This document shows, piece after piece, positions 1-64,000 of a stretch of DNA of 64,000 nt. The translations under genes were made by a program, and so were the position numbers. How positions within the stretch are numbered: the first letter of the stretch is position 1; each line of letters begins with the position of its first letter. The DNA is taken from the NCBI RefSeq assembly GCF_023016155.1, contig NZ_JALKBG010000003.1, positions 620,001 through 684,000 on the forward strand, read 5' to 3'. Source of the DNA: Aliiroseovarius sp. F20344 (GTDB taxonomy: Bacteria; Pseudomonadota; Alphaproteobacteria; Rhodobacterales; Rhodobacteraceae). Under the pieces are notes generated by a model. That model was not told the DNA's origin and did no database searches. It was given only the letters and a program-made list of their open reading frames with translations.

Positions 1-830
1 TCGTCCACGCGGTTCACGAAGACAACCATCTGTCCTAGCTCAAGCGCCTGCATCAGCCGCAGAAGTTTCAGGTCAGCTTGCGATAATGCCTGATGCGCTG
101 ACAGAACCACCACAAAGAAATCGGCATTACGCAGATGTTGGTGCGAGATCTCTTCGCGGATCAAAAGCGGATCGTTGATGCCGGGCGTGTCGGTAACCGT
201 CAGTGGAAAGGGAAACAGGCCCTGTTCAAAGAACACTTCTGCTTTCCGCGTCAGATCGCTGTAGTAGGGGGCCGCGTTTTCATCCGACTGCGCGGCTTCA
301 TCCTCCGGGTCTGCGCCTGCGCTGACATAACGGGCGAGGTCGTCTTGTGTCAGATCCTCGAAATCATGCGCCGTGCCCAGAAGTTCTTCATATTGCGAAC
401 CAAGGCGCTTTTGGGCGCGGGTCTTCATCGCCTCGATCTGTTCTTCGATGATCTGCCGCTTATAGTCGTCTTCGACATCCGGCAGCATGTCACGGATCTC
501 ATCCCCTTCGGTCAAAAGCGCCCGCCATTGCGCGTTGTCGAAGAAGTGAAAAAGACCACCTGACACACGTCCAGATGGGTGCCCGAAATGCATATCCGTC
601 ACGACGGTGGTCCAGGGGTTTACATCAGACGGCAGGAAATCTGCTTGGCCGGTAAAGCCATTGATCAGCCGGGATTTCCCGGCTTTGATCTGTCCAACAA
701 AGGCGATGCCGGGTTTCAGCGATTGAAGGTCGGACAGGATTCGCGCAATGAACGGCTGCGTTTCTTCGCGTGCCGTTTCCGCCATTCTTTCGGCGACCCG
801 AATTAAATCCTGTCGACGGACCTCATCCAT
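1..830 (-). CDS. Dynamin-like GTPase, 3' end cut by window (DLP-C)
   Basis: The frame opens at an ATG at 830 and runs off the left edge; about 276 residues are visible. The G domain is clear: P-loop GQIKAGKS at residues 46-53, G3 motif DTPG followed by IND, and G4 motif NRVD near the edge. The segment PSDVNPWT after the P-loop, and a charged helix after it, match the 670-residue GTPase encoded at 3809-5821, so the two are paralogues. Bacterial dynamin-like proteins bind membranes and remodel or tether them in a GTP-dependent way. It lies 88 bp downstream of the preceding cluster gene on the same strand, so it may be co-transcribed or have its own promoter. The stalk and membrane-binding parts are not visible. 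GTPase assignment is firm; the cellular role is unknown. Confidence 0.85.
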   Translation of the reverse strand, partial: MDEVRRQDLIRVAERMAETAREETQPFIARILSDLQSLKPGIAFVGQIKAGKSRLINGFTGQADFLPSDVNPWTTVVTDMHFGHPSGRVSGGLFHFFDNAQWRALLTEGDEIRDMLPDVEDDYKRQIIEEQIEAMKTRAQKRLGSQYEELLGTAHDFEDLTQDDLARYVSAGADPEDEAAQSDENAAPYYSDLTRKAEVFFEQGLFPFPLTVTDTPGINDPLLIREEISHQHLRNADFFVVVLSAHQALSQADLKLLRLMQALELGQMVVFVNRVD

Positions 831-918
831 TAATTGGCTTCCACCCCTAACTTAAAGAAACTCCATCCCCGTGCATCGCGCGTAAAAATGCGAGACGCTG
901 AAGTATTCAGCTAAAATT

Positions 919-1734
919 TTACTTTGCAGTCAATGATTTCCACATTTGAACAACCGCACCAAGCCTTCGTGTGTGATGAACAACCATCGCCGTTGCATCA
1001 ATATCACGGCAAATTGTCAAACTTGGCGTCTCTTCTCGACATGACCGCAGGATCACTAACTGAGGTGATGCTTCTTGGCCGCCATTTTCAGCATCCCAAG
1101 TTGCGAGATCATCCATCAACTGCCCAACTGCATCCAAATTTTGCGTCAGAACACCATCAGGTCCCGCGACTGCGGTGTCATCATGGCCAATCAGAATTCG
1201 TTGATCGGTAATTTTCTTGGCTTCAGAATGGAAGCTTGCCGCCAGTCCACACGCCTCGTTTAAGACAGCAGGTTTATCTAATGCTGTGTCAGCGTCAGGC
1301 GCTGCCTCGTCATGGAACAGCTCCATCACATCAAAGGCGCCTTCGATCTCAGAAGTTGGAATGCCAGTCGCGGCAACTTCGTCCGTGTTGTCGGGCGGGG
1401 TGCTGTGTAATTTCAAGCCTGTCCCCGAACAAATCATCGCCAGTATTTGCGCGACATGTTCCGCCGTAGTTTCGGGCGTGTTGGATTGCACGCCGTCCAT
1501 AGCCGTGTCCGACATGGACGCAACACGGCCATTGTTTACAGAAAGCGTTACGGCATCTTCTTCATCATTGCTGATTTGGATCATGCGGGGAAGGATGGTG
1601 GCGTGGACAATCTCGATGGCAGCCAAGCATCGCGCCTCGGTTGATGTGTGGTTTAGGTGAATGCTTTGATCACCCCGTGCAACGGTGTTGTCCACGATGT
1701 CAGTGAGCCGAGAAAGAATATCGCTCTGTTCCAT
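919..1734 (-). CDS. Unrecognised acidic protein in dynamin cluster
   Basis: I do not recognise this 271-residue protein. It is acidic, has no signal peptide or membrane segment, and has a low-complexity middle (about residues 85-160, rich in Asp, Glu, Ala and Thr). More regular segments flank it: an N-terminal part with alternating hydrophobic residues and a C-terminal part ending in HHTRRLGAVVQMWKSL. The frame stays open upstream through further ATGs at 1740 and 1746 and a TTG at 1752. I chose the ATG at 1734 because GGATGGGT lies at a workable distance. It begins within about 20 bp of the Roadblock-like gene stop, so it is probably translated from the same messenger. Function unknown; the context suggests a partner or regulator of the GTPases. 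Confidence 0.7.
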   Translation of the reverse strand: MEQSDILSRLTDIVDNTVARGDQSIHLNHTSTEARCLAAIEIVHATILPRMIQISNDEEDAVTLSVNNGRVASMSDTAMDGVQSNTPETTAEHVAQILAMICSGTGLKLHSTPPDNTDEVAATGIPTSEIEGAFDVMELFHDEAAPDADTALDKPAVLNEACGLAASFHSEAKKITDQRILIGHDDTAVAGPDGVLTQNLDAVGQLMDDLATWDAENGGQEASPQLVILRSCREETPSLTICRDIDATAMVVHHTRRLGAVVQMWKSLTAK

Positions 1735-1752
1735 CACCATACCCATCCGCAA

Positions 1753-2187
1753 TTAAACCGAAGCCGAAATAGCGTTCAGATTTGCCGCAGATTTAGCCAG
1801 CGCCAACCCAACATTTGTATCACCGTCAGAAACGAAACAGATCAGGTGGTCCGGCTGATCCTCTCGTCTGAGAAGCACGTAAAGCCGCCCGCCCGAATAG
1901 ATCGCGATTTCACCAAACCCAGTACTCGAAGCGTCTTTGTCGTCGGACAACAACTCTTCGAATGTGCGCACACCTTGTCCCAAAATCAGATTGGCGACAG
2001 ATGTCGACAGGGTTTCAAGCGCATCCATGCTGTCCTGATCCTGCCCCTGAAGCCCCAAAAGGAATCCGGTCTGCATATCGATATAGCCCGCCGCCAAACA
2101 ATTCGGGACGGACTGCATTGCGGCCAGAAGAGTTTCATCAAGCGAGAGCGCCCCACCTGTCGGAGTGCCTTTGTGAAGCGCCTGCAT
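1753..2187 (-). CDS. Probable Roadblock/LC7-fold protein
   Basis: A 144-residue cytoplasmic protein whose pattern fits the Roadblock/LC7 fold. A helix (LDETLLAAMQ) is followed by a strand and turn (GYIDMQTGFLLG), a long helix, two strands (GFGEIAIYSGGRLYVLL), and a final strand and helix with the NVGLALAKSA signature. Roadblock proteins in bacteria typically act with small GTPases, the best known being MglB as GAP for MglA. The start ATG overlaps the stop of the upstream GTPase by one base (TGATG), which implies translational coupling. The neighbour being a dynamin-like rather than a Ras-like GTPase is unusual. The fold call is by eye and could be wrong; a profile search would settle it. Confidence 0.6.
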   Translation of the reverse strand: MQALHKGTPTGGALSLDETLLAAMQSVPNCLAAGYIDMQTGFLLGLQGQDQDSMDALETLSTSVANLILGQGVRTFEELLSDDKDASSTGFGEIAIYSGGRLYVLLRREDQPDHLICFVSDGDTNVGLALAKSAANLNAISASV

Positions 2188-3803
2188 CACAGAACGTGCC
2201 AGACTGTATCGGCCTCTGCGGTTTCTTCACCAAGGGCCTGAAGCCCATCTTGCGATTGGCGGGCGTGATGCTCGCGAGCCTTATCGTCAAAGGATTTCAG
2301 GAAGGCTTGAAATTCATCCATCAGATCTGACGTGTCGCTGATGCTGCCAAGGGATGCGAGGTGTTCAGCCCATGCGTCAGCAGCGCTCAGAGGCGCAGTC
2401 TCAGGCAAACTGTACAAAGCTTGTCTAGCGGGCTTCCCGATGGGTTCAACCACTGCGCTTTCATCTGCAGTTTCTTTCTGCTCGATTTCGGCTTCTTCCG
2501 AGATTGCGGTGTCGTCTTCTTCAGAGACCAGCCCACTGATGGACGCGATCAGGGCATCAGAATCTTGTTCCGGCTCTTCTGCCGTATCTTCGCTCGTGGG
2601 TTCTGACGCAGCCATGGGGGCCTCGTCTGCGTCCGGATGCTCCTCTTCCGGCGCGTCCTCTGCGGTGACTTCAAGATCATCAGTGATGTCTTCCAGATCA
2701 GGGGTTTCGGCAACCTCGACCTCATCCACTTCGGGCTCGTCCGAGACCTCAAAGACGGACTTTAGATCCTGTTCATCACTGTTGTCCTGCCCATCGGTGT
2801 GCACCTGCGCGCGTAGTTTGCTTGCCTCTTCGGCATCAATCCGTTCACGCGGTTCTCTGTCATCGCGGCGACTGACATCGCGGCGCGGACGCGCAGGGCG
2901 GATGCGGATCACGTTGGTATCGTCTTCGGGCTTCTCATCATCCGCAACGGATAGGACCGGAGGGCTCCAAACGCGGGAAGATGCCTCATCACCGCCAAGC
3001 TGCAAAGCGTCTGAACTTGTTTCCAGACTTGTTTCGTCTTTCGTATAGCGCGACCGCATGCCCGCGCGCGCTTCCATAATGTCCGCAGTAATGGCCAGGA
3101 AATTGTCCACCAGCTTGTCGCCGCCGCTGCTGGCCCAAAGATCCGCATGCTCAGGCTTATCTCGCGCCGTGATCGCATCGCGGGCGGAGATCATGATGGC
3201 TTTGCGGAACAGATCACCTGCTTCGCGATCAATGCGGCGCAATACTTTGGCCTGATCGTTTTGGTTCAGCGCGTCCGAACGCGTCACCAGCAATATTGAG
3301 TTCTGACGAAGCCGCTCGGGCAGAGAAACCCAGGTCGCACGTTCCGTTTCGCGCCATGCTTGGGTCGAGTGGGTACACCACAAAACACCATTGGCCTGAC
3401 CTACGGCGCGTCGCCACACATCGGTCGAGATCTTGGGATCCGAAATGCCCGGCGTGTCGATCAGGTCAACCGCTTCCAGAATGTCAGCCTCAAGATAGAC
3501 GCGGACGAAATGTGCGCCCTGAACCCCAATATCTCCGATCTGGTCCAGCTCGATAGGTTCGCGGCTTCCGTCCAGCATTTGCACATAGGCAGGTTTGTTG
3601 CCCCATGAAAACCAAATGGGCGGCAACTGTGTCGCCGTGACCTGCGTGGGCAGTGTGTTGTTTTTCAAAAGGAAATTCAGAAGTGTCGACTTGCCCGCGC
3701 TGAATTCACCCATCAAGGCAAAAACAGGTTTGCGATGTGACCAGCGCTTCAGGCGTGTCCACTGATCAGCTGTGACGGTGCGTGGTGAAGTGTTTTCAGT
3801 CAT
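2187..3803 (-). CDS. Dynamin-superfamily GTPase with acidic tail (DLP-B)
   Basis: A 538-residue protein with an N-terminal G domain: P-loop GEFSAGKS at residues 32-39, G3 DTPG at 116-119 and G4 TRSD at 174-177. It is the most divergent of the three GTPases in the cluster. After about residue 250 the usual helical stalk is replaced by a long, highly acidic, probably disordered region (about 300-460), followed by a short predicted helical end. No membrane segment is seen. It starts 5 bp after the stop of the 670-residue GTPase and its stop overlaps the Roadblock-like gene, so the genes form one operon. Because of its sequence and missing stalk it may regulate or pair with the longer GTPase rather than act alone; that is inference. 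Confidence 0.82.
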   Translation of the reverse strand: MTENTSPRTVTADQWTRLKRWSHRKPVFALMGEFSAGKSTLLNFLLKNNTLPTQVTATQLPPIWFSWGNKPAYVQMLDGSREPIELDQIGDIGVQGAHFVRVYLEADILEAVDLIDTPGISDPKISTDVWRRAVGQANGVLWCTHSTQAWRETERATWVSLPERLRQNSILLVTRSDALNQNDQAKVLRRIDREAGDLFRKAIMISARDAITARDKPEHADLWASSGGDKLVDNFLAITADIMEARAGMRSRYTKDETSLETSSDALQLGGDEASSRVWSPPVLSVADDEKPEDDTNVIRIRPARPRRDVSRRDDREPRERIDAEEASKLRAQVHTDGQDNSDEQDLKSVFEVSDEPEVDEVEVAETPDLEDITDDLEVTAEDAPEEEHPDADEAPMAASEPTSEDTAEEPEQDSDALIASISGLVSEEDDTAISEEAEIEQKETADESAVVEPIGKPARQALYSLPETAPLSAADAWAEHLASLGSISDTSDLMDEFQAFLKSFDDKAREHHARQSQDGLQALGEETAEADTVWHVL

Positions 3804-3808
3804 GCGAG

Positions 3809-5821
3809 CTACGCTGCCTCGGTTCCCAGATCTTTCAGGATGTCACCCAAAAGTTCGTCTGGTGATTTGGTAGGTTGCAGGCCTGCCGCTTTGATGGCTT
3901 CGTCGTCCATCTTCGCTTGCGCAGACTTTGAAATCCCCAATAGGGTTTCCTGCTGTTCCACCATGAATTCAGCCAAAGCTGCGCGGACATTTTCAAGGAC
4001 CGCTGCGATCTGGTTTTCTTCGATGTCTTTGGTGATCGAGCTTGCTTCGGATGCAACCAACCGCGTGTAATCAGCCGCATAGCTTGCGATGCCTTTTCGG
4101 CGCTGCCACCAACGACGCCACCATGTGCTTTGCAAATCCAACGCAATCGTCCGACCAATGGCCAAAGGGGGCGGAACGTTCGGGACGATTGGGGGTTCGA
4201 TAGTGAACTCGCCCAGATTCTGACCCAGAAGCTTGCGATAAACAGTTTCAATGTCGTGTGCTGCGGATTGATAAAGCGCGCCAACTTCTTTGCGCATGGA
4301 CCGCGCAAAGTTGAAATACGCGGATTTTTGAAGCGCGCGGAAGCCGGCAGGGTCATACTGCCACGTGCCATCTTCGCCGTTCTTTTCCAAATGCTCGATC
4401 AACGACGCCGTTGCGCGTTTGATGAAGTTCTCTTCCGTACGTGCCAGACGCTGCATAACAGTGTCCCGCAGCGACGCAGTCAGCTCGGCTACGCGAGTTT
4501 CATAATCTGCGGCGACGGTTTTGATCGCGTCTTCTGGTGTCTTGCCGTCAAGGTCATAGACCATGGTGCCTGTGTCGGTCAGCGTCTTCGCGACCGAGGT
4601 TGCACGGATCTGGCTGGCCATGTTGCGCGCGCGGTTGCGAACACGGTTGCACAGGCGGGCACCTGCGCCTTCGGCGATCCGCTCGTTCATTGCAAGCAGC
4701 AGATCCGGAAGGCCAGACAGGGCCCAGATTTTCTCAAGCGAAACGTCTTCCGTATCGAAGCCGGCAGCGACGTAAAGCTTGTTCAGGGATTTTGCGGCGT
4801 CCTCGGACAGAAGATCAGAATTACCAGTCAGGGCCGCCTCGGCCCACATGGCGCTTCCGAAGATCACGCTGGCATCGGTGCCGATGCTGCTTTGCTTCAG
4901 CATCTCATTCACACGATCGCGGATTTCGGGAACTTCAGTAACTGGGTCGTGCAGCTCATCAATGCGGTTGATGAACAGAATGATCTGACGGTTCTCGAAT
5001 TGCGAGATCATGCGCATCAGCGCAAGATCCATGGTGGTTAGTGCTTGGCTTGCAGCCATGACAACCACACAGACCTCGGACCCGCGTAGGCTGCGCAATG
5101 TAATCTGCTCGCGCACCATGAAGGTATCGTTCACGCCAGGGGTGTCGCTTAGGTTCAACGAGATCGGGTATTCGGGAATGTCCAAATATAGCTCGGCGGT
5201 TTTGGTCACATCTGCGAAGCGGCCGCTTTCCGCGCTGATATTCGGATCATCTTCGTCGCCCATGCAGACATAGCGCTGCACCAGATCGTCGTCGAAATAG
5301 TCATACGAGTGGCTCTGGCCCATGATCAGGTCGAAATGCTTGCCTAGCCGTTCTTCGGACCGGGCCTTCATTGTTTCGACCTGACGGCGGATGTCGTCCA
5401 TTTCGTCATCCGCCCCAGCACGATTGGCCAGTTCACCTAGACGTCCGCCCCCGGCTGTCAGGTTCTGCCACTCGTCATGATCGAAGAAAGTGAATTTTGC
5501 TTTGGTATCGCCAGGCGTGCGCGTGTTGACGTGCAACGTTGTGGCGACGGATGTCCATGGGTTCACGTCCGAAGGCAACAGCCCCGGACGCCCCGCTAAA
5601 ACGTTCACAAGCGAGGATTTCCCCGCTTTGACCTGCCCAACGAAAGTTACGTTGGCGGTGAACTCCTCCATCCGCGTGGTCAGTTTGGCCAATCGGGCCG
5701 AACTGCGCGCATCCGCGATGGCAGTCAGTTGATCAATTGTCGCGTTCAAGCTGCTGAATGCATCATTCAACGGCTCAAGCGCCTCATTGCCCGTGGCAAG
5801 GAGATGGACATTGCGGGTCAC
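3809..5821 (-). CDS. Dynamin-like GTPase, full length (DLP-A)
   Basis: A 670-residue bacterial dynamin-like protein. The G domain shows P-loop GQVKAGKS (62-69), PSDVNPWTS (83-91, probable switch I region), DTPG (226-229) and NRID (285-288). The rest is mainly helical, as expected for a dynamin stalk. At about residue 567 there is a tryptophan- and arginine-rich patch (WWRRWWQRRK), a plausible membrane-touching element, followed by a long coiled-coil-like helix. The upstream gene stops 3 bp before it and the next GTPase starts 5 bp after it. Members of this family fuse, tether or protect membranes, and some act in phage defence; which applies here is not known. It is a clear paralogue of the GTPase at the left edge of the window. 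Confidence 0.88.
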   Translation of the reverse strand: MTRNVHLLATGNEALEPLNDAFSSLNATIDQLTAIADARSSARLAKLTTRMEEFTANVTFVGQVKAGKSSLVNVLAGRPGLLPSDVNPWTSVATTLHVNTRTPGDTKAKFTFFDHDEWQNLTAGGGRLGELANRAGADDEMDDIRRQVETMKARSEERLGKHFDLIMGQSHSYDYFDDDLVQRYVCMGDEDDPNISAESGRFADVTKTAELYLDIPEYPISLNLSDTPGVNDTFMVREQITLRSLRGSEVCVVVMAASQALTTMDLALMRMISQFENRQIILFINRIDELHDPVTEVPEIRDRVNEMLKQSSIGTDASVIFGSAMWAEAALTGNSDLLSEDAAKSLNKLYVAAGFDTEDVSLEKIWALSGLPDLLLAMNERIAEGAGARLCNRVRNRARNMASQIRATSVAKTLTDTGTMVYDLDGKTPEDAIKTVAADYETRVAELTASLRDTVMQRLARTEENFIKRATASLIEHLEKNGEDGTWQYDPAGFRALQKSAYFNFARSMRKEVGALYQSAAHDIETVYRKLLGQNLGEFTIEPPIVPNVPPPLAIGRTIALDLQSTWWRRWWQRRKGIASYAADYTRLVASEASSITKDIEENQIAAVLENVRAALAEFMVEQQETLLGISKSAQAKMDDEAIKAAGLQPTKSPDELLGDILKDLGTEAA

Positions 5822-5824
5822 GAC

Positions 5825-6253
5825 TTAGCCCTCCGTGCCGTTCAGGGCGTCAATTAGAATGGTTTCACCGAAGACACGACCTGCGGGCAATCTCGAAGGT
5901 GCATCGATAAGCTCGATCAGTTCGATGACGTCACGGATCAGCTTTGTCTCGGGCAATGTTCGCTCAACAAGGGCTTCCGGCACATCTGCGAAAACACTCA
6001 CGCATTGAAAGCGATCCCCGCTTTCAAGTTTTGCGATCTGTTCGCCATTCGGAAAGCCATCGGCTTTGTTTTCTGGAAGCTGCATGTTGGCGTTCGCCAG
6101 CATGTAATGCTCGTCGTCCTGTGTCATCAGCGAGATGCCAAACCCGATTCCGGGATAGGCCGCGCTAAGATATTGCAAGCGGTCGCTTAATTCCCGTCTT
6201 AAGACAAAAACGGCATGTTTCTGAATATCTACAATGTTGGATACAGCGTTCAC
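5825..6253 (-). CDS. Unrecognised small protein, first gene of dynamin operon
   Basis: A 142-residue soluble protein I do not recognise. I place the start at a GTG at 6253 (NAVSNIVDIQKHAVF follows) with a weak AAAGG upstream. A longer frame reaches 6331, but its N-terminus looks non-coding. The sequence alternates helix-like stretches (VFVLRRELSDRLQYL, LIRDVIELIELID) with strands. It lies 3 bp before DLP-A and appears to be the promoter-proximal gene of the cluster. It could be a second GTPase partner or adaptor, but nothing in the sequence proves that. Confidence 0.65.
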   Translation of the reverse strand: MNAVSNIVDIQKHAVFVLRRELSDRLQYLSAAYPGIGFGISLMTQDDEHYMLANANMQLPENKADGFPNGEQIAKLESGDRFQCVSVFADVPEALVERTLPETKLIRDVIELIELIDAPSRLPAGRVFGETILIDALNGTEG

Positions 6254-6861
6254 GGTTGGGGCCTTTGGTTTAGGTAGAGTGGGATACCAGACAGGCCTCT
6301 GAAAAAAGAGAGGACAGGAACTCATAAACACAACACTTAACGAGCTTGACCCAGAACCGGGCGGTAATTAGACCCAATTGAGGGTTCTTGGTGTCTCAAA
6401 TGAGGCAGAAATGAGGCGCCCCAAAATTTGCTTACATTTCCATTGTTAAGAGAAATTAAGAATTTGCAATATGTCCAAAGAATCTGAGCCTAAATCCGCA
6501 TTTGTCAGTATTGGATCCCATATTCTGATCGATTCCACATTGGGTCATGTGATTCTTTCTTCAGAATCCGAATCGTATTCGGATGCATTAGGTGTCCGGA
6601 ATATATAGATATAATTCGTGTCAATTACGCAGGTCGTCAAAGTTGGCAGTTTTCGTAACTCGATCAGGATCAAAGCAATAACGATGCACTGCGAACGAAT
6701 TCACAGCAAAATTGCGTCACGAAATGTGATTGATGCGGGTTGGTCACTGAAAGAAATTACAACTTAATAGTGTAATCTTTTAGTCGAATTGATCTGTGAC
6801 AAATTGGGTTATCCAGACCTCGGATAGGTGTCGCAAGACACCACCACTCGAGGCCTTCCTG
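6254..6861. other. AT-rich intergenic region between divergent genes
   Basis: About 600 bp without a convincing gene, clearly richer in A and T than its surroundings. It separates the minus-strand dynamin cluster from the plus-strand cytochrome c and must hold both promoters. It contains a perfect 8-bp inverted repeat at 6566-6584. A 45-codon open frame at 6471-6608 lacks a ribosome binding site and does not look coded. A TTAA-N6-TTAA pair at 6446-6459 misses CtrA spacing by one base. Confidence 0.7.
6566..6584. promoter_or_regulatory. Perfect inverted repeat, possible operator
   Basis: ATCCGAAT, a 3-base spacer CGT, then ATTCGGAT. The arms are exact reverse complements and sit in the AT-rich region between the dynamin operon and the cytochrome c gene. 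The short spacer and lack of a T run fit a dimeric repressor site better than a terminator. No cognate regulator is identified. Confidence 0.4.
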
Positions 6862-7305
6862 ATGACCAAAACTATCCACCTACTGGCTGCCTTCCTACTG
6901 GCCCCCATACACTCCTATGCCGACGGTGATCCCTTGCGCGGCGAAAAACTCTACAACCGCTGCTCTTCCTGCCACGCCATCATAAGCCCGGAAGGTGAGG
7001 TGTTGATGAAAGGCGGGATTACCGGGCCAAACCTTTATGGCGTCATCGGACGACAGGCCGGGACCGAAGGCGATTATCGGAATGGGAGCGAGCGTTTGCC
7101 GATTGGTATGTTCACAGACGACATGATCCGCGCGGGCGAACAGGGTCTGGTTTGGACATCCGAAAACCTGATCGAATACGCCAAAGACCCAATAGGTTTC
7201 ATTCGCGTTTTTCTGAATGATCCCAAAGCGCGTCCGAACATGTCGGTCAAACTGCGAAAGGGCGCGGATGATATCGTAGCCTTTATCGCGACGTACTCGG
7301 AGTAA
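6862..7305 (+). CDS. Periplasmic class I cytochrome c
   Basis: A 147-residue secreted c-type cytochrome. The N-terminus (MTKTIHLLAAFLLAPIHSYA) is a Sec signal peptide. The mature part carries a single haem motif CSSCH and a downstream GPNLYGVIGR segment typical of cytochrome c2/c-552-like proteins. A C-terminal RPNMSV supplies the methionine haem ligand. It would carry electrons in the periplasm. The frame opens upstream at 6796, but the ATG at 6862 gives the signal peptide and has GAGG upstream. The gene stands alone, so its partner oxidase or dehydrogenase is not indicated by context. Confidence 0.87.
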   Translation: MTKTIHLLAAFLLAPIHSYADGDPLRGEKLYNRCSSCHAIISPEGEVLMKGGITGPNLYGVIGRQAGTEGDYRNGSERLPIGMFTDDMIRAGEQGLVWTSENLIEYAKDPIGFIRVFLNDPKARPNMSVKLRKGADDIVAFIATYSE

Positions 7306-7340
7306 AAGCGCATGGAAGCATCCATGCGTCCAAAACAACA

Positions 7341-7362
7341 AAAGGCCCCGCGAGGGACCTTT
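7341..7362 (-). terminator. Rho-independent terminator of tRNA-Pro
   Basis: A stem of AAAGGTCCC with GGGGCCTTT (one G-T pair) around a four-base loop, followed on the minus strand by a T-rich run. It sits just past the CCA end of tRNA-Pro and between two convergent units, so it may also stop transcription from the cytochrome c gene. Confidence 0.7.
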
Positions 7363-7367
7363 GTATT

Positions 7368-7444
7368 TGGTCGGGCTGAGAGGATTCGAACCTCCGACCC
7401 CCTGCTCCCGAAGCAGGTGCGCTACCAGGCTGCGCTACAGCCCG
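7368..7444 (-). tRNA. tRNA-Pro (anticodon CGG)
   Basis: A complete cloverleaf of 77 nt including an encoded CCA. The acceptor stem CGGGCTG pairs with CAGCCCG. The anticodon stem-loop is CCTGC TTCGGGA GCAGG, so the anticodon is CGG, reading CCG codons. The T loop TTCGAAT is flanked by GGAGG and CCTCT (one G-T pair). It is transcribed away from the Na/Pi symporter gene and ends in a hairpin terminator. Confidence 0.96.
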
Positions 7445-7576
7445 ACCGTGGCGGGTGACCTATACCTCACAGGGTCAATTTGCAAGCGCCTTTTGCCGCA
7501 TGAGAAGCAAGCCGTTACGCTTGAGAAGCACATCGTATTGCGACAAACTGGGCTGGAACTGAGCTGGGGCAAAAGC

Positions 7577-9151
7577 GTGCAGATCTACTATGCCATCGGT
7601 GGCATCGGAATGTTTCTGGTCGGGATGGAGATCCTGACAAATGCCCTACGTGATGCGGCAGGATCCAACCTGCGTCGATTGCTTGCTCAATTTACCACCA
7701 CCCCGTTGCGAGGCGTCATCACCGGGGCGCTGGGCACAGCCGTGATCCAATCCTCCAGTGCGACGACCGTGTTGACAGTTGGGTTTGTTGGGGCGGGGTT
7801 GCTGACCATGGTTCAGGCGCTGGGAATTATCTACGGCGCCAATATCGGCACAACTGCGACCGGCTGGTTGGTGTCGCTTGTTGGGTTCAAGCTTGATCTG
7901 GAAATCGCGGCAATGGCGCTTCTTTTACCGGCGAGCCTTCTGGACCTTTTGGGCAATGGCATGTGGAAGCGCATTGGGCGTGGGTTTGCAGGGCTTTGTC
8001 TTTTGATCATCGGGCTTGAGCTGATGCAGACCGGCCTTGGGGGTTTCAAAGATACGGTCACACCGGACATCCTTCCGGGCACTGGTATCAGCGGCTTGCT
8101 GTTCCTGGTTGGGGTCGGGTTGGTCATGACGATTGTTATGCAATCCTCCAGCGCAGCCATGGCCTTGGCTTTGGTCCTTCTTCAAGGTGGCGCGATTGAG
8201 CTGGTCCAGGCTGCAGCCCTTGTGATCGGGATGAATATCGGCACGACCTTTACGGCCATTCTGGCGTCGGTCGGGGGCTCACTGCCAATGCGCCAAACGG
8301 CTATCGCGAACCTGATCTTCAACTGTGTGACCGCCGCATTTGCCTTTCCCCTGCTTCTGCTCATCCTTCCGTTTCTGGGCTGGGTGGCCGAAAGCTTTGA
8401 TGCGCTGACCGCGCTTTTAGTTTTCCACACCGGATTCAATCTGATTGGTGCAGCGGCGTTCCTGCCGGTGACCAAGAGCTTTGCGGCCATGGTGTCGCAA
8501 TTGGTGCCTGATAAGGGTGAAGGCAGGCTGATCGCATTGGATCGTAACTTGCTTGCGGATACGGACGCCGCGTTGGTGGCGGCGCAAGGGGCAAGCGACA
8601 AGATCGCCTCACGGCTATTCGCGGCCTTGGGGCGCGCGATGCAGGTTGACCCCGACTACCGCGGCATATCCGCTTTGGTTCCGTATCAAGAAGCATTGGC
8701 CGAACTGTCCGAGTTCCTGTCCCATATCCATCCCGAGCGGGACAATCCGGTTGAAGAAGAGACCTATTCCGCGCTGTTGCATCAGACCGACCACATGTCA
8801 CGGCTGATCAATCGCGCAAGCCAGACCACCCATATCGACGAACTGCTTGAGGATCGCGTTCTGCGTCGTCCTACGCTGGCTGTTGGTGCGGCTCTTAGGC
8901 GATCTACCGATGCCGCGCGTCTTGCACGACTACACGCAATTATTCGGCACAGGAAAGACAAGCACCGCCGTGGGCTTTTGCTGGGCGAACATGCTGGGAT
9001 CTATGAGTTGCACGAGGTATTTGCGCATACAGATGCGATGAGGTGGCTTGATCGAAGCCTGCATCATGCCGAACGCGTGGCGCATTATCAGTCGGTCGCG
9101 CGGCAGGGGTTCCCCTCGGCCCCGGAAAAGGCCGAGGGGGAAAGTTCTTAA
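7577..9151 (+). CDS. Na+/phosphate symporter-like protein with PhoU-like tail
   Basis: About 524 residues. The N-terminal two thirds form a hydrophobic Na/Pi cotransporter domain with the two diagnostic inverted repeats, QSSSATT and QSSSAAM, each followed by a GxNIGTT segment. The C-terminal third is soluble and helical and resembles a PhoU domain. It probably moves phosphate with sodium across the inner membrane. The frame is open back to 7361, but that stretch is the tRNA gene read through, so I start at the GTG at 7577 preceded by GGGG. The next ATG at 7609 is the alternative. The stop overlaps the end of convergent leuB by 4 bp. Confidence 0.85.
9112..9139. terminator. Strong GC hairpin at convergent gene ends
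   Basis: A 10-bp perfect stem (CCCCTCGGCC with GGCCGAGGGG) around an 8-base loop, inside the last codons of the symporter gene and 9 bp past the end of leuB. It has no T run on either strand, so it is only a possible bidirectional stop or RNA-stabilising end. Confidence 0.4.
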
Positions 9152-10251
9152 AGGCTCGCGTCCAGTGCAGCAATTACTGCGTCGCCCATTTCTGAGGTCG
9201 ATACTGGTTTCACGCCTGCATCGTTCAGAAGGTCGCCGGTACGCACACCGTCTGCCAATACCTTCTCAACTGCAGTTTCCAGACGGTCGGCTTCTGCGCC
9301 CATGTCAAAGCTGTAACGCAGGGCCATCGCGAAGCTCAGGATACAAGCGCAGGGGTTGGCTTTGCCTTCGCCAGCGATATCCGGGGCGGATCCGTGGACG
9401 GGTTCGTACATTGCTTTCGGGCGTCCGTTCTCCATCGGCGCACCCAGCGAGGCCGAGGGCAACATGCCCAGCGAGCCGGTAAGCATGGCGGCACAATCCG
9501 ACAGGATGTCGCCGAACAGGTTGTCGGTATAGATCACGTCAAACTGCTTGGGCGCGCGGACCAGCTGCATGGCACCGTTGTCGGCATACATGTGGCTCAG
9601 CTCGACCTCTGGATAGTCTTTCGACACCTCGGTGACCACGTCGCGCCACAGAATGCCCGATTCCATCACATTGGCTTTTTCCATCGAGCACAGACGCTTG
9701 TCGCGCTTCATCGCCAGTTCGAAAGCAGCACGTGCGCCGCGTTCAATCTCGGCTTCGGTGTAGCGCTGGGTGTTCACGCCCACGCGCTGGCCGTCGACTT
9801 CGGAAATGCCGCGCGGCTCGCCGAAGTAAACGCCCGAGGTCAGCTCGCGCACAATCATGATGTCCAGACCCGACACGATATCTTTTTTCAGGGACGAGAA
9901 GTCGGCTAAGGCGTCAAAGCACTGTGCCGGGCGCAGGTTGGCAAACAGGTCCATTTCCTTGCGCAGGCGCAAGAGGCCGCGCTCGGGCTTCACCGAAAAG
10001 TCCAGATCGTCATACTGCGGACCACCAACGGCACCCAACAAAACGGCATCAACTTCTTGGGCTTTCGCCATGGTTTCGTCGGCCAGCGGCACGCCATGTT
10101 TGTCATAGGCAGCACCACCCACCAGATCCTCGCTCACGTCAAAGTTCACGCCACGCTTGTCACCGATCCAGTCGATTACTTTGCGCACTTCGGCCATCAC
10201 TTCCTGGCCGATACCGTCACCGGGCAGAATTAGCAGAGAGGGGTTCGTCAT
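9148..10251 (-). CDS. leuB: 3-isopropylmalate dehydrogenase
   Basis: LeuB oxidises and decarboxylates 3-isopropylmalate with NAD+ to 2-ketoisocaproate, the third step of leucine biosynthesis, in the cytoplasm. The 367-residue protein has the family start ([13 protein letters not shown]), the substrate-binding [14 protein letters not shown] region, and the metal and NAD motifs ([22 protein letters not shown]). The start ATG at 10251 has AAGGA upstream; a longer open frame to 10314 is unlikely. It lies downstream of leuC and leuD on the same strand, separated by two unrelated genes. Confidence 0.96.
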
Positions 10252-10326
10252 GGGGGCATTCCTTGCACTGAATTCGTCGCAGATGGGCCTAGCCTGCTGG
10301 GCGCTCAGGGTCAAGAAAACAACGGC

Positions 10327-11403
10327 CTAAAAGTCGATATCGACCCAGACGAGCCGGTGGCGGGATGCGGTTTCCACAGTTTGTGCGAAAGGGTCGTCTG
10401 GCGTGGGCCAGATCACCCCGCTGTCGGTTACCTGCAATCGGGCATCTGGCAGGACGTAGCTGACCCGCAGATTGCCCGGTTTTCCATCGGGCCAGTCGAC
10501 CGTATCAAACGCCGGGTTGGCCTGATGGTTTTGATCTGCAGCAACCATCCCCCCGGCGCTTTGCGGGGTTGGGTCTTGTAGTTTCGGGTGGGTTAGAAGC
10601 TCGCTGATCGCCTTGTGCCGCCCATCGCCATCCACCGGGTCTAGATTGGCATTGCCTGCGATGATCACCGGGGCCACCGGGGCAGGAACTGATAGAACGC
10701 CATCCAGATATTTTGCCCAGAACGTAACCTCGTCATGATTGCGGCGGCCGTTACGGTCTGCGGGCCCATCAAAAACAGGCGTGTTGGCGTGGAAGGTTAG
10801 CAGATGGAACGCAGGCGCGTTTTCAGGTCGCAGTTCGACATCCCAATGTGCCACGCTGCTTAGTCGCAGAACTGTCAGCGAGTCCGGTGCGGGCAGTTGA
10901 TCTTCTTCGGGCTTGGGCAAAAGCGGGTTGGGTATGTCTTTCCACAATTGGTCCGAGAAGTTGCGCACTTGGCCGATTGGAACACGGGACAGCACCGCCA
11001 TGCCGCCTTGCCCGGTGTATTTTCCGAAGCTTTGCGCATCCCCGGGCTCGGCAAGTCGTCCGTCGCCATCAAGGTCATAACCTGTGTCGATCCCGGTGTT
11101 TGGGGCGGCAGCAAAGCTGTGCGGCATAGGATAGCCGATTTGATCCAGTTGGGCCTGAAATGCCGCCAACGCGTGCCCTTGAAGATCATAGTCAAACCCC
11201 TGAAGCGCTAAGACATCAGGTTGCGCGTGGAAAATCACCTTTGCCAGCGCAACGATTTGTGGATCCTCTTTCAAGATGTCGCGCAAAAGAAGCCCCGGCC
11301 CCTTTTTGCGCAGGTCAGCGTGATATGTCGCTATACGTAAACTGTCGGACGCAGCCATGCCGGGCAAAAGTATCAACCACAACGCCAGAAAGGGTCGTAT
11401 CAT
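10327..11403 (-). CDS. Secreted endonuclease/exonuclease/phosphatase family protein
   Basis: A 358-residue protein with a signal peptide (MIRPFLALWLILLPGMAAS) and an EEP-fold body. It starts with SLRIATYHADLRKKGPG and has a QPDVLALQGFDY strand, where the usual catalytic Glu is replaced by Gln. The AGNANLDPVDGDGR segment corresponds to the GDFN motif of the family with Asn for Asp. RHRLVWVDI at the end supplies the conserved His. The changed catalytic residues suggest altered or lost nuclease activity. Its ATG overlaps the stop of the upstream membrane protein (ATGA), so the two are co-translated. Confidence 0.75.
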   Translation of the reverse strand: MIRPFLALWLILLPGMAASDSLRIATYHADLRKKGPGLLLRDILKEDPQIVALAKVIFHAQPDVLALQGFDYDLQGHALAAFQAQLDQIGYPMPHSFAAAPNTGIDTGYDLDGDGRLAEPGDAQSFGKYTGQGGMAVLSRVPIGQVRNFSDQLWKDIPNPLLPKPEEDQLPAPDSLTVLRLSSVAHWDVELRPENAPAFHLLTFHANTPVFDGPADRNGRRNHDEVTFWAKYLDGVLSVPAPVAPVIIAGNANLDPVDGDGRHKAISELLTHPKLQDPTPQSAGGMVAADQNHQANPAFDTVDWPDGKPGNLRVSYVLPDARLQVTDSGVIWPTPDDPFAQTVETASRHRLVWVDIDF

Positions 11404-12278
11404 GCGGTTACAAGTTGTCCATTGCGGGCAGGCGTGCCATTGCGCTTGCGTTCGTCGCTGATCATCACAGCAATGCGCTGCATGGCGATCCCACGCATGA
11501 ACAAGCTCGCGGGCAGAAAGGCCCAAGCAGTGACGGTCCAGATCATCGTTTGAAGCTCGATGACTTCGAACGTGTCGAAAAGGGCAGCGGTTTCTAAGAC
11601 TAAGAACGGTGTCAGGAAGGGCAATAGGAACCCAAGCGCAATGTTCCAGCGAGCGTCGCGTTTCAAACGGCGCACGATGTCGCCCCCGCTGGTTGGGTCA
11701 AACGTGGGTAGGTTTACCCAGACATTGAAACTGGATTGACGATAGAAAGGCCAGTTGGTCAGGCGAAGTGCGATCAGAAATATCGCAACGGACACAAGAG
11801 AAATCAGATAGCTCATCCCCGCAAAGGCCCGTAGCTGCACAAGATCTGCAAACGGAGCGTCGGGCGGGAGGAGAGATACCACCGCACGAACGGGGCTATA
11901 GGGGAAATCAATCGCTTGCCCAACAAGAATGCCAATCGCGGTCAGAAACTCGACCGGGAGCGATGGATCGATTGGCGAGCGGGCGATAATGGAAAGGCAC
12001 AGTATTGACGCAAACAGCGACAAGAAACGGATGCGGTTAAAGGGACGAGCGTCTCGGAATTCGACAATGCTGGGATAGGTGGATGCGTATTCGAACGTGG
12101 TCAGCGCCGCACCCGCAAGGGCAAGAATAGCTACAATTTGACCACCCTCTTGGCTTACTCCTGGAACCAGGATTGAGGGTGTCGCAATCAACATCACTAT
12201 GAGACAAGCACGCACAATGGCGCCTATCAGTCGTTTTACCAATGCCTCTTCCTCCGCTATACGGACGGTGCGATTCAT
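11400..12278 (-). CDS. Unrecognised multi-pass membrane protein
   Basis: A 292-residue protein with about six hydrophobic segments: roughly residues 20-40, 48-65, 85-100, 110-125, 150-172 and 210-270 in pairs. A basic, soluble loop lies near residues 190-205 and there is a polar C-terminus. I recognise no family. It is followed with a 4-bp overlap by the secreted EEP-family gene, so the pair probably acts together in the envelope. It sits between leuD and leuB without obvious link to leucine synthesis. Confidence 0.7.
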   Translation of the reverse strand: MNRTVRIAEEEALVKRLIGAIVRACLIVMLIATPSILVPGVSQEGGQIVAILALAGAALTTFEYASTYPSIVEFRDARPFNRIRFLSLFASILCLSIIARSPIDPSLPVEFLTAIGILVGQAIDFPYSPVRAVVSLLPPDAPFADLVQLRAFAGMSYLISLVSVAIFLIALRLTNWPFYRQSSFNVWVNLPTFDPTSGGDIVRRLKRDARWNIALGFLLPFLTPFLVLETAALFDTFEVIELQTMIWTVTAWAFLPASLFMRGIAMQRIAVMISDERKRNGTPARNGQLVTA

Positions 12279-12440
12279 GCCGCATCCTTGTTCCGTCGCT
12301 TGCCCCTTTGGGGTTCAAGCCAGGGTGGTTGAGCTTGATACTGCGCGGGATCAGTTGATTTCGCAAGTTTTGCACGCATTTGGTGTCCAGATTGTGTTCA
12401 GACAGCAAAAAATGATGCTGGATTGCACCAAATGAGCAGC

Positions 12441-12471
12441 AAAAAGGGGCCAGAAATGCCAACTGACCCCT
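12441..12471 (-). terminator. Terminator after leuD
   Basis: On the minus strand, AGGGGTCAG and CTGGCCCCT form a 9-bp stem with one mismatch-like G-T pair, directly followed by TTTTT. It lies about 20 bp past the leuD stop, so the leuC-leuD transcript ends before the two downstream genes and leuB. Confidence 0.75.
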
Positions 12472-12492
12472 AATCTTTAGTATGTTTTTGTC

Positions 12493-13098
12493 TCAGACCC
12501 AAGGGCGAGCGGCAGAGGCCTTGGCCTCAAATGCATCGATTGATGCTTTCTTCTCCATTGTCAGACCGATGTCATCCAAACCTTCGAGCAGGCAGTGTTT
12601 CTTGAATGCATCGACTTCGAACGCCATGGTTTCGCCATCCGAAGTTGTGATTTCCTGCGCTTCCAGATCCACGGTCATGCGGGCGTTTGCGCCTTTCTCT
12701 GCATCGGCCATCAGCGTGTCGACTTGCTCTTGCGGTAGGACGATCGGCAGGATGCCGTTCTTGAAGCAGTTGTTAAAGAAAATGTCGGCGAAGCTGGTCG
12801 AAACCACGCATTTGATTCCAAAATCAGCAATCGCCCATGGCGCGTGTTCGCGCGACGAGCCACAGCCGAAGTTGTCGCCGGCGATTAGGATTTCTGCGTC
12901 GCGATACTGCGGTTTGTTCAGCACGAAATCTTCGATTTCAGTGCCGTCGCGGTTGTAGCGCATCTCATCAAACAGGTTCTTGCCAAAACCTGTGCGTTGG
13001 ATCGACTTCAGGAACACTTTCGGAATGATCATGTCCGTGTCGATGTTTACCAGCGGCATAGGGGCCGCGATGCCTTGGAGTTTTTCAAACTTTTCCAT
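12493..13098 (-). CDS. leuD: 3-isopropylmalate dehydratase small subunit
   Basis: LeuD pairs with LeuC to isomerise 2-isopropylmalate to 3-isopropylmalate. The 201-residue protein starts MEKFEKL and has the swivel-domain motifs [10 protein letters not shown] and [16 protein letters not shown], which are diagnostic. The ATG at 13098 is preceded by AGGAGACC. Its start overlaps the end of the upstream Tat-signal gene by 14 bp, which suggests coupled translation. A terminator follows. Confidence 0.96.
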
Positions 13099-13549
13099 TT
13101 TCGGTCTCCTGCGTCGCCTCATCGGGCGCGCTTTGAATTTCTGTCGCGTCTTGCGGGGGCACATTGTCCCCGCCTTCTGTCAGAGTATCGCGCATCATTT
13201 GGCACGCTTTATTCGCCAGTCGCTCGGTGACCGAGCGTGGATCGGCGCTGTTTGGGCTGATCGCCCGCATAGCACCGGCTGCCGAATTCAGAACGGGCGA
13301 GATGATGCCCGAGGCTTTCATTTCCGCCATCATCGCTTCGGCAGTTGCGCCGGTCACGTTCAGACGGGACATCAGATCAGCGACGCCTAAGGATGCGCGG
13401 GTGCGGGCGTGAAAGACCGCCAGACCGTATTGATACCGGTTGTAACCAACAGCCGCCGTAGGGGCAGCCGCTAATACACGGGCCGGGATCAGGGGCGCCG
13501 TTGCGGCAGCCCCAAGCATCGTCAGGAAATTTCGTCGCTTGATCGTCAT
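13085..13549 (-). CDS. Small twin-arginine signal protein between leuC and leuD
   Basis: A 154-residue protein with a clear Tat signal ([10 protein letters not shown], then a hydrophobic stretch ending near ARVLAAA). The mature part is small and helical with no recognised domain, and the C-terminal 35 residues are polar and acidic. It is inserted between leuC (21 bp upstream) and leuD (14 bp overlap) on the same strand. Export of a folded protein from inside a cytoplasmic leucine operon is unexpected. The tight packing says it is a real gene. Function unknown. Confidence 0.78.
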
Positions 13550-13570
13550 GAAAACCTCTTCACTCTTTGC

Positions 13571-14980
13571 TTACATCAGCTCCCGAACATCGGTCAGCTT
13601 GCCGGTCAGCGCGGCTGCAGCGGCCATGGCGGGCGACACAAGGTGGGTGCGGCCTTTATAGCCCTGACGACCCTCGAAGTTACGGTTCGAGGTCGAGGCG
13701 CAGCGTTCGTTCTCGGACAGCTGGTCGGGGTTCATGGCAAGGCACATGGAACATCCTGCCAGACGCCACTCGAAACCAGCATCCTTGAAGATATCGGCCA
13801 AGCCTTCTTCTTCCGCCTGTGCGCGGACCAGACCCGAACCGGGGACGACCATGGCGCGCATGCCGTCTTTGATCTTCTTGCCTTTGACCACTTCGGCCAC
13901 GGCGCGCAGGTCTTCGATACGGCCGTTGGTGCAGGAGCCGATAAAGACCGTGTCGATCTCGATATCGGTCAGTTTCTGGCCCGGGGTTAGACCCATATAG
14001 TCGATCGAACGCGCTGCCGCATCGACCTTGCCGCCTTCGAAATCCGAAGGGCTGGGCACAACGCCAGAGATCGGCAGAACATCCTCGGGCGAAGTGCCCC
14101 AGGTGACAACCGGCTCGATCTCTTCGCCTTTCAGTGTGACGACCTTGTCGAAATGCGCGCCTTCGTCGGTGAAGAGCGTCTTCCAGTATTCCAAAGCCTG
14201 CTCGAACTGGCCACCTTTCGGGGCGTGCGGGCGGCCTTTGACGTATTCAAAGGTGGTCTCGTCGGGCGCAATCAGGCCAGCGCGCGCGCCGCCTTCGATG
14301 GCCATGTTGCAGACGGTCATGCGACCTTCCATCGACAGATCGCGGATCGCTTCGCCGCAGTATTCGATGACATAGCCGGTGCCACCGCCGGTGCCGGTCT
14401 CGCCGATCACGGCCAACGTGATGTCTTTAGCGGTCACGCCCGGCTTCAGCTTACCGGTGATTTCCACCTTCATGTTCTTGGACTTCTTCTGGATCAGCGT
14501 TTGCGTCGCCAGTACGTGCTCCACTTCCGAAGTGCCGATCCCGTGGGCCAGCGCGCCGAACGCACCGTGGGTCGCGGTGTGGCTGTCGCCACAAACAACA
14601 GTCATGCCGGGCAGGGTCCAGCCCTGTTCCGGGCCAACGATATGCACGATGCCCTGACGGACGTCGTTCATCGGGTAATAGTTGATGCCGAACTCTTTGG
14701 CGTTCGTGTCCAGAGCAGCCACCTGAATGCGGCTTTCCTCGGTCATCTGTGCCGGGTCCTCGCGGCCTGCTGTGGTCGGAACGTTGTGATCCGGTACAGC
14801 GATGGTTTTGTCCGGCGCGTGTACTTTGCGGCCCGCCATACGCAGGCCTTCAAACGCCTGTGGGCTGGTCACTTCGTGAACCAGGTGGCGGTCGATATAA
14901 AGCAAGCAGGTGCCGTCATCAGCTTCATGGGCTACGTGGGCATCCCAGATTTTATCATAGAGTGTCTTCGGGGCGGTCAT
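13571..14980 (-). CDS. leuC: 3-isopropylmalate dehydratase large subunit
   Basis: The large, [4Fe-4S] cluster-bearing subunit of isopropylmalate isomerase; it works with LeuD. The 469-residue protein begins [16 protein letters not shown] and shows the aconitase-family cluster cysteines in GSCTNGR and in CSMC near the C-terminus, with the substrate motif VPDHNVPTT. The ATG at 14980 follows GGAGAGCG; an upstream in-frame ATG at 15013 is less likely. First gene of leuC-Tat protein-leuD. No leucine leader peptide was found upstream. Confidence 0.96.
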
Positions 14981-15244
14981 ATCGCTCTCCGTGGATATCG
15001 TGTGGATGGTCATAGGGGTAAGGTGACAGGGATTGCTCGCCCGCGTGAACGGGCGTCAAAGGCTTATAGGCAGGCAAGCACCGCGTTCTGGGCGCCGAAG
15101 AAGCGCCACGGCAAGAACGCGTGGTCATCCATGTCAAAAATCCGAGTCATGCTGGTCAGATAACCCTTCCCGGTCGTCAGGGCAAGGGGAGAGCCTCTGG
15201 ACCTTTCGCGCCCGCCCGTGTCATGCTGCCAAAAAGGAGGTGGA

Positions 15245-16603
15245 ATGGAGCAGGATCCCGCAGCCGAAGTCAAACCCGAAGCCCCGGCGGAAACTCCGGG
15301 GCAGAACCTGACCGAACAGTTGAAATCGCTGTGGGAAGACGGGGGTGACTTCATTCTTAGTCTTGGCCAGACATGGCGGCTTTATCAGGTCCTGATCATG
15401 TTGGGGCTTGTGGCAGCGGCGTTCATTGCCTCGCGTCTGTTGCGTCCAAAAGTCGAAGATTGGCTAAGGGCGCGTGAAGGTTGGTCCAAGCGGAAGCTTC
15501 GTTTCGCCATCCATCTTCGCAATCGCATCGCGATGATGATCTATATCGTGCTTTCATGGGGAACGGTTTCCGTGATGCGCGAGGTCACGTGGCCCTCGCG
15601 GAGTTATCTGATCGCCCTTGTGGCCACCATCGTCACGGCATGGCTGTTGGTTGGTCTGGCTGCTTTCGTGATCGAAAACCGTCCCATCCGCCGGATGGCG
15701 ATGTGGGGCATGTGGATCTACGTCACGCTCTATTTTCTGGGCATAACGCAGGAAACCGCCAGTGTTCTGGACAACCTCGCGCTTGAGGTTGGGGACTTCC
15801 GAATTTCCCTGTGGACTGTCCTCCGCGTGGTCGTGATCCTTGGCATTCTGTTTGCGCTTGCCCGAATGTTCAGCCGAGGAACTGCGGCCCGCATTCAGGA
15901 GAATGAGGACATTTCCCCCTCGATGAAGGTGCTGGCCGTCAAGTTCCTGCAGATGGGGCTTTATGGTGCTGCGTTCTTCATAGCGCTGAAAGCGGTGGGC
16001 GTTGATTTGACCGGGCTCGCCTTCCTGTCGGGTGCCATCGGTTTGGGCCTTGGTTTTGGTCTGCAGAAAGTCGTATCGAACCTTGTTTCGGGTGTGATCA
16101 TTCTGTTGGACAAGTCGATCAAGCCCGGCGACGTGATCAGCCTTGGCGACACGTTTGGCTGGATCGAACAGCTGGGCGCGCGCTATGTGTCGGTGGTGAC
16201 GCGGGACGGGCGCGAATATCTGATCCCGAACGAGGATCTGATCACCGGGCAGGTGGTGAACTGGTCCCACACCAACGCCTTCGTGCGCTTGGATATCTTT
16301 TTTGGCACCGCCTATGACGACGACCCCCACCAAGTGCGCCGCATCGCGATCGAGGCAGCCCGAAGCGTGGATCGCGTGCTCAGTTTCCGCCCGCCCGTTT
16401 GTCATATCGTCGGATTTGGCGACAGCTCGGTGGATTATATCCTCAGGTTCTGGATTGATGATCCGTCTGGCGGGCTGACCAATATTCGGGGCAATGTCTA
16501 TCTGGCGCTTTGGGATGCGTTCCAAGAGAACGGCATCTCGATCCCGTTCCCGCAGCGCGAGGTGCGGATGCTGGAAGATGCGGGTCCGAAAATCGACCCG
16601 TGA
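15245..16603 (+). CDS. MscS-family mechanosensitive channel
   Basis: A 452-residue inner-membrane protein. A charged N-terminal 45 residues precede several membrane segments. The MscS core follows: a glycine/alanine-rich pore helix (GAIGLGLGFGLQKVVSNL), then GVIILLDKSIKPGD and the beta domain with GWIEQLGARYVSVVTRDGRE, and a C-terminal alpha/beta domain. Such channels open under membrane tension and release solutes on osmotic downshock. The ATG at 15245 has a strong AGGAGGTGG. It stands alone, divergent from leuC. Confidence 0.9.
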   Translation: MEQDPAAEVKPEAPAETPGQNLTEQLKSLWEDGGDFILSLGQTWRLYQVLIMLGLVAAAFIASRLLRPKVEDWLRAREGWSKRKLRFAIHLRNRIAMMIYIVLSWGTVSVMREVTWPSRSYLIALVATIVTAWLLVGLAAFVIENRPIRRMAMWGMWIYVTLYFLGITQETASVLDNLALEVGDFRISLWTVLRVVVILGILFALARMFSRGTAARIQENEDISPSMKVLAVKFLQMGLYGAAFFIALKAVGVDLTGLAFLSGAIGLGLGFGLQKVVSNLVSGVIILLDKSIKPGDVISLGDTFGWIEQLGARYVSVVTRDGREYLIPNEDLITGQVVNWSHTNAFVRLDIFFGTAYDDDPHQVRRIAIEAARSVDRVLSFRPPVCHIVGFGDSSVDYILRFWIDDPSGGLTNIRGNVYLALWDAFQENGISIPFPQREVRMLEDAGPKIDP

Positions 16604-16715
16604 CCTGTTTACACACCCTTCACGCGAGCTTGAAATAGTGTGGATTGAGCTTATGTGCTGCCGGTGTTACGATTCTTCTATGCCCAGCACCGGGGCGGAA
16701 CGGTGTGCTATGTTT

Positions 16716-16784
16716 AGGAGGACAATGTCCTGTCTTTGCCAACAGAGGTCGCAACAGGCGCGACCGCAGGGGAAACCGCAATGA
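16716..16784 (+). CDS. Possible 19-codon upstream peptide of rsfS
   Basis: The strongest Shine-Dalgarno here, AGGAGG at 16716-16721, precedes an ATG at 16725 (not the rsfS frame). That ATG opens MSCLCQQRSQQARPQGKPQ and stops at 16784. Its stop overlaps the likely rsfS ATG at 16781 as ATGA, the classic arrangement for coupled translation. The peptide is short, basic and glutamine-rich with two cysteines. It could be a real leader that sets rsfS translation, or the ribosome site may serve the TTG at 16736 in the rsfS frame instead. The feature includes the ribosome site. Confidence 0.35.
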   Translation, partial: RRTMSCLCQQRSQQARPQGKPQ

Positions 16785-17146
16785 CGGCTAACCCCCGAAA
16801 AACCGCCAGCGAGCAGATGCTGGCCCTTGTCCTGAAGTCCCTTGAAGATGACAAAGCCGAAGACGTTGTGGTGATCAGCCTCAACGGCAAGTCGCAAATT
16901 GCCGACAATATGGTGGTTTGCTCGGGCCGTTCGACACGTCAGGTGGCTGCAATCTCGGAAAAGCTTAAGGATAAGCTGAAACAAGAGATGGACGTCATTT
17001 CAAAGGTTGAAGGAAAAGGTCAGGGCGACTGGGTGCTGATCGACGGGGGCGATGTGATCGTTCACGTCTTCCGCCCAGAAGTGCGCGAGTTCTATCAGCT
17101 TGAGAAGATGTGGATGGAACCTGGCGCGGCCGACGCCGCAACCTGA
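16781..17146 (+). CDS. rsfS: Ribosomal silencing factor RsfS
   Basis: RsfS (Iojap/DUF143 family) binds ribosomal protein L14 and blocks subunit joining when nutrients are short. About 121 residues from the ATG at 16781; an in-frame TTG at 16736 would add 15. The family core is present: LKSLEDDKAEDVVVISL, a CSGRSTRQVAAI segment, then GDWVLIDGGDVIVHVF and REFYQLEKMW. It is followed after 14 bp by rlmH, the usual bacterial pairing. The start is uncertain because a strong ribosome site leads to a separate small frame. Confidence 0.93.
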   Translation: MTANPRKTASEQMLALVLKSLEDDKAEDVVVISLNGKSQIADNMVVCSGRSTRQVAAISEKLKDKLKQEMDVISKVEGKGQGDWVLIDGGDVIVHVFRPEVREFYQLEKMWMEPGAADAAT

Positions 17147-17160
17147 TAAGGGGCGGATGA

Positions 17161-17631
17161 ATGCGCGTGCATCTCTGCGCAGTCGGACGGCTGCGCAAAT
17201 CCCCTGAACTTGAGCTGATCGATGACTACGTCACTCGGTTCGACCGAACCGGGCGCGCTTTGGGTCTTGGCCCGCTTACCATACATGAAGTCGAAGACAA
17301 GAAGGGTGGCGGCATGCCCGCCGAAGCGCCCCTGTTAGAGCGTGCTATCCCCAAAGGCGCGTTGATCTGCACGATGGATGAGCGCGGTAAGGTCATGTCC
17401 TCGCCCGATTTTGCCAATCTACTTGGCCGCTGGCGCGACGAAGGGCGCGGGGATGTTGCCTTTGTCATCGGTGGCGCGGATGGGATCGACCCAAGCCTGC
17501 GTGCGAAGGCGGATGCCAGTGTTTCATTCGGAAAAATGGTCTGGCCCCATATGCTGGTGCGGGTCATGCTGACCGAACAGCTGTACCGTGCGGCTTCGAT
17601 TTTGGCGGGAAGTCCGTATCATCGGGTGTAG
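17161..17631 (+). CDS. rlmH: 23S rRNA pseudouridine-1915 N3-methyltransferase
   Basis: RlmH is a SPOUT methyltransferase that modifies pseudouridine 1915 in helix 69 of 23S rRNA on assembled ribosomes. The 156-residue length is normal. The SAM-binding knot is seen in FVIGGADGIDPSL and the conserved C-terminus EQLYRA..I..GSPYHRV. It follows rsfS in the same operon, with GGGGCGGATGA before the ATG. Confidence 0.96.
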   Translation: MRVHLCAVGRLRKSPELELIDDYVTRFDRTGRALGLGPLTIHEVEDKKGGGMPAEAPLLERAIPKGALICTMDERGKVMSSPDFANLLGRWRDEGRGDVAFVIGGADGIDPSLRAKADASVSFGKMVWPHMLVRVMLTEQLYRAASILAGSPYHRV

Positions 17632-17703
17632 GCGGAGCCTCAAACATTGCACACGCCCCTCTGACCCCATAGATATACGCGTGAGCAGCCAAAGGACCCC
17701 GCA

Positions 17704-19224
17704 ATGACCACCCCAAAACCTGTTGTTTTGTGCATTCTTGACGGATGGGGTCTGCGCGAGGACACCGCCTTCAACGCCCCCGCTTTGGCGAAGACGCCGA
17801 ATTTCGATCGACTGATAGCGACGTGCCCCAACAACACGCTTATCACCCATGGGCCGGATGTGGGTCTGCCCACCGGCCAAATGGGCAACTCCGAAGTTGG
17901 CCACACCAATATCGGTGCGGGCCGCGTGGTGGCAATGGATCTGGGCCAAATCGACCTGGCGATCGAGGATGGCAGCTTCTTCAAGAACCAAGCACTTCAG
18001 GACTTTGCGGCCAAAGTCAAAGCGGCTGGCGGCACGGCCCATATCGCAGGGCTTGTCAGCCCCGGCGGCGTTCACAGCCATCAGGATCACTTGGTTGCTG
18101 CGGCGAAGGCATTGACGGAGGCGGGCCTAGCGGTTGCCATTCATGCCATCACCGATGGGCGCGACGTGGCACCTCAGTCCGCCCGCAAACAGTTGGCTGC
18201 GTTTCAAGCAGACCTGCCAGAAGGCGCGCGCATCGTTACCTTGTCAGGGCGCTATTTCGCAATGGATCGCGACAATCGGTGGGAACGTGTTTCGCTGGCG
18301 TATAAAGCCATCACCCATGGGGCTGGAAACATCTTCAGCTCGGTCGATGCGGCGATTTCCTCGGCTTACAACAACGAAACAACGGATGAATTCATCCGCC
18401 CGGTGATCATTGACGAATACGTCGGCCTGCAAGATGGCGATGGCCTGTTCTTCATCAACTTCCGCGCCGACCGGGCTCGTGAGCTTCTGCGCGCCATTGG
18501 CGAGCCGGAATTTGATGAATTTGACGTGGGCACACGACCGAACCTCTCTGCGCTGTTGGGCATGGTCGAATACTCGGATAGCCACAACGCCTACATGACC
18601 ACCTGCTTTCCCAAGCGGGATATTGCGAACACGCTGGCCGAATGGGTCGCCAAACACGGCAAGACCCAGTTCCACACGGCCGAGACCGAGAAATATCCCC
18701 ATGTCACCTTCTTCCTGAACGGTGGCAAGGAGGACCCGGTCGAGGGTGAGACGCGCTATATGGCCGCCAGTCCCAAGGTTGCGACCTATGACCTGCAGCC
18801 CGAGATGTCGGCGCCAGATGTGACCGAGCATTTTGTGGGTGCGATCCGCGAAGGCTATGACCTGATCGTGACCAACTATGCAAATCCGGATATGGTTGGG
18901 CATACGGGTGATCTGGACGCAGCGATTGCTGCCTGTGAAGCCGTTGATGAAGGATTGGGTCGGGTGATTGCAGCGCTGGAAGATGTTGGAGGCGCGATGA
19001 TCGTCACCGCAGACCACGGCAACTGCGAAACCATGTGGGATGATGCAACGAACGGTCCGCATACCGCACACACCACAAACCCCGTGCCTGTGGTGCTTTT
19101 CGGTGGACCGGACGGCATATCGCTGAACCACGGCCGCCTTGCTGATTTGGCCCCAACGTTGTTGGAGCTAATGGACCTTCCGAAACCCGCCGAAATGACT
19201 GGCGAAAGCCTGATCAGCCGGTGA
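17704..19224 (+). CDS. gpmI: 2,3-bisphosphoglycerate-independent phosphoglycerate mutase
   Basis: GpmI interconverts 3- and 2-phosphoglycerate using two manganese ions and a phosphoserine. The 506-residue protein shows the alkaline-phosphatase-type motifs: CILDGWG at the N-terminus, the catalytic serine in GNSEVGHTN, GRYFAMDRD, and the metal site TADHGNCE near the C-terminus. The next gene begins inside its stop codon (GTGA), so the glycolytic gene is coupled to a cell-envelope gene and then ctpA. Confidence 0.96.
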   Translation: MTTPKPVVLCILDGWGLREDTAFNAPALAKTPNFDRLIATCPNNTLITHGPDVGLPTGQMGNSEVGHTNIGAGRVVAMDLGQIDLAIEDGSFFKNQALQDFAAKVKAAGGTAHIAGLVSPGGVHSHQDHLVAAAKALTEAGLAVAIHAITDGRDVAPQSARKQLAAFQADLPEGARIVTLSGRYFAMDRDNRWERVSLAYKAITHGAGNIFSSVDAAISSAYNNETTDEFIRPVIIDEYVGLQDGDGLFFINFRADRARELLRAIGEPEFDEFDVGTRPNLSALLGMVEYSDSHNAYMTTCFPKRDIANTLAEWVAKHGKTQFHTAETEKYPHVTFFLNGGKEDPVEGETRYMAASPKVATYDLQPEMSAPDVTEHFVGAIREGYDLIVTNYANPDMVGHTGDLDAAIAACEAVDEGLGRVIAALEDVGGAMIVTADHGNCETMWDDATNGPHTAHTTNPVPVVLFGGPDGISLNHGRLADLAPTLLELMDLPKPAEMTGESLISR

Positions 19225-20384
19225 GCTTGCGGCGTACCCTCCAGCCCCTTATTGCGGGCGTTGGTTTGGCGCTATGCGCTGTGCTTCCCGTTCAGGCGCA
19301 AACTGACCCAAGCCACACAGCCCGCGCGGCCATGGCGATGCTGGAAGAGGCGACCATTGCCTTGCAAGAGGCTGAGAAATCCGGGGATCGGATCGCGGCC
19401 TTGACCCAAACTGTTCAAGCCTATGAAGAAGGTCTTTCCTCGCTTCGGACCGGCCTGCGGCGGATCAACCTGCGTGAGGCGGCTTTGCAAGCTGCGTTTG
19501 ACGCGGAAAGCGACCGGTTGGGCCAGTTGCTGGGCGTTTTGCAAACCATTGGAAAAGCGCCCGCGCTTCTTGTGCATCCATCAGGCCCCGTAGGCACCGC
19601 GCGTTCTGGCATGATTTTGTCCGAAGTGACCCCGGCACTGCAAGCGCAGGCCGAAGATCTACGCGCCCGTTTGGAAGAACAACGCACCCTTCGCGCGCTA
19701 CAGGAAAGTGCGGTCGAAACGCTGCAGGCCGGTCTGGCGGGCGTTCAGGAAGCACGCTTTGAACTTAGCCTTGCCATTGCGCGCCGCACGGAATTGCCGC
19801 GCCGTTTCATCGCGGATGAGGCGCGGATGAAAACTCTGGTGGAAAGCGCAGATACTCTTGCAAGTTTTGCACAAGGCCTGATGTCAGACCCTGACGCGAC
19901 AGCCAGTGCGACGTCTCTGCCCAGCTTTCAATCCGTTCGCGGGCGATTGGAGATGCCCGTTCTGGGTCGCGTGATCCGTGGGTTTGGCGAACGCGATGCG
20001 GCAGGCATTCAACGCCCCGGTTTGATCGTCGCGACACGCCCTCTGTCCATCGTGACAACGCCTTGGCCCGCTACGATTCGCTATCTTGGTCCGCTTCTGG
20101 ACTATGGAAATGTTGCGATTCTTGAACCCGGAGACGGTTACCTACTGGTCTTTGCTGGGCTCGGTCAGTTGTATGGCGATGTGGGCGAAGTTCTGTCCGA
20201 AGGTGCCCCGGTGGGGCTTATGGGCGGGGCAGAACCTTCTGGTGAGGCCGAAGGTGATCAAGCGTTTTTGATCGCTGCGGAGGAAGGAACTGGCGCAGAA
20301 CGCACGGAAACGCTTTATATAGAGCTTAGAAAAGATGGAACGCCCGTGGATCCCACGAACTGGTTCGCGGCAGGCAAGGATTGA
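19221..20384 (+). CDS. EnvC-like murein hydrolase activator
   Basis: A 387-residue exported protein: signal peptide to about VQAQ, a long coiled coil (about residues 30-220, rich in Ala, Glu, Arg and Leu), then a LytM/M23-like domain. The LytM zinc ligands (HxxxD and HxH) are absent: the matching places read IQRPGLIV and LLVFAGLG. Degenerate LytM domains are typical of EnvC, which activates amidases at the septum instead of cutting peptidoglycan. It starts at a GTG overlapping the gpmI stop and lies 4 bp before ctpA, a common gpmI-envC-ctpA order. Confidence 0.85.
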   Translation: MSLRRTLQPLIAGVGLALCAVLPVQAQTDPSHTARAAMAMLEEATIALQEAEKSGDRIAALTQTVQAYEEGLSSLRTGLRRINLREAALQAAFDAESDRLGQLLGVLQTIGKAPALLVHPSGPVGTARSGMILSEVTPALQAQAEDLRARLEEQRTLRALQESAVETLQAGLAGVQEARFELSLAIARRTELPRRFIADEARMKTLVESADTLASFAQGLMSDPDATASATSLPSFQSVRGRLEMPVLGRVIRGFGERDAAGIQRPGLIVATRPLSIVTTPWPATIRYLGPLLDYGNVAILEPGDGYLLVFAGLGQLYGDVGEVLSEGAPVGLMGGAEPSGEAEGDQAFLIAAEEGTGAERTETLYIELRKDGTPVDPTNWFAAGKD

Positions 20385-20388
20385 TGGT

Positions 20389-21723
20389 ATGAAGAAATTC
20401 GTGATGGCGGCACTGGGCGGAACCTTGGCAGGCGCCATTCTAACCACTCAGATCGCAGGCCCCTTGGTGGCACAAGACGCAAGCGAGAACGCGAGCGTTT
20501 ACGAGCAGCTTGATCTATTCGGCGATATCTTTGAGCGTATTCGCGCCCAGTATGTTGAAGAAGTTGATTCCGCCGATCTGATCGAAGCGGCAATTGACGG
20601 CATGCTGTCATCGCTTGATCCGCACTCCAGTTATCTGTCGCCCAAGGACGCAGCGGACATGCGCGTGCAAACCCGTGGGTCTTTCGGCGGGCTTGGTATC
20701 GAAGTGACGCAGGAAGAAGGTTTCGTGCGTGTTGTGTCCCCGATGGACGGCACTCCGGCTGATGATGCTGGGATGGAGACCGGCGACTACATCACTCATG
20801 TCGACGGTGAAAGCCTGCTGGGTCTGACACTGGACGAGGCGGTGAACAAACTGCGCGGCCCTGTCGGATCCGAGATCATAATCACTGTCGTGCGCGAAGG
20901 TGTGGACGAACCTTTTGATGTTTCGATTATTCGTGACACCATCAAGCTGACTGCCGCCACTGCGCGTTCTGTTGGGAATACCGTTGTTCTGCGCGTCACC
21001 ACCTTTAACGACCAAACCTATTCCAACATGGCCGAAGGTCTGGCCCGCGAAGTCGAGACCCTTGGCGGGTTTGAGAATGTCGATGGTGTCGTTTTGGATC
21101 TGCGGAACAATCCGGGCGGCCTGCTGAACCAAGCCATCGCTGTGTCCGATGCGTTCCTTGAAACCGGCGAGATTGTTTCGACCCGTGGCCGCACACCGGA
21201 AGAAAGCGAACGCGTAAATGCAGAAGCCGGCGATCTGGCAGAGGACAAGCCGATGGTTGTACTGATCAACGGCGGTTCGGCTTCCGCATCCGAGATTGTG
21301 GCCGGCGCCCTTCAGGATCACCGCCGTGCGATCGTCGTGGGCACAAAAAGCTTCGGCAAAGGTTCGGTCCAAACTGTGATGCCGGTTGCGTCCGAAGGGG
21401 CCATGCGCCTGACGACCGCGCGGTATTACACACCGTCGGGTCGTTCGATCCAGGCGCTGGGCGTGTCGCCTGATATCGTCGTTGAACAGCCTCCGCGTCA
21501 GCCCGAAAGCGAAGATGGCGAAGAAGAGAACGGTCGCCAACGGACCGAGGCTGATCTGCGTGGCAGCCTGAACAATGACAGCCTGTCCGATGACGAACGC
21601 CGCCAGATTGAGGAAGAACGCGAAGCCGCAGAAGAAGCAGCAAAGCTGCGCGATGACGACTTCCAGCTGTCTTATGCGGTTGATCTGATCAAGGGTCTGT
21701 CGACCATCGCTTTGGCCGATTGA
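20389..21723 (+). CDS. ctpA: Carboxy-terminal processing protease (S41)
   Basis: A 444-residue periplasmic serine protease that trims or degrades envelope proteins from the C-terminus. It has an N-terminal signal/anchor (MKKFVMAALGGTLAGAIL), a PDZ domain (about 90-165, GGLGIEV and GLTLDEAV), and the S41 domain. The catalytic serine is in GGSASASEIVAG and the lysine in KSFGKGSVQ. An acidic, helical C-terminal tail (about 385-430) follows. Start ATG at 20389, 4 bp after the EnvC-like stop. A terminator follows the stop. Confidence 0.94.
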   Translation: MKKFVMAALGGTLAGAILTTQIAGPLVAQDASENASVYEQLDLFGDIFERIRAQYVEEVDSADLIEAAIDGMLSSLDPHSSYLSPKDAADMRVQTRGSFGGLGIEVTQEEGFVRVVSPMDGTPADDAGMETGDYITHVDGESLLGLTLDEAVNKLRGPVGSEIIITVVREGVDEPFDVSIIRDTIKLTAATARSVGNTVVLRVTTFNDQTYSNMAEGLAREVETLGGFENVDGVVLDLRNNPGGLLNQAIAVSDAFLETGEIVSTRGRTPEESERVNAEAGDLAEDKPMVVLINGGSASASEIVAGALQDHRRAIVVGTKSFGKGSVQTVMPVASEGAMRLTTARYYTPSGRSIQALGVSPDIVVEQPPRQPESEDGEEENGRQRTEADLRGSLNNDSLSDDERRQIEEEREAAEEAAKLRDDDFQLSYAVDLIKGLSTIALAD

Positions 21724-21741
21724 TCTGTCGAGATTGTGTTG

Positions 21742-21769
21742 AAAGGGCCTCCTTCGGGTGGCCCTTTTT
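21742..21769 (+). terminator. Terminator after ctpA
   Basis: AAAGGGCC and GGCCCTTT form the stem with a short loop (TCCTTCGGGT region), followed by TTTTTCATTTT. It closes the gpmI-envC-ctpA operon. Confidence 0.85.
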
Positions 21770-21833
21770 CATTTTCCTGCTCTGGTCATTTCTGCCCCGA
21801 TCCGTAGGATCGCGCTGAATGTATGAGGTCCAA

Positions 21834-22328
21834 ATGACACCCGAAGAAATCAACAACCTTCCTTACCGTCCCTGCGTGGGCATCATGATCCTGAACGCCG
21901 AAGGCAAAGCCTTTGTCGGTCAACGTCTTGATGCACCGAAACTGGGCACCCAAACTGCGTGGCAAATGCCGCAAGGTGGGGTGGATGACGGCGAAGAACC
22001 CCGCGAAGCGGCTTTGCGCGAGCTGTGGGAAGAAACGGGCATTACGGCGGACCTTGTGTCCATCGAGGCCGAACTGCCTGATTGGCTTCCCTACGATCTG
22101 CCGCATGACATTGTGCCCAAGATCTGGAAAGGGCGGTATCGTGGGCAGAAGCAGCGCTGGTTCCTTCTTCGCTTTCACGGGGATGATGCTCAGGTAAACA
22201 TTGAAACCGATCACCCTGAGTTCAGCCGTTGGCAATGGATGGCCACAAATGAGGTGGTCGAAAATATCGTACCCTTTAAACGTGCGCTTTATGCCAAAGT
22301 GATGAAAGGATTTCAGGAGTATTTGTAA
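21834..22328 (+). CDS. rppH: RNA 5'-pyrophosphohydrolase
   Basis: RppH removes pyrophosphate from 5' triphosphate mRNA ends and so opens them to RNase E decay. The 164-residue protein begins [16 protein letters not shown]. It holds a full Nudix box: [17 protein letters not shown] followed by WEETG. The downstream KQRWFLLRF stretch is typical of RppH rather than other Nudix enzymes. GAGG precedes the ATG at 21834; an in-frame ATG at 21819 is less likely. The stop overlaps the next start (TAATG). Confidence 0.92.
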
Positions 22329-22831
22329 TGCGTGCTTTGTTCGTCGCCCCGCTTGTCGCTGCGTTTTTGGCTGTTCCAAGCGCGGGGTTTGCTCTGTCTT
22401 GTATGCCCTATAACGCAATCGCGGCCTATAATGATGCGGCCAAGTCGGATGACAGCTATGTCGTGGCGCTGGGCAAATTAACCTTCGACGAAAGCAAGCT
22501 GCCGCAAGTAGACTGGGATCGTCAGGAAGACGTCAAGCCAGACAATCTCCTGACGGGCCGTATCGACGGCCAAAGCCTGACCAAAGCCGGTTTTGCCGCG
22601 CAGTTTGTGCGTGACATCGACATCAATGTGCAATGCTATGGCCCGTGGTGCGGCGGCCTTGTGAATGGTGTCGAGTACCTCATTTTCCTGAAGCGAGAGG
22701 GTGGCCGGTACTTGCTGGAAACCAATCCTTGCGGCGGGTTTGCATTTGGTGAACCCGATCGCGAAACACTTCGGAAAGTGACTGCCTGCATCCAAGGCAA
22801 GCGTTGTGATCCGGAGTTGCCTAGGCGGTAA
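22328..22831 (+). CDS. Secreted cysteine-containing protein, unknown function
   Basis: A 167-residue protein with a signal peptide ([22 protein letters not shown]) and a mature part with about six cysteines (LSCMPYN, QCYGPWCGG, NPCGGF, ACIQGKRC). These probably form disulphides in the periplasm. The fold looks like a small beta domain with a long strand pair. No family is recognised. It starts within the rppH stop codon and so is co-translated with it. Confidence 0.75.
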   Translation: MRALFVAPLVAAFLAVPSAGFALSCMPYNAIAAYNDAAKSDDSYVVALGKLTFDESKLPQVDWDRQEDVKPDNLLTGRIDGQSLTKAGFAAQFVRDIDINVQCYGPWCGGLVNGVEYLIFLKREGGRYLLETNPCGGFAFGEPDRETLRKVTACIQGKRCDPELPRR

Positions 22832-22911
22832 TCACGCGCTCGCTTTCTCTCTTCGCAAATGCGCGAAACTCTCTATAAGGGCGGCAACGCATAGCTGCCC
22901 GGAGACCCGCC

Positions 22912-23604
22912 ATGTCCTTTGATCGTTCCATCAAGATCGCGCCGTCGATCCTTTCCGCCGATTTCGCCAATTTCGGGCAGGAAATTCAGGCCATCGAAGC
23001 GCAAGGCGCGGATTGGGTGCATGTGGACGTGATGGACGGGCATTTCGTGCCGAACCTGACCTTTGGTCCGCCCGCTGTGAAAGCCTTCCGCCCGCATGTG
23101 AAGACCTTCATGGACGTGCACCTAATGATCGCGCCTGTTGATCCATATATCGAAGCCTATGCCGAAGCTGGTGCCGATATGATCGTCGCACATTACGAGG
23201 CTGGCCCACACCCGCACCGCACGCTTCAGGCCATCAAGGCCACCGGCACCAAGGCTGGTATCAGTCTGAACCCGGGCACGCCTGCTTCGGTGATCGAACA
23301 CCTGCTGCCGCTCTGCGATATGGTTCTGGTGATGAGCGTGAATCCCGGTTTTGGCGGGCAAAAATTTATCCCGTCTTCAGTGGATAAAGTACGACAGGTA
23401 CGCGAGATGATCGGAGATCGCGACATTCACATCCAAGTGGACGGCGGCGTAGACCCCACCACCATCGGTCCGCTGGTCGAAGCTGGCGCTGATTGCTTCG
23501 TCGCAGGCTCGGCGGTGTTCAAAGGCGGCTCGGTCGACACGCCCGAAGTCTATGGCGACAACATCCGCGCCCTGCGCGCCGCTGCTGAAGCTGTGAATGG
23601 CTAA
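22912..23604 (+). CDS. rpe: Ribulose-phosphate 3-epimerase
   Basis: Rpe interconverts ribulose 5-phosphate and xylulose 5-phosphate in the pentose phosphate pathway (and the Calvin cycle where present). The 230-residue TIM barrel shows all family motifs: [57 protein letters not shown] and VDGGVD. GGAGACCCGCC precedes the ATG. It is followed by an MBL-fold gene after 127 bp. Confidence 0.97.
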
Positions 23605-23731
23605 GCTTTTTCTTGTCGAAAGCATCCCTGCCGGAGGCATGAAATCCCCCGGCAAAAGGGTGTTCTCTTTCCACTAGAACAACACATGCGAATGTGACAA
23701 TCTATCCGAGACTTATTTCCGGAGGACCCAC

Positions 23732-24679
23732 ATGTTTCGCATCACGACCGCCATCCTGACCTGCCTCGCCCTACCTGCGCTTGCAGATGAAGACATCGCA
23801 GATCAGTATCCCGACTCGGTGCTGTACGAGAAACCGGTTGAAGTGATCCCGGATGTCTGGTCCGCGATCGGTGCGACAGCTCCTCCGACCTATGAAAACG
23901 TAGGCCACAACAACAACTTGTCGTTCATCGTGACAGGTGACGGCGTAGTCGTTGTGAATGCAGGTGCGAACTACAAACTGGCCGAAGCGCTCCATGCCGA
24001 GATCAAAACGGTGACCGATCAGCCGGTTAAGCTTGTGATCAACGAAAACGGGCAGGGTCACGCGATGCTGGGTAATAACTATTGGATCGGACAGGGGGTC
24101 GAGGTTTTGGCCCATGCGGATGCTGCACATGAATTCGAAGAATACTCGGGCCAGATTTTCGAAGGTATGAAGCGCTATGCGCAGGAAAACTGGGAAGGGA
24201 CCGAGCCGATGGGCCCGACCCGTACCTTCGAGGAAAAAGAGGTCATCACGATGGGTGGTAAAACCATCGAGGTGCTTTATTCAGGCCCAGCCCACAGCCC
24301 CGGTGACATTCAGGTCTGGCTGCCCGAGGAAAGCCTGATGATCGCGGGCGACATGGCCTTTCACAATCGCATCCCGCCGATTTTTGAGGACACCTGCACC
24401 AGTTGCTGGATTGAGACCTGGGAAACCGTGTTTGCCCCCATCGGTGCGACCTATATCATCCCCGGCCATGGCTACCCGACCAACATGGCGCAGGTGGAAG
24501 ACCACACAATTGGATACCTCAAGCATCTGCGCGGCGAAGTTGGCAAGCTTTTGGAAGAGGGCGGCACGCTGGACGAAGCTTATTACGTCGACCAATCGCC
24601 ATTCGCCCATCACGACACCTTCGAAGAGCTGGCCACCAAAAACGCTGGCCAAGTCTATGCTGAGATGGAGTTCGAATAA
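23732..24679 (+). CDS. Exported metallo-beta-lactamase-fold protein with altered metal site
   Basis: A 315-residue protein with a signal peptide (cleavage near LPALA). The MBL fold is clear: a NNLSFIVTGDGVVVVNAG strand pair, AGDMAFH, and PGHGYPT for the third metal-site histidine. The diagnostic THxHxDHxxG motif is replaced by NENGQGHAMLGN, which keeps only the last His and Gly. HSPGDIQVWL fits the second conserved histidine region. Such changes point to a mononuclear or lost zinc site and an uncertain substrate; related proteins occur near quinoprotein and sulphur-oxidation genes. GGAGG precedes the start. Confidence 0.8.
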   Translation: MFRITTAILTCLALPALADEDIADQYPDSVLYEKPVEVIPDVWSAIGATAPPTYENVGHNNNLSFIVTGDGVVVVNAGANYKLAEALHAEIKTVTDQPVKLVINENGQGHAMLGNNYWIGQGVEVLAHADAAHEFEEYSGQIFEGMKRYAQENWEGTEPMGPTRTFEEKEVITMGGKTIEVLYSGPAHSPGDIQVWLPEESLMIAGDMAFHNRIPPIFEDTCTSCWIETWETVFAPIGATYIIPGHGYPTNMAQVEDHTIGYLKHLRGEVGKLLEEGGTLDEAYYVDQSPFAHHDTFEELATKNAGQVYAEMEFE

Positions 24680-24685
24680 GACCGA

Positions 24686-25837
24686 TTAGGTTTTTGAGCG
24701 CAGCTGATTCAATAGCGTTTCTGTCGCGAAACCATCCGGGATCAGCCCGGCATGATTTTGATAGTCTCGCAATGCAGACCTTGTATTGGGGCCGGTGAAA
24801 CCATCGGCCCCTTGCGTGTCAAATCCTGCTTTGGTCAGAAGGGTTTGCAGCTCCGTCATCAGGCTGCGGGTCAGGGGCGTCAGATTTTCAGGGCAGCGCG
24901 AGATTGCTGTGCGCGACCCGGCAAGGCGATCCGACAAATGCCCAACGGCAATGCCGTAAGCCTCGGCCCGGTTATAGGTTAGGATCACGCGGAAATTGTG
25001 ATTGACCACAAAGGCAGGGCCGGTCGCGCCAGACGGACAAAGTACGGATGCTTCGCCATAGTCCGGTAGTTTGGAGGCGTCCCGCGTGCGCAGACCCATG
25101 TTGTTCAGATCACTGATTGAGTGCCTGTGTTCAGGTCCGGTCAACGAAAAGTCAAACCCGTCGGGCAAGGTAACTTCGATGCCCCAAGGCTGGCTTTCGC
25201 GCCATCCGTGTTTGGCCAGATAATTGGCAATCGAGGCCAACCCATCGGTCGGGTCGCTAGACCAGATATCCCGCTTGCCATCCTGATCGTGGTCCACGGC
25301 AAAATCCAGAAAACTTGAAGGCATGAACTGCCCGTGTCCCATGGCCCCTGCCCAAGACCCAAGCATGTCTCTTGGTTTGATATCGCTGTTCTGAATGATG
25401 GTCAGTGCAGCGGTCAGTTCGCCTTCAAAGAAAGCGGCGCGATGTCCGGAATGCGCCAAGGTCGAAAGCGCGGACAACACCGAATGCTCGCCTCGAACCC
25501 GCCCGTAATCCGTTTCAACACCCCAGATCGCCAAAATCGCCTGAGCATCTACGTGATAGGTCTCGGCAATTTCGTTCAGTATCTGGCGCTGATTTCTGAA
25601 ACTTGCGCGGCCTTTGCTGACCCGTTCAGGCGTGACGACACGATCAAGATAGTCGGTGATGGTCAGGACGAATTCGGATTGGTTGGATTGCTTTTCGTGA
25701 ATCTTTGGATCCAGCACCATAAGCTTTCGGCTGCTTTTGATGACATTTGGGGAAATGCCATCTGCTGAAACGCGTCCGATATAGTCAGACAGCCATGTAT
25801 CAAAGCTGCCCTGTGCCGCCCCAATTGCTTCCGTCAC
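24686..25837 (-). CDS. MltB-type lytic transglycosylase, no signal peptide visible
   Basis: A 383-residue SLT_2-type lytic murein transglycosylase. SFDTWLSDYIGRV opens the domain, IWGVETDYGRV carries the catalytic Glu, and GAMGHGQFMPSSF and DGLASIANYLAKHGW follow. A C-terminal peptidoglycan-binding domain (about 320-383) ends in LIPDGFATETLLNQL. It cuts glycan strands to anhydromuropeptides. The only start in frame is a GTG at 25837, because a TGA lies 45 bp upstream. The protein therefore starts at what is normally the mature N-terminus, and the signal peptide is missing. Last gene of dapE-rnr-mltB. Confidence 0.85.
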   Translation of the reverse strand: MTEAIGAAQGSFDTWLSDYIGRVSADGISPNVIKSSRKLMVLDPKIHEKQSNQSEFVLTITDYLDRVVTPERVSKGRASFRNQRQILNEIAETYHVDAQAILAIWGVETDYGRVRGEHSVLSALSTLAHSGHRAAFFEGELTAALTIIQNSDIKPRDMLGSWAGAMGHGQFMPSSFLDFAVDHDQDGKRDIWSSDPTDGLASIANYLAKHGWRESQPWGIEVTLPDGFDFSLTGPEHRHSISDLNNMGLRTRDASKLPDYGEASVLCPSGATGPAFVVNHNFRVILTYNRAEAYGIAVGHLSDRLAGSRTAISRCPENLTPLTRSLMTELQTLLTKAGFDTQGADGFTGPNTRSALRDYQNHAGLIPDGFATETLLNQLRSKT

Positions 25838-25862
25838 GTTGCCCTCGCATCCCCAACCGGCG

Positions 25863-28118
25863 TTATCGCCGGGATCGTTTCACCTTTCGTTTGACCTTGG
25901 CGTTCTTCTTGGCGCTGGTCATGGGTTTTCGTCGGCCAGATTTCCCCCCTTTTCGCCCTGAGGTTCTCGGCAGTTTTCGCCCCTCAACCTCTAATAACTC
26001 AAGCGCAAGCCCGCCGGTGGTTGGAATGGCTTCGGTAAGGCGGACAACAACGCGCTGTCCCAGACCTAAAGTGAAGTTCGAACGCTCTCCGGTCAGGGTC
26101 TGATCGTCGGCATTGAAGCGGAAGAATTCGTTGCCCAATGTGCTAAGCGGGACGAGCCCATCAGCACCGCTTTCGTCCAGCTTCACGAACATCCCAAACC
26201 GGGCAATACCGGATATGCGGCCCGTGAATTCGCCGCCGATCCGTTCCGAAAGATAGGCTGCCAAATAGCGGTCCGTCGTGTCACGCTCGGCCAGCATCGA
26301 CCGGCGTTCCGTTTCCGAAATATGCTGTGCGGTGGCTTCCAGCGTCTCGACGTCTTGAGGTGACAAACCATCATCCCCCCACCCGTGACCCGACACCAAA
26401 GCCCGGTGCACAATCAGGTCGGAATAGCGACGGATGGGCGATGTGAAATGCGCGTAGGACTTAAGCGACAGTCCGAAATGGCCAAAATTCTGCGGGAAGT
26501 AATAGGCCTGCGTCATTGACCGCAGGGTCGAGATGTTGATCAGTTCATCAAACTCACTGCCTTCTGCCTGCGCCAGCAGATTGTTCAGGTGGCGCGTTTG
26601 CAAGACTTGCCCTTTGGCCAAGGTAAAGCCAGACGCCTGAGCAACCTCGCGCAATGCTTCCAGCTTTTCGGGGCTGGGTTCTTCATGCACGCGGAACAGG
26701 AGCGGGCGTTGAAGGTGCATCAGTTCTTCTGCGGCTGAGACATTCGCGAGGATCATGAATTCTTCGATCAGACGATGCGCATCGAAGCGGTCTGCAAACG
26801 CAATCGAGGCAACTTTGCCGTCCTCATCCAAAATGATTTTGCGTTCGGGAAGGTCCAGATCCAACGGCTGCCGCGCCTCACGTCCCAGCTTGGCAGAGCG
26901 ATAGGCCGCGTAAAGCGGAGCGATCACATCATCCATCAAAGGCGCACATTTTTCGTTCGGCTGGCCATCCTGTGCGGCCTGAACCTCGGCATAGTTCAGA
27001 GATGCATGGGACTTCATCAGCCCCCTAATAAAACTATGGCTTTTCTTGTTGCCTTGGGCGTCCAACACCATACGCACCGCCAGACAGGCACGCGGAACAC
27101 CTTCGTGCAAACTGCACAGATCGCCCGACAGACGGTCGGGCAGCATGGGCACCACGCGGTCGGGGAAATAGCTGGAGTTGCCGCGCTTGCGTGCCTCGTG
27201 ATCCAGTGCCGATCCGGGTGTCACGTAATGTGCCACATCGGCAATGGCGACCCAGACCACGTGGCCGCCGGGGTTTCCGGGCGTGTCGTCGGCATGGGCA
27301 TAAACTGCGTCATCGTGGTCGCGCGCATCTGCCGGGTCGATGGTGATTAAGGGCAGGTGGCGCAGGTCTTCGCGGTCCTTCAAACCTGCGGGTTTCTGAG
27401 CGTCCGCTTCTTCGATTACCTTGTCAGGGAAGGCATCAGGAATGCCATGCTGATGGATGGCGATCAGGCTGACGGCCTTGGGGGCGGTTGGATCGCCCAA
27501 ACGAGCCACAATGCGCGCACGGGGCAGGCCCATGCGGGATTTCGGGCCGGATTGCTGTGCCTCGACCAGTTCCCCATCCTTGGCACCTTCATCCGCGCCG
27601 GGATCAACCCGCCATTCCTTGTCCGCACCTTTGTCGATGGGCACAATGCGACCACCTTCAGAACCTTTTCGGAATATCCCCAAGATGCGGATGGGATTAG
27701 ACCCGATCCGACGGATCAGTCGACCTTCATAGGTGTGGGTATCCTCTTTCACCTCGGTCAGACGGGCCAAAATGCGCTCGCCCTGGGCCAAGGCCGGATC
27801 GCCGTCTTTCGTGATCAAAAGAACGCAGGGTGCCGGGCCTTCGCCTTCCCACTCGGTCGGAGTTGCAAACAGATCACCATCGGCGTCAGGCGCTTCAATA
27901 CGCAAAACCGATACCGGGGGCAGCTTGTCCTTCTCGCGGTAGGTCTTCTTGCGTTTCTGAAGGTGACCTTCCGCCTCGAGCTCTTTCAGGATGCGTTTCA
28001 GATCAATTCGGGCAGCACCTCGGATGCCGAACGCACGCGCAATGTCGCGTTTGCCAGTCTGAGTCGGATGTTCCGCGATCCAGTCCAGAATGTCTTTCTT
28101 GGTGGGCAGTTTGCTCAT
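25863..28118 (-). CDS. rnr: Ribonuclease R
   Basis: RNase R is a 3'-5' exoribonuclease that degrades structured RNA and acts in rRNA quality control. The 751-residue protein has an N-terminal helix-turn-helix region, cold-shock domains, and the RNB catalytic core with [14 protein letters not shown] (the four-Asp metal site). A C-terminal S1 domain ([19 protein letters not shown]) and a basic lysine/arginine tail follow. Its ATG overlaps the dapE stop (ATGA). Confidence 0.96.
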
Positions 28119-29272
28119 GCGAAGTAATCCTGAATGATGCGACTGTAGATGGATTTAAGCTGCGGGATCAGGGCGACTTCGACCCGTTCATCCACCGCAT
28201 GCATGGTTTTCCCGACAAGGCCGAATTCGACCACAGGACAATGATGTTGGACGAAGCGGGCATCCGAAGTTCCACCCGATGTCGACGCTTCGGGCTCACG
28301 ACCCGTTTCAGACTGAACGGCATCCGCAATTAACTGCGACAGCTCACCCGGAGGAGTCACGAAGCTTTCGCCGGACACCTTCACGACCATCTCGATATCT
28401 ACGCCAGTGTCCTTGCCGACCCGTTCGGCCTCGGCCTGCAACCACTTAGTCAGGCTGTCGGAGCTATGGGCGTCATTGAAGCGAACATTCACGGTCGCAC
28501 GGCTTTCGGCGGGGATCACGTTGGTTGCTGGGTTGCCGGTGTCGATGGTGGTCACGGCCAATGTCGAGGCATCGAAGTGATCGGTGCCGTTGTCCAGCTC
28601 ATGCGCAGCAAGGTCGGCCATCAGACGCGCCAAGGCTGGCACGGGGTTCAGCGCACGATGTGGATAGGCCGCGTGGCCCTGCACTCCACGCGCGGTGAAA
28701 TAAGCTGTCATCGAACCGCGACGCCCGATCTTCATCATCTCACCCATGTCATTGGGGCAGGTGGGTTCACCGACGATGCAATCGTTCATCTGTTCGCCTT
28801 GTGCGGCCATCCAGTCCAGAATAGCCACAGTGCCATCTGTGGCCGGGCCTTCTTCGTCGCCAGTGATGGTGATGACAAGCGATGCATCCTCGGGCGCATT
28901 GCGGGTGAAATCTACGGCAGCAGCCACCCATGCGGCCACGCCGGATTTCATGTCCGTCGCTCCACGGCCGTATAGATATCCATCGCGAATTTCCGCACCG
29001 AAGGGATCAACGCTCCACGCATCCGCATCCCCGACCGGCACCACATCGGTGTGCCCGTTGAAGCCCAATGTGCGCGCGTTCTTCGATCCCCACCGGGCAA
29101 ACAGGTTCGACACCTCACCCCGGTCAATGCGGGTGCAGGTAAATCCAGCCCCGGTCAGGATGCCCTCAAGTAACGTCAGTGCACCCCCTTCGTCCGGCGT
29201 AACCGAAGCGCAGCGCACAAGTCTTTGGGTCAAATCTACCGGGTCCAGCGGAGCAGGTTGGGTGTTCGTCAT
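28115..29272 (-). CDS. dapE: Succinyl-diaminopimelate desuccinylase
   Basis: DapE removes succinate from N-succinyl-LL-diaminopimelate on the way to lysine and peptidoglycan DAP. The 385-residue M20 metalloprotein shows [13 protein letters not shown], the second metal site [11 protein letters not shown], and GGTSDARFV near the end. Start at ATG 29272 (GGAG 6 bp upstream); an ATG at 29284 with AAGGTGGGA would add four residues. dapD and dapB are also in the window, so the succinylase branch is used. First gene of dapE-rnr-mltB. Confidence 0.95.
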
Positions 29273-29435
29273 CGAAATCTCCATTCCCACCTTTCTTAGC
29301 AGGTGCAGCGACCGGTGAAAACGGGCCTTGCCTGCGAAACACCGCGTATCAAGCTTTCGCATCATAGCGCGCTGGACCCGCCGCGCCTGCGCCGCTAACC
29401 TGCAGGCGAATTCAAACCATTGATCGGAGCGCCCT

Positions 29436-30017
29436 ATGCGTAAACTCCTGTTCCTTTTATGCCTTTTGCCACTAACGGCTTGTGTTGATGCTGACATGAA
29501 GCTGAGCATCGAGGACGACACGGCCACTGTGTCATCGGTTATCGTGATGGGCCCCGATGGGTATCAGATGATAGCGGCAAGTGGCCAAGACCTGTGTAAA
29601 GACGGTGTAGGCACGCCGCTTGATGATGGCGGATACAGATGCGAGATCGAACAGACTGGAACGATCGACGAAGTGATTGCCGAACTTGATTCCGCCAAAG
29701 ACAACTCTGACGGCATGGCGCCGGACGAATCCGCACGGATCGAACGTCTGGATAATGGTGATGTTCGCGTGTCTTTCGATCTGGCCGAGATGAAAGCTCA
29801 GATTTCGGAAGGTGGGATTGACCCGGCAATGATCGCGATGATGCAGCAGGCCTTTGTAGGTCGCCGGATCAAGATGGAGATCGAGGGCAACATCATCGAG
29901 ACGAATGGCGAGAAGGCCATGAACGGGCGGAAAGCAGCCATTACGATCCCGCTGGATAAGCTGTTGATGCAGGATCCATCGGTTCCAGACAGCTTTGTCA
30001 CGATTGTAAGGCCCTAA
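29436..30017 (+). CDS. Lipoprotein of unknown function
   Basis: A 193-residue lipoprotein with a short signal peptide and lipobox LTAC (cysteine at residue 16). The mature part alternates strands and helices with two further cysteines (DLCKDG, YRCEIE), and an amphipathic helix precedes a strand pair ([16 protein letters not shown]). It resembles LppM-type lipoprotein domains, but I cannot be sure. GGAGCGCCCT precedes the ATG. It stands divergent from dapE and convergent with the HAD gene. Confidence 0.78.
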
Positions 30018-30021
30018 CGCT

Positions 30022-30657
30022 TTACCCGATAAGTGATCCAACAGCGCCCGGCAATTCGTCGGGCGTTTGCACATGGGCATCGGCATCAGACAGATCATCC
30101 TGCCCTCCATAGCCCCAGCCCACCGCGATGAACGCCATGTTGTTGGCGCGCGCGGCGTTCATGTCATAGTGCCTATCCCCGATCATCACGCAGTTCGCAG
30201 GGTCGTTTCCGGTAATGGTCAACGCATGGGCTAAAAGCTCGGCCTTGTCGTTTCGGGTGCCATCCAGTTCCGGCCCGAATTCATGCGTCATGTGTTTCGA
30301 CAGTCCGAAATGTTCGGTGATCTTTCGCGCATAAGCATGTGGTTTGGCCGTCGCGATGTGCATCGCGCGTGATTGCACAAGTTGATCTAGAACCTCGGGG
30401 ATGCGGTCATAGACCATGCAGTTATACATTCCACCGCCCGTGGTGTAATGCCGACGATAGGCCGCCAGCGCGGCGTCAGGGTCTGGGGCACCAAGTTTCT
30501 CGAAGCTCCAAAGCAAGGCAGGACCAATCACCCATTCAAGATCGTCCGCCTTTGGTGCGGCGATGCCCAAGTCTTGCAGCGCCTTGATGACACTGCCTGT
30601 AATTCCGGGCTTAGGGTCAGTTAGGGTTCCATCCAGATCCCAAAAGATGGTGCCCAT
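30022..30657 (-). CDS. HAD-family phosphatase, phosphoglycolate phosphatase-like
   Basis: A 211-residue HAD hydrolase: FWDLDGTLTD (nucleophile Asp and acid Asp), a helical cap, the lysine in the KPHAYARKI region and MIGDRHYDMNAA for the magnesium site. It resembles Gph/PgmB-type phosphatases that dephosphorylate small phosphate metabolites. Start ATG at 30657 with AGGA; a TTG two codons upstream is possible. It begins just after the stop of the preceding gene, so the two are coupled. Confidence 0.85.
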   Translation of the reverse strand: MGTIFWDLDGTLTDPKPGITGSVIKALQDLGIAAPKADDLEWVIGPALLWSFEKLGAPDPDAALAAYRRHYTTGGGMYNCMVYDRIPEVLDQLVQSRAMHIATAKPHAYARKITEHFGLSKHMTHEFGPELDGTRNDKAELLAHALTITGNDPANCVMIGDRHYDMNAARANNMAFIAVGWGYGGQDDLSDADAHVQTPDELPGAVGSLIG

Positions 30658-30659
30658 CT

Positions 30660-30998
30660 TCAATCCTCGTCGAAGAACGGTGTCATCTGCGCGACGATCA
30701 CGCTGTTTTCGGCCAATGCGCGGCCCATCAACTTGCGCTCTTCCGGGGGGATGTCATGACCTTCGGCCAAACGATCATCCAGCGATCCGTATCCGCTGAC
30801 ATCCAGCGGCGCCAAATCCGCCTGCTTCAGAATCGCAACGGTCTCGCGCACAGCTTCCGCTTCATCAATGCCTGAGGCATAGCAAACCAACGCAGCGCCG
30901 GTTGCGCCATCGGGCAATCCATCATCGTCTTTACGGCCCACCTCAACCAGGAGTGTATATACCTTGTGAGGTTTCTTTGTTTTGGTGGTCTTGGTCAT
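30660..30998 (-). CDS. Small conserved-looking cytoplasmic protein
   Basis: A 112-residue protein starting at the ATG at 30998 (MTKTTKTKKPHKVYTLLVEV). The body has a strand, then a cysteine-containing strand (TGAALVCYASG), a helix (EAVRETVAILKQADL) and a final helix (RKLMGRALAENSVIVAQ). The arrangement is like a small alpha/beta domain. No family is recognised. It is co-transcribed with the HAD phosphatase, whose start lies at its stop. Confidence 0.65.
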   Translation of the reverse strand: MTKTTKTKKPHKVYTLLVEVGRKDDDGLPDGATGAALVCYASGIDEAEAVRETVAILKQADLAPLDVSGYGSLDDRLAEGHDIPPEERKLMGRALAENSVIVAQMTPFFDED

Positions 30999-31106
30999 GA
31001 AAAATGCGTGGCAGAACGCCACGGAAAGCGCAAGTGACAAACGCAAACAGTTGGCAGTTCGCATCGGTCAGGGTATTGGGGGAATGTAGTTTGGGGAATA
31101 AGCGCG

Positions 31107-32177
31107 ATGATTGCACAAAGGCTGCGCCACTTGGCCGCTGTGTGTCTGGCAACGATTTGTATGACCACGGTGTCATATGCACAGGCATCTGATCTGGATT
31201 TTGTAACGGTTGAACGACCGCCTTTTGCCATGTCTGGCGAGGAAGGCCCGACAGGGTTTGCGATCGACCTAATGACAGCCATCGCCTCCGAGATGGGACA
31301 GACTGTCAGTTTCGAAATCACAGAGAGCTTCCCAGAAATGCTGGGCCAAGTTGAAAGCATTGAGGCGGACGGGGCGATCGCCAACATCTCGATCACCCGA
31401 GATCGCGAAGCGCGTATGGATTTCTCGCAGCCGATCTATCACGGCGGATTGCGGATTATGGTGCCACGCAATCAAGACGGCATCAGCATCTGGTCGACGC
31501 TGCTTAGCCTCGATCTCGCCTTGGCCATTCTAGCCGCATTTGCGCTGCTTCTGGGCGGTGGCATGTTGATGTGGTTCTTCGAGCGCGACAAACAGCCCTA
31601 TTTCGAAGGAAGCGCGCGCCAAGCCATGTTCCCGTCCTTTTGGTGGGCGCTTAATCTGGTTGTGAATGGTGGCTTTGAAGAACGCATGCCGCGTTCGACA
31701 TTCGGACGCCTGTTCGGCACTTTCTTGGTGATCTCAAGCTTGTTTGTCGTGTCGGTCTTCGTGGCCCACATCACCGCATCTATCACGGTCAGCGCGATTT
31801 CTGGGTCGATCCATTCGGTGTCTGATCTGGACGGGAAACGCGTTGGCACCACCGAAGGATCAACCGCCGCCATGTTCTTGGAAGAGCGCAGCATGGTCTA
31901 CGCGGGCTACGATTCGCTCGACGCGCTATTGGGCGACTTCGAGCAAGGAGAGTTGGACGCCGTGATTTTTGACGGTCCCATTTTGGCGTATTACGCGCAG
32001 AATGAAGGTGCGCGATATGGCGAGGTTTTGGGCAGTGTTTTCCGCCCGGAAAGCTACGGTATCGCTTTGCCGACGGGCAGCCCCTTGCGTGAAGAGATCA
32101 ACGTCGCGCTACTACGCCTGATCGAGACTGGCGCTTATTCTGATCTATCTGAAAAATGGTTCGGCGGCCCGCGCTAA
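31107..32177 (+). CDS. Ionotropic glutamate receptor-like ligand-gated channel
   Basis: A 356-residue protein with the layout of bacterial glutamate receptors (GluR0 type). It has a signal peptide (to about residue 25), S1 half of a periplasmic binding domain (about 28-120), TM1 (134-157), a pore loop (174-191), TM2 (200-222) and the S2 half (about 235-350, ending in EKWFGG). The two lobes match amino-acid binding proteins of ABC transporters. In place of the potassium filter TVGYG the pore loop reads VVNGGFEE, so ion choice cannot be predicted. GluR0 homologues open on amino-acid binding. It has no operon partners. Confidence 0.78.
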   Translation: MIAQRLRHLAAVCLATICMTTVSYAQASDLDFVTVERPPFAMSGEEGPTGFAIDLMTAIASEMGQTVSFEITESFPEMLGQVESIEADGAIANISITRDREARMDFSQPIYHGGLRIMVPRNQDGISIWSTLLSLDLALAILAAFALLLGGGMLMWFFERDKQPYFEGSARQAMFPSFWWALNLVVNGGFEERMPRSTFGRLFGTFLVISSLFVVSVFVAHITASITVSAISGSIHSVSDLDGKRVGTTEGSTAAMFLEERSMVYAGYDSLDALLGDFEQGELDAVIFDGPILAYYAQNEGARYGEVLGSVFRPESYGIALPTGSPLREEINVALLRLIETGAYSDLSEKWFGGPR

Positions 32178-32279
32178 GGCCAGAGTAATGAGCCTCTTGT
32201 AGCGTTGAGAGCTCCTGAAATCTGAATTGCATATTTGTTATGAAATAACGTAACGAACAATTGCAAAGTATTTCCCCAG

Positions 32280-32567
32280 ATGAACAATCTGCGATCATCC
32301 TTAAAACCACGCAAGCGGGTGGCAAATCCAATGCGTGAGTATGATGCCCTGCCTGTGTCGCTGCGCCGCTGGCTTCAAGAGGCTGCTCTGCCATGGTCTA
32401 CGCCTTCCGCAAAACGCGCGTGGCGTAATGCGATGAAGTGCTCAGGTGGATGTGAAAAACGCGCCATGCATCACATGGCGCGCCTTGAGACGAAGTCTCT
32501 TCAAAAAGACGCCCCAAATGTTTGGGGCGATCACTATCCCGAGATCAGTCGCGCAGCAGCTCGTTGA
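32280..32567 (+). CDS. DUF6525 family small protein
   Basis: A 95-residue basic protein that matches, from memory, the Rhodobacterales DUF6525 pattern: [19 protein letters not shown], then [13 protein letters not shown], then SAKRAWRNA, then [11 protein letters not shown]. Function is not known. No strong ribosome site precedes the ATG at 32280. Its last 23 bp overlap the end of convergent dapD, and the dapD terminators lie inside it on the other strand. Confidence 0.7.
32455..32482 (-). terminator. Second terminator hairpin beyond dapD
   Basis: A perfect 9-bp stem CGCGCCATG/CATGGCGCG with a 5-base loop, followed on the minus strand by TTTTT. It lies about 65 bp past the dapD stop as a back-up to the hairpin at 32502-32529, inside the DUF6525 gene on the opposite strand. 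Confidence 0.65.
32502..32529 (-). terminator. Terminator of dapD
   Basis: On the minus strand CGCCCCAA and TTGGGGCG form an 8-bp stem with a 4-base loop, followed by TCTTTTT. It begins 16 bp after the dapD stop. Confidence 0.8.
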
Positions 32568-33372
32568 TACCCGTCTTCGAACGGGTCTTGGCGTCCACGC
32601 GTTTCACGATCACGGCGCAATAGAGGTTGATGTTGTTTTTCGAGGGCATCGAACCGGCAACAACCACCGAATAAGGCGGCACTTCGCCGTACATCACTTC
32701 GCCGGTTTCGCGGTCAACGATCTTGGTCGACTGGCCGATGAAAACGCCCATGCCCAGAACCGAGCCTTCGCGAACGATGCAGCCTTCTACGACTTCTGAA
32801 CGCGCACCGATGAAACAGTTATCCTCGATGATGGTCGGGCCGGCCTGCATGGGTTCCAGCACGCCGCCGATGCCAACACCACCTGACAGGTGTACGTTTT
32901 TACCAATCTGGGCACAGGAACCAACGGTGGCCCAAGTGTCGACCATGGTGCCTTCATCAACGTGAGCACCAAGGTTCACGAAAGACGGCATCAGGACCAC
33001 TCCTGGCGCAATATAGGCCGACTTGCGGACCACGGCGTTTGGCACGGCGCGGAAGCCCGCGGCTTTCCACTGATTGTCGCCCCAGCCTTTGAACTTGCTG
33101 TCGACCTTGTCCCACCAGCCGCCGCCTTGCGGGCCGCCTGTTTGCTCTTCCATATCCTTGATGCGGAAACCCAGCAGTACAGCCTTCTTGGCCCACTGGT
33201 TTACGTGCCAGTCACCATTGTCCTGACGCTCGGCCACGCGCAATTTGCCGCTATCCAGAGCGTTCAGCGTATCCTCGATGGCTTCACGGGTTTCGCCCGT
33301 TGTTGCGGGGGTAATTGTGTCGCGCGCCTCCCAGGCGGCTTCAATGGCAGATTCGAGTTGGGCGTTCGACAT
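32545..33372 (-). CDS. dapD: Tetrahydrodipicolinate N-succinyltransferase
   Basis: DapD transfers succinyl from succinyl-CoA to tetrahydrodipicolinate, opening the succinylase branch of lysine/DAP synthesis. The 275-residue protein has a helical N-terminal domain and a left-handed beta helix of hexapeptide repeats ([31 protein letters not shown]). Start ATG at 33372 with GGAGATA; an open frame continues to 33462 but is not needed. A terminator pair follows. Confidence 0.96.
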
Positions 33373-33588
33373 GTCTGTATCTCCGTAGGCGCGTGAATGT
33401 TGCACAAGGCCTATAAGGCCCATACCCCTTTTTCGCAATGAAGATTGGGGGCGGTGCGCCAATCTGCGGCGTCAAGCACACCCCAAGCGACCTTTTCATC
33501 GCGCAACAGTGAGCATGTTGGACTGGTCCTTTAGCGCTAAAGCCGCTACCCCTTGGGGAAGAAACGCAAATGTGACAGGACCAGTTTA

Positions 33589-34431
33589 ATGAAAGACGAC
33601 CGCAACCATCCGCTTCGCGATAGCCATCAAGACCGCGAGGCAGCACACCAAATTCCGGACACCCCCCAAACACGGGCGCCCGCCTATAAGCTGGCTTTTG
33701 ATGATCCCGAATTTCTGTGCCGTGATGAGCTGCGCCCAGTTCGTTTACAGCTGGAACTTTTGAAGCCGGAACTGATGATGCAGGAATACGGTGTTGAAAC
33801 GACCGTTGTCCTATTCGGTGGTGCGCGCATTCCCGAACCTGCTAAGAAAGACGCTGCTCGAACGAAGACTCTGGCTGATTTGTCCAAGTTTTACGACGAA
33901 GCACGCGAGTTCGCCCGCCTTTTGACACTGCGCTCGAAGGTGAACAATCACCGCGAGAACGTGGTGGTCACCGGCGGCGGCCCCGGTGTGATGGAAGCTG
34001 GAAACCGCGGCGCCGAAGACGCGGGTGGCGTGTCCATAGGCCTGAACATCGTGCTGCCACACGAACAGGCGCCCAACGAATATGTAACACCGGACCTGTG
34101 CTTCAACTTTCACTATTTCGCCATCCGTAAGATGCACTTCCTGATGCGGGCGGAAGCCATCGCTATCTTCCCCGGTGGTTTTGGCACCTTGGACGAACTT
34201 TTCGAAAGCCTGACGCTGATCCAGACCGGACGCATGAAGAAGGTTCCGATCCTGCTGTTCGGTAAAGAGTTCTGGACCACGATTGTGAACTGGGAAGCGC
34301 TGTCTGATGCCGGAACCATCAGCGCCGAGGATCTGGACCTGTTCCGGTTCGTGGAAACCGCTCAAGAAGCTGTGGATGCGATGGACAACTGGCCAAACCG
34401 TGATGCACGGGATGCTTTGCCGGGGCGGTGA
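33589..34431 (+). CDS. LOG-family nucleotide phosphoribohydrolase-like protein
   Basis: A 280-residue Rossmann-fold protein of the LOG (lysine-decarboxylase-like, TIGR00730) family. It has the diagnostic GGGPGVMEAGNRGA and PGGFGTLDELFE motifs, which bind the nucleotide. LOG proteins cleave cytokinin ribotides or other nucleoside 5'-monophosphates; the bacterial substrate is often unsettled. It is longer than the shortest LOGs because of an N-terminal extension of about 60 polar residues. Divergent from dapD. Confidence 0.87.
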   Translation: MKDDRNHPLRDSHQDREAAHQIPDTPQTRAPAYKLAFDDPEFLCRDELRPVRLQLELLKPELMMQEYGVETTVVLFGGARIPEPAKKDAARTKTLADLSKFYDEAREFARLLTLRSKVNNHRENVVVTGGGPGVMEAGNRGAEDAGGVSIGLNIVLPHEQAPNEYVTPDLCFNFHYFAIRKMHFLMRAEAIAIFPGGFGTLDELFESLTLIQTGRMKKVPILLFGKEFWTTIVNWEALSDAGTISAEDLDLFRFVETAQEAVDAMDNWPNRDARDALPGR

Positions 34432-34480
34432 TCAACTGGGCCTAATCTAAGAATCTGCAAACGCACGGATGTGGGCAGGG

Positions 34481-35431
34481 CTAGACGCATGCCAGCGCCT
34501 TGTTGTTCTTTTTGTGCCTCTTGAGCATACGGTTTACCCTCTTGTTTGATGGCACAAGAGCCGCCGGGCCCTGATTTGAAATCCTCTCAAGTATTTCGGG
34601 GAATAGGGTATTGATCTCATCAATTGCTTCTGGGGACAGTGATTTCATCGCTTCCGGCCCGGTAAACAGGCTTTCCGCGGGGGCGCCGTTTGCCAGCAGG
34701 ATTTCATGCCTGTCGAGAAGGATGTGGAAGTACTCGATTGGCCGGGGGCGGTCGTCAATATCGATGCCCGAGCACTCGATAAGTTTGACGGCGGGGATCA
34801 AAACCTCATTCGTGCCAAACATGCGTTCAGCGACTTTGGATTTAATCAGGATCCTGTGTTGGCGGCTAACCAGCAGATCCCGCACCGGAAGCTGATTTCC
34901 CAACGCGCCAGCGCGGATGCGCACGGGGCAGAGCTTTGGGGCATGAAGCAATTCAAAAGCGGATACTTCGCGGCGACCGATCCAGCGTACCCTGTGGGCT
35001 TCGCCATTGGCAGTCAGAACTTTGTCGCCTTCGTGGAGGGTTTCGATCAATTGGTGACCCTCGGGCGTTGCGATCCGTGTTCCCTTTACAAAGCAGACAA
35101 CGGCAGAGACATCTGCCTCGAAATGGTTCGACATATTGTGGCGGATGTCGGTGACATCTTCGCCAACAGTGAATGTCGTGGTACCATTGGTGGCATAAAG
35201 GAAACCTGAGGTGCCGCCGCCCTGATACAGAAAGCCGGCATCGCCAATGTCATTGCCGTTTCCAGATACGGCAGCGTCCCATTCATCGTCTGAAATCGTG
35301 CCATCATTGTCGGCATCGTCGACAATGATGACCACATCCGTCGTATTGACAGAGTCGACATACCAGTCGCCACTCGACTTGGACACCGCTGCAACGGTTC
35401 CAGGCGGGAAGGTCAGCGTCAAAAGCGCCAT
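34481..35431 (-). CDS. Hint-domain (hedgehog/intein fold) protein
   Basis: A 316-residue protein. The N-terminal about 105 residues are rich in Gly, Asp and Thr and look like a beta-rich secreted domain. From Cys113 (CFVKGTRIATPEG) a Hint domain runs to about residue 250 (LHEGDKVLTANG, then VSRQHRILI). This cysteine-centred family autoprocesses in hedgehogs and inteins; the roseobacter type is common and of unknown role. The C-terminus is basic (NKRVNRMLKRHKKNNK) and does not end in the His-Asn of a splicing intein. GAGCAGGA precedes the ATG. No signal peptide is seen. Confidence 0.83.
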   Translation of the reverse strand: MALLTLTFPPGTVAAVSKSSGDWYVDSVNTTDVVIIVDDADNDGTISDDEWDAAVSGNGNDIGDAGFLYQGGGTSGFLYATNGTTTFTVGEDVTDIRHNMSNHFEADVSAVVCFVKGTRIATPEGHQLIETLHEGDKVLTANGEAHRVRWIGRREVSAFELLHAPKLCPVRIRAGALGNQLPVRDLLVSRQHRILIKSKVAERMFGTNEVLIPAVKLIECSGIDIDDRPRPIEYFHILLDRHEILLANGAPAESLFTGPEAMKSLSPEAIDEINTLFPEILERISNQGPAALVPSNKRVNRMLKRHKKNNKALACV

Positions 35432-35714
35432 GGGTCCTGCTCTCGCTTTCACTCTCGCTGGGGTTGAGCCTGCCTCTCCCCATTCTTTAAGAAAGCCTTA
35501 GTATCTAGCCAGTTCGCGCGCGTTCTGTCAATTTTCGCTACATTTTCACTAAATGTGATGTGAAGTTGTGACAGGGATGGCGACGAGCAATCCAGCTTTT
35601 CCGCAAGACGCGAAGAGGTGGATCAATCAGTTTGTCTGGTCATGAGAGTAGAAAAGCGCAGGGTTGGTCTGCGCTTCACTGATTGTCAGCGGACTTTTGG
35701 ATACCGGTTCTAAC

Positions 35715-36902
35715 TTAGTTCAACCCAGCCTCAGCCTCGATCTGCTTACGCGATTTGCGCGCGCGTTCGGTGGCTGATTTCAACTGACCGCAAGCCGCCA
35801 TGATGTCCTCGCCGCGGGTTTTGCGGATCGGGCTGGCGTAACCTGCCTGATAGATGATGTTGGCAAAGGCGCGAATGCGGTTGTTTGATGACCGCTTATA
35901 GGGCGCGCCGGGCCATTCGTTGAACGGGATCAGGTTGATCTTGGCGGGGATGTTGTGGCGTTTGATGTGCGCGATCAAACGATGCGCGTCGTCGTCCGAG
36001 TCATTCACGCCGTCAAGCATCACGTATTCAAATGTGATCCGCTCGCTGTTCGACACTTTTGGATAGGCCGCCAGCGAGCCCAACAGCTCTTCAATGTTCC
36101 AGCGCTTGTTGATCGGCACCAGCACGTCACGGACCTCATCCGTTGTGGCGTGGAAACTGATGGCCAACAGGCAGCCTATTTCTTCGGCGGTGCGGGCGAT
36201 TTCGGGCACGACGCCCGAAGTAGACAATGTAATGCGGCGGCGCGATAGCTGAATGCCCTCGGCGTCCATCGCGATCTTCATCGCGTCGCGTACGTTGTCG
36301 AAGTTGTACAAAGGCTCGCCCATGCCCATCAGAACGATGTTGGACAGAAGACGTGTTTCGTCTTTGGGGGCGCCGGGGACAGGCCATTCATCCAGATCAT
36401 CGCGCGCCATCATCACTTGGCCGACGATCTCGCCGGCAGTCAGATTGCGCACCAGTTTCTGAGTGCCTGTGTGGCAGAAGGAACAGGTCAGCGTGCAGCC
36501 CACTTGGCTGCTGATGCACAGCGTGCCGCGGCCTTCTTCGGGGATATACACGACCTCGACCTCGTGGCCGCCTGCGATACGGACAAGGTATTTGCGTGTG
36601 CCATCCTCGGACACTTGGCGGCTGACAACCTCGGGGACTTCGATCACGAAGTGCTCGTCCAGTTGTGCGCGGTAGGCTTTGGCAAGGTTCGTCATGTCGG
36701 CAAAGTCGCGTTTGCCCCACTGATAAATCCACTGCCAGATCTGGCCGGTGCGCATCTTGGCCTGCTTTTCCGGCGTGCCGATTTCGATCAACGCATCACG
36801 CATCTGGTCACGCGTCAGACCCACGAGGTTGCGTTTGCCACCTTCAACGGTCTTGCGGGGGATGGTCATCACATCCTGAGTAATCGGGGCCTTGGTATCC
36901 AT
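35715..36902 (-). CDS. rlmN: 23S rRNA adenine-2503 C2-methyltransferase, dual-specificity RlmN
   Basis: RlmN is a radical SAM enzyme that methylates A2503 of 23S rRNA and A37 of some tRNAs. The 395-residue protein contains the cluster motif CTLTCSFC, the catalytic Cys in ACGQLK near the C-terminus, and GMGEPLYN. An N-terminal helical domain carries [12 protein letters not shown]. It stands alone; a G+C-poor 107 bp gap separates it from the IalB gene. Confidence 0.96.
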
Positions 36903-37009
36903 GTCGCGTTCCTTACCGTGCAGGGCGGCAGTCTATAGGGCAACATATATAGCTTGTCACGCCACGGATTTCACCATGGCGTGTTGAAATAGATTTCTGA
37001 CCTAGAGGA

Positions 37010-37537
37010 TCAGTTGGTGCAGCGCTTTCCGGCTTCGTCCACGGCGGCGGTAAAACCAAGCAGGCTGAACGTGTCCTGCGTTTTGGTGCCGCGCGAAGAT
37101 TGTGCCGATGCAACTGCTTTGGCACCGCCCTTCATCGCCTTGATGATCTTTGCATCATCTGCGGGGCTTGCGGCCCATGCCCATTCGCCATCGGTGAACA
37201 GTTGGAAGTTGTTGCTGCCAATGGTCAGATCGACCGTTGAGCCAGGAGCGAACGGATAGCCACCAGTGAACGACACTTCGCCTTTCACATTTTTGCCCGG
37301 GCGATAGCTGACAAACAGCAGAATATCACTGCGTTTTACTGCAACCGCGCGACCGTTTTTGGTATTCACGGTCTCTTTCGGGCTGGAAACGCTCCAGCAC
37401 TCGGTCGGGTTTTTCTCGACGAAAACGCTCCAATCGGTGTTCGCGGCCACCCGGTTCGAGCTTTGTTGCGCCATGACACCTGTCGCTGCCACCGACAAGC
37501 CAAAGGCGCCAATTGCACCCAAGATCAAACGATTCAT
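37010..37537 (-). CDS. Invasion-associated locus B (IalB) family periplasmic protein
   Basis: A 175-residue exported protein with signal peptide (ending near VMAQ) and an IalB domain: TDWSVFVE, PTECWSVSSP, ILLFVSYRPG, GEVSFTGGYPF, and DTFSLLGFTAAVDEAGKRC at the end, with a conserved cysteine pair. In Bartonella, IalB aids erythrocyte invasion. In free-living relatives the role is unknown and probably envelope related. An open frame continues far upstream, but the signal peptide at the ATG at 37537 decides the start. Confidence 0.88.
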   Translation of the reverse strand: MNRLILGAIGAFGLSVAATGVMAQQSSNRVAANTDWSVFVEKNPTECWSVSSPKETVNTKNGRAVAVKRSDILLFVSYRPGKNVKGEVSFTGGYPFAPGSTVDLTIGSNNFQLFTDGEWAWAASPADDAKIIKAMKGGAKAVASAQSSRGTKTQDTFSLLGFTAAVDEAGKRCTN

Positions 37538-37720
37538 GTCTAATACAGCCTCCGCTGCCTCTGCCTCGGACCGTTGCGTTGTCCCTGCCATCTTAAGTGG
37601 CCCTTGACCAGACCGCTCAGGTCGTTTCCATGTCTGCAGGCGCAGTTTAGCGTGAAAAGACAGGGTAATGAAAGCCCCGGCGGCGGATTTTCGCGAGTTT
37701 CCGGGCGGAAGGAGAAAAGA

Positions 37721-38725
37721 ATGGGTAAGGCAGAGCGGCTGGTCGAGGTCTGGCGCGGCGATATCCTTGAAAGTCAACACCGTGGGCATGCGGTTGTGGT
37801 GGACAAGACAGGAGGGATTGTTCACGCGTGGGGGGACCCGGATCAAGTGATCCTGCCACGGTCCTCTGCCAAGATGTTGCAGGCCTTGCCGCTGGTTGAA
37901 AGTGGCGCTGCGGATGCGGCTGGCCTGACGACCGAACAGCTTGCATTGTCGTGTGCCAGCCATCAGGGCGCGGCCATTCACACAGATCGTGTGACGCGCT
38001 GGTTGACGGATATGGGATTGCGTGATGACGATCTGCGCTGTGGCCCGCAATGGCCCGCTGACAAGCCAGCCAAGGTCGGGTTGATCAAAACCGATGACAG
38101 CCCCTGCCGCATTCACAACAATTGTTCGGGTAAGCATGCAGGGTTCCTGACGCTCAGCCGCCACATGGGTGTTAGCGACCCGGAATACGTCGAGGTGGAT
38201 CACCCCATTCAGGTGGCAATCAAACAAGCATTCGAAGAGGTGACTGACGAGGTCAGCCCCGGTTTCGGCATCGACGGCTGTTCCGCACCGAACCACGCCA
38301 GTACGCTTTTGGGCATGGGGCGGGCAATGGCCGGTTTCGCGAGCGCGAAAGAAAGCGGAGATGCGCGCGCGAGGGCTTCGGTCCGATTGCGCGAAGCGAT
38401 GATGCTTCACCCCGATCTTGTGGCCGGTGAAACCCGTGCTTGTACCGAGCTGATGCGCTCAGCGCCGGGGAAGGTTGCTTTGAAGACTGGGGCCGAAGCC
38501 TTCTTCGTCGCCATTATTCCAGAACTCGAGATGGGAGTGGCGCTGAAGATCGAAGATGGATCAACCCGCGCATCTGAATGTGCCATCGCGGCCATTCTTG
38601 TGAAGCTTGGTGTGTTGGACCTGGCGCATCCGGATGTGAAGAAGCGCCTGAACCCAGATGTTCTGAATTTTGCTGGGCTGAACACGGGCTTTATCCGCCC
38701 GTCTGAAGCCGTGCTGGCGCTTTAA
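37721..38725 (+). CDS. L-asparaginase, Rhizobium etli ReAV type
   Basis: A 334-residue class 3 asparaginase unrelated to the E. coli enzymes. It hydrolyses asparagine to aspartate and ammonia. The family motifs are present: RSSAKMLQAL, SCASHQG, NNCSGKHAGF (the zinc-site cysteine and lysine), DGCSAPN (second cysteine), and a C-terminal EAFFVAIIP. AAGGAGAAAAGA precedes the ATG at 37721. Convergent with the TauE-type permease gene. Confidence 0.9.
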   Translation: MGKAERLVEVWRGDILESQHRGHAVVVDKTGGIVHAWGDPDQVILPRSSAKMLQALPLVESGAADAAGLTTEQLALSCASHQGAAIHTDRVTRWLTDMGLRDDDLRCGPQWPADKPAKVGLIKTDDSPCRIHNNCSGKHAGFLTLSRHMGVSDPEYVEVDHPIQVAIKQAFEEVTDEVSPGFGIDGCSAPNHASTLLGMGRAMAGFASAKESGDARARASVRLREAMMLHPDLVAGETRACTELMRSAPGKVALKTGAEAFFVAIIPELEMGVALKIEDGSTRASECAIAAILVKLGVLDLAHPDVKKRLNPDVLNFAGLNTGFIRPSEAVLAL

Positions 38726-38733
38726 CCCGCCGC

Positions 38734-39492
38734 TCACATCAAGTCGGTGATCAGCTTCAGCGCCATAGCGGATGAGGCGATCACCAGAAGCGGCTTAATC
38801 AGACGCGCGCCGATGCGGGACGCCAGCGACGAGCCGACATAGGCCCCAGCCATCTGCGCCACACCCATCGCCAGTCCGATCAGCCAAAGCGGCGAGAGCA
38901 CCAGCAAAAACCCGGCCAGTCCGCCCACGTTCGAGGCGAAGTTCAGAAGCTTCGTATGCGCCGTGGCTTTCAGGATCCCGTGACCGGCCATCGCGACGAA
39001 GGCCAGCATATAGAAAGCACCAGCCCCCGGCCCCAAGAGCCCATCGTAGAAGGCAACAGCAGGGACGAAAGTCAGCGAGAACAAAACCGGTGTCAGCCTT
39101 TGGAGACGATCTACGTCGTCCAAGCCCGGTTTCAGCGCGAAGAACAGCGCGATGGCGACCATCAGGATGGGCAGGATCCAGCGGATCAATTCGGTCGGAA
39201 GAGCGTTGACCGACAACGCGCCGACCAAAGAGGCTGCAAAGGATATGGCGGCTGGTCTCATCTGCCTACGCAGATTGACATGCCCTTTGCGTGCATAGGT
39301 CACCGCGGCCATGCCTGCGCCAAACAACCCCTGCACTTTGTTCGTTGCCAGCGCAGTTACGGGGGGAACGCCCGCCAGAAGAAGGGCCGGGACAGTGATC
39401 AAGCCACCGCCGCCCGCGATGCTGTCGATAAAGCCCGCAACAAAACCTGCCGCCAGCAGGAACAGCAAGATTTCCGTTGAGAACTCAGCCAT
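38734..39492 (-). CDS. TSUP/TauE-type membrane permease
   Basis: A 252-residue polytopic protein of the sulfite exporter TauE/SafE family. It has about eight hydrophobic segments and the tell-tale GFIDSIAGGGGLI, plus a repeat-like second half with GLLGPGAGAFYMLAF. These proteins export sulfite, sulfoacetate or other small organosulphur anions; the substrate cannot be read here. Its start overlaps the end of serB by 8 bp. Confidence 0.88.
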   Translation of the reverse strand: MAEFSTEILLFLLAAGFVAGFIDSIAGGGGLITVPALLLAGVPPVTALATNKVQGLFGAGMAAVTYARKGHVNLRRQMRPAAISFAASLVGALSVNALPTELIRWILPILMVAIALFFALKPGLDDVDRLQRLTPVLFSLTFVPAVAFYDGLLGPGAGAFYMLAFVAMAGHGILKATAHTKLLNFASNVGGLAGFLLVLSPLWLIGLAMGVAQMAGAYVGSSLASRIGARLIKPLLVIASSAMALKLITDLM

Positions 39493-40363
39493 TTACGAAG
39501 TCTGACTGGGCATAGCCTTGGATATAGAGCAGTGCGGTCAGGTCGCCGTGGTTGATGCGGATATCGCATTCGGCCGCGACCGAGGGCTTGGCATGCAGCG
39601 CAACACCCGCGCCTGCCAGCCCCAGCATGCCCAGATCATTGGCACCATCGCCCACGGCCATCACATCATCATGGGATAGGCCAAGGCGGGTGGTGATCTC
39701 TTTCAGCGCCTGTACTTTGGCCTCGCGTCCTAAGATGGGCATGCCCACCGTGCCGGTCAGCGCGCCGCCGTCGACGTTCAGCGTGTTGGCGCGGTTTTCG
39801 TCAAAGCCAAGTGTCTCGGCGATATGGGCGGTGAAGGCTGTGAAACCGCCGGACACCAGCGCCGCGTAAGCGCCGTTTGCTTTCATCGTGGACAGCAGCG
39901 CCTTGCCTCCGGGCATCAAGGTGATGCGATTGGCCAGAACGTCGCCGATGACGCTTTCCGGCAGACCTTTCAGAAGCCCGACACGTTCTGTCAGGGCGCC
40001 TTCGAAGTCCAGCTCGCCATTCATCGCACGCGCGGTAATGTCTTTGACGCGTTCGCCGACGCCAGCCTCGTCCGCCAGCTCGTCGATGCATTCCTGCTGG
40101 ATCATGGTCGAGTCCATATCCGCCAGAAGCATCTTCTTCTTGCGCCCTTCAGCGGGTAGCACGATCAGGTCGACGCCCAATTTTTGCAGGTCTTCCCACA
40201 CGTCCCATTGATTGTCAGGCAGTGCGTCCAGCGAAAACTCGGCGGCTTCGTCCGGTGCCAGCCACACGGCATCCCCTCCGCCCCACGCGTTGCGCAGGTT
40301 TTCGACCAATGCGGGCTCGAGGTTGCGGGCAGTGGGCGAGGCGATCAGCGTGGCGATGAACAT
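39485..40363 (-). CDS. serB: Phosphoserine phosphatase
   Basis: SerB dephosphorylates phosphoserine in the last step of serine synthesis. The 292-residue protein has an N-terminal extension (about 75 residues, ACT-like), then the HAD core with LLADMDSTMI, ERVGLLKGL, SGGFTAFT and VGDGANDLGML. Start as given, with its end overlapping the TauE-type gene. Divergent from serC-serA across a 263 bp gap. Confidence 0.96.
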   Translation of the reverse strand: MFIATLIASPTARNLEPALVENLRNAWGGGDAVWLAPDEAAEFSLDALPDNQWDVWEDLQKLGVDLIVLPAEGRKKKMLLADMDSTMIQQECIDELADEAGVGERVKDITARAMNGELDFEGALTERVGLLKGLPESVIGDVLANRITLMPGGKALLSTMKANGAYAALVSGGFTAFTAHIAETLGFDENRANTLNVDGGALTGTVGMPILGREAKVQALKEITTRLGLSHDDVMAVGDGANDLGMLGLAGAGVALHAKPSVAAECDIRINHGDLTALLYIQGYAQSDFVNG

Positions 40364-40535
40364 GGATGGGCCTTTGTCTGGGCAATTCAGTTAGGCGTTT
40401 CATGCGGCAGATCACGTCCGGATCACAAGCTCTAATCAGCAATTCTTAGGCGATTGCGGCGTTTCCAGCTGGGGCGCAAGTTTCCGATAGTGGTCTTTCG
40501 GCGTCTGAATTCGACACATCACATGCAAATTCCGA

Positions 40536-40626
40536 CGCTTTTATGCTTGTGCAGAAAAGCGCTGCGCCTTACCTCGGTCAGTGGGACACCCTTCCCCAAC
40601 GAAGGGCACATATCTGTGAGGGTATC
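40536..40626 (+). ncRNA. Structured leader of serC, serC RNA motif candidate
   Basis: Two hairpins precede serC. The first has a perfect 7-bp stem (CGCTTTT/AAAAGCG, 12-base loop, 40536-40561). The second has a 6-bp stem (CCCTTC/GAAGGG, 40589-40606). The second lies just before the GAGGG ribosome site. A conserved serC leader RNA is known from Rhodobacterales; the position and gene fit, but I match it by location and structure only. Confidence 0.5.
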
Positions 40627-41772
40627 ATGACTGATATTACAAAACCGGCGACGCGGCCGGCAAATCCGCGTTTTTCTTCTGGCCCCTGTGCCAAACCCCC
40701 CACATGGAATCTTGATGCCTTGGCCGACGCCGCCTTGGGTCGCTCGCACCGTGCCGCCATCGGCAAGGACAAGCTGAAAGCGGCCATCGAAGGCACGCGC
40801 GAGGTTCTGGGCATCCCCGCGGATTACAAAATCGGCATCGTTCCTGCGTCCGACACCGGCGCGGTTGAAATGGCCCTTTGGTCGCTTCTGGGCGCCCGCA
40901 AGGTCGAGATGCTGGCATGGGAATCTTTCGGTTCGGGCTGGGTCACCGATGTTGTGAAGCAGCTGAAAATCGACGCCGTCGCGAAGACCGCTGATTACGG
41001 CCAACTGCCTGATCTGGCGTCTGTTGATTTCGCCAATGACGTTGTTTTCACCTGGAACGGCACCACATCGGGCGTGCGCGTTCCGAACGGTGACTGGATT
41101 GCGGACGACCGAGAAGGTCTGACCATCTGCGACGCGACCTCGGCTGCGTTTGCGATGGACCTGCCGTGGGACAAGCTGGATGTGACCACATTCTCTTGGC
41201 AGAAAGTGCTGGGCGGCGAGGCTGCACACGGCATCCTGATCCTTTCCCCGCGCGCTGTAGAGCGTCTGGAAAGTTACACGCCTGCATGGCCGCTGCCGAA
41301 AATCTTCCGCCTGACCAAAGGCGGTAAGCTGATCGAAGGCATCTTCACCGGCGCAACGATTAACACGCCGTCGATGCTGGCCGTCGAAGACTACCTATTC
41401 GCCCTCGATTGGGCGCGTTCGGTTGGTGGGCTGGAAGGTCTGATCCACCGCGCAGACGCCAACACCAAGGCCGTCGCTGACTTCGTCGAGATGCGTGACT
41501 GGGTCGATTTCCTTGCCGAAGATGCGACCACGCTGTCGAACACTTCGGTCTGCCTGAAGTTCACCGATGACCGCATCAAAGATGGCGCAACCTTCGCCAA
41601 GGCCGTTGCCAAACGTCTGGAAGCAGAAGGTGTGGCGTTGGACGTTGGTGCCTATCGTGACGCGCCTGCCGGTCTGCGCATCTGGTGCGGTGGCACGGTC
41701 GAGACGTCGGACGTCGAGGCCCTGATGCCGTGGCTTGATTGGGCGTTTAACGCCGAAATCGAAGCCCAATAA
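40627..41772 (+). CDS. serC: Phosphoserine aminotransferase
   Basis: SerC (PLP-dependent, class V) makes phosphoserine from 3-phosphohydroxypyruvate and glutamate. The 381-residue protein begins [20 protein letters not shown], which marks the alphaproteobacterial/Methanosarcina type (TIGR01365). The PLP lysine is in [20 protein letters not shown] precedes the ATG. It leads serA by 64 bp, giving a serine operon behind a structured leader. Confidence 0.95.
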
Positions 41773-41836
41773 GCTTTCCGTCCCGCGCAAGGGCGCGCGG
41801 GACTTTCCCCTACATCTTTGAAGAAGGACCAACACC

Positions 41837-43429
41837 ATGGCCCCCAAAGTACTCGTATCCGACAAGCTTTCGGAAACCGCCGTTCAGATTTTCCGTGATC
41901 GCGGCATCGAAGTTGATTTCGAACCCAACCTTGGCAAAGACAAGGACGCACTTGCCGCCAAGATCGGCGATTATGACGGTCTGGCGATCCGCTCGGCCAC
42001 CAAAGTGACCGAGAAGATCCTTGAAGCCGCGACCAACCTGAAGGTTGTCGCGCGCGCCGGGATTGGTACTGACAATGTAGACAAAGTCGCCGCGTCGAAA
42101 GCCGGTGTGATTGTGATGAACACGCCGTTTGGCAACATGATCACCACCGCTGAACACGCCATCGCGATGATGTTCGCCGTAGCACGTCAGATCCCCGAGG
42201 CCTCGGCCTCGACCCATGCTGGGAAGTGGGAAAAGTCGAAATTCATGGGTGTCGAGCTGACCAACAAGACGCTTGGCGTCATTGGTGCAGGCAACATCGG
42301 TGGCATCGTCTGTGACCGCGCGCTGGGTCTGAAGATGAAAGTGGTCGCCTATGATCCCTTCCTGTCGGAAGAGAAAGCAGACGCGATGGGTGTTGAGAAG
42401 GTCGAGCTGGACGAACTTCTGGCCCGCGCAGACTTCATCACATTGCACGTGCCTTTGATTGACGCGACCCGCAACATCCTGAGCCGCGAGAATCTGCTGA
42501 AAACCAAAGCTGGTGTGCGGATCATCAACTGTGCCCGCGGTGGTCTGGTGGACGAAGAAGCCTTGGCTGACCTGCTGAGATCCGCTCACGTTGCTGGTGC
42601 GGCATTCGATGTGTTCGCCGAAGAACCCGCGACCGAGAACCCTTTGTTCAACCTGCCCAACGTTGTCTGCACCCCGCACCTTGGCGCTGCGACAACCGAA
42701 GCGCAGGAAAACGTGGCGCTTCAGGTGGCTGAACAGATGTCGGATTACCTGCTTACCGGCGCCGTTCAGAACGCGCTGAACATGCCGTCTGTGACTGCCG
42801 AGGAAGCCAAGGTCATGGGTCCGTGGATCAAACTGGCCGAGCATCTGGGTGCATTCGTAGGTCAGATGACGGACGAACCGGTGAAAGCCGTGAACATCCT
42901 TTACGATGGTGTCGCGTCTGAAATGAACCTGAAGGCCCTGGATTGCGCTGTGATCGCGGGTTTGATGAAACCGCAAACGCCCGATGTGAACATGGTGTCG
43001 GCACCTGTTATTGCTGCGGATCGTGGTATCAAGACCTCGACCACCACTCAGGCAAAGGGCGGCACGTTTGACGGCTATATCAAGGTGACTGTGGTTACGG
43101 AAAACCGCGAGCGTTCGATCGCGGGTACCGTGTTCTCGGACGGCAAGCCGCGTTTCATCCAGATCAAAGGCATCAACATCGACGCCGAGATCGGTCATCA
43201 TATGCTTTACACCACCAACAATGACGTGCCGGGCATCATCGGCACGCTGGGGAAAACCATGGGCGAGAACGGCGTGAATATCGCCAACTTTACTCTGGGC
43301 CGGAAAGAAACCGGTGGCGATGCGATTGCGCTGCTTTACGTAGACAATGCGATCCCTGAACCTATTTTGAAGAAGCTCACCGACACGGGCCTTTTCAATT
43401 CGGTCAGTCCGCTAGAGTTCGACGTTTAA
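41837..43429 (+). CDS. serA: D-3-phosphoglycerate dehydrogenase, long form
   Basis: SerA oxidises 3-phosphoglycerate with NAD+ as the first step of serine synthesis. At 530 residues it is the long form: a D-isomer dehydrogenase core (GAGNIGGIVCDRALGLKMKV, active-site His in VVCTPHLGAAT), an intervening ASB-type domain, and a C-terminal ACT domain (DVPGIIGTLGKTMGENGVNIANF) for serine feedback. AAGGACC before the ATG. Follows serC; a terminator comes after. Confidence 0.96.
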   Translation: MAPKVLVSDKLSETAVQIFRDRGIEVDFEPNLGKDKDALAAKIGDYDGLAIRSATKVTEKILEAATNLKVVARAGIGTDNVDKVAASKAGVIVMNTPFGNMITTAEHAIAMMFAVARQIPEASASTHAGKWEKSKFMGVELTNKTLGVIGAGNIGGIVCDRALGLKMKVVAYDPFLSEEKADAMGVEKVELDELLARADFITLHVPLIDATRNILSRENLLKTKAGVRIINCARGGLVDEEALADLLRSAHVAGAAFDVFAEEPATENPLFNLPNVVCTPHLGAATTEAQENVALQVAEQMSDYLLTGAVQNALNMPSVTAEEAKVMGPWIKLAEHLGAFVGQMTDEPVKAVNILYDGVASEMNLKALDCAVIAGLMKPQTPDVNMVSAPVIAADRGIKTSTTTQAKGGTFDGYIKVTVVTENRERSIAGTVFSDGKPRFIQIKGINIDAEIGHHMLYTTNNDVPGIIGTLGKTMGENGVNIANFTLGRKETGGDAIALLYVDNAIPEPILKKLTDTGLFNSVSPLEFDV

Positions 43430-43447
43430 GCGTCAATCATACTCAGG

Positions 43448-43480
43448 AAAGCCCCGGTCCTACGCCGGGGCTTTTCTTTT
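43448..43480 (+). terminator. Terminator after serA
   Basis: AAAGCCCCGG pairs with CCGGGGCTTT around a short loop and is followed by TCTTTTTG. It ends the serC-serA transcript. Confidence 0.85.
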
Positions 43481-43524
43481 TGGGCCATATGCCTAGGGTG
43501 GCGACAAAAGAAGGAAGACTGCCC

Positions 43525-44262
43525 ATGCGCGCCTATGCGATCGGAGACATTCACGGCCATCTCGACAAGCTGCAAACGGCACATACACTGATCGCAGAAG
43601 ACCGCGCGCGCTGCTGCGATAAGGATGCGCCGGTAGTGCATATCGGAGACCTCGTGGATCGTGGACCGGACAGCAAGGGTGTGATCCAGTATCTGATGGA
43701 TGGCCAAGCGCGTGGCGAAAACTGGGTGGTGCTGAAGGGCAATCACGACCGCATGATGGAGATGTTCCTGCGCGAACAGCCCATGGTGGATACACAGCTT
43801 CTATATAATTACAACTGGCTGCATGAACGCCTTGGCGGGATCGAAACTCTGGCCAGCTACGGCGTTGAGGTGCCCGATGGGATCCGCACCTTTCAGCTAC
43901 ACCCAAAGGCCCGCGCGGCTGTGCCCGAAAGTCACCGAGGCTATCTAGCGAACCTGCCAACAAGCTATCAGCTCGGTGATCTCTACTTCGCCCATGCTGG
44001 CATCCGCCCGGGCGTCGCGCTTGACGACCAGACTGAAGATGACCTGTGCTGGATCCGCAAGGAGTTCCACACCTCAGACGTAGACCACGGCCCGCTGATC
44101 GTGCATGGTCACACGCCTGTGGATGCGGTCACGCATTACGGCAACCGGGTGAACATTGATACCGGCGCGGGGCATGGCAAAGACATCGCAGCCGTGGTGA
44201 TCGAAGGGCGGGATGTGTGGTTGTTGGGGGCCGAGGGACGTGAAGCGGTAGTGCGTAGATAA
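43525..44262 (+). CDS. Metallophosphoesterase, serine/threonine phosphatase family
   Basis: A 245-residue calcineurin-like phosphatase: AIGDIHGHLDKLQ, HIGDLVDRGPDSKG and KGNHDRMM give the two-metal site, with VHGHTPVD and HAGIRP later. Close to diadenosine tetraphosphatase/PrpA-type enzymes; the substrate (phosphoprotein or Ap4A) is not readable. AAGGAAGAC precedes the ATG at 43525. Monocistronic. Confidence 0.9.
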   Translation: MRAYAIGDIHGHLDKLQTAHTLIAEDRARCCDKDAPVVHIGDLVDRGPDSKGVIQYLMDGQARGENWVVLKGNHDRMMEMFLREQPMVDTQLLYNYNWLHERLGGIETLASYGVEVPDGIRTFQLHPKARAAVPESHRGYLANLPTSYQLGDLYFAHAGIRPGVALDDQTEDDLCWIRKEFHTSDVDHGPLIVHGHTPVDAVTHYGNRVNIDTGAGHGKDIAAVVIEGRDVWLLGAEGREAVVRR

Positions 44263-44377
44263 CGACGGGATCAGGCCAAGTTTCGATGGCTGCTATGCGG
44301 ACCCTTGTTCCGGATGCTGCACAATGCACCAATGGCCGCTTACATGATTTCAGGCTGGCATCGCCTCAAACACATGG

Positions 44378-45256
44378 TCATGTTTCGGCGACAATGTAAT
44401 CTATCAACAGTCGAGTGAGAGAACTGCGGCGGCTGGTGTCGGGCCAGACACCGTAGGTGCCTAGATCGGGGATCTTCCAATCGGGTAGTATCTCGGCTAG
44501 TGCGCCGGACTTCAGGTCTGTGTCAGCGACCAAGGCCGGTAGCCGTTGAATGCCCAATCCGGCGCAGAGGGCGGATCGCAATGCTGCGAAATTGTCCACA
44601 AGAACACGCCCGCGGCCCGTGTGCAGCACCTTCTCTTCATCGTCTTTCAGCAGTGAAATTTGTTCCTGCAACCCCTCCATGGCCACAAAGTCCGCGTTCT
44701 TGAGGTCATCTGGCGACCGTATCGGAGGAAGCGTTTGCAGATACGATGGCGCGCAGACGAGTTTGCGACCGAAGCTACCCAGGCGGCGTGATCGGAGGGC
44801 CGAATCCGGTAGTTCACCCATGCGCAGGGCAAGGTCGATCCCCTCGGCAACCAGGTCAAAGTTGCGGTCCAGATACCTGATCGTGACTGCGACAGCCTGA
44901 TGCTGCCGGGTGAAGCTCCAGATGGCTTGCTCATAGGTGCTGCCCGCCATGAAGGCCGGTAGAGTAATGATGAGCGCACCAGCTGGTTCATTGCTGATGT
45001 CGACAATACTGTTCAGCCCATCTTCTGCGGCGGTGATCATTCGTTGGGCATGCTCCAACAAGCGCTTGCCTTCGTTCGTGAGCGAAAGCGACCGCGTGGA
45101 TCGGTAGAACAACGTTACGCCTAGCCGATCCTCAAGCTTGGTAACATGCTGGCTGATCCCGGATGTTGCCAGCCGCAACTGCCGCCCCGCCGCTGAGAAA
45201 CTGCCGGTTTCGGCAACGGTCGCGAATATTGCCATCGCGCGTAGATCATCAATCAT
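44378..45256 (-). CDS. LysR-family transcriptional regulator
   Basis: A 292-residue LTTR: N-terminal winged helix (about residues 5-65, FATVAETGSFSAAGRQLRLATS) and a periplasmic-binding-like effector domain. It reads divergently from the six-gene operon at 45347-48845 across 90 bp, the standard LTTR layout, so it very probably controls that operon. The effector is unknown. Confidence 0.92.
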   Translation of the reverse strand: MIDDLRAMAIFATVAETGSFSAAGRQLRLATSGISQHVTKLEDRLGVTLFYRSTRSLSLTNEGKRLLEHAQRMITAAEDGLNSIVDISNEPAGALIITLPAFMAGSTYEQAIWSFTRQHQAVAVTIRYLDRNFDLVAEGIDLALRMGELPDSALRSRRLGSFGRKLVCAPSYLQTLPPIRSPDDLKNADFVAMEGLQEQISLLKDDEEKVLHTGRGRVLVDNFAALRSALCAGLGIQRLPALVADTDLKSGALAEILPDWKIPDLGTYGVWPDTSRRSSLTRLLIDYIVAET

Positions 45257-45269
45257 CTTTTATCCTGAC

Positions 45270-45303
45270 TGAATAATGATTTCACTTATCTCCATATTAT
45301 TGA
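45270..45303. promoter_or_regulatory. Imperfect inverted repeat between LysR gene and target operon
   Basis: TGAATAAT at 45270-45277 and ATTATTGA at 45296-45303 form an inverted repeat of AATAAT/ATTATT with similar flanks, 18 bases apart. It lies in the 90 bp shared promoter region. Position and spacing suit an LTTR operator, though the T-N11-A core was not clear. Confidence 0.4.
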
Positions 45304-45346
45304 AAGGCACAGGAATGGCTAGTTTGTTCTCACGAAAGGACGACAA

Positions 45347-45646
45347 ATGATCATATCCACCAGCCAATTCGGAACGAAGCATGGCGCTGAGTATCTCAAA
45401 CGGCTTTGTGCGCATTTTTCAAAACGCGTGCCCGTTCAAGCCAGATCGGACCAGGCGCAAGTGACGTTGCCGATCGGAACTTGCGATCTTATCGCAAGCG
45501 GCGATGGCTTCGCCGCATGCATCCAATCCTGCCCGGATCATATCGACCGAATGGAAGAGGTGTTTGGTGGATGGATAGAACGCATCGCCTTTCGTGAGAA
45601 CGCAATCCTGACGTGGCACCGCGCCGCGCATCAACCAAAGGACTAA
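45347..45646 (+). CDS. DUF2218 domain protein
   Basis: A 99-residue protein with the DUF2218 pattern: a polar start (TSQFGTKHGAEYLKRLCAHFSKRVPV), then an LIASGDGFAACIQS beta pair and a C-terminal ITWHR-like strand (ILTWHRA). Often found with siderophore or redox genes, but its function is unknown. First gene of the operon under the LysR regulator; GAAAGGACGACAA precedes the ATG. It ends 3 bp before the next start. Confidence 0.82.
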   Translation: MIISTSQFGTKHGAEYLKRLCAHFSKRVPVQARSDQAQVTLPIGTCDLIASGDGFAACIQSCPDHIDRMEEVFGGWIERIAFRENAILTWHRAAHQPKD

Positions 45647-45649
45647 CCC

Positions 45650-46141
45650 ATGTTTCATAAGTCAATTCTGGCCGCCGCGGTGGCCCTGACGGCTGGTGCA
45701 GCTTCTGCCGACACCATGTTTACCGTTGCGAACACTTTCCAAGACCCGCAAATGACTGGTGGGAACGAAATCTCGACCATCGCCTTCAGCGCCGATGTCT
45801 ACGCCAATCAGGCCGCAACGGTGAGCGCAGATGTCGAAATCCCGAACTTCGTCAATTTCTATGAGATCGACGTGGCGGAAGATATGTCCACACTGACCAT
45901 GACTGTCAGTGATATGGCCAAGCCCGCCAACAACCCGATGCCACCCGAGCGCTTTGATCGCTATTACTACACCTTCACTGGTGCAGGCCCGGCTTCGGCG
46001 AACATCGACGCTGACGCTTCCACAGCTGCGATTGCTGATGGCGCAACCGCTACTGTTACAACAACTGGGCGTCTTGTTGTGGCCTTTGGCGAAGGCGCCG
46101 ATTTCACGCCGGGCAACAAGGTGGTTATCAACCTTCAATAA
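45650..46141 (+). CDS. Secreted beta-rich protein, unknown
   Basis: A 163-residue protein with a signal peptide ending near AASA (residue 20). The mature chain has no cysteines and is rich in Ala, Thr, Asp and Asn. Alternating short strands (ATVSADVEIPNFVNFYEI, TLTMTVSDM) suggest a small beta sandwich. No family is recognised. Second gene of the operon, coupled 3 bp downstream of DUF2218. Confidence 0.75.
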   Translation: MFHKSILAAAVALTAGAASADTMFTVANTFQDPQMTGGNEISTIAFSADVYANQAATVSADVEIPNFVNFYEIDVAEDMSTLTMTVSDMAKPANNPMPPERFDRYYYTFTGAGPASANIDADASTAAIADGATATVTTTGRLVVAFGEGADFTPGNKVVINLQ

Positions 46142-46194
46142 TGCAAATTGCTGGCTCCAGAACGGGGCCAGCACTCTCAAAACGGAACTCCCAC

Positions 46195-46572
46195 ATGACC
46201 CTAATCACCATCTTTATTGGCCTCTTGTCTGCCTTCTTCCTGTTCGCCAGCTCAATCAAGATTTTCGGTTGGCAAAAGATGATCTTTGAGACCCAGCTGG
46301 CAATGTTCATCAAATATGGTCTGAACCGCCAGATCATGGCTTTGACTGGCGTGGTTGAGCTGTTTGGCGCGATTGCCATTTGGTTCCAGGGGTCGTGGAT
46401 CGGTACCTTGGGTGCGCTGGCACTACTTGGGACTTCGGTCGGTGCAATCGGATGTCACCTGATTTGGGACACTTGGAAAGAGGGTGTTCCTGCGATGATC
46501 ACAGGCACTTTGTCCGCCATCGTTGCATGGTCAGGGCGGGCAGCCTTACTCGGGTTCTTAGGGCTCATCTAA
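46195..46572 (+). CDS. DoxX-like membrane protein
   Basis: A 125-residue protein with four membrane segments (MTLITIFIGLLSAFFLFASS onward, ALTGVVELFGAIAIW, LGALALLGTSVGAIG, and a C-terminal one). This is the DoxX_2 layout. DoxX relatives take part in quinone-linked redox or thiosulphate oxidation. The start at 46195 suits the first membrane helix; an ATG at 46141 overlaps the previous stop. Third gene of the operon. Confidence 0.8.
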   Translation: MTLITIFIGLLSAFFLFASSIKIFGWQKMIFETQLAMFIKYGLNRQIMALTGVVELFGAIAIWFQGSWIGTLGALALLGTSVGAIGCHLIWDTWKEGVPAMITGTLSAIVAWSGRAALLGFLGLI

Positions 46573-46593
46573 TTCCAACATTGGAGAAAGAAC

Positions 46594-47382
46594 ATGACAG
46601 ACAGCATCCGCGTCTCGAACGCAAAAGGCCTATATCTGGAAGGCATCCGCGACGGCAAAATGGTCGAAGCCTTGGATAAATACACCGGCGACCGCTACAC
46701 CCAGCACTCGACTGGTGTGCGCGATGGGAAGGACGGGTTCATTGAGTTCTTCACGCCATTTCTAGAACGCAATCCAATCCGCGACATTCAGGTTTTGCGC
46801 ACAATTGAAGACGGTAATTTTGTCTTTTGCCACGTCCATCAGAACCTTGGTAACGGTGAAGCGCAGTGGGTCACAGCGGACATCTTCGATACTGACGAAA
46901 ACGGCAAGATCGTCGAGCATTGGGACGTCATCGCCGAATACAAATGGCCCACGGTTTCGGGGCGCACAATGGTTGATGGCCCGATCGAGATCGAAGACCT
47001 CGATCAAACCGAAGCCAACAAGGCGGTGGTGCAAGGATTTGTCGACAACGTGCTGATGGGCGGGCGCGCAGATCTGGTGACCGACTACATCTCGACCGAA
47101 CAATACGACCAGCACAATCCCGAAGTGGGCAATGGGCTGGAGGGCTTTGGCAAGCACCTCAAGCAAGTGATGGAGAGTGGTCAAGCCGCGCAATACGTCA
47201 AGGTTCATCACTTGTTGGGGCAAGGCAACTTTGTCGTGATCTACAGCCATGTGAAACAGGGCGGCGATGACTGGGCATTCTTTGATCTGTTCAGGCTCAA
47301 GGGCGGCAAGATCGTCGAGCACTGGGATGTTCAGGAAAAGATTGGGCCGAAAGAAACCTGGAACAACTCAGGCAAATTCTAA
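46594..47382 (+). CDS. Tandem SnoaL-like (NTF2-fold) protein
   Basis: A 262-residue cytoplasmic protein made of two copies of a SnoaL-like NTF2 fold: residues about 5-120 (QHSTGVRDGKDG, IVEHWDVIAE) and about 130-255 (QHNPEVGNGLEG, IVEHWDVQEK). The duplicated QH...G and EHWDV blocks prove an internal duplication. Such folds bind or isomerise small polar compounds. GGAGAAAGAAC precedes the ATG. Fourth gene of the operon. Confidence 0.9.
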   Translation: MTDSIRVSNAKGLYLEGIRDGKMVEALDKYTGDRYTQHSTGVRDGKDGFIEFFTPFLERNPIRDIQVLRTIEDGNFVFCHVHQNLGNGEAQWVTADIFDTDENGKIVEHWDVIAEYKWPTVSGRTMVDGPIEIEDLDQTEANKAVVQGFVDNVLMGGRADLVTDYISTEQYDQHNPEVGNGLEGFGKHLKQVMESGQAAQYVKVHHLLGQGNFVVIYSHVKQGGDDWAFFDLFRLKGGKIVEHWDVQEKIGPKETWNNSGKF

Positions 47383-47439
47383 GCAAATTGCGGTCCCCGA
47401 TATGGGGCCCGCGCATCTCCCTATTGCAGGAGCCGCGAC

Positions 47440-48315
47440 ATGGCGCTTCAAATCCACGAAACCACTGCAAAGTCCATCATCGCCAGCACCAAGGTGCCGA
47501 GTGCGGATTTTGTGATAAATCCCTACACGGGTTGCCAGTTTGCTTGCATGTACTGCTTTGCCAGCTTCATGGGGCGCTTCGTTGGTGAGAGTAACGGCAA
47601 TTGGGGTAACTACGTCTACGTGAAAACCAACGCTATTGAGTTGATGGAAAAGCAAATCCACCGGCTGCTCAAGAAAGACCCACATCCACGGATCGCGATC
47701 AGCACGGTTACGGACCCCTATCAGGGAGTGGAACGCAAATATCGTCTGACGCGCGGTATTCTAAAGGTCTTTGCCGAACATGACTATCAGGGGCGTGTCA
47801 GCATCCTGACCAAATCCCCAAATGTTCTGGATGACCTTGAAACCTTGAAGCGGATCAAACACGCAGAAGTTGGTCTGAGCATCACCACCTCTGACGACAA
47901 TCTGAGCCGACAGTTAGATGCAATGGCCCCGCTAGCCCGTGCGCGGCTTGATACGTTGCGCAAGCTGACGGATGTGGGGATCAAGTCCTACGTCTTTGTC
48001 GGGCCGTTCCTGCCTCACATGTACCTGCGACCAGAACTGATTGATGAGCTGTTTGCGGGCATTCGCGCCGCGGGCGCGACAGAGGTAAAAGTCGAATACC
48101 TGAACTTGCCATCCTATGTGCGGCCACGTTTGCGCGAATTCCTCAAGGATCAACCCGCCGACATACAGGCCGTCTATGCCAAATCGCAGAATTTCGAATA
48201 TCGCGACATGCTGGAACCCGTGATCCGCGAAGCGCTGGCCAACAATGGCCTGCAACTTCGCTTCAACGAAATCGTTCATCACGTCAGTGATCAAGACCTG
48301 AAGGAAACATCATGA
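47440..48315 (+). CDS. SPL/Rv2578c-type radical SAM protein
   Basis: A 291-residue radical SAM protein with the cluster motif CQFACMYC preceded by NPYTG, and the partial TIM-barrel strands SILTKSPNVL and VGLSITTSDD. It resembles the Rv2578c/PA0069 branch related to spore photoproduct lyase, so a DNA or small-molecule repair role is possible but unproven. The C-terminus is soluble and helical. Its stop overlaps the next start as ATGA. Fifth gene of the operon. Confidence 0.88.
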   Translation: MALQIHETTAKSIIASTKVPSADFVINPYTGCQFACMYCFASFMGRFVGESNGNWGNYVYVKTNAIELMEKQIHRLLKKDPHPRIAISTVTDPYQGVERKYRLTRGILKVFAEHDYQGRVSILTKSPNVLDDLETLKRIKHAEVGLSITTSDDNLSRQLDAMAPLARARLDTLRKLTDVGIKSYVFVGPFLPHMYLRPELIDELFAGIRAAGATEVKVEYLNLPSYVRPRLREFLKDQPADIQAVYAKSQNFEYRDMLEPVIREALANNGLQLRFNEIVHHVSDQDLKETS

Positions 48316-48845
48316 CCGCAACGAAACTCGCCGCAGGGGAGACCTTTCCAGTTTTGAAAATTGCCCGTTTGGGCGGTGGAGACCTCAGCCTTGGGAAGCC
48401 GTCAGGCTCCCATGATTGGCAAATGGTTGTCGTCTATCGCGGGAAACACTGCCCCTATTGCAGCCGTTATCTACAAGAGCTGGAACCACTCATTCCGCGC
48501 CTGAATGGGATCGGCATTGACGTCGCTGCAGTTTCTGCCGACAGCCTGGACCGCGCGGAACCCCATATCGCCAAACTGGGGGTCGATCTGACGATTGGTT
48601 ATGATCTGTCAGTTGCGCAAATGAAATCGCTGGGATTGTATATTTCCGAACCACGTTCGGATGCCGAAAGCCCGCGACCATTCGCAGAACCCGGGCTTTT
48701 CATCATCAATGGTGATGGCACGCTGCAAGTGACTGATATCTCCAACGGCCCGTTCGTGCGCCCGCATCTGGAAACACTTGTCGGCGGGCTGGAGTTCATT
48801 CGGAACCCAGAACACAAATATCCAATCAGAGGATTGTTGACGTAG
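48312..48845 (+). CDS. AhpC/TSA-like peroxiredoxin-fold protein
   Basis: A 177-residue thioredoxin-fold protein of the AhpC/TSA family: YRGKHCPYCSRYLQEL carries a CxxC rather than the single peroxidatic Cys seen in typical peroxiredoxins. DVAAVSADS and PGLFIINGDG follow. It may reduce peroxides or act as a disulphide reductase. Last gene of the operon, coupled to the radical SAM gene by a 4-bp overlap. Confidence 0.86.
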   Translation: MTATKLAAGETFPVLKIARLGGGDLSLGKPSGSHDWQMVVVYRGKHCPYCSRYLQELEPLIPRLNGIGIDVAAVSADSLDRAEPHIAKLGVDLTIGYDLSVAQMKSLGLYISEPRSDAESPRPFAEPGLFIINGDGTLQVTDISNGPFVRPHLETLVGGLEFIRNPEHKYPIRGLLT

Positions 48846-49274
48846 TTCGGCCTCGAGATGGAATTGCTGCCGTTCACAAGTGCTGGGTGAACTGCAGCTT
48901 CGTCCGCAATTTGCCCCTTCGCCATCGAACTCTCGCTGCGAATTGCCTGAATGGCCGGATTTTACGTCGCGTGGTAGCGTTTGGAATTACGCAACCGCGG
49001 CAATTCTCGTGCCGCGAGCGCACGCAGCGAGAAATTCGATTTCACGGTGAGGGCTCAGAGCGGTCGTCGGATGCGCCGCAGCATCTACCAAAATCCCCCG
49101 GCGTTCGTCACTCACGGCCCAGAGCTGCCGTTGGTCACCGGACCCCATCGCTGCGGTACGGCCCGTCGAACCCGCCATTCGCTGCGCAAGCGAAATCACG
49201 AGTTAGGCGAACTAACACAACGCGGAACAAAGTCGCCGTTAGTTTTGCCTCAATCGAGGTCCGCTATCGTGGCC
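48846..49274. other. Gene-free stretch, possible degenerate intergenic repeat
   Basis: About 430 bp between the peroxiredoxin-like gene and the AraC gene. Open frames exist on the plus strand, but their products look non-coding. The text has the GC-rich, short-repeat style of scattered intergenic repeats seen in roseobacters. I could not confirm this without a search. No terminator with a T run was seen at either end. Confidence 0.45.
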
Positions 49275-50165
49275 TTAAGCCACCCCAGTCGTTAGTTGTC
49301 GGTCGTGGCTCCATTGGCGGGGTGACTGGCCGTAGATCCGCTTGAACTCGCGGCTGAATTGAGATGAGCTTTGATAGCCCACTTCCCAGGCCGCCTCCGA
49401 CACGGTCTTTCCTTCGGCGATCTTCATCGCGGCGTTGTTCAGCCGCATCGATTTCACGAACTGGATAGGGGACATTGTCGTGGCCTCTTTGAAGCGCCGA
49501 TGAAAGACCGCGCGGCTCATACCCACATTGTCGGCCATATCGTCGATGGTGACCTGCTCTGTTAAGTGGTTTGAGAGATAGTCGATGGTGCGTGCGATTT
49601 CGTTGCCGACACCAAAGGCACGTCTTGCGGCGGTCCCTGCCTCGCCCATGAGAACCGCATAACACAATTCGCGTAGTCGCCCCGGTCCCAGCACCTCCAG
49701 ATCAACCGAATTCTCGAGCAGCTCGAGAAGCCGCAGCAAAGCCTCGGTGAACCCAGCATCCCAAGAAGCCAATGCCAAAGCCGACGGCGCTACTCCCCGA
49801 GACTGTCTGCCGCTGCCGGCAGCGGACTCTATCTCCATAGTGAGCTCGCGCATCATTCTTGGCTCCAAAGTGATTACTACGCCGAGCAGAGGATCTTCTT
49901 CGGAAGCCTGTGGCGTGCCCGCCTCGACCGGCAGAGTCATTGGGCACAGCAGGTAATTGTCACAGTCATAGATGTGGTGCTCACCATCCAGTATAGCTTC
50001 CTTGGTGCCGTTAAGTATTGCCACGACTGCGGGCTCGTAGACGGCGGGGGCGCAGGGCATGGCCTCGGTTACTCGGAAAAGCTGGACGCCCCTCAGCGCG
50101 GTATCGACAAGGCCTGCCGCGGGCAGACGGCGCTCAATAATGGCTTTGATCTGTTCTTTGCTCAT
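49275..50165 (-). CDS. AraC-family transcriptional regulator
   Basis: About 296 residues from the ATG at 50165 (MSKEQIKAIIERRLPAAG). In-frame starts at 50192 (ATG) and 50222 (TTG) are possible. An AraC_N-type cupin domain (about residues 25-165) precedes two C-terminal helix-turn-helix motifs (TIDDMADNVGMSRAVFHRRF and VSEAAWEVGYQSSSQFSREF). It lies divergent from the short-chain dehydrogenase gene and probably controls it. Confidence 0.9.
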   Translation of the reverse strand: MSKEQIKAIIERRLPAAGLVDTALRGVQLFRVTEAMPCAPAVYEPAVVAILNGTKEAILDGEHHIYDCDNYLLCPMTLPVEAGTPQASEEDPLLGVVITLEPRMMRELTMEIESAAGSGRQSRGVAPSALALASWDAGFTEALLRLLELLENSVDLEVLGPGRLRELCYAVLMGEAGTAARRAFGVGNEIARTIDYLSNHLTEQVTIDDMADNVGMSRAVFHRRFKEATTMSPIQFVKSMRLNNAAMKIAEGKTVSEAAWEVGYQSSSQFSREFKRIYGQSPRQWSHDRQLTTGVA

Positions 50166-50298
50166 GCTCTTTAGCTGGCAGAAGACCTTCATCTTTGCAA
50201 CGGAGTTGAGACGATTAGGCAAGTAATCGAGAGGATATCGCCTGTTTCATGGCCCTGACAGGTTCTATCTGTGTTTTCAATCGACGACACCCCAAACC

Positions 50299-50314
50299 GC
50301 CAGCTTTGGCTGGC
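50299..50314 (+). promoter_or_regulatory. Hairpin next to ribosome site of SDR gene
   Basis: GCCAGC and GCTGGC form a 6-bp stem with a 4-base loop, ending just before AGGAGA of the SDR gene. It could hold back translation or be an operator for the divergent AraC regulator. Confidence 0.3.
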
Positions 50315-50326
50315 AGGAGACAGAAA

Positions 50327-51280
50327 ATGGCAGATGCGACATTTGGACCAAAAGGTTGGACACCCGAGCGCCTCGATGACCAGTCAGGCAAGACCTACAT
50401 AATCACTGGCGCCAACGCGGGCGCAGGCTTTCAAGCCGCGCGCATTCTTCTGAAGAAGAACGCCAAGGTGGTGATGCTGAACCGCTCGCCCGAGAAATCC
50501 GAAGCGGCAATCGTGGACCTGAAACAGGAAATCGGCGCGAAAGCCGACGTGAGCTTCATCCGGATTGACCTGTCCGTCTTGGACAGCGTGCGCGAGGCCG
50601 CCGAAGAGGTCCTTAAGACGGTGCCTCGCATCGACGCATTGATCAATAACGCGGCTATCGCGCAGGTGCCGACACGCAAGCTGACCGTAGATGGGTTTGA
50701 AAGTCAGCTTGGCACCAACCACTACGGTCATTTTCTGCTCAATGGTCTGCTCTTTGACCGCATCGCCGAATGCAAAGGCCGGATCGTGGTTGTTGCCAGC
50801 CTCGGCTACAACATGGGCCTGAAGACCATCAAGTTCGACGATATTAACTGGGATGATGGCTACGGCGCAAACACCGCCTATTCGCAAAGCAAGTTGGCGC
50901 AGATGATGTTCGCATACGAATTGCAGGACCGGCTGGCCGCTGCAGGGCGCAAAGATGTCGAGGTTTTCGTCTGCCATCCTGGCTCATCAGCGACATCTCT
51001 GATCACAACAAGCGGCAGCCGCACGATGCGTTTCATCTGGTGGCTGATGACCAAGACGCCAATGGTCCAGACTGCAGAACAAGGCTCATATCCTGAAGTC
51101 ATGTGCGCGACCGAACAAGCCCTATCCGAGCAACGCGCCCTCTACGGTCCGACGGGCCGCATGGAAGCGGTCGGCCCAGTCGATAAAGGCACACTGAATG
51201 TTCACGCTCATGATAAAACTGTCATGGAAAGGCTTTGGCAAGTGTCTGAAAAAGCCGTCGGGTTCGAGTGGAAACTCTGA
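50327..51280 (+). CDS. Short-chain dehydrogenase/reductase, protochlorophyllide-reductase-like group
   Basis: A 317-residue SDR: TGANAGAGFQAA nucleotide motif, NNAAIAQVPTR, VVVASLGYNMG (where the usual catalytic Ser is an Ala-Ser shift), and YSQSKLAQM with the catalytic Tyr and Lys. The C-terminal region is longer than in classical SDRs and resembles retinol-dehydrogenase/WW-oxidoreductase-like members. AGGAGACAGAAA precedes the ATG at 50327. Substrate unknown; control by the divergent AraC gene is likely. Confidence 0.87.
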   Translation: MADATFGPKGWTPERLDDQSGKTYIITGANAGAGFQAARILLKKNAKVVMLNRSPEKSEAAIVDLKQEIGAKADVSFIRIDLSVLDSVREAAEEVLKTVPRIDALINNAAIAQVPTRKLTVDGFESQLGTNHYGHFLLNGLLFDRIAECKGRIVVVASLGYNMGLKTIKFDDINWDDGYGANTAYSQSKLAQMMFAYELQDRLAAAGRKDVEVFVCHPGSSATSLITTSGSRTMRFIWWLMTKTPMVQTAEQGSYPEVMCATEQALSEQRALYGPTGRMEAVGPVDKGTLNVHAHDKTVMERLWQVSEKAVGFEWKL

Positions 51281-51385
51281 CAGATTGATAGAATTCGGCT
51301 GTCAACACACCAGTCCGGAGAGCTGAAACTGGTGCGCCGTGCAGGTTTCGACACTCTGGGCTCACAGCAGGCATTCAATCCCAAG

Positions 51386-51416
51386 AAAAAGCCCCGGTGT
51401 TTCCACCGGGGCTTTC
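51386..51416 (-). terminator. Terminator of pnp
   Basis: AAAGCCCCGGTG pairs with CACCGGGGCTTT with a short loop, followed on the minus strand by TTTCTTGG. It lies 20 bp past the pnp stop and may also catch transcripts from the SDR gene. Confidence 0.8.
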
Positions 51417-51435
51417 TAATTCGGAAGACTAAGGA

Positions 51436-53583
51436 TTAGTCGTCGTCTTTTTTCTTCGGCTCAGGGGCGATCTCTTCGCCGGTTTCCTGATCGACGATCT
51501 TCATCGACAGGCGAACTTTGCCGCGGTCGTCGAAGCCAAGCAGTTTGACTTTGACTTCCTGGCCTTCCTTCAGAACGTCCGAAGGGTGGTTCAGGCGGCG
51601 GTTCTCGATCTGGCTGACGTGCACAAGGCCGTCGCGCTTGCCGAAGAAGTTCACGAAGGCGCCGAAGTCGACGATCTTCACAACTTTACCGGTGTAGATC
51701 GCGCCTTCTTCGGGCTCTGCGACGATCGCGTGGATCATCTCGTAAGCCTTGGCGATGGCGTCGCCGTTGGGCGATGCGATCTTGATCACGCCGTCGTCGT
51801 TGATGTCGACCTTAGCGCCCGAAACTTCCACGATCTCGCGGATGACTTTACCGCCCGAGCCGATCACTTCACGGATCTTGTCGGTCGGGATGTTCATGGT
51901 CTCGATGCGCGGGGCGTGAGCCGAGAACTCGGTCCGGCCAGCGGTCAGGGCTTTGCCCATCTCTTCCAGGATGTGCATACGGCCATCCTTGGCTTGTGCC
52001 AGGGCTTTCTCCATGATCTCGGGCGTGATGCCTGCGACCTTGATGTCCATCTGCAGCGAGGTGATGCCGTTTTCGGTACCAGCCACTTTGAAGTCCATGT
52101 CGCCCAGATGATCTTCGTCACCCAGGATGTCGGTCAGAACAGCGTAGGAACCGTCATCTTCCAGGATCAGACCCATGGCCACACCAGCAACAGGTGCCTT
52201 TAGCGGAACAGCCGCGTCCATCATGGACAGCGACCCACCACAGACCGACGCCATCGAGGACGAGCCGTTCGATTCAGTGATCTCTGACACCAGACGGATG
52301 GTGTAAGGGAAGTCGGTTGCCGACGGCAGAACAGCCTGCAGTGCACGCCAAGCCAGCTTACCGTGACCAATCTCACGACGACCCGGAGGGCCAAAGCGGC
52401 CTACTTCACCAACCGAATAGGGAGGGAAGTTGTAGTGCAGCAGGAAGTTCGATTTGTAGGTGCCGGTCAGCGCGTCGATCATTTGTTCGTCGTCGCCGGT
52501 GCCCAGTGTGGTTACAACCAGACCTTGGGTCTCACCACGGGTGAACAGGGCCGAACCGTGCGTACGCGGCAGGATGCCAACCGAGCTGTCGATGCCACGG
52601 ACAGTGTCCAGTGCGCGACCGTCGATACGCTTGCCGGTTTTCACTACATCGCCACGTACAACAGCCGATTCCAGATTCTTCAGCGCGGTGCCGAGGTTTG
52701 CATCTTCTTGCTGCTCTTCGGTCAGCGAGGCGATGATGTCTTCCTTGGCGGCCGAAACAGCTGCAACACGTTCTTGCTTGTCGGTGTTGCCGTAAGCTGC
52801 GCGGATCTTGTCTTCGCCGGCAGCTTTCACAGCGGCGTAGAGGTCCGAGTAGTCGGCAGGCTGGAAGTCAAACGGCTCTTTCGCGGCGTCTTCGGCCAGA
52901 TCAATGATCAGGTCGATGACCGGCTGGATCTGCTCGTGTGCGAACTTAACTGCGCCCAGCATTTCAGCTTCCGACAGTTCGTAGGCTTCCGATTCCACCA
53001 TCATCACGGCGTCTTTGGTGCCGGCGACAACAAGGTCCAGACGCTGGTCTGGGTTGTTGCGTAGATCGTGCATGTCATCGCAGGTCGGGTTCAGGATGTA
53101 TTCGCCATCCTCGAAACCAACGCGGCAAGCGCCGATCGGACCCATGAAAGGTGCGCCCGAAATTGTCAGGGCTGCAGAGGCTGCGATCATTGCAACCATG
53201 TCGGGGTCGTTGACCAGGTCGTGAGACAGCACGGTGCAGATCACCAGAACTTCGTTTTTGAAGCCGGGAACGAACAGCGGGCGGATCGGACGGTCGATCA
53301 GGCGCGAGGTCAGCGTCTCTTTTTCGGTCGGACGCGCTTCGCGCTTGAAAAAGCCACCGGGGATTTTACCAGCGGCATAATATTTCTCATTGTAGTGAAC
53401 CGTCAGCGGGAAAAAGTCCTGACCGGGCTTTTGCTGGCGCGCGAAGGTCACGTTGGCCATGACAGAGGTCTCGCCCAGAGTGGCGATGACCGAACCGTCG
53501 GCCTGACGGGCAACCTTGCCCGTTTCCAGAGTGAGGGTTTCTTCGCCCCACTCCATCGATTTTTTAGTTACGTCAAACATCAT
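51436..53583 (-). CDS. pnp: Polyribonucleotide nucleotidyltransferase
   Basis: PNPase degrades RNA 3'-5' with phosphate and is part of the RNA degradosome in many bacteria. The 715-residue protein has two RNase PH-like domains (SLMDRPIRP-like [10 protein letters not shown], and [19 protein letters not shown]), a KH domain ([13 protein letters not shown]) and an S1 domain ([16 protein letters not shown]). The ATG at 53583 follows TAGGAAAAC. It is transcribed without rpsO directly upstream. Confidence 0.97.
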
Positions 53584-53631
53584 GTTTTCCTAAGTAGGAG
53601 CACTCCCGGCCCTCCGGGTCTCCAGTGTCAT

Positions 53632-53649
53632 GGTGGCCCCATTGCCACC
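53632..53649 (-). promoter_or_regulatory. Hairpin in pnp leader
   Basis: GGTGGC and GCCACC form a perfect 6-bp stem around a 6-base loop about 50-70 bases before the pnp start. pnp leaders in other bacteria hold an RNase III-cut stem used in autoregulation; whether this is equivalent is not known. Confidence 0.35.
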
Positions 53650-53759
53650 GACCCCTCTACCTTTTTCATGCGCCGGGGTCAGAGCGTCACGTCTCAGATG
53701 CGTGCGCCTTACAGGAAAACAAGGGGTTTGGAAAGCAAAACCGTTAGCGCTGAAGCACC

Positions 53760-54476
53760 CTAACTTTGCCGGCGGCGTGGGTGTTTGGTGATGCCGAACG
53801 CCTTGCGGGCCGTGACAAGGCGCAGATCCTCGGGGTCCATGCCCATGGACAGGATGGTTTCACGATCAAAGCGTTCGCGCGCGACATCTGGATCGTGTTT
53901 GGTGCCAAACAATTTGTCGATCCAAGTCATGCCGAAACTGACATGAAACGTTGCCTCGTGATCCTGAAAGTGATGCGCCAAATGTGACCGGGTTACCCTG
54001 CGCCCAAACCAGCCTTTGGGAACGCTAAGATGCGCCAGCGTGTGGCAGTATTCATAAAAAGTGAACGCGCTGACGGATCCGACGAATAAGGCCACGTAAG
54101 AAAATAGAGCCGCAGGTCCAAGCCCAATGAAAGGCCACAGCAATACGGTGTGAATCACACATGAAATGGCCCCGAACCGAAGCGGATACCAGTGATCACC
54201 GCCGGTGAAAAACTCAGGATCGCTAGGGAATTCGTGGTGCCCGATATGGCTGCGGTAAAGCTCGTTAAAGACGCCTTGATCGGTTGGGGGCTCGCGATGC
54301 AGAAGGAAGCGATGCATGGCGTATTCGACAAAGAACTGAGCCATCACGCCGTAGACAAGGGCCAGAAGCAGCCAGGGATTAAACCAGTTCACCACCGCAA
54401 AAAGACCCAAGAGCCAGAACGGAAACAGCCTGTGAAGGGTGCCCATATTCATCAGGACGCGGATTGCTTCTGTCAT
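53760..54476 (-). CDS. Fatty-acid hydroxylase/sterol desaturase family protein
   Basis: A 238-residue integral membrane protein with the eight-histidine iron site: HRFLLH, HIGHHEFP, HTLAHLS, HLAHHFQDHE. Several hydrophobic stretches anchor it. Members hydroxylate lipid tails or carotenoids and desaturate sterols; the substrate is not known here. GAGGAG precedes the ATG at 54476. It lies between pnp and rpsO, splitting the usual pair. Confidence 0.88.
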   Translation of the reverse strand: MTEAIRVLMNMGTLHRLFPFWLLGLFAVVNWFNPWLLLALVYGVMAQFFVEYAMHRFLLHREPPTDQGVFNELYRSHIGHHEFPSDPEFFTGGDHWYPLRFGAISCVIHTVLLWPFIGLGPAALFSYVALFVGSVSAFTFYEYCHTLAHLSVPKGWFGRRVTRSHLAHHFQDHEATFHVSFGMTWIDKLFGTKHDPDVARERFDRETILSMGMDPEDLRLVTARKAFGITKHPRRRQS

Positions 54477-54687
54477 CGGTTTTCTCCTCACCTTGCCACA
54501 GGCTGGGCGATGAAGACGGATGATTTCAAGCAAAACCAAACGTCAATTTGTTGATTGTCTCAGTTTGCGAATAGGTTTGGTGATGCAATCCAAAGTTGAC
54601 ATGCGGATGTGGTATACTTCACAGTTGAAGTGTTTCGCCTGGGGCCATTGGCTCTGCGGGGCATGACTTTTCAAGCCCGGAAACCTT

Positions 54688-55377
54688 ATGATGAAAAAGC
54701 ATTTAACACTTCTATTGTGCCTGTTTTTCATGGCCAGCCCAGCATTGGCAGAAAAACGATCTGCACGCATTCTTGTGATGGGTGATAGCTTGATGGCGTG
54801 GCACAAAGCCACGAACCGATCTATCGGGGATATGTTGGGCCGCTACTTGCACGAACCCGTGGTCAATAGATCCATTGGCGGCGCGCGCATCATGTATAAC
54901 CTGCCGATCTCAGGCAGTATGGGCATGAAGATTGACCGCCAGTTTCGGGGCGGTCGTTGGGATTGGGTGGTTCTGAACGGTGGTGGCAATGACCTCTGGT
55001 TCGGGTGTGGTTGTCATAGATGCGGTCGGAAACTTAATCTGATGGTCACAATCAACGGGCAGTACGGTTACGTCCCCAATCTGATCAATCGCATTCGAGC
55101 AACCGGTGCAAAAGTGATTGTGATCGGCTATCTGCGCACACCCGGAGTGGATTCCGCGATCGAGCATTGCCGCGACGATGGTGACGCCTATGAGGCACGG
55201 CTTCAGAAAATGGCCCGCCAGATGAAGGATGTTTATTTTCTATCCAACAAGGATTTGGTGCCGCATGGCGACAAAACCTTTCACACAAAGGATATGATCC
55301 ATCCGTCTTTCAAGGGCAGTGCGGTGATCGCCAAACGTCTGGCCGTGATGATCAGGAAGCTGGATCGCGGCAGGTAG
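54688..55377 (+). CDS. Secreted SGNH/GDSL hydrolase
   Basis: A 229-residue exported hydrolase: signal peptide to about ALA, then VMGDSLMAWH (GDS block with catalytic Ser), GGGND (block III) and DMIHPSFKG (the Asp-x-x-His of block V). A cysteine-rich insert, FGCGCHRCGRKL, after the GGND block is unusual. It likely removes acyl or acetyl groups from an envelope or exported polymer. Divergent from the fatty-acid hydroxylase gene. Confidence 0.86.
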   Translation: MMKKHLTLLLCLFFMASPALAEKRSARILVMGDSLMAWHKATNRSIGDMLGRYLHEPVVNRSIGGARIMYNLPISGSMGMKIDRQFRGGRWDWVVLNGGGNDLWFGCGCHRCGRKLNLMVTINGQYGYVPNLINRIRATGAKVIVIGYLRTPGVDSAIEHCRDDGDAYEARLQKMARQMKDVYFLSNKDLVPHGDKTFHTKDMIHPSFKGSAVIAKRLAVMIRKLDRGR

Positions 55378-55386
55378 CTATAGCGC

Positions 55387-55420
55387 AAAAGAAAACGCCC
55401 GCCTCTTTCGAGACGGGCGT
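55387..55420 (-). terminator. Terminator of rpsO
   Basis: ACGCCCG and CGGGCGT form a 7-bp stem, followed on the minus strand by TTTTCTTTT. It lies about 25 bp past the rpsO stop, so rpsO is transcribed alone. Confidence 0.8.
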
Positions 55421-55442
55421 ATCTGTTCAAACAGGGCGGGCC

Positions 55443-55712
55443 TTAGCGGCGCAGGCCCAGACGCTTGATCAGGTCCTGGTAACGCGCTTCGTCTTTACCG
55501 CGCACATAGTCCAGCAGCTTACGGCGCAGGGCAACCATCTTCAAAAGGCCACGGCGACCGTGGTTGTCTTTCTTGTGGGTTTTGAAGTGCTCGGTCAGGG
55601 TCGCGATGCGCGACGACAGGATGGCAACCTGAACTTCAGGCGAACCGGTGTCGCCTTCTTTGGTTCCGAATTCTTTGATCAGGCGGTTCTTTTCTTCAGC
55701 AGTAATCGACAT
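55443..55712 (-). CDS. rpsO: 30S ribosomal protein S15
   Basis: S15 binds 16S rRNA in the platform and bridges to the 50S subunit. The 89-residue protein is of normal length, with [20 protein letters not shown] and the rRNA-binding helix segments LKTHKKD-like [15 protein letters not shown] and [12 protein letters not shown]. The ATG at 55712 follows GAAGGAGACCCC. pnp, its usual neighbour, is 2 kb downstream with two genes between. Confidence 0.97.
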
Positions 55713-55842
55713 CGGGGTCTCCTTCATAGGTTAGAGTGGATGGCGCAGACCGGGATGTCGTCCAGCAAGGCCCATGGAGATATCCGCAGTTTTCATGCGG
55801 ATGTGGGCGTATAGAAGGAATCTGCGTCAAACGCAAAGGAAA

Positions 55843-56160
55843 TCATTGCTCAGGTGGTAAGACCTGAATTTCGTCGATGATCTGGTTGGCCCAATCCCCC
55901 AGAACCGGGATAAAATCGATCGACCCCAGCATGTAAATCAGCCAGGAAACAAGGATGGTCGCCCCCAATACGGACCCAAGACCAAAGGCCAATCCGCGAT
56001 ACAGCTGAAAAAGGCCCAGCTTATACAGGCTGTCATGCAGGCGGATGAAACGATGATTGTTCATGCGCTCGACCTCGGCCCGTAGGGCGCGAACCTCTAG
56101 CGCAAGCTGCTCTTCGCGGTGGGTCAATTGATCAGAGGTTTCAGTGTCCGAATTTGACAT
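55843..56160 (-). CDS. DUF5665 family membrane protein
   Basis: A 105-residue protein: a helical, coiled-coil-like N-terminus (REEQLALEVRALRAEVERM), a basic stretch and one or two membrane segments (LFQLYRGLAFGLGSVLGATI, LVSWLIYMLGSIDFIP). The pattern matches DUF5665, of unknown function and common in Alphaproteobacteria. Start ATG at 56160, with a GTG one codon upstream. Shares its promoter region with the RTX gene. Confidence 0.8.
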   Translation of the reverse strand: MSNSDTETSDQLTHREEQLALEVRALRAEVERMNNHRFIRLHDSLYKLGLFQLYRGLAFGLGSVLGATILVSWLIYMLGSIDFIPVLGDWANQIIDEIQVLPPEQ

Positions 56161-56194
56161 CACATGGTCCCTATTATGGCGGCATGCCGGGCCG

Positions 56195-56210
56195 TTAACA
56201 CATTGTTAAC
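56195..56210. promoter_or_regulatory. Perfect CtrA-type box
   Basis: TTAA, seven bases (CACATTG), then TTAAC: an exact match to the CtrA consensus TTAA-N7-TTAAC, and it is palindromic. It lies between divergent DUF5665 and RTX genes, about 135 bp upstream of the RTX start. CtrA controls motility and late functions in Rhodobacterales. Confidence 0.55.
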
Positions 56211-56342
56211 TTTTGGAATTGATTAGACTTGTCGACATTATCCTATCGAAGAATGCGTGCTGTTTCATACATTCGCAAGCGGTGAACAGCATCATCAGGC
56301 TGGATGACATGTGAACCGAGTTTAAAACGGGCGGCGTATTGA

Positions 56343-57545
56343 ATGCTATTTGGACTGTTGTTTCTAAGCCTTTTGCCAGTTGCTTTCATGACCGAAAGCT
56401 TCACCGAGTTGTTGGATGATGACACCGAAGGAAATGGGGGCGGTGGCGACCTGTATGACACAGGCAACAAAATTCCCGTAGGAGGTGGTGAAACTGGGAT
56501 TTTGACGCCGAATTCGGGTCTTGGGGATGGCGACAGCCCGGAAAAAGAACAGACCTTACTGGATCAGCTTTTAGGAACTGAAACCGATTCGCATTACGGG
56601 CGTGAACATCTGGACCATTTTGTGCCGGATACGGATGAGCGTGTTCTGACTGATGGCGATGACCACGTGATACTCGACACATCCGATGACAATGCGGAAC
56701 CGGGTGAGATCTCGAACTTTCATGGAACTCCTGTGGTGTCCGGCGATGGCGCTGTTGATGTTATTGATGCAGGTGCGGGGGACGACACGATCGTTGCGGG
56801 GGATGAGGCGGCTTATCTATTCGGCAACTCTGGCGATGATACGATCATAGCTGGTGATGGTGCACTGGCAGCGTTTGGCGGGCAGGGTGCGGATACGCTG
56901 GATGCCACGGAAAGTGCGGATAGCTATTTGGATGGTGGGTCTGGTGATGACATTCTGATCGGCGGCGACGGGGATGATCAGCTGTTTGGCGGCAGTCATG
57001 AAGACGACCTGTCTGGGGCTTTGGATGCAACGGACGATGATGTTCTGAGCGGCGGCGCAGGGAATGATGATCTGAAAGGCGGTTTGGGCGCTGATGTGCT
57101 TTCCGGTGGCGAAGGGGATGACGTAATTGATCACTTCGGGCACGCGATGGAAGAAAGCGGCGCTGAACGCCATGACTATGACTGGCACAATGATCACGCA
57201 TCCGACGTTTTGGATGGAGGGGATGGCAACGACACCCTGATTTTTGGCGCGTCAGATGTGGCGACTGGTGGTGAAGGGGATGATGTCTTCTGGCTGTATC
57301 CCGAAGGTGATGATCGTGCGCACGTGGCCGAGATCACGGATTTCGAAACCGGAAAGGACTTTCTGAGAATTTCACTGGACCCAGAATCGGACAATTCTGA
57401 TCTAAGCGTCGCGGTTCAGACGTCAGACAATGGCGAAGATGGTGTGGTAACGGTTGGCGGTCAGGTGGTTGCCATCCTGAAAGGGGCTCCGACCGCATCG
57501 GTGCATGACATTTACGTCGAAGTGCGGCCTGACGTATTTGTCTAG
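56343..57545 (+). CDS. RTX-type calcium-binding protein
   Basis: A 400-residue acidic protein with a hydrophobic N-terminus (MLFGLLFLSLLPVAFM) and a polar linker. It then has at least five haemolysin-type nonapeptide repeats (GGxGxDxLx: GGSGDDILIGGDGDDQLFGG, GGLGADVLSGG, GGDGNDTLIFG) in about residues 130-310. The C-terminus ends in DIYVEVRPDVFV. Such repeats fold on calcium outside the cell. No type I secretion genes are near, and the N-terminal hydrophobic stretch may act as a signal or anchor. A CtrA box lies upstream. Convergent with the DUF1643 gene. Confidence 0.87.
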   Translation: MLFGLLFLSLLPVAFMTESFTELLDDDTEGNGGGGDLYDTGNKIPVGGGETGILTPNSGLGDGDSPEKEQTLLDQLLGTETDSHYGREHLDHFVPDTDERVLTDGDDHVILDTSDDNAEPGEISNFHGTPVVSGDGAVDVIDAGAGDDTIVAGDEAAYLFGNSGDDTIIAGDGALAAFGGQGADTLDATESADSYLDGGSGDDILIGGDGDDQLFGGSHEDDLSGALDATDDDVLSGGAGNDDLKGGLGADVLSGGEGDDVIDHFGHAMEESGAERHDYDWHNDHASDVLDGGDGNDTLIFGASDVATGGEGDDVFWLYPEGDDRAHVAEITDFETGKDFLRISLDPESDNSDLSVAVQTSDNGEDGVVTVGGQVVAILKGAPTASVHDIYVEVRPDVFV

Positions 57546-57554
57546 GAGATGCGC

Positions 57555-58061
57555 TTAGAACCAGTGTTCTGGTTGTTGAGCGTAGGCAATATAGAGCGGA
57601 TGTTTTGGATGCCCTGCTTTGGTTAATCCAAGATGAAATGCCGGGCGGTTTGCGCTGCGCAATAATGCCTCAACTTGCGGGCCGCGCGATAGGTGCTCTC
57701 CGTGTGTGCCCCAACCGCAAATGATCTGATCCGCCCACGGGCAACTGTCCAGAATTGCAGCGTCATTCTGTGGCCCAACCGGATCAGACGCTGCCCGCAT
57801 CTTTCGCGGATCTGTGTCGCGCCAGGCGAAAATATTGGTGACCCGAAACGCCCCAAACCCCAGCGTGCGTGCGCGACGCTCGCAACGCTCGACCGTTGGA
57901 TCGTTCTGCACCTCGGTCGCGGTTGAGGGGTTCAGCATGATGAACAGCGCCTTGCGTCCGTCGGGGTCCCAAACACGGGTCAGAGTATAGCGATACTTCT
58001 CGCAATCCGAGTAAACGGCGGTGGATTGGGCATCGCCCTTTTGAAACTCTCGCGTAATCAT
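57555..58061 (-). CDS. DUF1643 family protein
   Basis: A 168-residue protein matching DUF1643: RYTLTRVWD, LFIMLNPSTATEVQNDPTVERC, and TNIFAWRDTDPR; ending in HPLYI. The LNPSTA motif is characteristic. Function unknown. I place the start at the ATG at 58061 (MITREFQKG), although the ribosome site is weak and the frame is open to 58175. Confidence 0.85.
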   Translation of the reverse strand: MITREFQKGDAQSTAVYSDCEKYRYTLTRVWDPDGRKALFIMLNPSTATEVQNDPTVERCERRARTLGFGAFRVTNIFAWRDTDPRKMRAASDPVGPQNDAAILDSCPWADQIICGWGTHGEHLSRGPQVEALLRSANRPAFHLGLTKAGHPKHPLYIAYAQQPEHWF

Positions 58062-58149
58062 GATTGCTTTGTGATGGGGGACTTGTTCCTTGGCAACCCC
58101 TTGCGTTGCTGTGATTTTGGTCCGAAGGTGAAGAAAAACGGAGCAGACA

Positions 58150-59457
58150 ATGCTGATTTCCGAAGTCATCCGCAAGAAACGTGATGGTCAAATCCTGACC
58201 GGTGAAGACATCTCTGCAATGGTAGGCGGTATCGCTGATGGCGAGGCCAGCGATGCGCAGGTCGCGGCCTTTGCAATGGCCAGTTGGTTGAAGGGCCTGA
58301 CGCCCGACGAAACCGCTGCGCTGACTTTGGCAATGCGCGACAGCGGAGACGTGTTTTCGTGGCCCGACCTGCCCGGTCCGGTTGTCGATAAACACTCGAC
58401 AGGCGGCGTGGGGGACAATGTCAGTCTGATGCTGGCCCCAATTCTGGCGGCTTGTGGCGCCTTCGTGCCCATGATCTCGGGGCGCGGCCTTGGTCATACA
58501 GGTGGCACGCTGGACAAAATGGATGCCATCCCGGGGTATGTTTCGCAGCCGGACAACGATCTGTTCGACCGTGTGGTGCGCGATGTGGGCTGTGCCATCA
58601 TTGGTCAGACTGGCGACTTGGCCCCGGCTGACAAACGCCTTTATGCGATTCGCGATGTGACAGCGACGGTCGAGAGCATTCCGTTGATCACGGCCTCGAT
58701 CCTTTCGAAGAAACTGGCAGCTGGGTTGGGTTCTTTGGTGATGGATGTGAAATTCGGCAGTGGCGCGTTCATGTCCAACTATGATGACGCGCGTGAACTG
58801 GCGCAGTCAATCCAGCGTGTATCGAACCTGGCCGGGCTTCCGTGCCATGCCGTTCTGACGGATATGAATGAACCCCTAGCGGACGCTGCTGGAAACGCGG
58901 TCGAGACGTTGAATGCGATCGAGTTTCTGACGGGTGTACGACGGACCGAGCGGTTAGAGGCCGTCGTAATAGCACTTTGCGCGCAGATGCTTTTGGCGTC
59001 TGAGCTTGAGACAGACCCAGCGCAGGCGCAAGATCGCGTCCGTGTGGCATTGGACAGCGGCGCGGCAGCGGAGAAATTTGCCGCGATGGTGGTTGCTCTT
59101 GGCGGTCCGGCGGATGTAATTGATAGGCCGGAAAAGCACTTTGCCGCCGCATCGGTAGTCACCGAATTGCGCGCCACAAAGGCCGGTTTCATCAACACCA
59201 TCGATACAAGAGCTGTCGGCATGAGCGTGGTTGAACTTGGGGGTGGGCGTCGCCGGTCATCTGATCTGATAGATCCTGCCGTGGGGCTGACCCGATTAGC
59301 GCCTTTGGGTACGCAACTTGAACGCGGCGATACCATCGCGGTGATCCATGCGGCAAACATGGATGACGCAGAGGTGGCCATGGAACAGCTTTTGGCGGCC
59401 TATCACATTGGGGAGTCACCGAAAGCGACCCCGGTTGTGAATGAAATCCTGACCTGA
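58150..59457 (+). CDS. deoA: Thymidine phosphorylase
   Basis: DeoA cleaves thymidine with phosphate to thymine and 2-deoxyribose 1-phosphate in nucleoside salvage. The 435-residue protein shows the family signature in KHSTGGVGDNVSLML, and MISGRGLGHTGGTLDKMDAIPG, and KKLAAGLGSLVMDVKFG. GGAGCAGACA precedes the ATG. It stands apart from other deo genes in this window; convergent with dapB. Confidence 0.96.
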   Translation: MLISEVIRKKRDGQILTGEDISAMVGGIADGEASDAQVAAFAMASWLKGLTPDETAALTLAMRDSGDVFSWPDLPGPVVDKHSTGGVGDNVSLMLAPILAACGAFVPMISGRGLGHTGGTLDKMDAIPGYVSQPDNDLFDRVVRDVGCAIIGQTGDLAPADKRLYAIRDVTATVESIPLITASILSKKLAAGLGSLVMDVKFGSGAFMSNYDDARELAQSIQRVSNLAGLPCHAVLTDMNEPLADAAGNAVETLNAIEFLTGVRRTERLEAVVIALCAQMLLASELETDPAQAQDRVRVALDSGAAAEKFAAMVVALGGPADVIDRPEKHFAAASVVTELRATKAGFINTIDTRAVGMSVVELGGGRRRSSDLIDPAVGLTRLAPLGTQLERGDTIAVIHAANMDDAEVAMEQLLAAYHIGESPKATPVVNEILT

Positions 59458-59479
59458 TCGTATGTGTTTCGGTCTGGGC

Positions 59480-60289
59480 TTAAAGGCCCAGAACATCCAA
59501 CATACTGTATTCGCCGGGCTTTTTATCCTGACCCCAAAGCGCTGCCTTAACCGCGCCGCGCGCAAAGATGGCGCGATCTGTGGCCAGATGGCGCAGGACA
59601 ATCCGTTCGCCAGGGGCGGCAAACATCACGTCATGTTCGCCCACGATATCGCCGCCACGCACGGCATGGAACCCGATGTCTCCGCGTTTGCGAGCACCCG
59701 TGATGCCGTCACGGCCACGATCCGAGACTTTGGTCAAATCCACACCGCGCCCTTCGGCGGCAGCTTCGCCTAGCATCAACGCGGTGCCAGAAGGCGCGTC
59801 GACCTTGTGGTGGTGGTGGGCCTCAATGATCTCGATATCGAAATCCTCGTCCAAGGCGGCGGCGACCTGTTTGGTGAGTTGAACCAGAAGGTTCACACCA
59901 AGGCTCATATTGCCAGCGCGCACGATGGTTGCGTGACGCCCCGCCAGCGCAATCTGCTCAAGATCGGCATCCGATAATCCGGTTGTTCCGATCACATGCA
60001 CAGCGCGGGCTTGGGCGGCGATCTCAGCCATGTCGACGGTTGCGGAAGGCGCCGTGAAATCGATCACGGCTTGCGCTTTTGCCATGGTTTCCAACGCGTC
60101 ATCGGAAACCGTGACTCCAATGGGCTGGCCACCCATACATTCACCTACGTCACGGCCAACCCAGTCATTCCCCGGTCGTTCCAGTGCCCCGACCAGACGT
60201 GCGCCGTCGTTGGCCCGCACCTCTTTGATCAGCATCTGACCCATACGGCCCGAGGCCCCCATCACCACAATGCCCGGCAAATCGCTCAT
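59480..60289 (-). CDS. dapB: 4-hydroxy-tetrahydrodipicolinate reductase
   Basis: DapB reduces hydroxytetrahydrodipicolinate with NAD(P)H in lysine/DAP synthesis. The 269-residue protein has the nucleotide motif [17 protein letters not shown], and the active-site [26 protein letters not shown] precedes the ATG at 60289; the upstream open frame is not needed. Together with dapD and dapE it covers three steps of the pathway in this window. Confidence 0.96.
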
Positions 60290-60377
60290 GATTGGTCTCC
60301 GTTTTTCGTTGAAGCTGTCTAACCTGCGCAAGGCCGGTTGGCAAAGCCCTGTTGCACCCGCGTCTTTCAACGCATAA

Positions 60378-60809
60378 ATGGCGCATATGGCAAAGAACCG
60401 TTTTGAAGACCAACGTGGCCCCAACCAGCGACAGCTGCGCGTGGCTGAACTGATCCGCCGGACCCTGTCCGAAGCCCTGATGCGTGGCGATGTGCACGAC
60501 CCTGACCTGTCTCGCATGTCCATCACTATTGGCGAGGTGCGGGTGACTGCGGACCTGTCGATCGCAACCGTCTATGCGCTGCCTTTGGGTGGCAAGGGCG
60601 GGGAAGAGGCCGTGAAGGCTTTGGCGCGCAACAAGGGCGAACTGCGTCGCCTAGTTGGCCGTGCGATCAAGATTAAGCACACACCTGAACTGCGCTTCAT
60701 GGTGGATGAGACGTTTGACCAGATGGATCACACGCACCGCCTGTTGCAGCAAGAAGACGTGCAGCGCGATCTGCGTAAGCCCGACAGCGACGAGGCCGGA
60801 GAAGACTGA
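60378..60809 (+). CDS. rbfA: 30S ribosome-binding factor A
   Basis: RbfA helps mature the 16S rRNA 5' end and is needed for cold growth. The 143-residue protein has the KH-like fold: [44 protein letters not shown] and [14 protein letters not shown]. Two in-frame ATGs (60378 and 60387) are possible. Its TGA overlaps the truB start (TGATG). Confidence 0.95.
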
Positions 60810-61714
60810 TGGGACGCCGCAAAAAGGGGCGCGATATCCATGGCTGGCTGGTCGTGGACAAGCCAGCTGGTATCAGCTCGAATGCTGTGGTGAACAAGGT
60901 GCGCTGGGCGATGGACGCTAAGAAAGCGGGCCACGCTGGGACGTTGGACCCGGAGGCGACCGGTGTTTTGGCTGTTGCACTGGGCGAGGCGACGAAGACC
61001 GTGCCGTACATCACCGACGCGCTGAAGGCCTATGAATTTACCGTGCGTCTGGGGAAAGCCACCAACACCGATGACGCCGAGGGCGAGGTGATATTGGAAA
61101 GCGATGCGCGCCCTTCGGACGAGGAAATTCAGGCCGCACTGGCACAGTTCACCGGCGACATCATGCAGGTGCCGCCGAAGTTCTCTGCCGTGAAGATTGA
61201 TGGCGAACGTGCCTATAAACTGGCCCGCGATGGCGAGGATGTCGAGATTGCTGCCCGCCCGTTGTGGGTCGAAGAGCTGGTGATGGTGTCCCGCCCGGAT
61301 GCTGATCACGTCACGCTGGAAATGACCTGCGGCAAGGGCGGGTACGTGCGCTCGATCGCCCGTGATTTAGGCGACGCACTGGGCTGCCACGGCCACGTGC
61401 GCAACCTGCGCCGGATTTGGTCCGGGCCGTTTGACGCGGAAGATGGTGTGACCATCGAGCTGATTGAAGAGCTGGCCAAGACCGGAGAGCTGGACGCCTA
61501 TCTGCGCCCGCTCGAGGAAGGATTGCAGGACTTGCCCGAGCTGAAAGCGAGTGCTGAAGGCGCAACGCGTTTGAAGCATGGCAATCCCGGTATGGTTTTG
61601 ACGTCAGACGCGGAATATGGCGACGAGGCTTGGGCATCGTACGAGGGCAAGGCTGTCGCGGTCGGCACCTATCGGGCCGGTGAGCTGCACCCCAGTCGGG
61701 TGTTCAACCAGTAA
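60809..61714 (+). CDS. truB: tRNA pseudouridine-55 synthase
   Basis: TruB makes pseudouridine 55 in the T loop of tRNAs. The 301-residue protein has the catalytic Asp in [13 protein letters not shown], and [18 protein letters not shown] and [15 protein letters not shown]. Coupled to rbfA; rpsO, which often follows truB, lies elsewhere in the window. Confidence 0.96.
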
Positions 61715-61729
61715 AACCATCACCAACGA

Positions 61730-61957
61730 TCAGAAATCGATGGCGATGCCTTTCTTTTCCCAATCACCAAAGCGCACAGGCTCGGGCCCATCGCGTCCAC
61801 CCAGTTCGGTGGGCAGGGTTTTCGCCTCGGCTTCGGCCTTCTTGCGACGCTCTTCGGCTTCGGCAAGAGCGCGAATTGCGGCGGGAGGCAAGTCGCGTTT
61901 CGGGCTTTCAGGTGCGGCTTCTTCCGATTGCGGGTCCTTGGGGCTATCGTCTGACAT
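61730..61957 (-). CDS. Succinate dehydrogenase assembly factor 4 (DUF1674)
   Basis: A 75-residue protein with the DUF1674/SdhAF4 ending: ELGGRDGPEPVRFGDWEKKG, preceded by a long charged alanine-rich helix. SdhAF4 helps assemble FAD-loaded SdhA. The ATG at 61957 is the start; the open frame beyond it looks non-coding. Convergent with truB. Confidence 0.9.
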   Translation of the reverse strand: MSDDSPKDPQSEEAAPESPKRDLPPAAIRALAEAEERRKKAEAEAKTLPTELGGRDGPEPVRFGDWEKKGIAIDF

Positions 61958-62025
61958 GCGGCGATCCTTGTGATGGTGTTGGGGATGATATAGGCCGCAA
62001 CACAGCGAAACGCAAAGGACAGGCA

Positions 62026-63285
62026 ATGAGCGACCCGAAAGACGTGCGATATGTTGTGGTGGATCTTCTGGATGACGTCACAATCGAAAAAAGGTTGTTG
62101 TCCGAAGCTTTGCCCAAACGGTTGGCGAAACTGTCCGGGGAAGAACGCGCGCGGGCTCAACGCCTGGTTATGCAGACACTACGTGACATGGACCGGTGCG
62201 ACCGGATGCTTGGACCGTTTCTGCGTCAGCGTCCGGTACTTCGGGTTTTGAATATCCTGCGGCTTGGCGTGTCCGAGATCTGCAATGGTGGTGCGGCGCA
62301 TGGTGTAGTGAATGCTTGTGTCGAAATTGCGAAAGCACAGGCGGAAACGGAACATGCGCGCGGCTTGGTGAACGCCGTGTTGCGCAAGATCGACCGCGAT
62401 CGTTCTAAGTGGGATACGCTGCCTATTCCCCGTCTGCCAAAGTGGCTGCGCAAGCCGTTGCTGGCGGATTATGGAAAGGACGCTGTTGCCGCGATGGAAG
62501 CGGTGCAGTTTGCCGGGGCTCCTGTTGATCTAACTGCGAAAACCGATGCCGGGGCGTTGGCAAAAGCTCTGAAGGGTATCCTTCTTCCCACTGGATCGGT
62601 GCGGCTGGCGGACCATGGCCAGATCACCAACCTGCCGGGATACGAGGCTGGCGATTGGTGGGTACAGGACGTCGCTGCGGCTTTGCCTGCCAAGGTTTTG
62701 GCTGCGAAAGCGGGCGAGGCCGTACTGGATATGTGCGCCGCGCCGGGTGGTAAAACCATGCAACTGGCCGCGATGGGGGCAAAAGTCACGGCGCTTGATG
62801 TTTCGGCCGGACGGATGAAACGGGTCGAGGAAAACCTGACGCGGACCAAGCTATCAGCAGAACTTGTGACCAGTGATGCCTTGGAATACGAGGGCGGGCC
62901 GTTTGATGCGATCTTGCTGGATGCGCCCTGTACCGCGACGGGCACGATCCGGCGTCATCCTGATTTGCCTTACGCGAAAGACGGAAGCGAATTTCCGGGG
63001 CTTTTTGAACTTCAGGAGCATCTGATCGATCGTGCGCTTGGGCTTTTAAAGCCCGGCGGGCGGCTGGTTTATTGCACGTGCAGTCTGTTGATTGACGAAG
63101 GTGAAGAGCAAGTGCGAGATGCGATGGGGCGACATGCAGATTTGTCTTTGGACCTTGATGCTTTGCGTTTGCCGGGCGTTGACCCCGATTGGATTGGGCC
63201 CGAAGGCTTGCGCCTTTTCCCGCATTACATGGCGGATCAAGGCGGTATGGACGGGTTCTTTATTACGTGTTTTCGCCGGAAATAA
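62026..63285 (+). CDS. rsmB: 16S rRNA cytosine-967 C5-methyltransferase
   Basis: RsmB methylates C967 of 16S rRNA. The 419-residue protein has an N-terminal NusB-like helical domain (about 1-140) and a Nol1/Nop2/Fmu methyltransferase domain: DMCAAPGGKTMQLA (SAM site), LLDAPCTATGTIRRHPD (catalytic Cys) and YCTCSLL (second Cys). AAAGGACAGGC precedes the ATG at 62026. A heparinase-like gene follows 118 bp later. Confidence 0.95.
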   Translation: MSDPKDVRYVVVDLLDDVTIEKRLLSEALPKRLAKLSGEERARAQRLVMQTLRDMDRCDRMLGPFLRQRPVLRVLNILRLGVSEICNGGAAHGVVNACVEIAKAQAETEHARGLVNAVLRKIDRDRSKWDTLPIPRLPKWLRKPLLADYGKDAVAAMEAVQFAGAPVDLTAKTDAGALAKALKGILLPTGSVRLADHGQITNLPGYEAGDWWVQDVAAALPAKVLAAKAGEAVLDMCAAPGGKTMQLAAMGAKVTALDVSAGRMKRVEENLTRTKLSAELVTSDALEYEGGPFDAILLDAPCTATGTIRRHPDLPYAKDGSEFPGLFELQEHLIDRALGLLKPGGRLVYCTCSLLIDEGEEQVRDAMGRHADLSLDLDALRLPGVDPDWIGPEGLRLFPHYMADQGGMDGFFITCFRRK

Positions 63286-63403
63286 TCACGCGGCCTTGAT
63301 TTCGTCATGACAGGCGCGGGCGAGCATAGTATGCTTACCTCAAGCTCCCACAGAGGGGTGGACCAAAAGGTCCGGGCAAGATGAATGAGGCGAGGCAGTC
63401 GCA

Positions 63404-64000
63404 GTGGCTCCACAGATCGGTTCTTCCGGGTTAAGCACCCGTTTTGCAAATCGTTGGCACGCAATGCGCGCGGCCAAAGCGCGGTCTGCGGCCGGGTTTG
63501 TGTCGCAGCCAGAGCCGCGCACCATCGGTTCCTTTGCGCGTGGCAGGCAGCTTCTGGCTGGGAATTTTCTGTTTGCGGGTCACTTGGTCAATGCGCCGGA
63601 TCATATGTTGTGGGACATCAAGCCACCCAACCCGGCTTTCATTGAAGAGACACAAGGGTTTGCCTGGCTGGATGATCTGGCGAGCGTCGGTGATCACGAG
63701 GCACGTAGCCGTGCCCAAGACTGGGTCTTTGGTTGGATTGACGCATATGGCAACGGGCGCGGCGAAGGTTGGACACCCGATCTGACTGGCAGGCGCTTGA
63801 TCCGATGGATCAGCCATGCCCTGTTCCTGATGGGCGGCATGACATCTGAGCAAAGCGAAAGGTTCTTCCGATCTCTTGGCCAGCAGACATTGTTTTTGGC
63901 GCGCCGTTGGGGTGGTGCGACCCCGGGATTGCCCAGGTTCGAGGCGCTTACGGGCCTGATCTATGCCGGTTTCAGCCTGACGGGCGTGAAGGTGCGGGTG
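63404..64000 (+). CDS. Heparinase II/III-like protein, 3' end cut by window
   Basis: About 199 residues of an open frame that leaves the right edge. The pattern PEPRTIGSFARGRQLLAGN, then NPAFIEETQGFAWLDDLA, then WTPDLTGRRLIRWISHALFL, is that of alphaproteobacterial heparinase II/III-family proteins. These are exported polysaccharide lyase-like enzymes often next to rsmB. The likely start is a GTG at 63404, with GAGGCGAGG upstream; an ATG at 63464 is the alternative. The catalytic half lies outside the window. Confidence 0.82.
   Translation, partial: MAPQIGSSGLSTRFANRWHAMRAAKARSAAGFVSQPEPRTIGSFARGRQLLAGNFLFAGHLVNAPDHMLWDIKPPNPAFIEETQGFAWLDDLASVGDHEARSRAQDWVFGWIDAYGNGRGEGWTPDLTGRRLIRWISHALFLMGGMTSEQSERFFRSLGQQTLFLARRWGGATPGLPRFEALTGLIYAGFSLTGVKVRV

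Follow-up and report, generated by a model that had tools for sequence, protein, structure and literature searches.

Dynamin-like GTPase pairs encoded with a Roadblock-like protein and a Ser/Thr kinase module in Rhodobacterales: a possible envelope-responsive membrane system

What could several dynamin-like GTPases (DLPs) do together with a Roadblock-like protein encoded in the same cluster, and which other genes belong with them? The question is raised by the start of a 64,000-nucleotide stretch of Aliiroseovarius sp. F20344 (here called the window; contig NZ_JALKBG010000003.1, positions 620001 to 684000), which was examined mainly up to window position 12.3 kb. An initial annotation made from the window described six genes: three dynamins, a Roadblock-like protein, and two proteins that it did not recognize.

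RESULTS

Gene content of the cluster

The edge of the window cuts a minus-strand cluster of 12 genes and 15 kb, and the window holds only its front part. The cluster consists of four dynamin-like GTPases in two pairs, each with a large and a small member, the Roadblock-like protein RBL, proteins g5 and g1, a Ser/Thr kinase (STPK), an FHA protein, a PP2C phosphatase, and two LysM/solute-binding proteins. The genome stretch around it is designated L002, where window position equals L002 position minus 11000. The genes are as follows.

g1, window 5825..6331, minus strand: small protein of 168 amino acids (aa), GTG start as listed, no Pfam match
g2 (DLP-A), window 3809..5821, minus strand: large dynamin-like GTPase, 670 aa, Dynamin_N 46.5 bits
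g3, window 2187..3803, minus strand: small dynamin-like GTPase with a long acidic tail, 538 aa, Dynamin_N 39.6 bits
g4 (RBL), window 1753..2190, minus strand: Roadblock/LC7-superfamily protein by profile-profile comparison with Robl_LC7, 145 aa
g5, window 919..1752, minus strand: 277 aa as listed from TTG, no Pfam match
g6 (DLP-B), window 1..830 (N-terminal part; full gene L002:9791-11830), minus strand: second large dynamin-like GTPase, 679 aa, Dynamin_N 50.9 bits
g7, L002:8520-9794, minus strand: small GTPase, 424 aa, Dynamin_N 36.3 bits
g8, L002:6115-8202, minus strand: Ser/Thr kinase, 695 aa, Pkinase over the Pfam cut-off
g9, L002:5026-5991, minus strand: FHA protein, 321 aa, FHA over the Pfam cut-off
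g10, L002:4237-5022, minus strand: PP2C phosphatase, 261 aa, PP2C over the Pfam cut-off
g11, L002:2941-4203, minus strand: LysM/solute-binding protein, 420 aa, LysM and SBP_bac_3 below cut-off
g12, L002:1788-3017, minus strand: LysM/solute-binding protein, up to 409 aa, SBP_bac_3 below cut-off

The one-strand organization with tight junctions described earlier was recovered on the minus strand, with gaps of 3 bp (5821/5825) and 5 bp (3803/3809), a 4-bp overlap (2187-2190), and a 0-bp junction (1752/1753). A gap of 317 bp separates g7 from g8, suggesting two transcripts. One close relative (L055) suggests that g1 starts ~25 codons later than listed. As a whole, the six-gene set of the initial annotation proved too small: a fourth GTPase and the half of the cluster encoding the kinase, FHA, PP2C, and periplasmic proteins had been missed, and with them the mechanism to be expected changes.

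Conservation and types of locus

A DLP-A homologue was found in 72 of the 196 genomes of the order. In the order sample (84 stretches spanning all 72 genomes, mapped with HMMs built here), RBL was present in 63 of these genomes, g5 in 62, the STPK in 62, PP2C in 62, and FHA in 43. At least one gene of the kinase module (STPK, FHA, or PP2C) was mapped in 66 genomes and accompanied RBL in 62; within the stretches read, 6 of the 72 had DLP-A without any kinase-module gene, and 5 had DLP/GTPase genes without RBL, g5, or kinase genes. Since the arrangement recurs across the order, it is far beyond chance, and the idea of a strain-specific oddity is ruled out. Conservation of the neighborhood in Rhodobacterales (RBL in 63/72, RBL plus kinase module in 62/72) supports the multi-component GTPase system with Roadblock that had been proposed from the window.

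A scan of named genomes confirmed at least 499 relatives, the best 80 of which, going by their record titles, belong to Rhodobacterales genera, Rhodobacteraceae metagenome-assembled genomes (MAGs), or alphaproteobacterial MAGs. The cluster is also carried by a marine laboratory strain, Ruegeria lacuscaerulensis ITI-1157 (L116; listed as Silicibacter lacuscaerulensis). Identities among these 80 were 89 to 90% in Aliiroseovarius and 72 to 74% in Ruegeria, apart from one type II copy, and the loci of the best 80 of at least 499 contained RBL in 70 cases, g5 in 70, and g1 in 55. DLP-A and the kinase genes lay on the same strand in 68/68 loci of the order sample and in 60/65 of the named loci (best 80 of at least 499). 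More distant samples gave matches only within the Aliiroseovarius family: RBL in 2 of 289 genomes of the class, and the DLP-A profile in 4 of 249 genomes of the phylum.

Three types of locus were distinguished: (i) type I, with g1, two DLP/GTPase pairs, RBL, g5, the kinase module, and the LysM/solute-binding proteins, which occurs in the own genus (seven genomes with a close form of DLP-A, some of them mapped) and in Ruegeria, and in a form without DLP-B in Defluviimonas, Frigidibacter, and others; (ii) type II, with the kinase, FHA, PP2C, an atypical small GTPase, DLP-A, a small GTPase, RBL, and g5; and (iii) type III, with DLP/GTPase genes alone. In L100 to L102, L106, L110, and L113, the modules are rearranged and still adjoin. 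Double DLP/GTPase pairs without Roadblock or kinase module were seen in L049, L050, L052, L268, and L185, a plasmid of Rhodobacter sp. CZR27; in L185, the pairs are followed by genes for a sensor histidine kinase, a DUF6781 protein, and an AarF/UbiB protein.

Dynamin-like GTPases

All four GTPases score above the Pfam cut-off for Dynamin_N (27 bits). The three G domains noted in the window were confirmed by this measure, and their G1/G3/G4 motifs are GQVKAGKS/DTPG/NRID, GEFSAGKS/DTPG/TRSD, and GQIKAGKS/DTPG/NRVD. The count of three dynamins is right for the window itself, where the edge cuts the third; the fourth Dynamin_N GTPase, g7, lies outside it and rules out a system of three dynamins only. 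A genome-wide search for Dynamin_N gave seven places, and only the four of the cluster were covered over most of the domain. The other three matches, of which two are over the cut-off, cover no more than 36 to 47 of the 168 profile positions, and we take them for other GTPases.

The PDB sequences nearest to DLP-A are those of the Campylobacter jejuni DLP pair (5owv) and BDLP (2j68), and its Trp/Arg-rich segment WWRRWWQRR is well conserved in an alignment of 11 relatives. DLP-B is a paralogue of DLP-A on a separate branch. In a midpoint-rooted tree of 50 DLPs, drawn without support values, the DLP-A proteins of type I and type II loci group together, and DLP-B and the type III proteins fall outside that group.

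The acidic proteins of the initial annotation come down mainly to the tail of g3, to which the description does apply: D and E make up on average 25% of 59 tails of its type I family. FHA-type T..D sites, at 136 in these 59 related tails, barely exceeded the 107 of shuffled sequences (mean z, 0.4). The four atypical small GTPases examined in type II loci are encoded between PP2C and DLP-A, and all four have a P-loop and T[KR]xD without DxPG (e.g., L044:11288-12775), suggesting that this GTPase may bind GTP without hydrolysis.

Roadblock-like protein RBL and proteins g5 and g1

As single sequences, RBL and 25 relatives did not match PF03259, and no Pfam or NCBIfam model matched RBL itself. By profile-profile comparison, the RBL family matched Robl_LC7 with a probability of 96.3% (P, 1.8e-9; 124 columns), whereas the controls (g5, g1, the reversed profile, and 100 column shuffles) reached at most 1.0%. 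The Robl_LC7 profile behind the 96.3% had 35 rows from 30 loci, which were found with 13 of the 15 rows of a first, poorer profile; that first profile, with two misframed rows, had given 58.8%. Against the PDB, the RBL profile had five weak matches, four of them to LAMTOR4 (E, 0.28 to 1.4), a Roadblock-fold subunit of Ragulator. On profile evidence, RBL belongs to the Roadblock superfamily, and at that level the original Roadblock guess was correct.

With g5 and g1 at 0.5% and 1.0% against Robl_LC7, these are not supported as extra Roadblock proteins. Nothing convincing was found for either in the PDB or Pfam, and g1, g4, and g5 had no Pfam match at an E value of 0.1 or better. A search of the whole genome with Robl_LC7 gave nothing over the cut-off; a second weak match below it lies in a 617-aa frame (G000:C8:638427-638576; L133) that has counterparts in three congeners.

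In the order sample, the gene mapped next before RBL is that of the small GTPase in 60 of 67 cases and that of DLP-A in five; in two, no gene was mapped there. Because the small GTPase is next upstream in 60 of the 67, the gene order points to it, rather than to the large dynamins, as the putative Roadblock partner. A Roadblock protein is part of the system as first described, while the suggestion that it controls the dynamins would shift from the large to the small GTPase. Downstream, g5 is the next mapped gene in 61/67 cases of the order sample and in 68/70 named loci (best 80 of at least 499).

Kinase module and periplasmic proteins

The STPK-FHA-PP2C set is complete in g8, g9, and g10. A genome-wide FHA search returned nothing, yet g9 passes the Pfam cut-off by hmmscan; such a first look may miss short domains. 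The solved kinases nearest to g8 are PpkA (5hnv; E, 7e-38), a Serratia protein, and then PknB (E, 4e-26). The catalytic motifs are retained in the kinases read, with HRDxxxxN in 64/65 and DFG in 65/65. In g8, one hydrophobic stretch (residues 386 to 404) lies behind the kinase domain, and beyond it is a PDZ match below threshold. A transmembrane stretch is present in 31 of the 65 kinases and absent from 34, so periplasmic sensing is not general.

Genes for periplasmic binding proteins, with signal peptides judged by eye, adjoin the module in two versions, LysM+SBP and, in other loci, PBP+OmpA, which look like unrelated builds of the same plan of a wall-bound binding protein. Among PDB sequences, g11 is closest to LysM proteins (E, 0.001 to 0.03), and SBP_bac_3 domains may bind wall fragments. 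Either version was found in 13 of the 31 loci with a transmembrane kinase versus none of the 34 without (Fisher P, 1.3e-5), an association that is weakened by relatedness and by the limited stretches. When 16 kinase clusters were counted instead, with two mixed clusters taken as transmembrane, binding proteins occurred in 3/4 transmembrane clusters versus 0/12 others (P, 0.007). In the stretches read, many of which end before the type I position of these genes, only 14 of the 72 genomes had binding proteins (LysM-SBP in 8, PBP-OmpA in 6).

Patchy distribution, loss, and plasmids

Within the genus, a DLP-A homologue occurs in 8 of 21 genomes, in seven as the close form. In congener G197 (L203), which has no DLP-A, the alignment of the flanks with L002 stops at position 3120 and resumes at 18117. 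It retains g12 (67% identical) and remnants of two genes (L203:4629-4982): from g11, approximately the 58 C-terminal residues are left, and from the flanking gene at window 6796-7305, the second part. This flanking gene had been labeled a cytochrome c because of a CxxCH motif (no Pfam match at an E value of 1e-4). The simplest reading would be one deletion of ~15 kb that removed nearly the whole cluster; the site is near a tRNA-Pro gene (window 7368-7444).

DLP-A homologues were also found on 18 plasmid records. In three of the four plasmid regions examined, genes of the size of RBL and g5 lie beside the DLPs, and the kinase module is present; the fourth (L185) has DLP/GTPase genes only. A phage-borne cluster was rejected, as 50,697 phage records gave no match at an E value of 1e-5.

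DISCUSSION

Relation to described systems

Among the matches listed in the open-license PMC literature (titles and beginnings of abstracts), no described counterpart was found, and comparisons are with systems that share parts of the cluster. Neighboring genes for large GTPases are also the arrangement of the paired bacterial DLPs, C. jejuni Cj-DLP1/2 and Nostoc BDLP1, which are the best PDB sequence relatives of DLP-A. According to the available excerpt of one paper, bacterial DLPs mostly occur as operon pairs, the C. jejuni pair bridges or tethers membranes, and its operon adds, putatively, only an HcpA-like protein (PMC6104087). Here, in contrast, each large DLP adjoins a small GTPase, and Roadblock, g5, and kinase, FHA, and PP2C genes are added.

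An STPK, an FHA protein, and a PP2C phosphatase in one cluster are likewise found in the threonine phosphorylation pathway (PpkA, Fha, PppA) of the type VI secretion system (T6SS), in which, as far as the excerpt of the source goes, damage to the outer membrane is sensed through TagQRST-PpkA and followed by Fha phosphorylation and local assembly (PMC11881912). Unlike in that pathway, dynamins take the place of the secretion machine, and the FHA protein of the cluster matches FhaB and OdhI models below the cut-off and no T6SS model. VipB, the single T6SS marker searched, was present in 4 of 20 genomes searched and absent from this one, so the kinase module here probably does not serve a T6SS; judged by VipB, a cluster that is part of a T6SS is not supported for the host genome.

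In MglA/MglB and the conservons, a Roadblock protein is combined with a small GTPase, and the genes adjoin as they do here. The GTPase of the present cluster is, however, dynamin-like rather than Ras-like (the partner GTPases match Dynamin_N, and their matches at an E value of 1 or better include no Ras-family model), and RBL alone matches no Pfam model. LeoABC (PADLOC) is also a multi-gene dynamin-like cluster. Its LeoA and LeoBC models gave 18 to 42 bits over parts only of their 559 and 601 positions, with no good full-length match, and we know of no Roadblock or kinase in LeoABC.

Proposed mechanism and alternatives

The assembly of the genes is well supported; from it we infer the function and also the action at the membrane. 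At somewhat less than an even chance, we favor a system, conserved in Rhodobacterales, that links dynamin-like GTPases to Ser/Thr phosphorylation as an envelope-sensing circuit for local tethering or repair of the membrane. LysM/solute-binding proteins on the periplasmic peptidoglycan would respond to wall fragments set free or to damage of the envelope and pass this signal to the periplasmic part of the kinase. Once activated, the kinase would phosphorylate the FHA protein and/or the small GTPases, and PP2C would reset this switch. RBL might bind the small GTPase of the adjoining gene and set the nucleotide state or place of this GTPase, as Roadblock proteins do with small GTPases. The small GTPase so controlled would then permit assembly of its large dynamin partner on the cytoplasmic membrane, where the large dynamin could tether, fuse, or reseal the membrane at the origin of the signal. 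By analogy, this logic resembles that of PpkA/Fha/PppA in type VI secretion, with its local action at outer-membrane damage, and the output would be a dynamin instead of a secretion machine. The membrane-tethering and local-damage parts of the model are supported by this analogy and by that with paired DLPs, as described in excerpts of the two sources (PMC11881912 and PMC6104087).

A fuller version, to which we give marginally less credence, would have the dynamin pairs gated by Roadblock and driven by receptors bound to the wall together with a transmembrane kinase, an FHA adaptor, and a phosphatase. In this version, a type-VI-like damage circuit would have been rewired for tethering or resealing of membrane, and g5 and g1 would be two new families. 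If true, bacteria would have a regulated membrane machine of a new kind, in which the kinase logic of type VI secretion acts on another output. To our knowledge, little is known about the regulation of bacterial dynamins, and the conserved set (Roadblock, kinase/FHA/PP2C, and, in some loci, periplasmic binding proteins with dynamin pairs) makes phospho-control of a bacterial dynamin directly testable.

The patchy presence (72/196 genomes of the order and 8/21 of the genus) and the 18 plasmid records with a DLP-A homologue would also suit an anti-phage or anti-toxin system, in which infection would be detected by the kinase, and the dynamins would preserve or reseal the membrane or bring about cell death; the bacterial dynamin DynA reportedly gives phage tolerance. 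The kinase matches the PADLOC PD-T4-6 kinase models (best E, 3.5e-45), but 35 PADLOC families match it, which we take as generic kinase similarity, and the weak LeoA/LeoBC matches of the GTPases (18 to 42 bits) cover only parts of the models. None of the eight genes flanking the locus matched PADLOC at an E value of 0.001; their Pfam names are DUF1538, P-II, CBS, Na/Pi cotransporter, Iso_dh (isopropylmalate-type dehydrogenase), and Exo_endo_phos, with two genes without a match. Together with the absence of a named defense gene from the four annotated plasmid regions, where several genes are hypothetical, and of matches in the phage records, this makes a defense role rather unlikely.

Slightly less doubtful, and still unlikely, is a machine for vesicles, membrane tubes, or intracellular membranes (export or shaping of organelles) whose assembly is timed by the kinase and Roadblock. 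It would account for the two DLP/GTPase pairs, their sequence relation to tethering DLPs, and the adjoining periplasmic binding proteins, but no cargo, secretion, or photosynthesis gene is common to the four annotated plasmid regions (in one, L184, an HlyD/RbbA-type transporter adjoins). The least probable alternative is that two independent systems lie side by side, a DLP/Roadblock operon and a general STPK/FHA/PP2C sensor operon, as might be read from the 317-bp gap between g7 and g8, from the kinase genes on the other strand in 5/65 named loci (best 80 of at least 499), and from the 6/72 DLP-A genomes with no kinase-module gene in the stretches read. Against this, the halves adjoin in 62 of the 72 genomes, also through rearrangements, the type II kinase genes precede the DLPs on the same strand, and nearly all of both halves are missing together in one congener.

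Minor sequence observations

L095 and L096, which come from differently named species, are contigs of 3449 and 3450 bases, and on both the mapping gave DLP-A and the small GTPase and nothing else; this likeness may stem from flanking repeats or from genomes that are nearly identical. Beside the cluster, the Na/Pi cotransporter ORF as listed (window 7361-7453 region) starts next to the opposite-strand tRNA-Pro(CGG) gene at 7368-7444 and reads through it, so its true start is further down.
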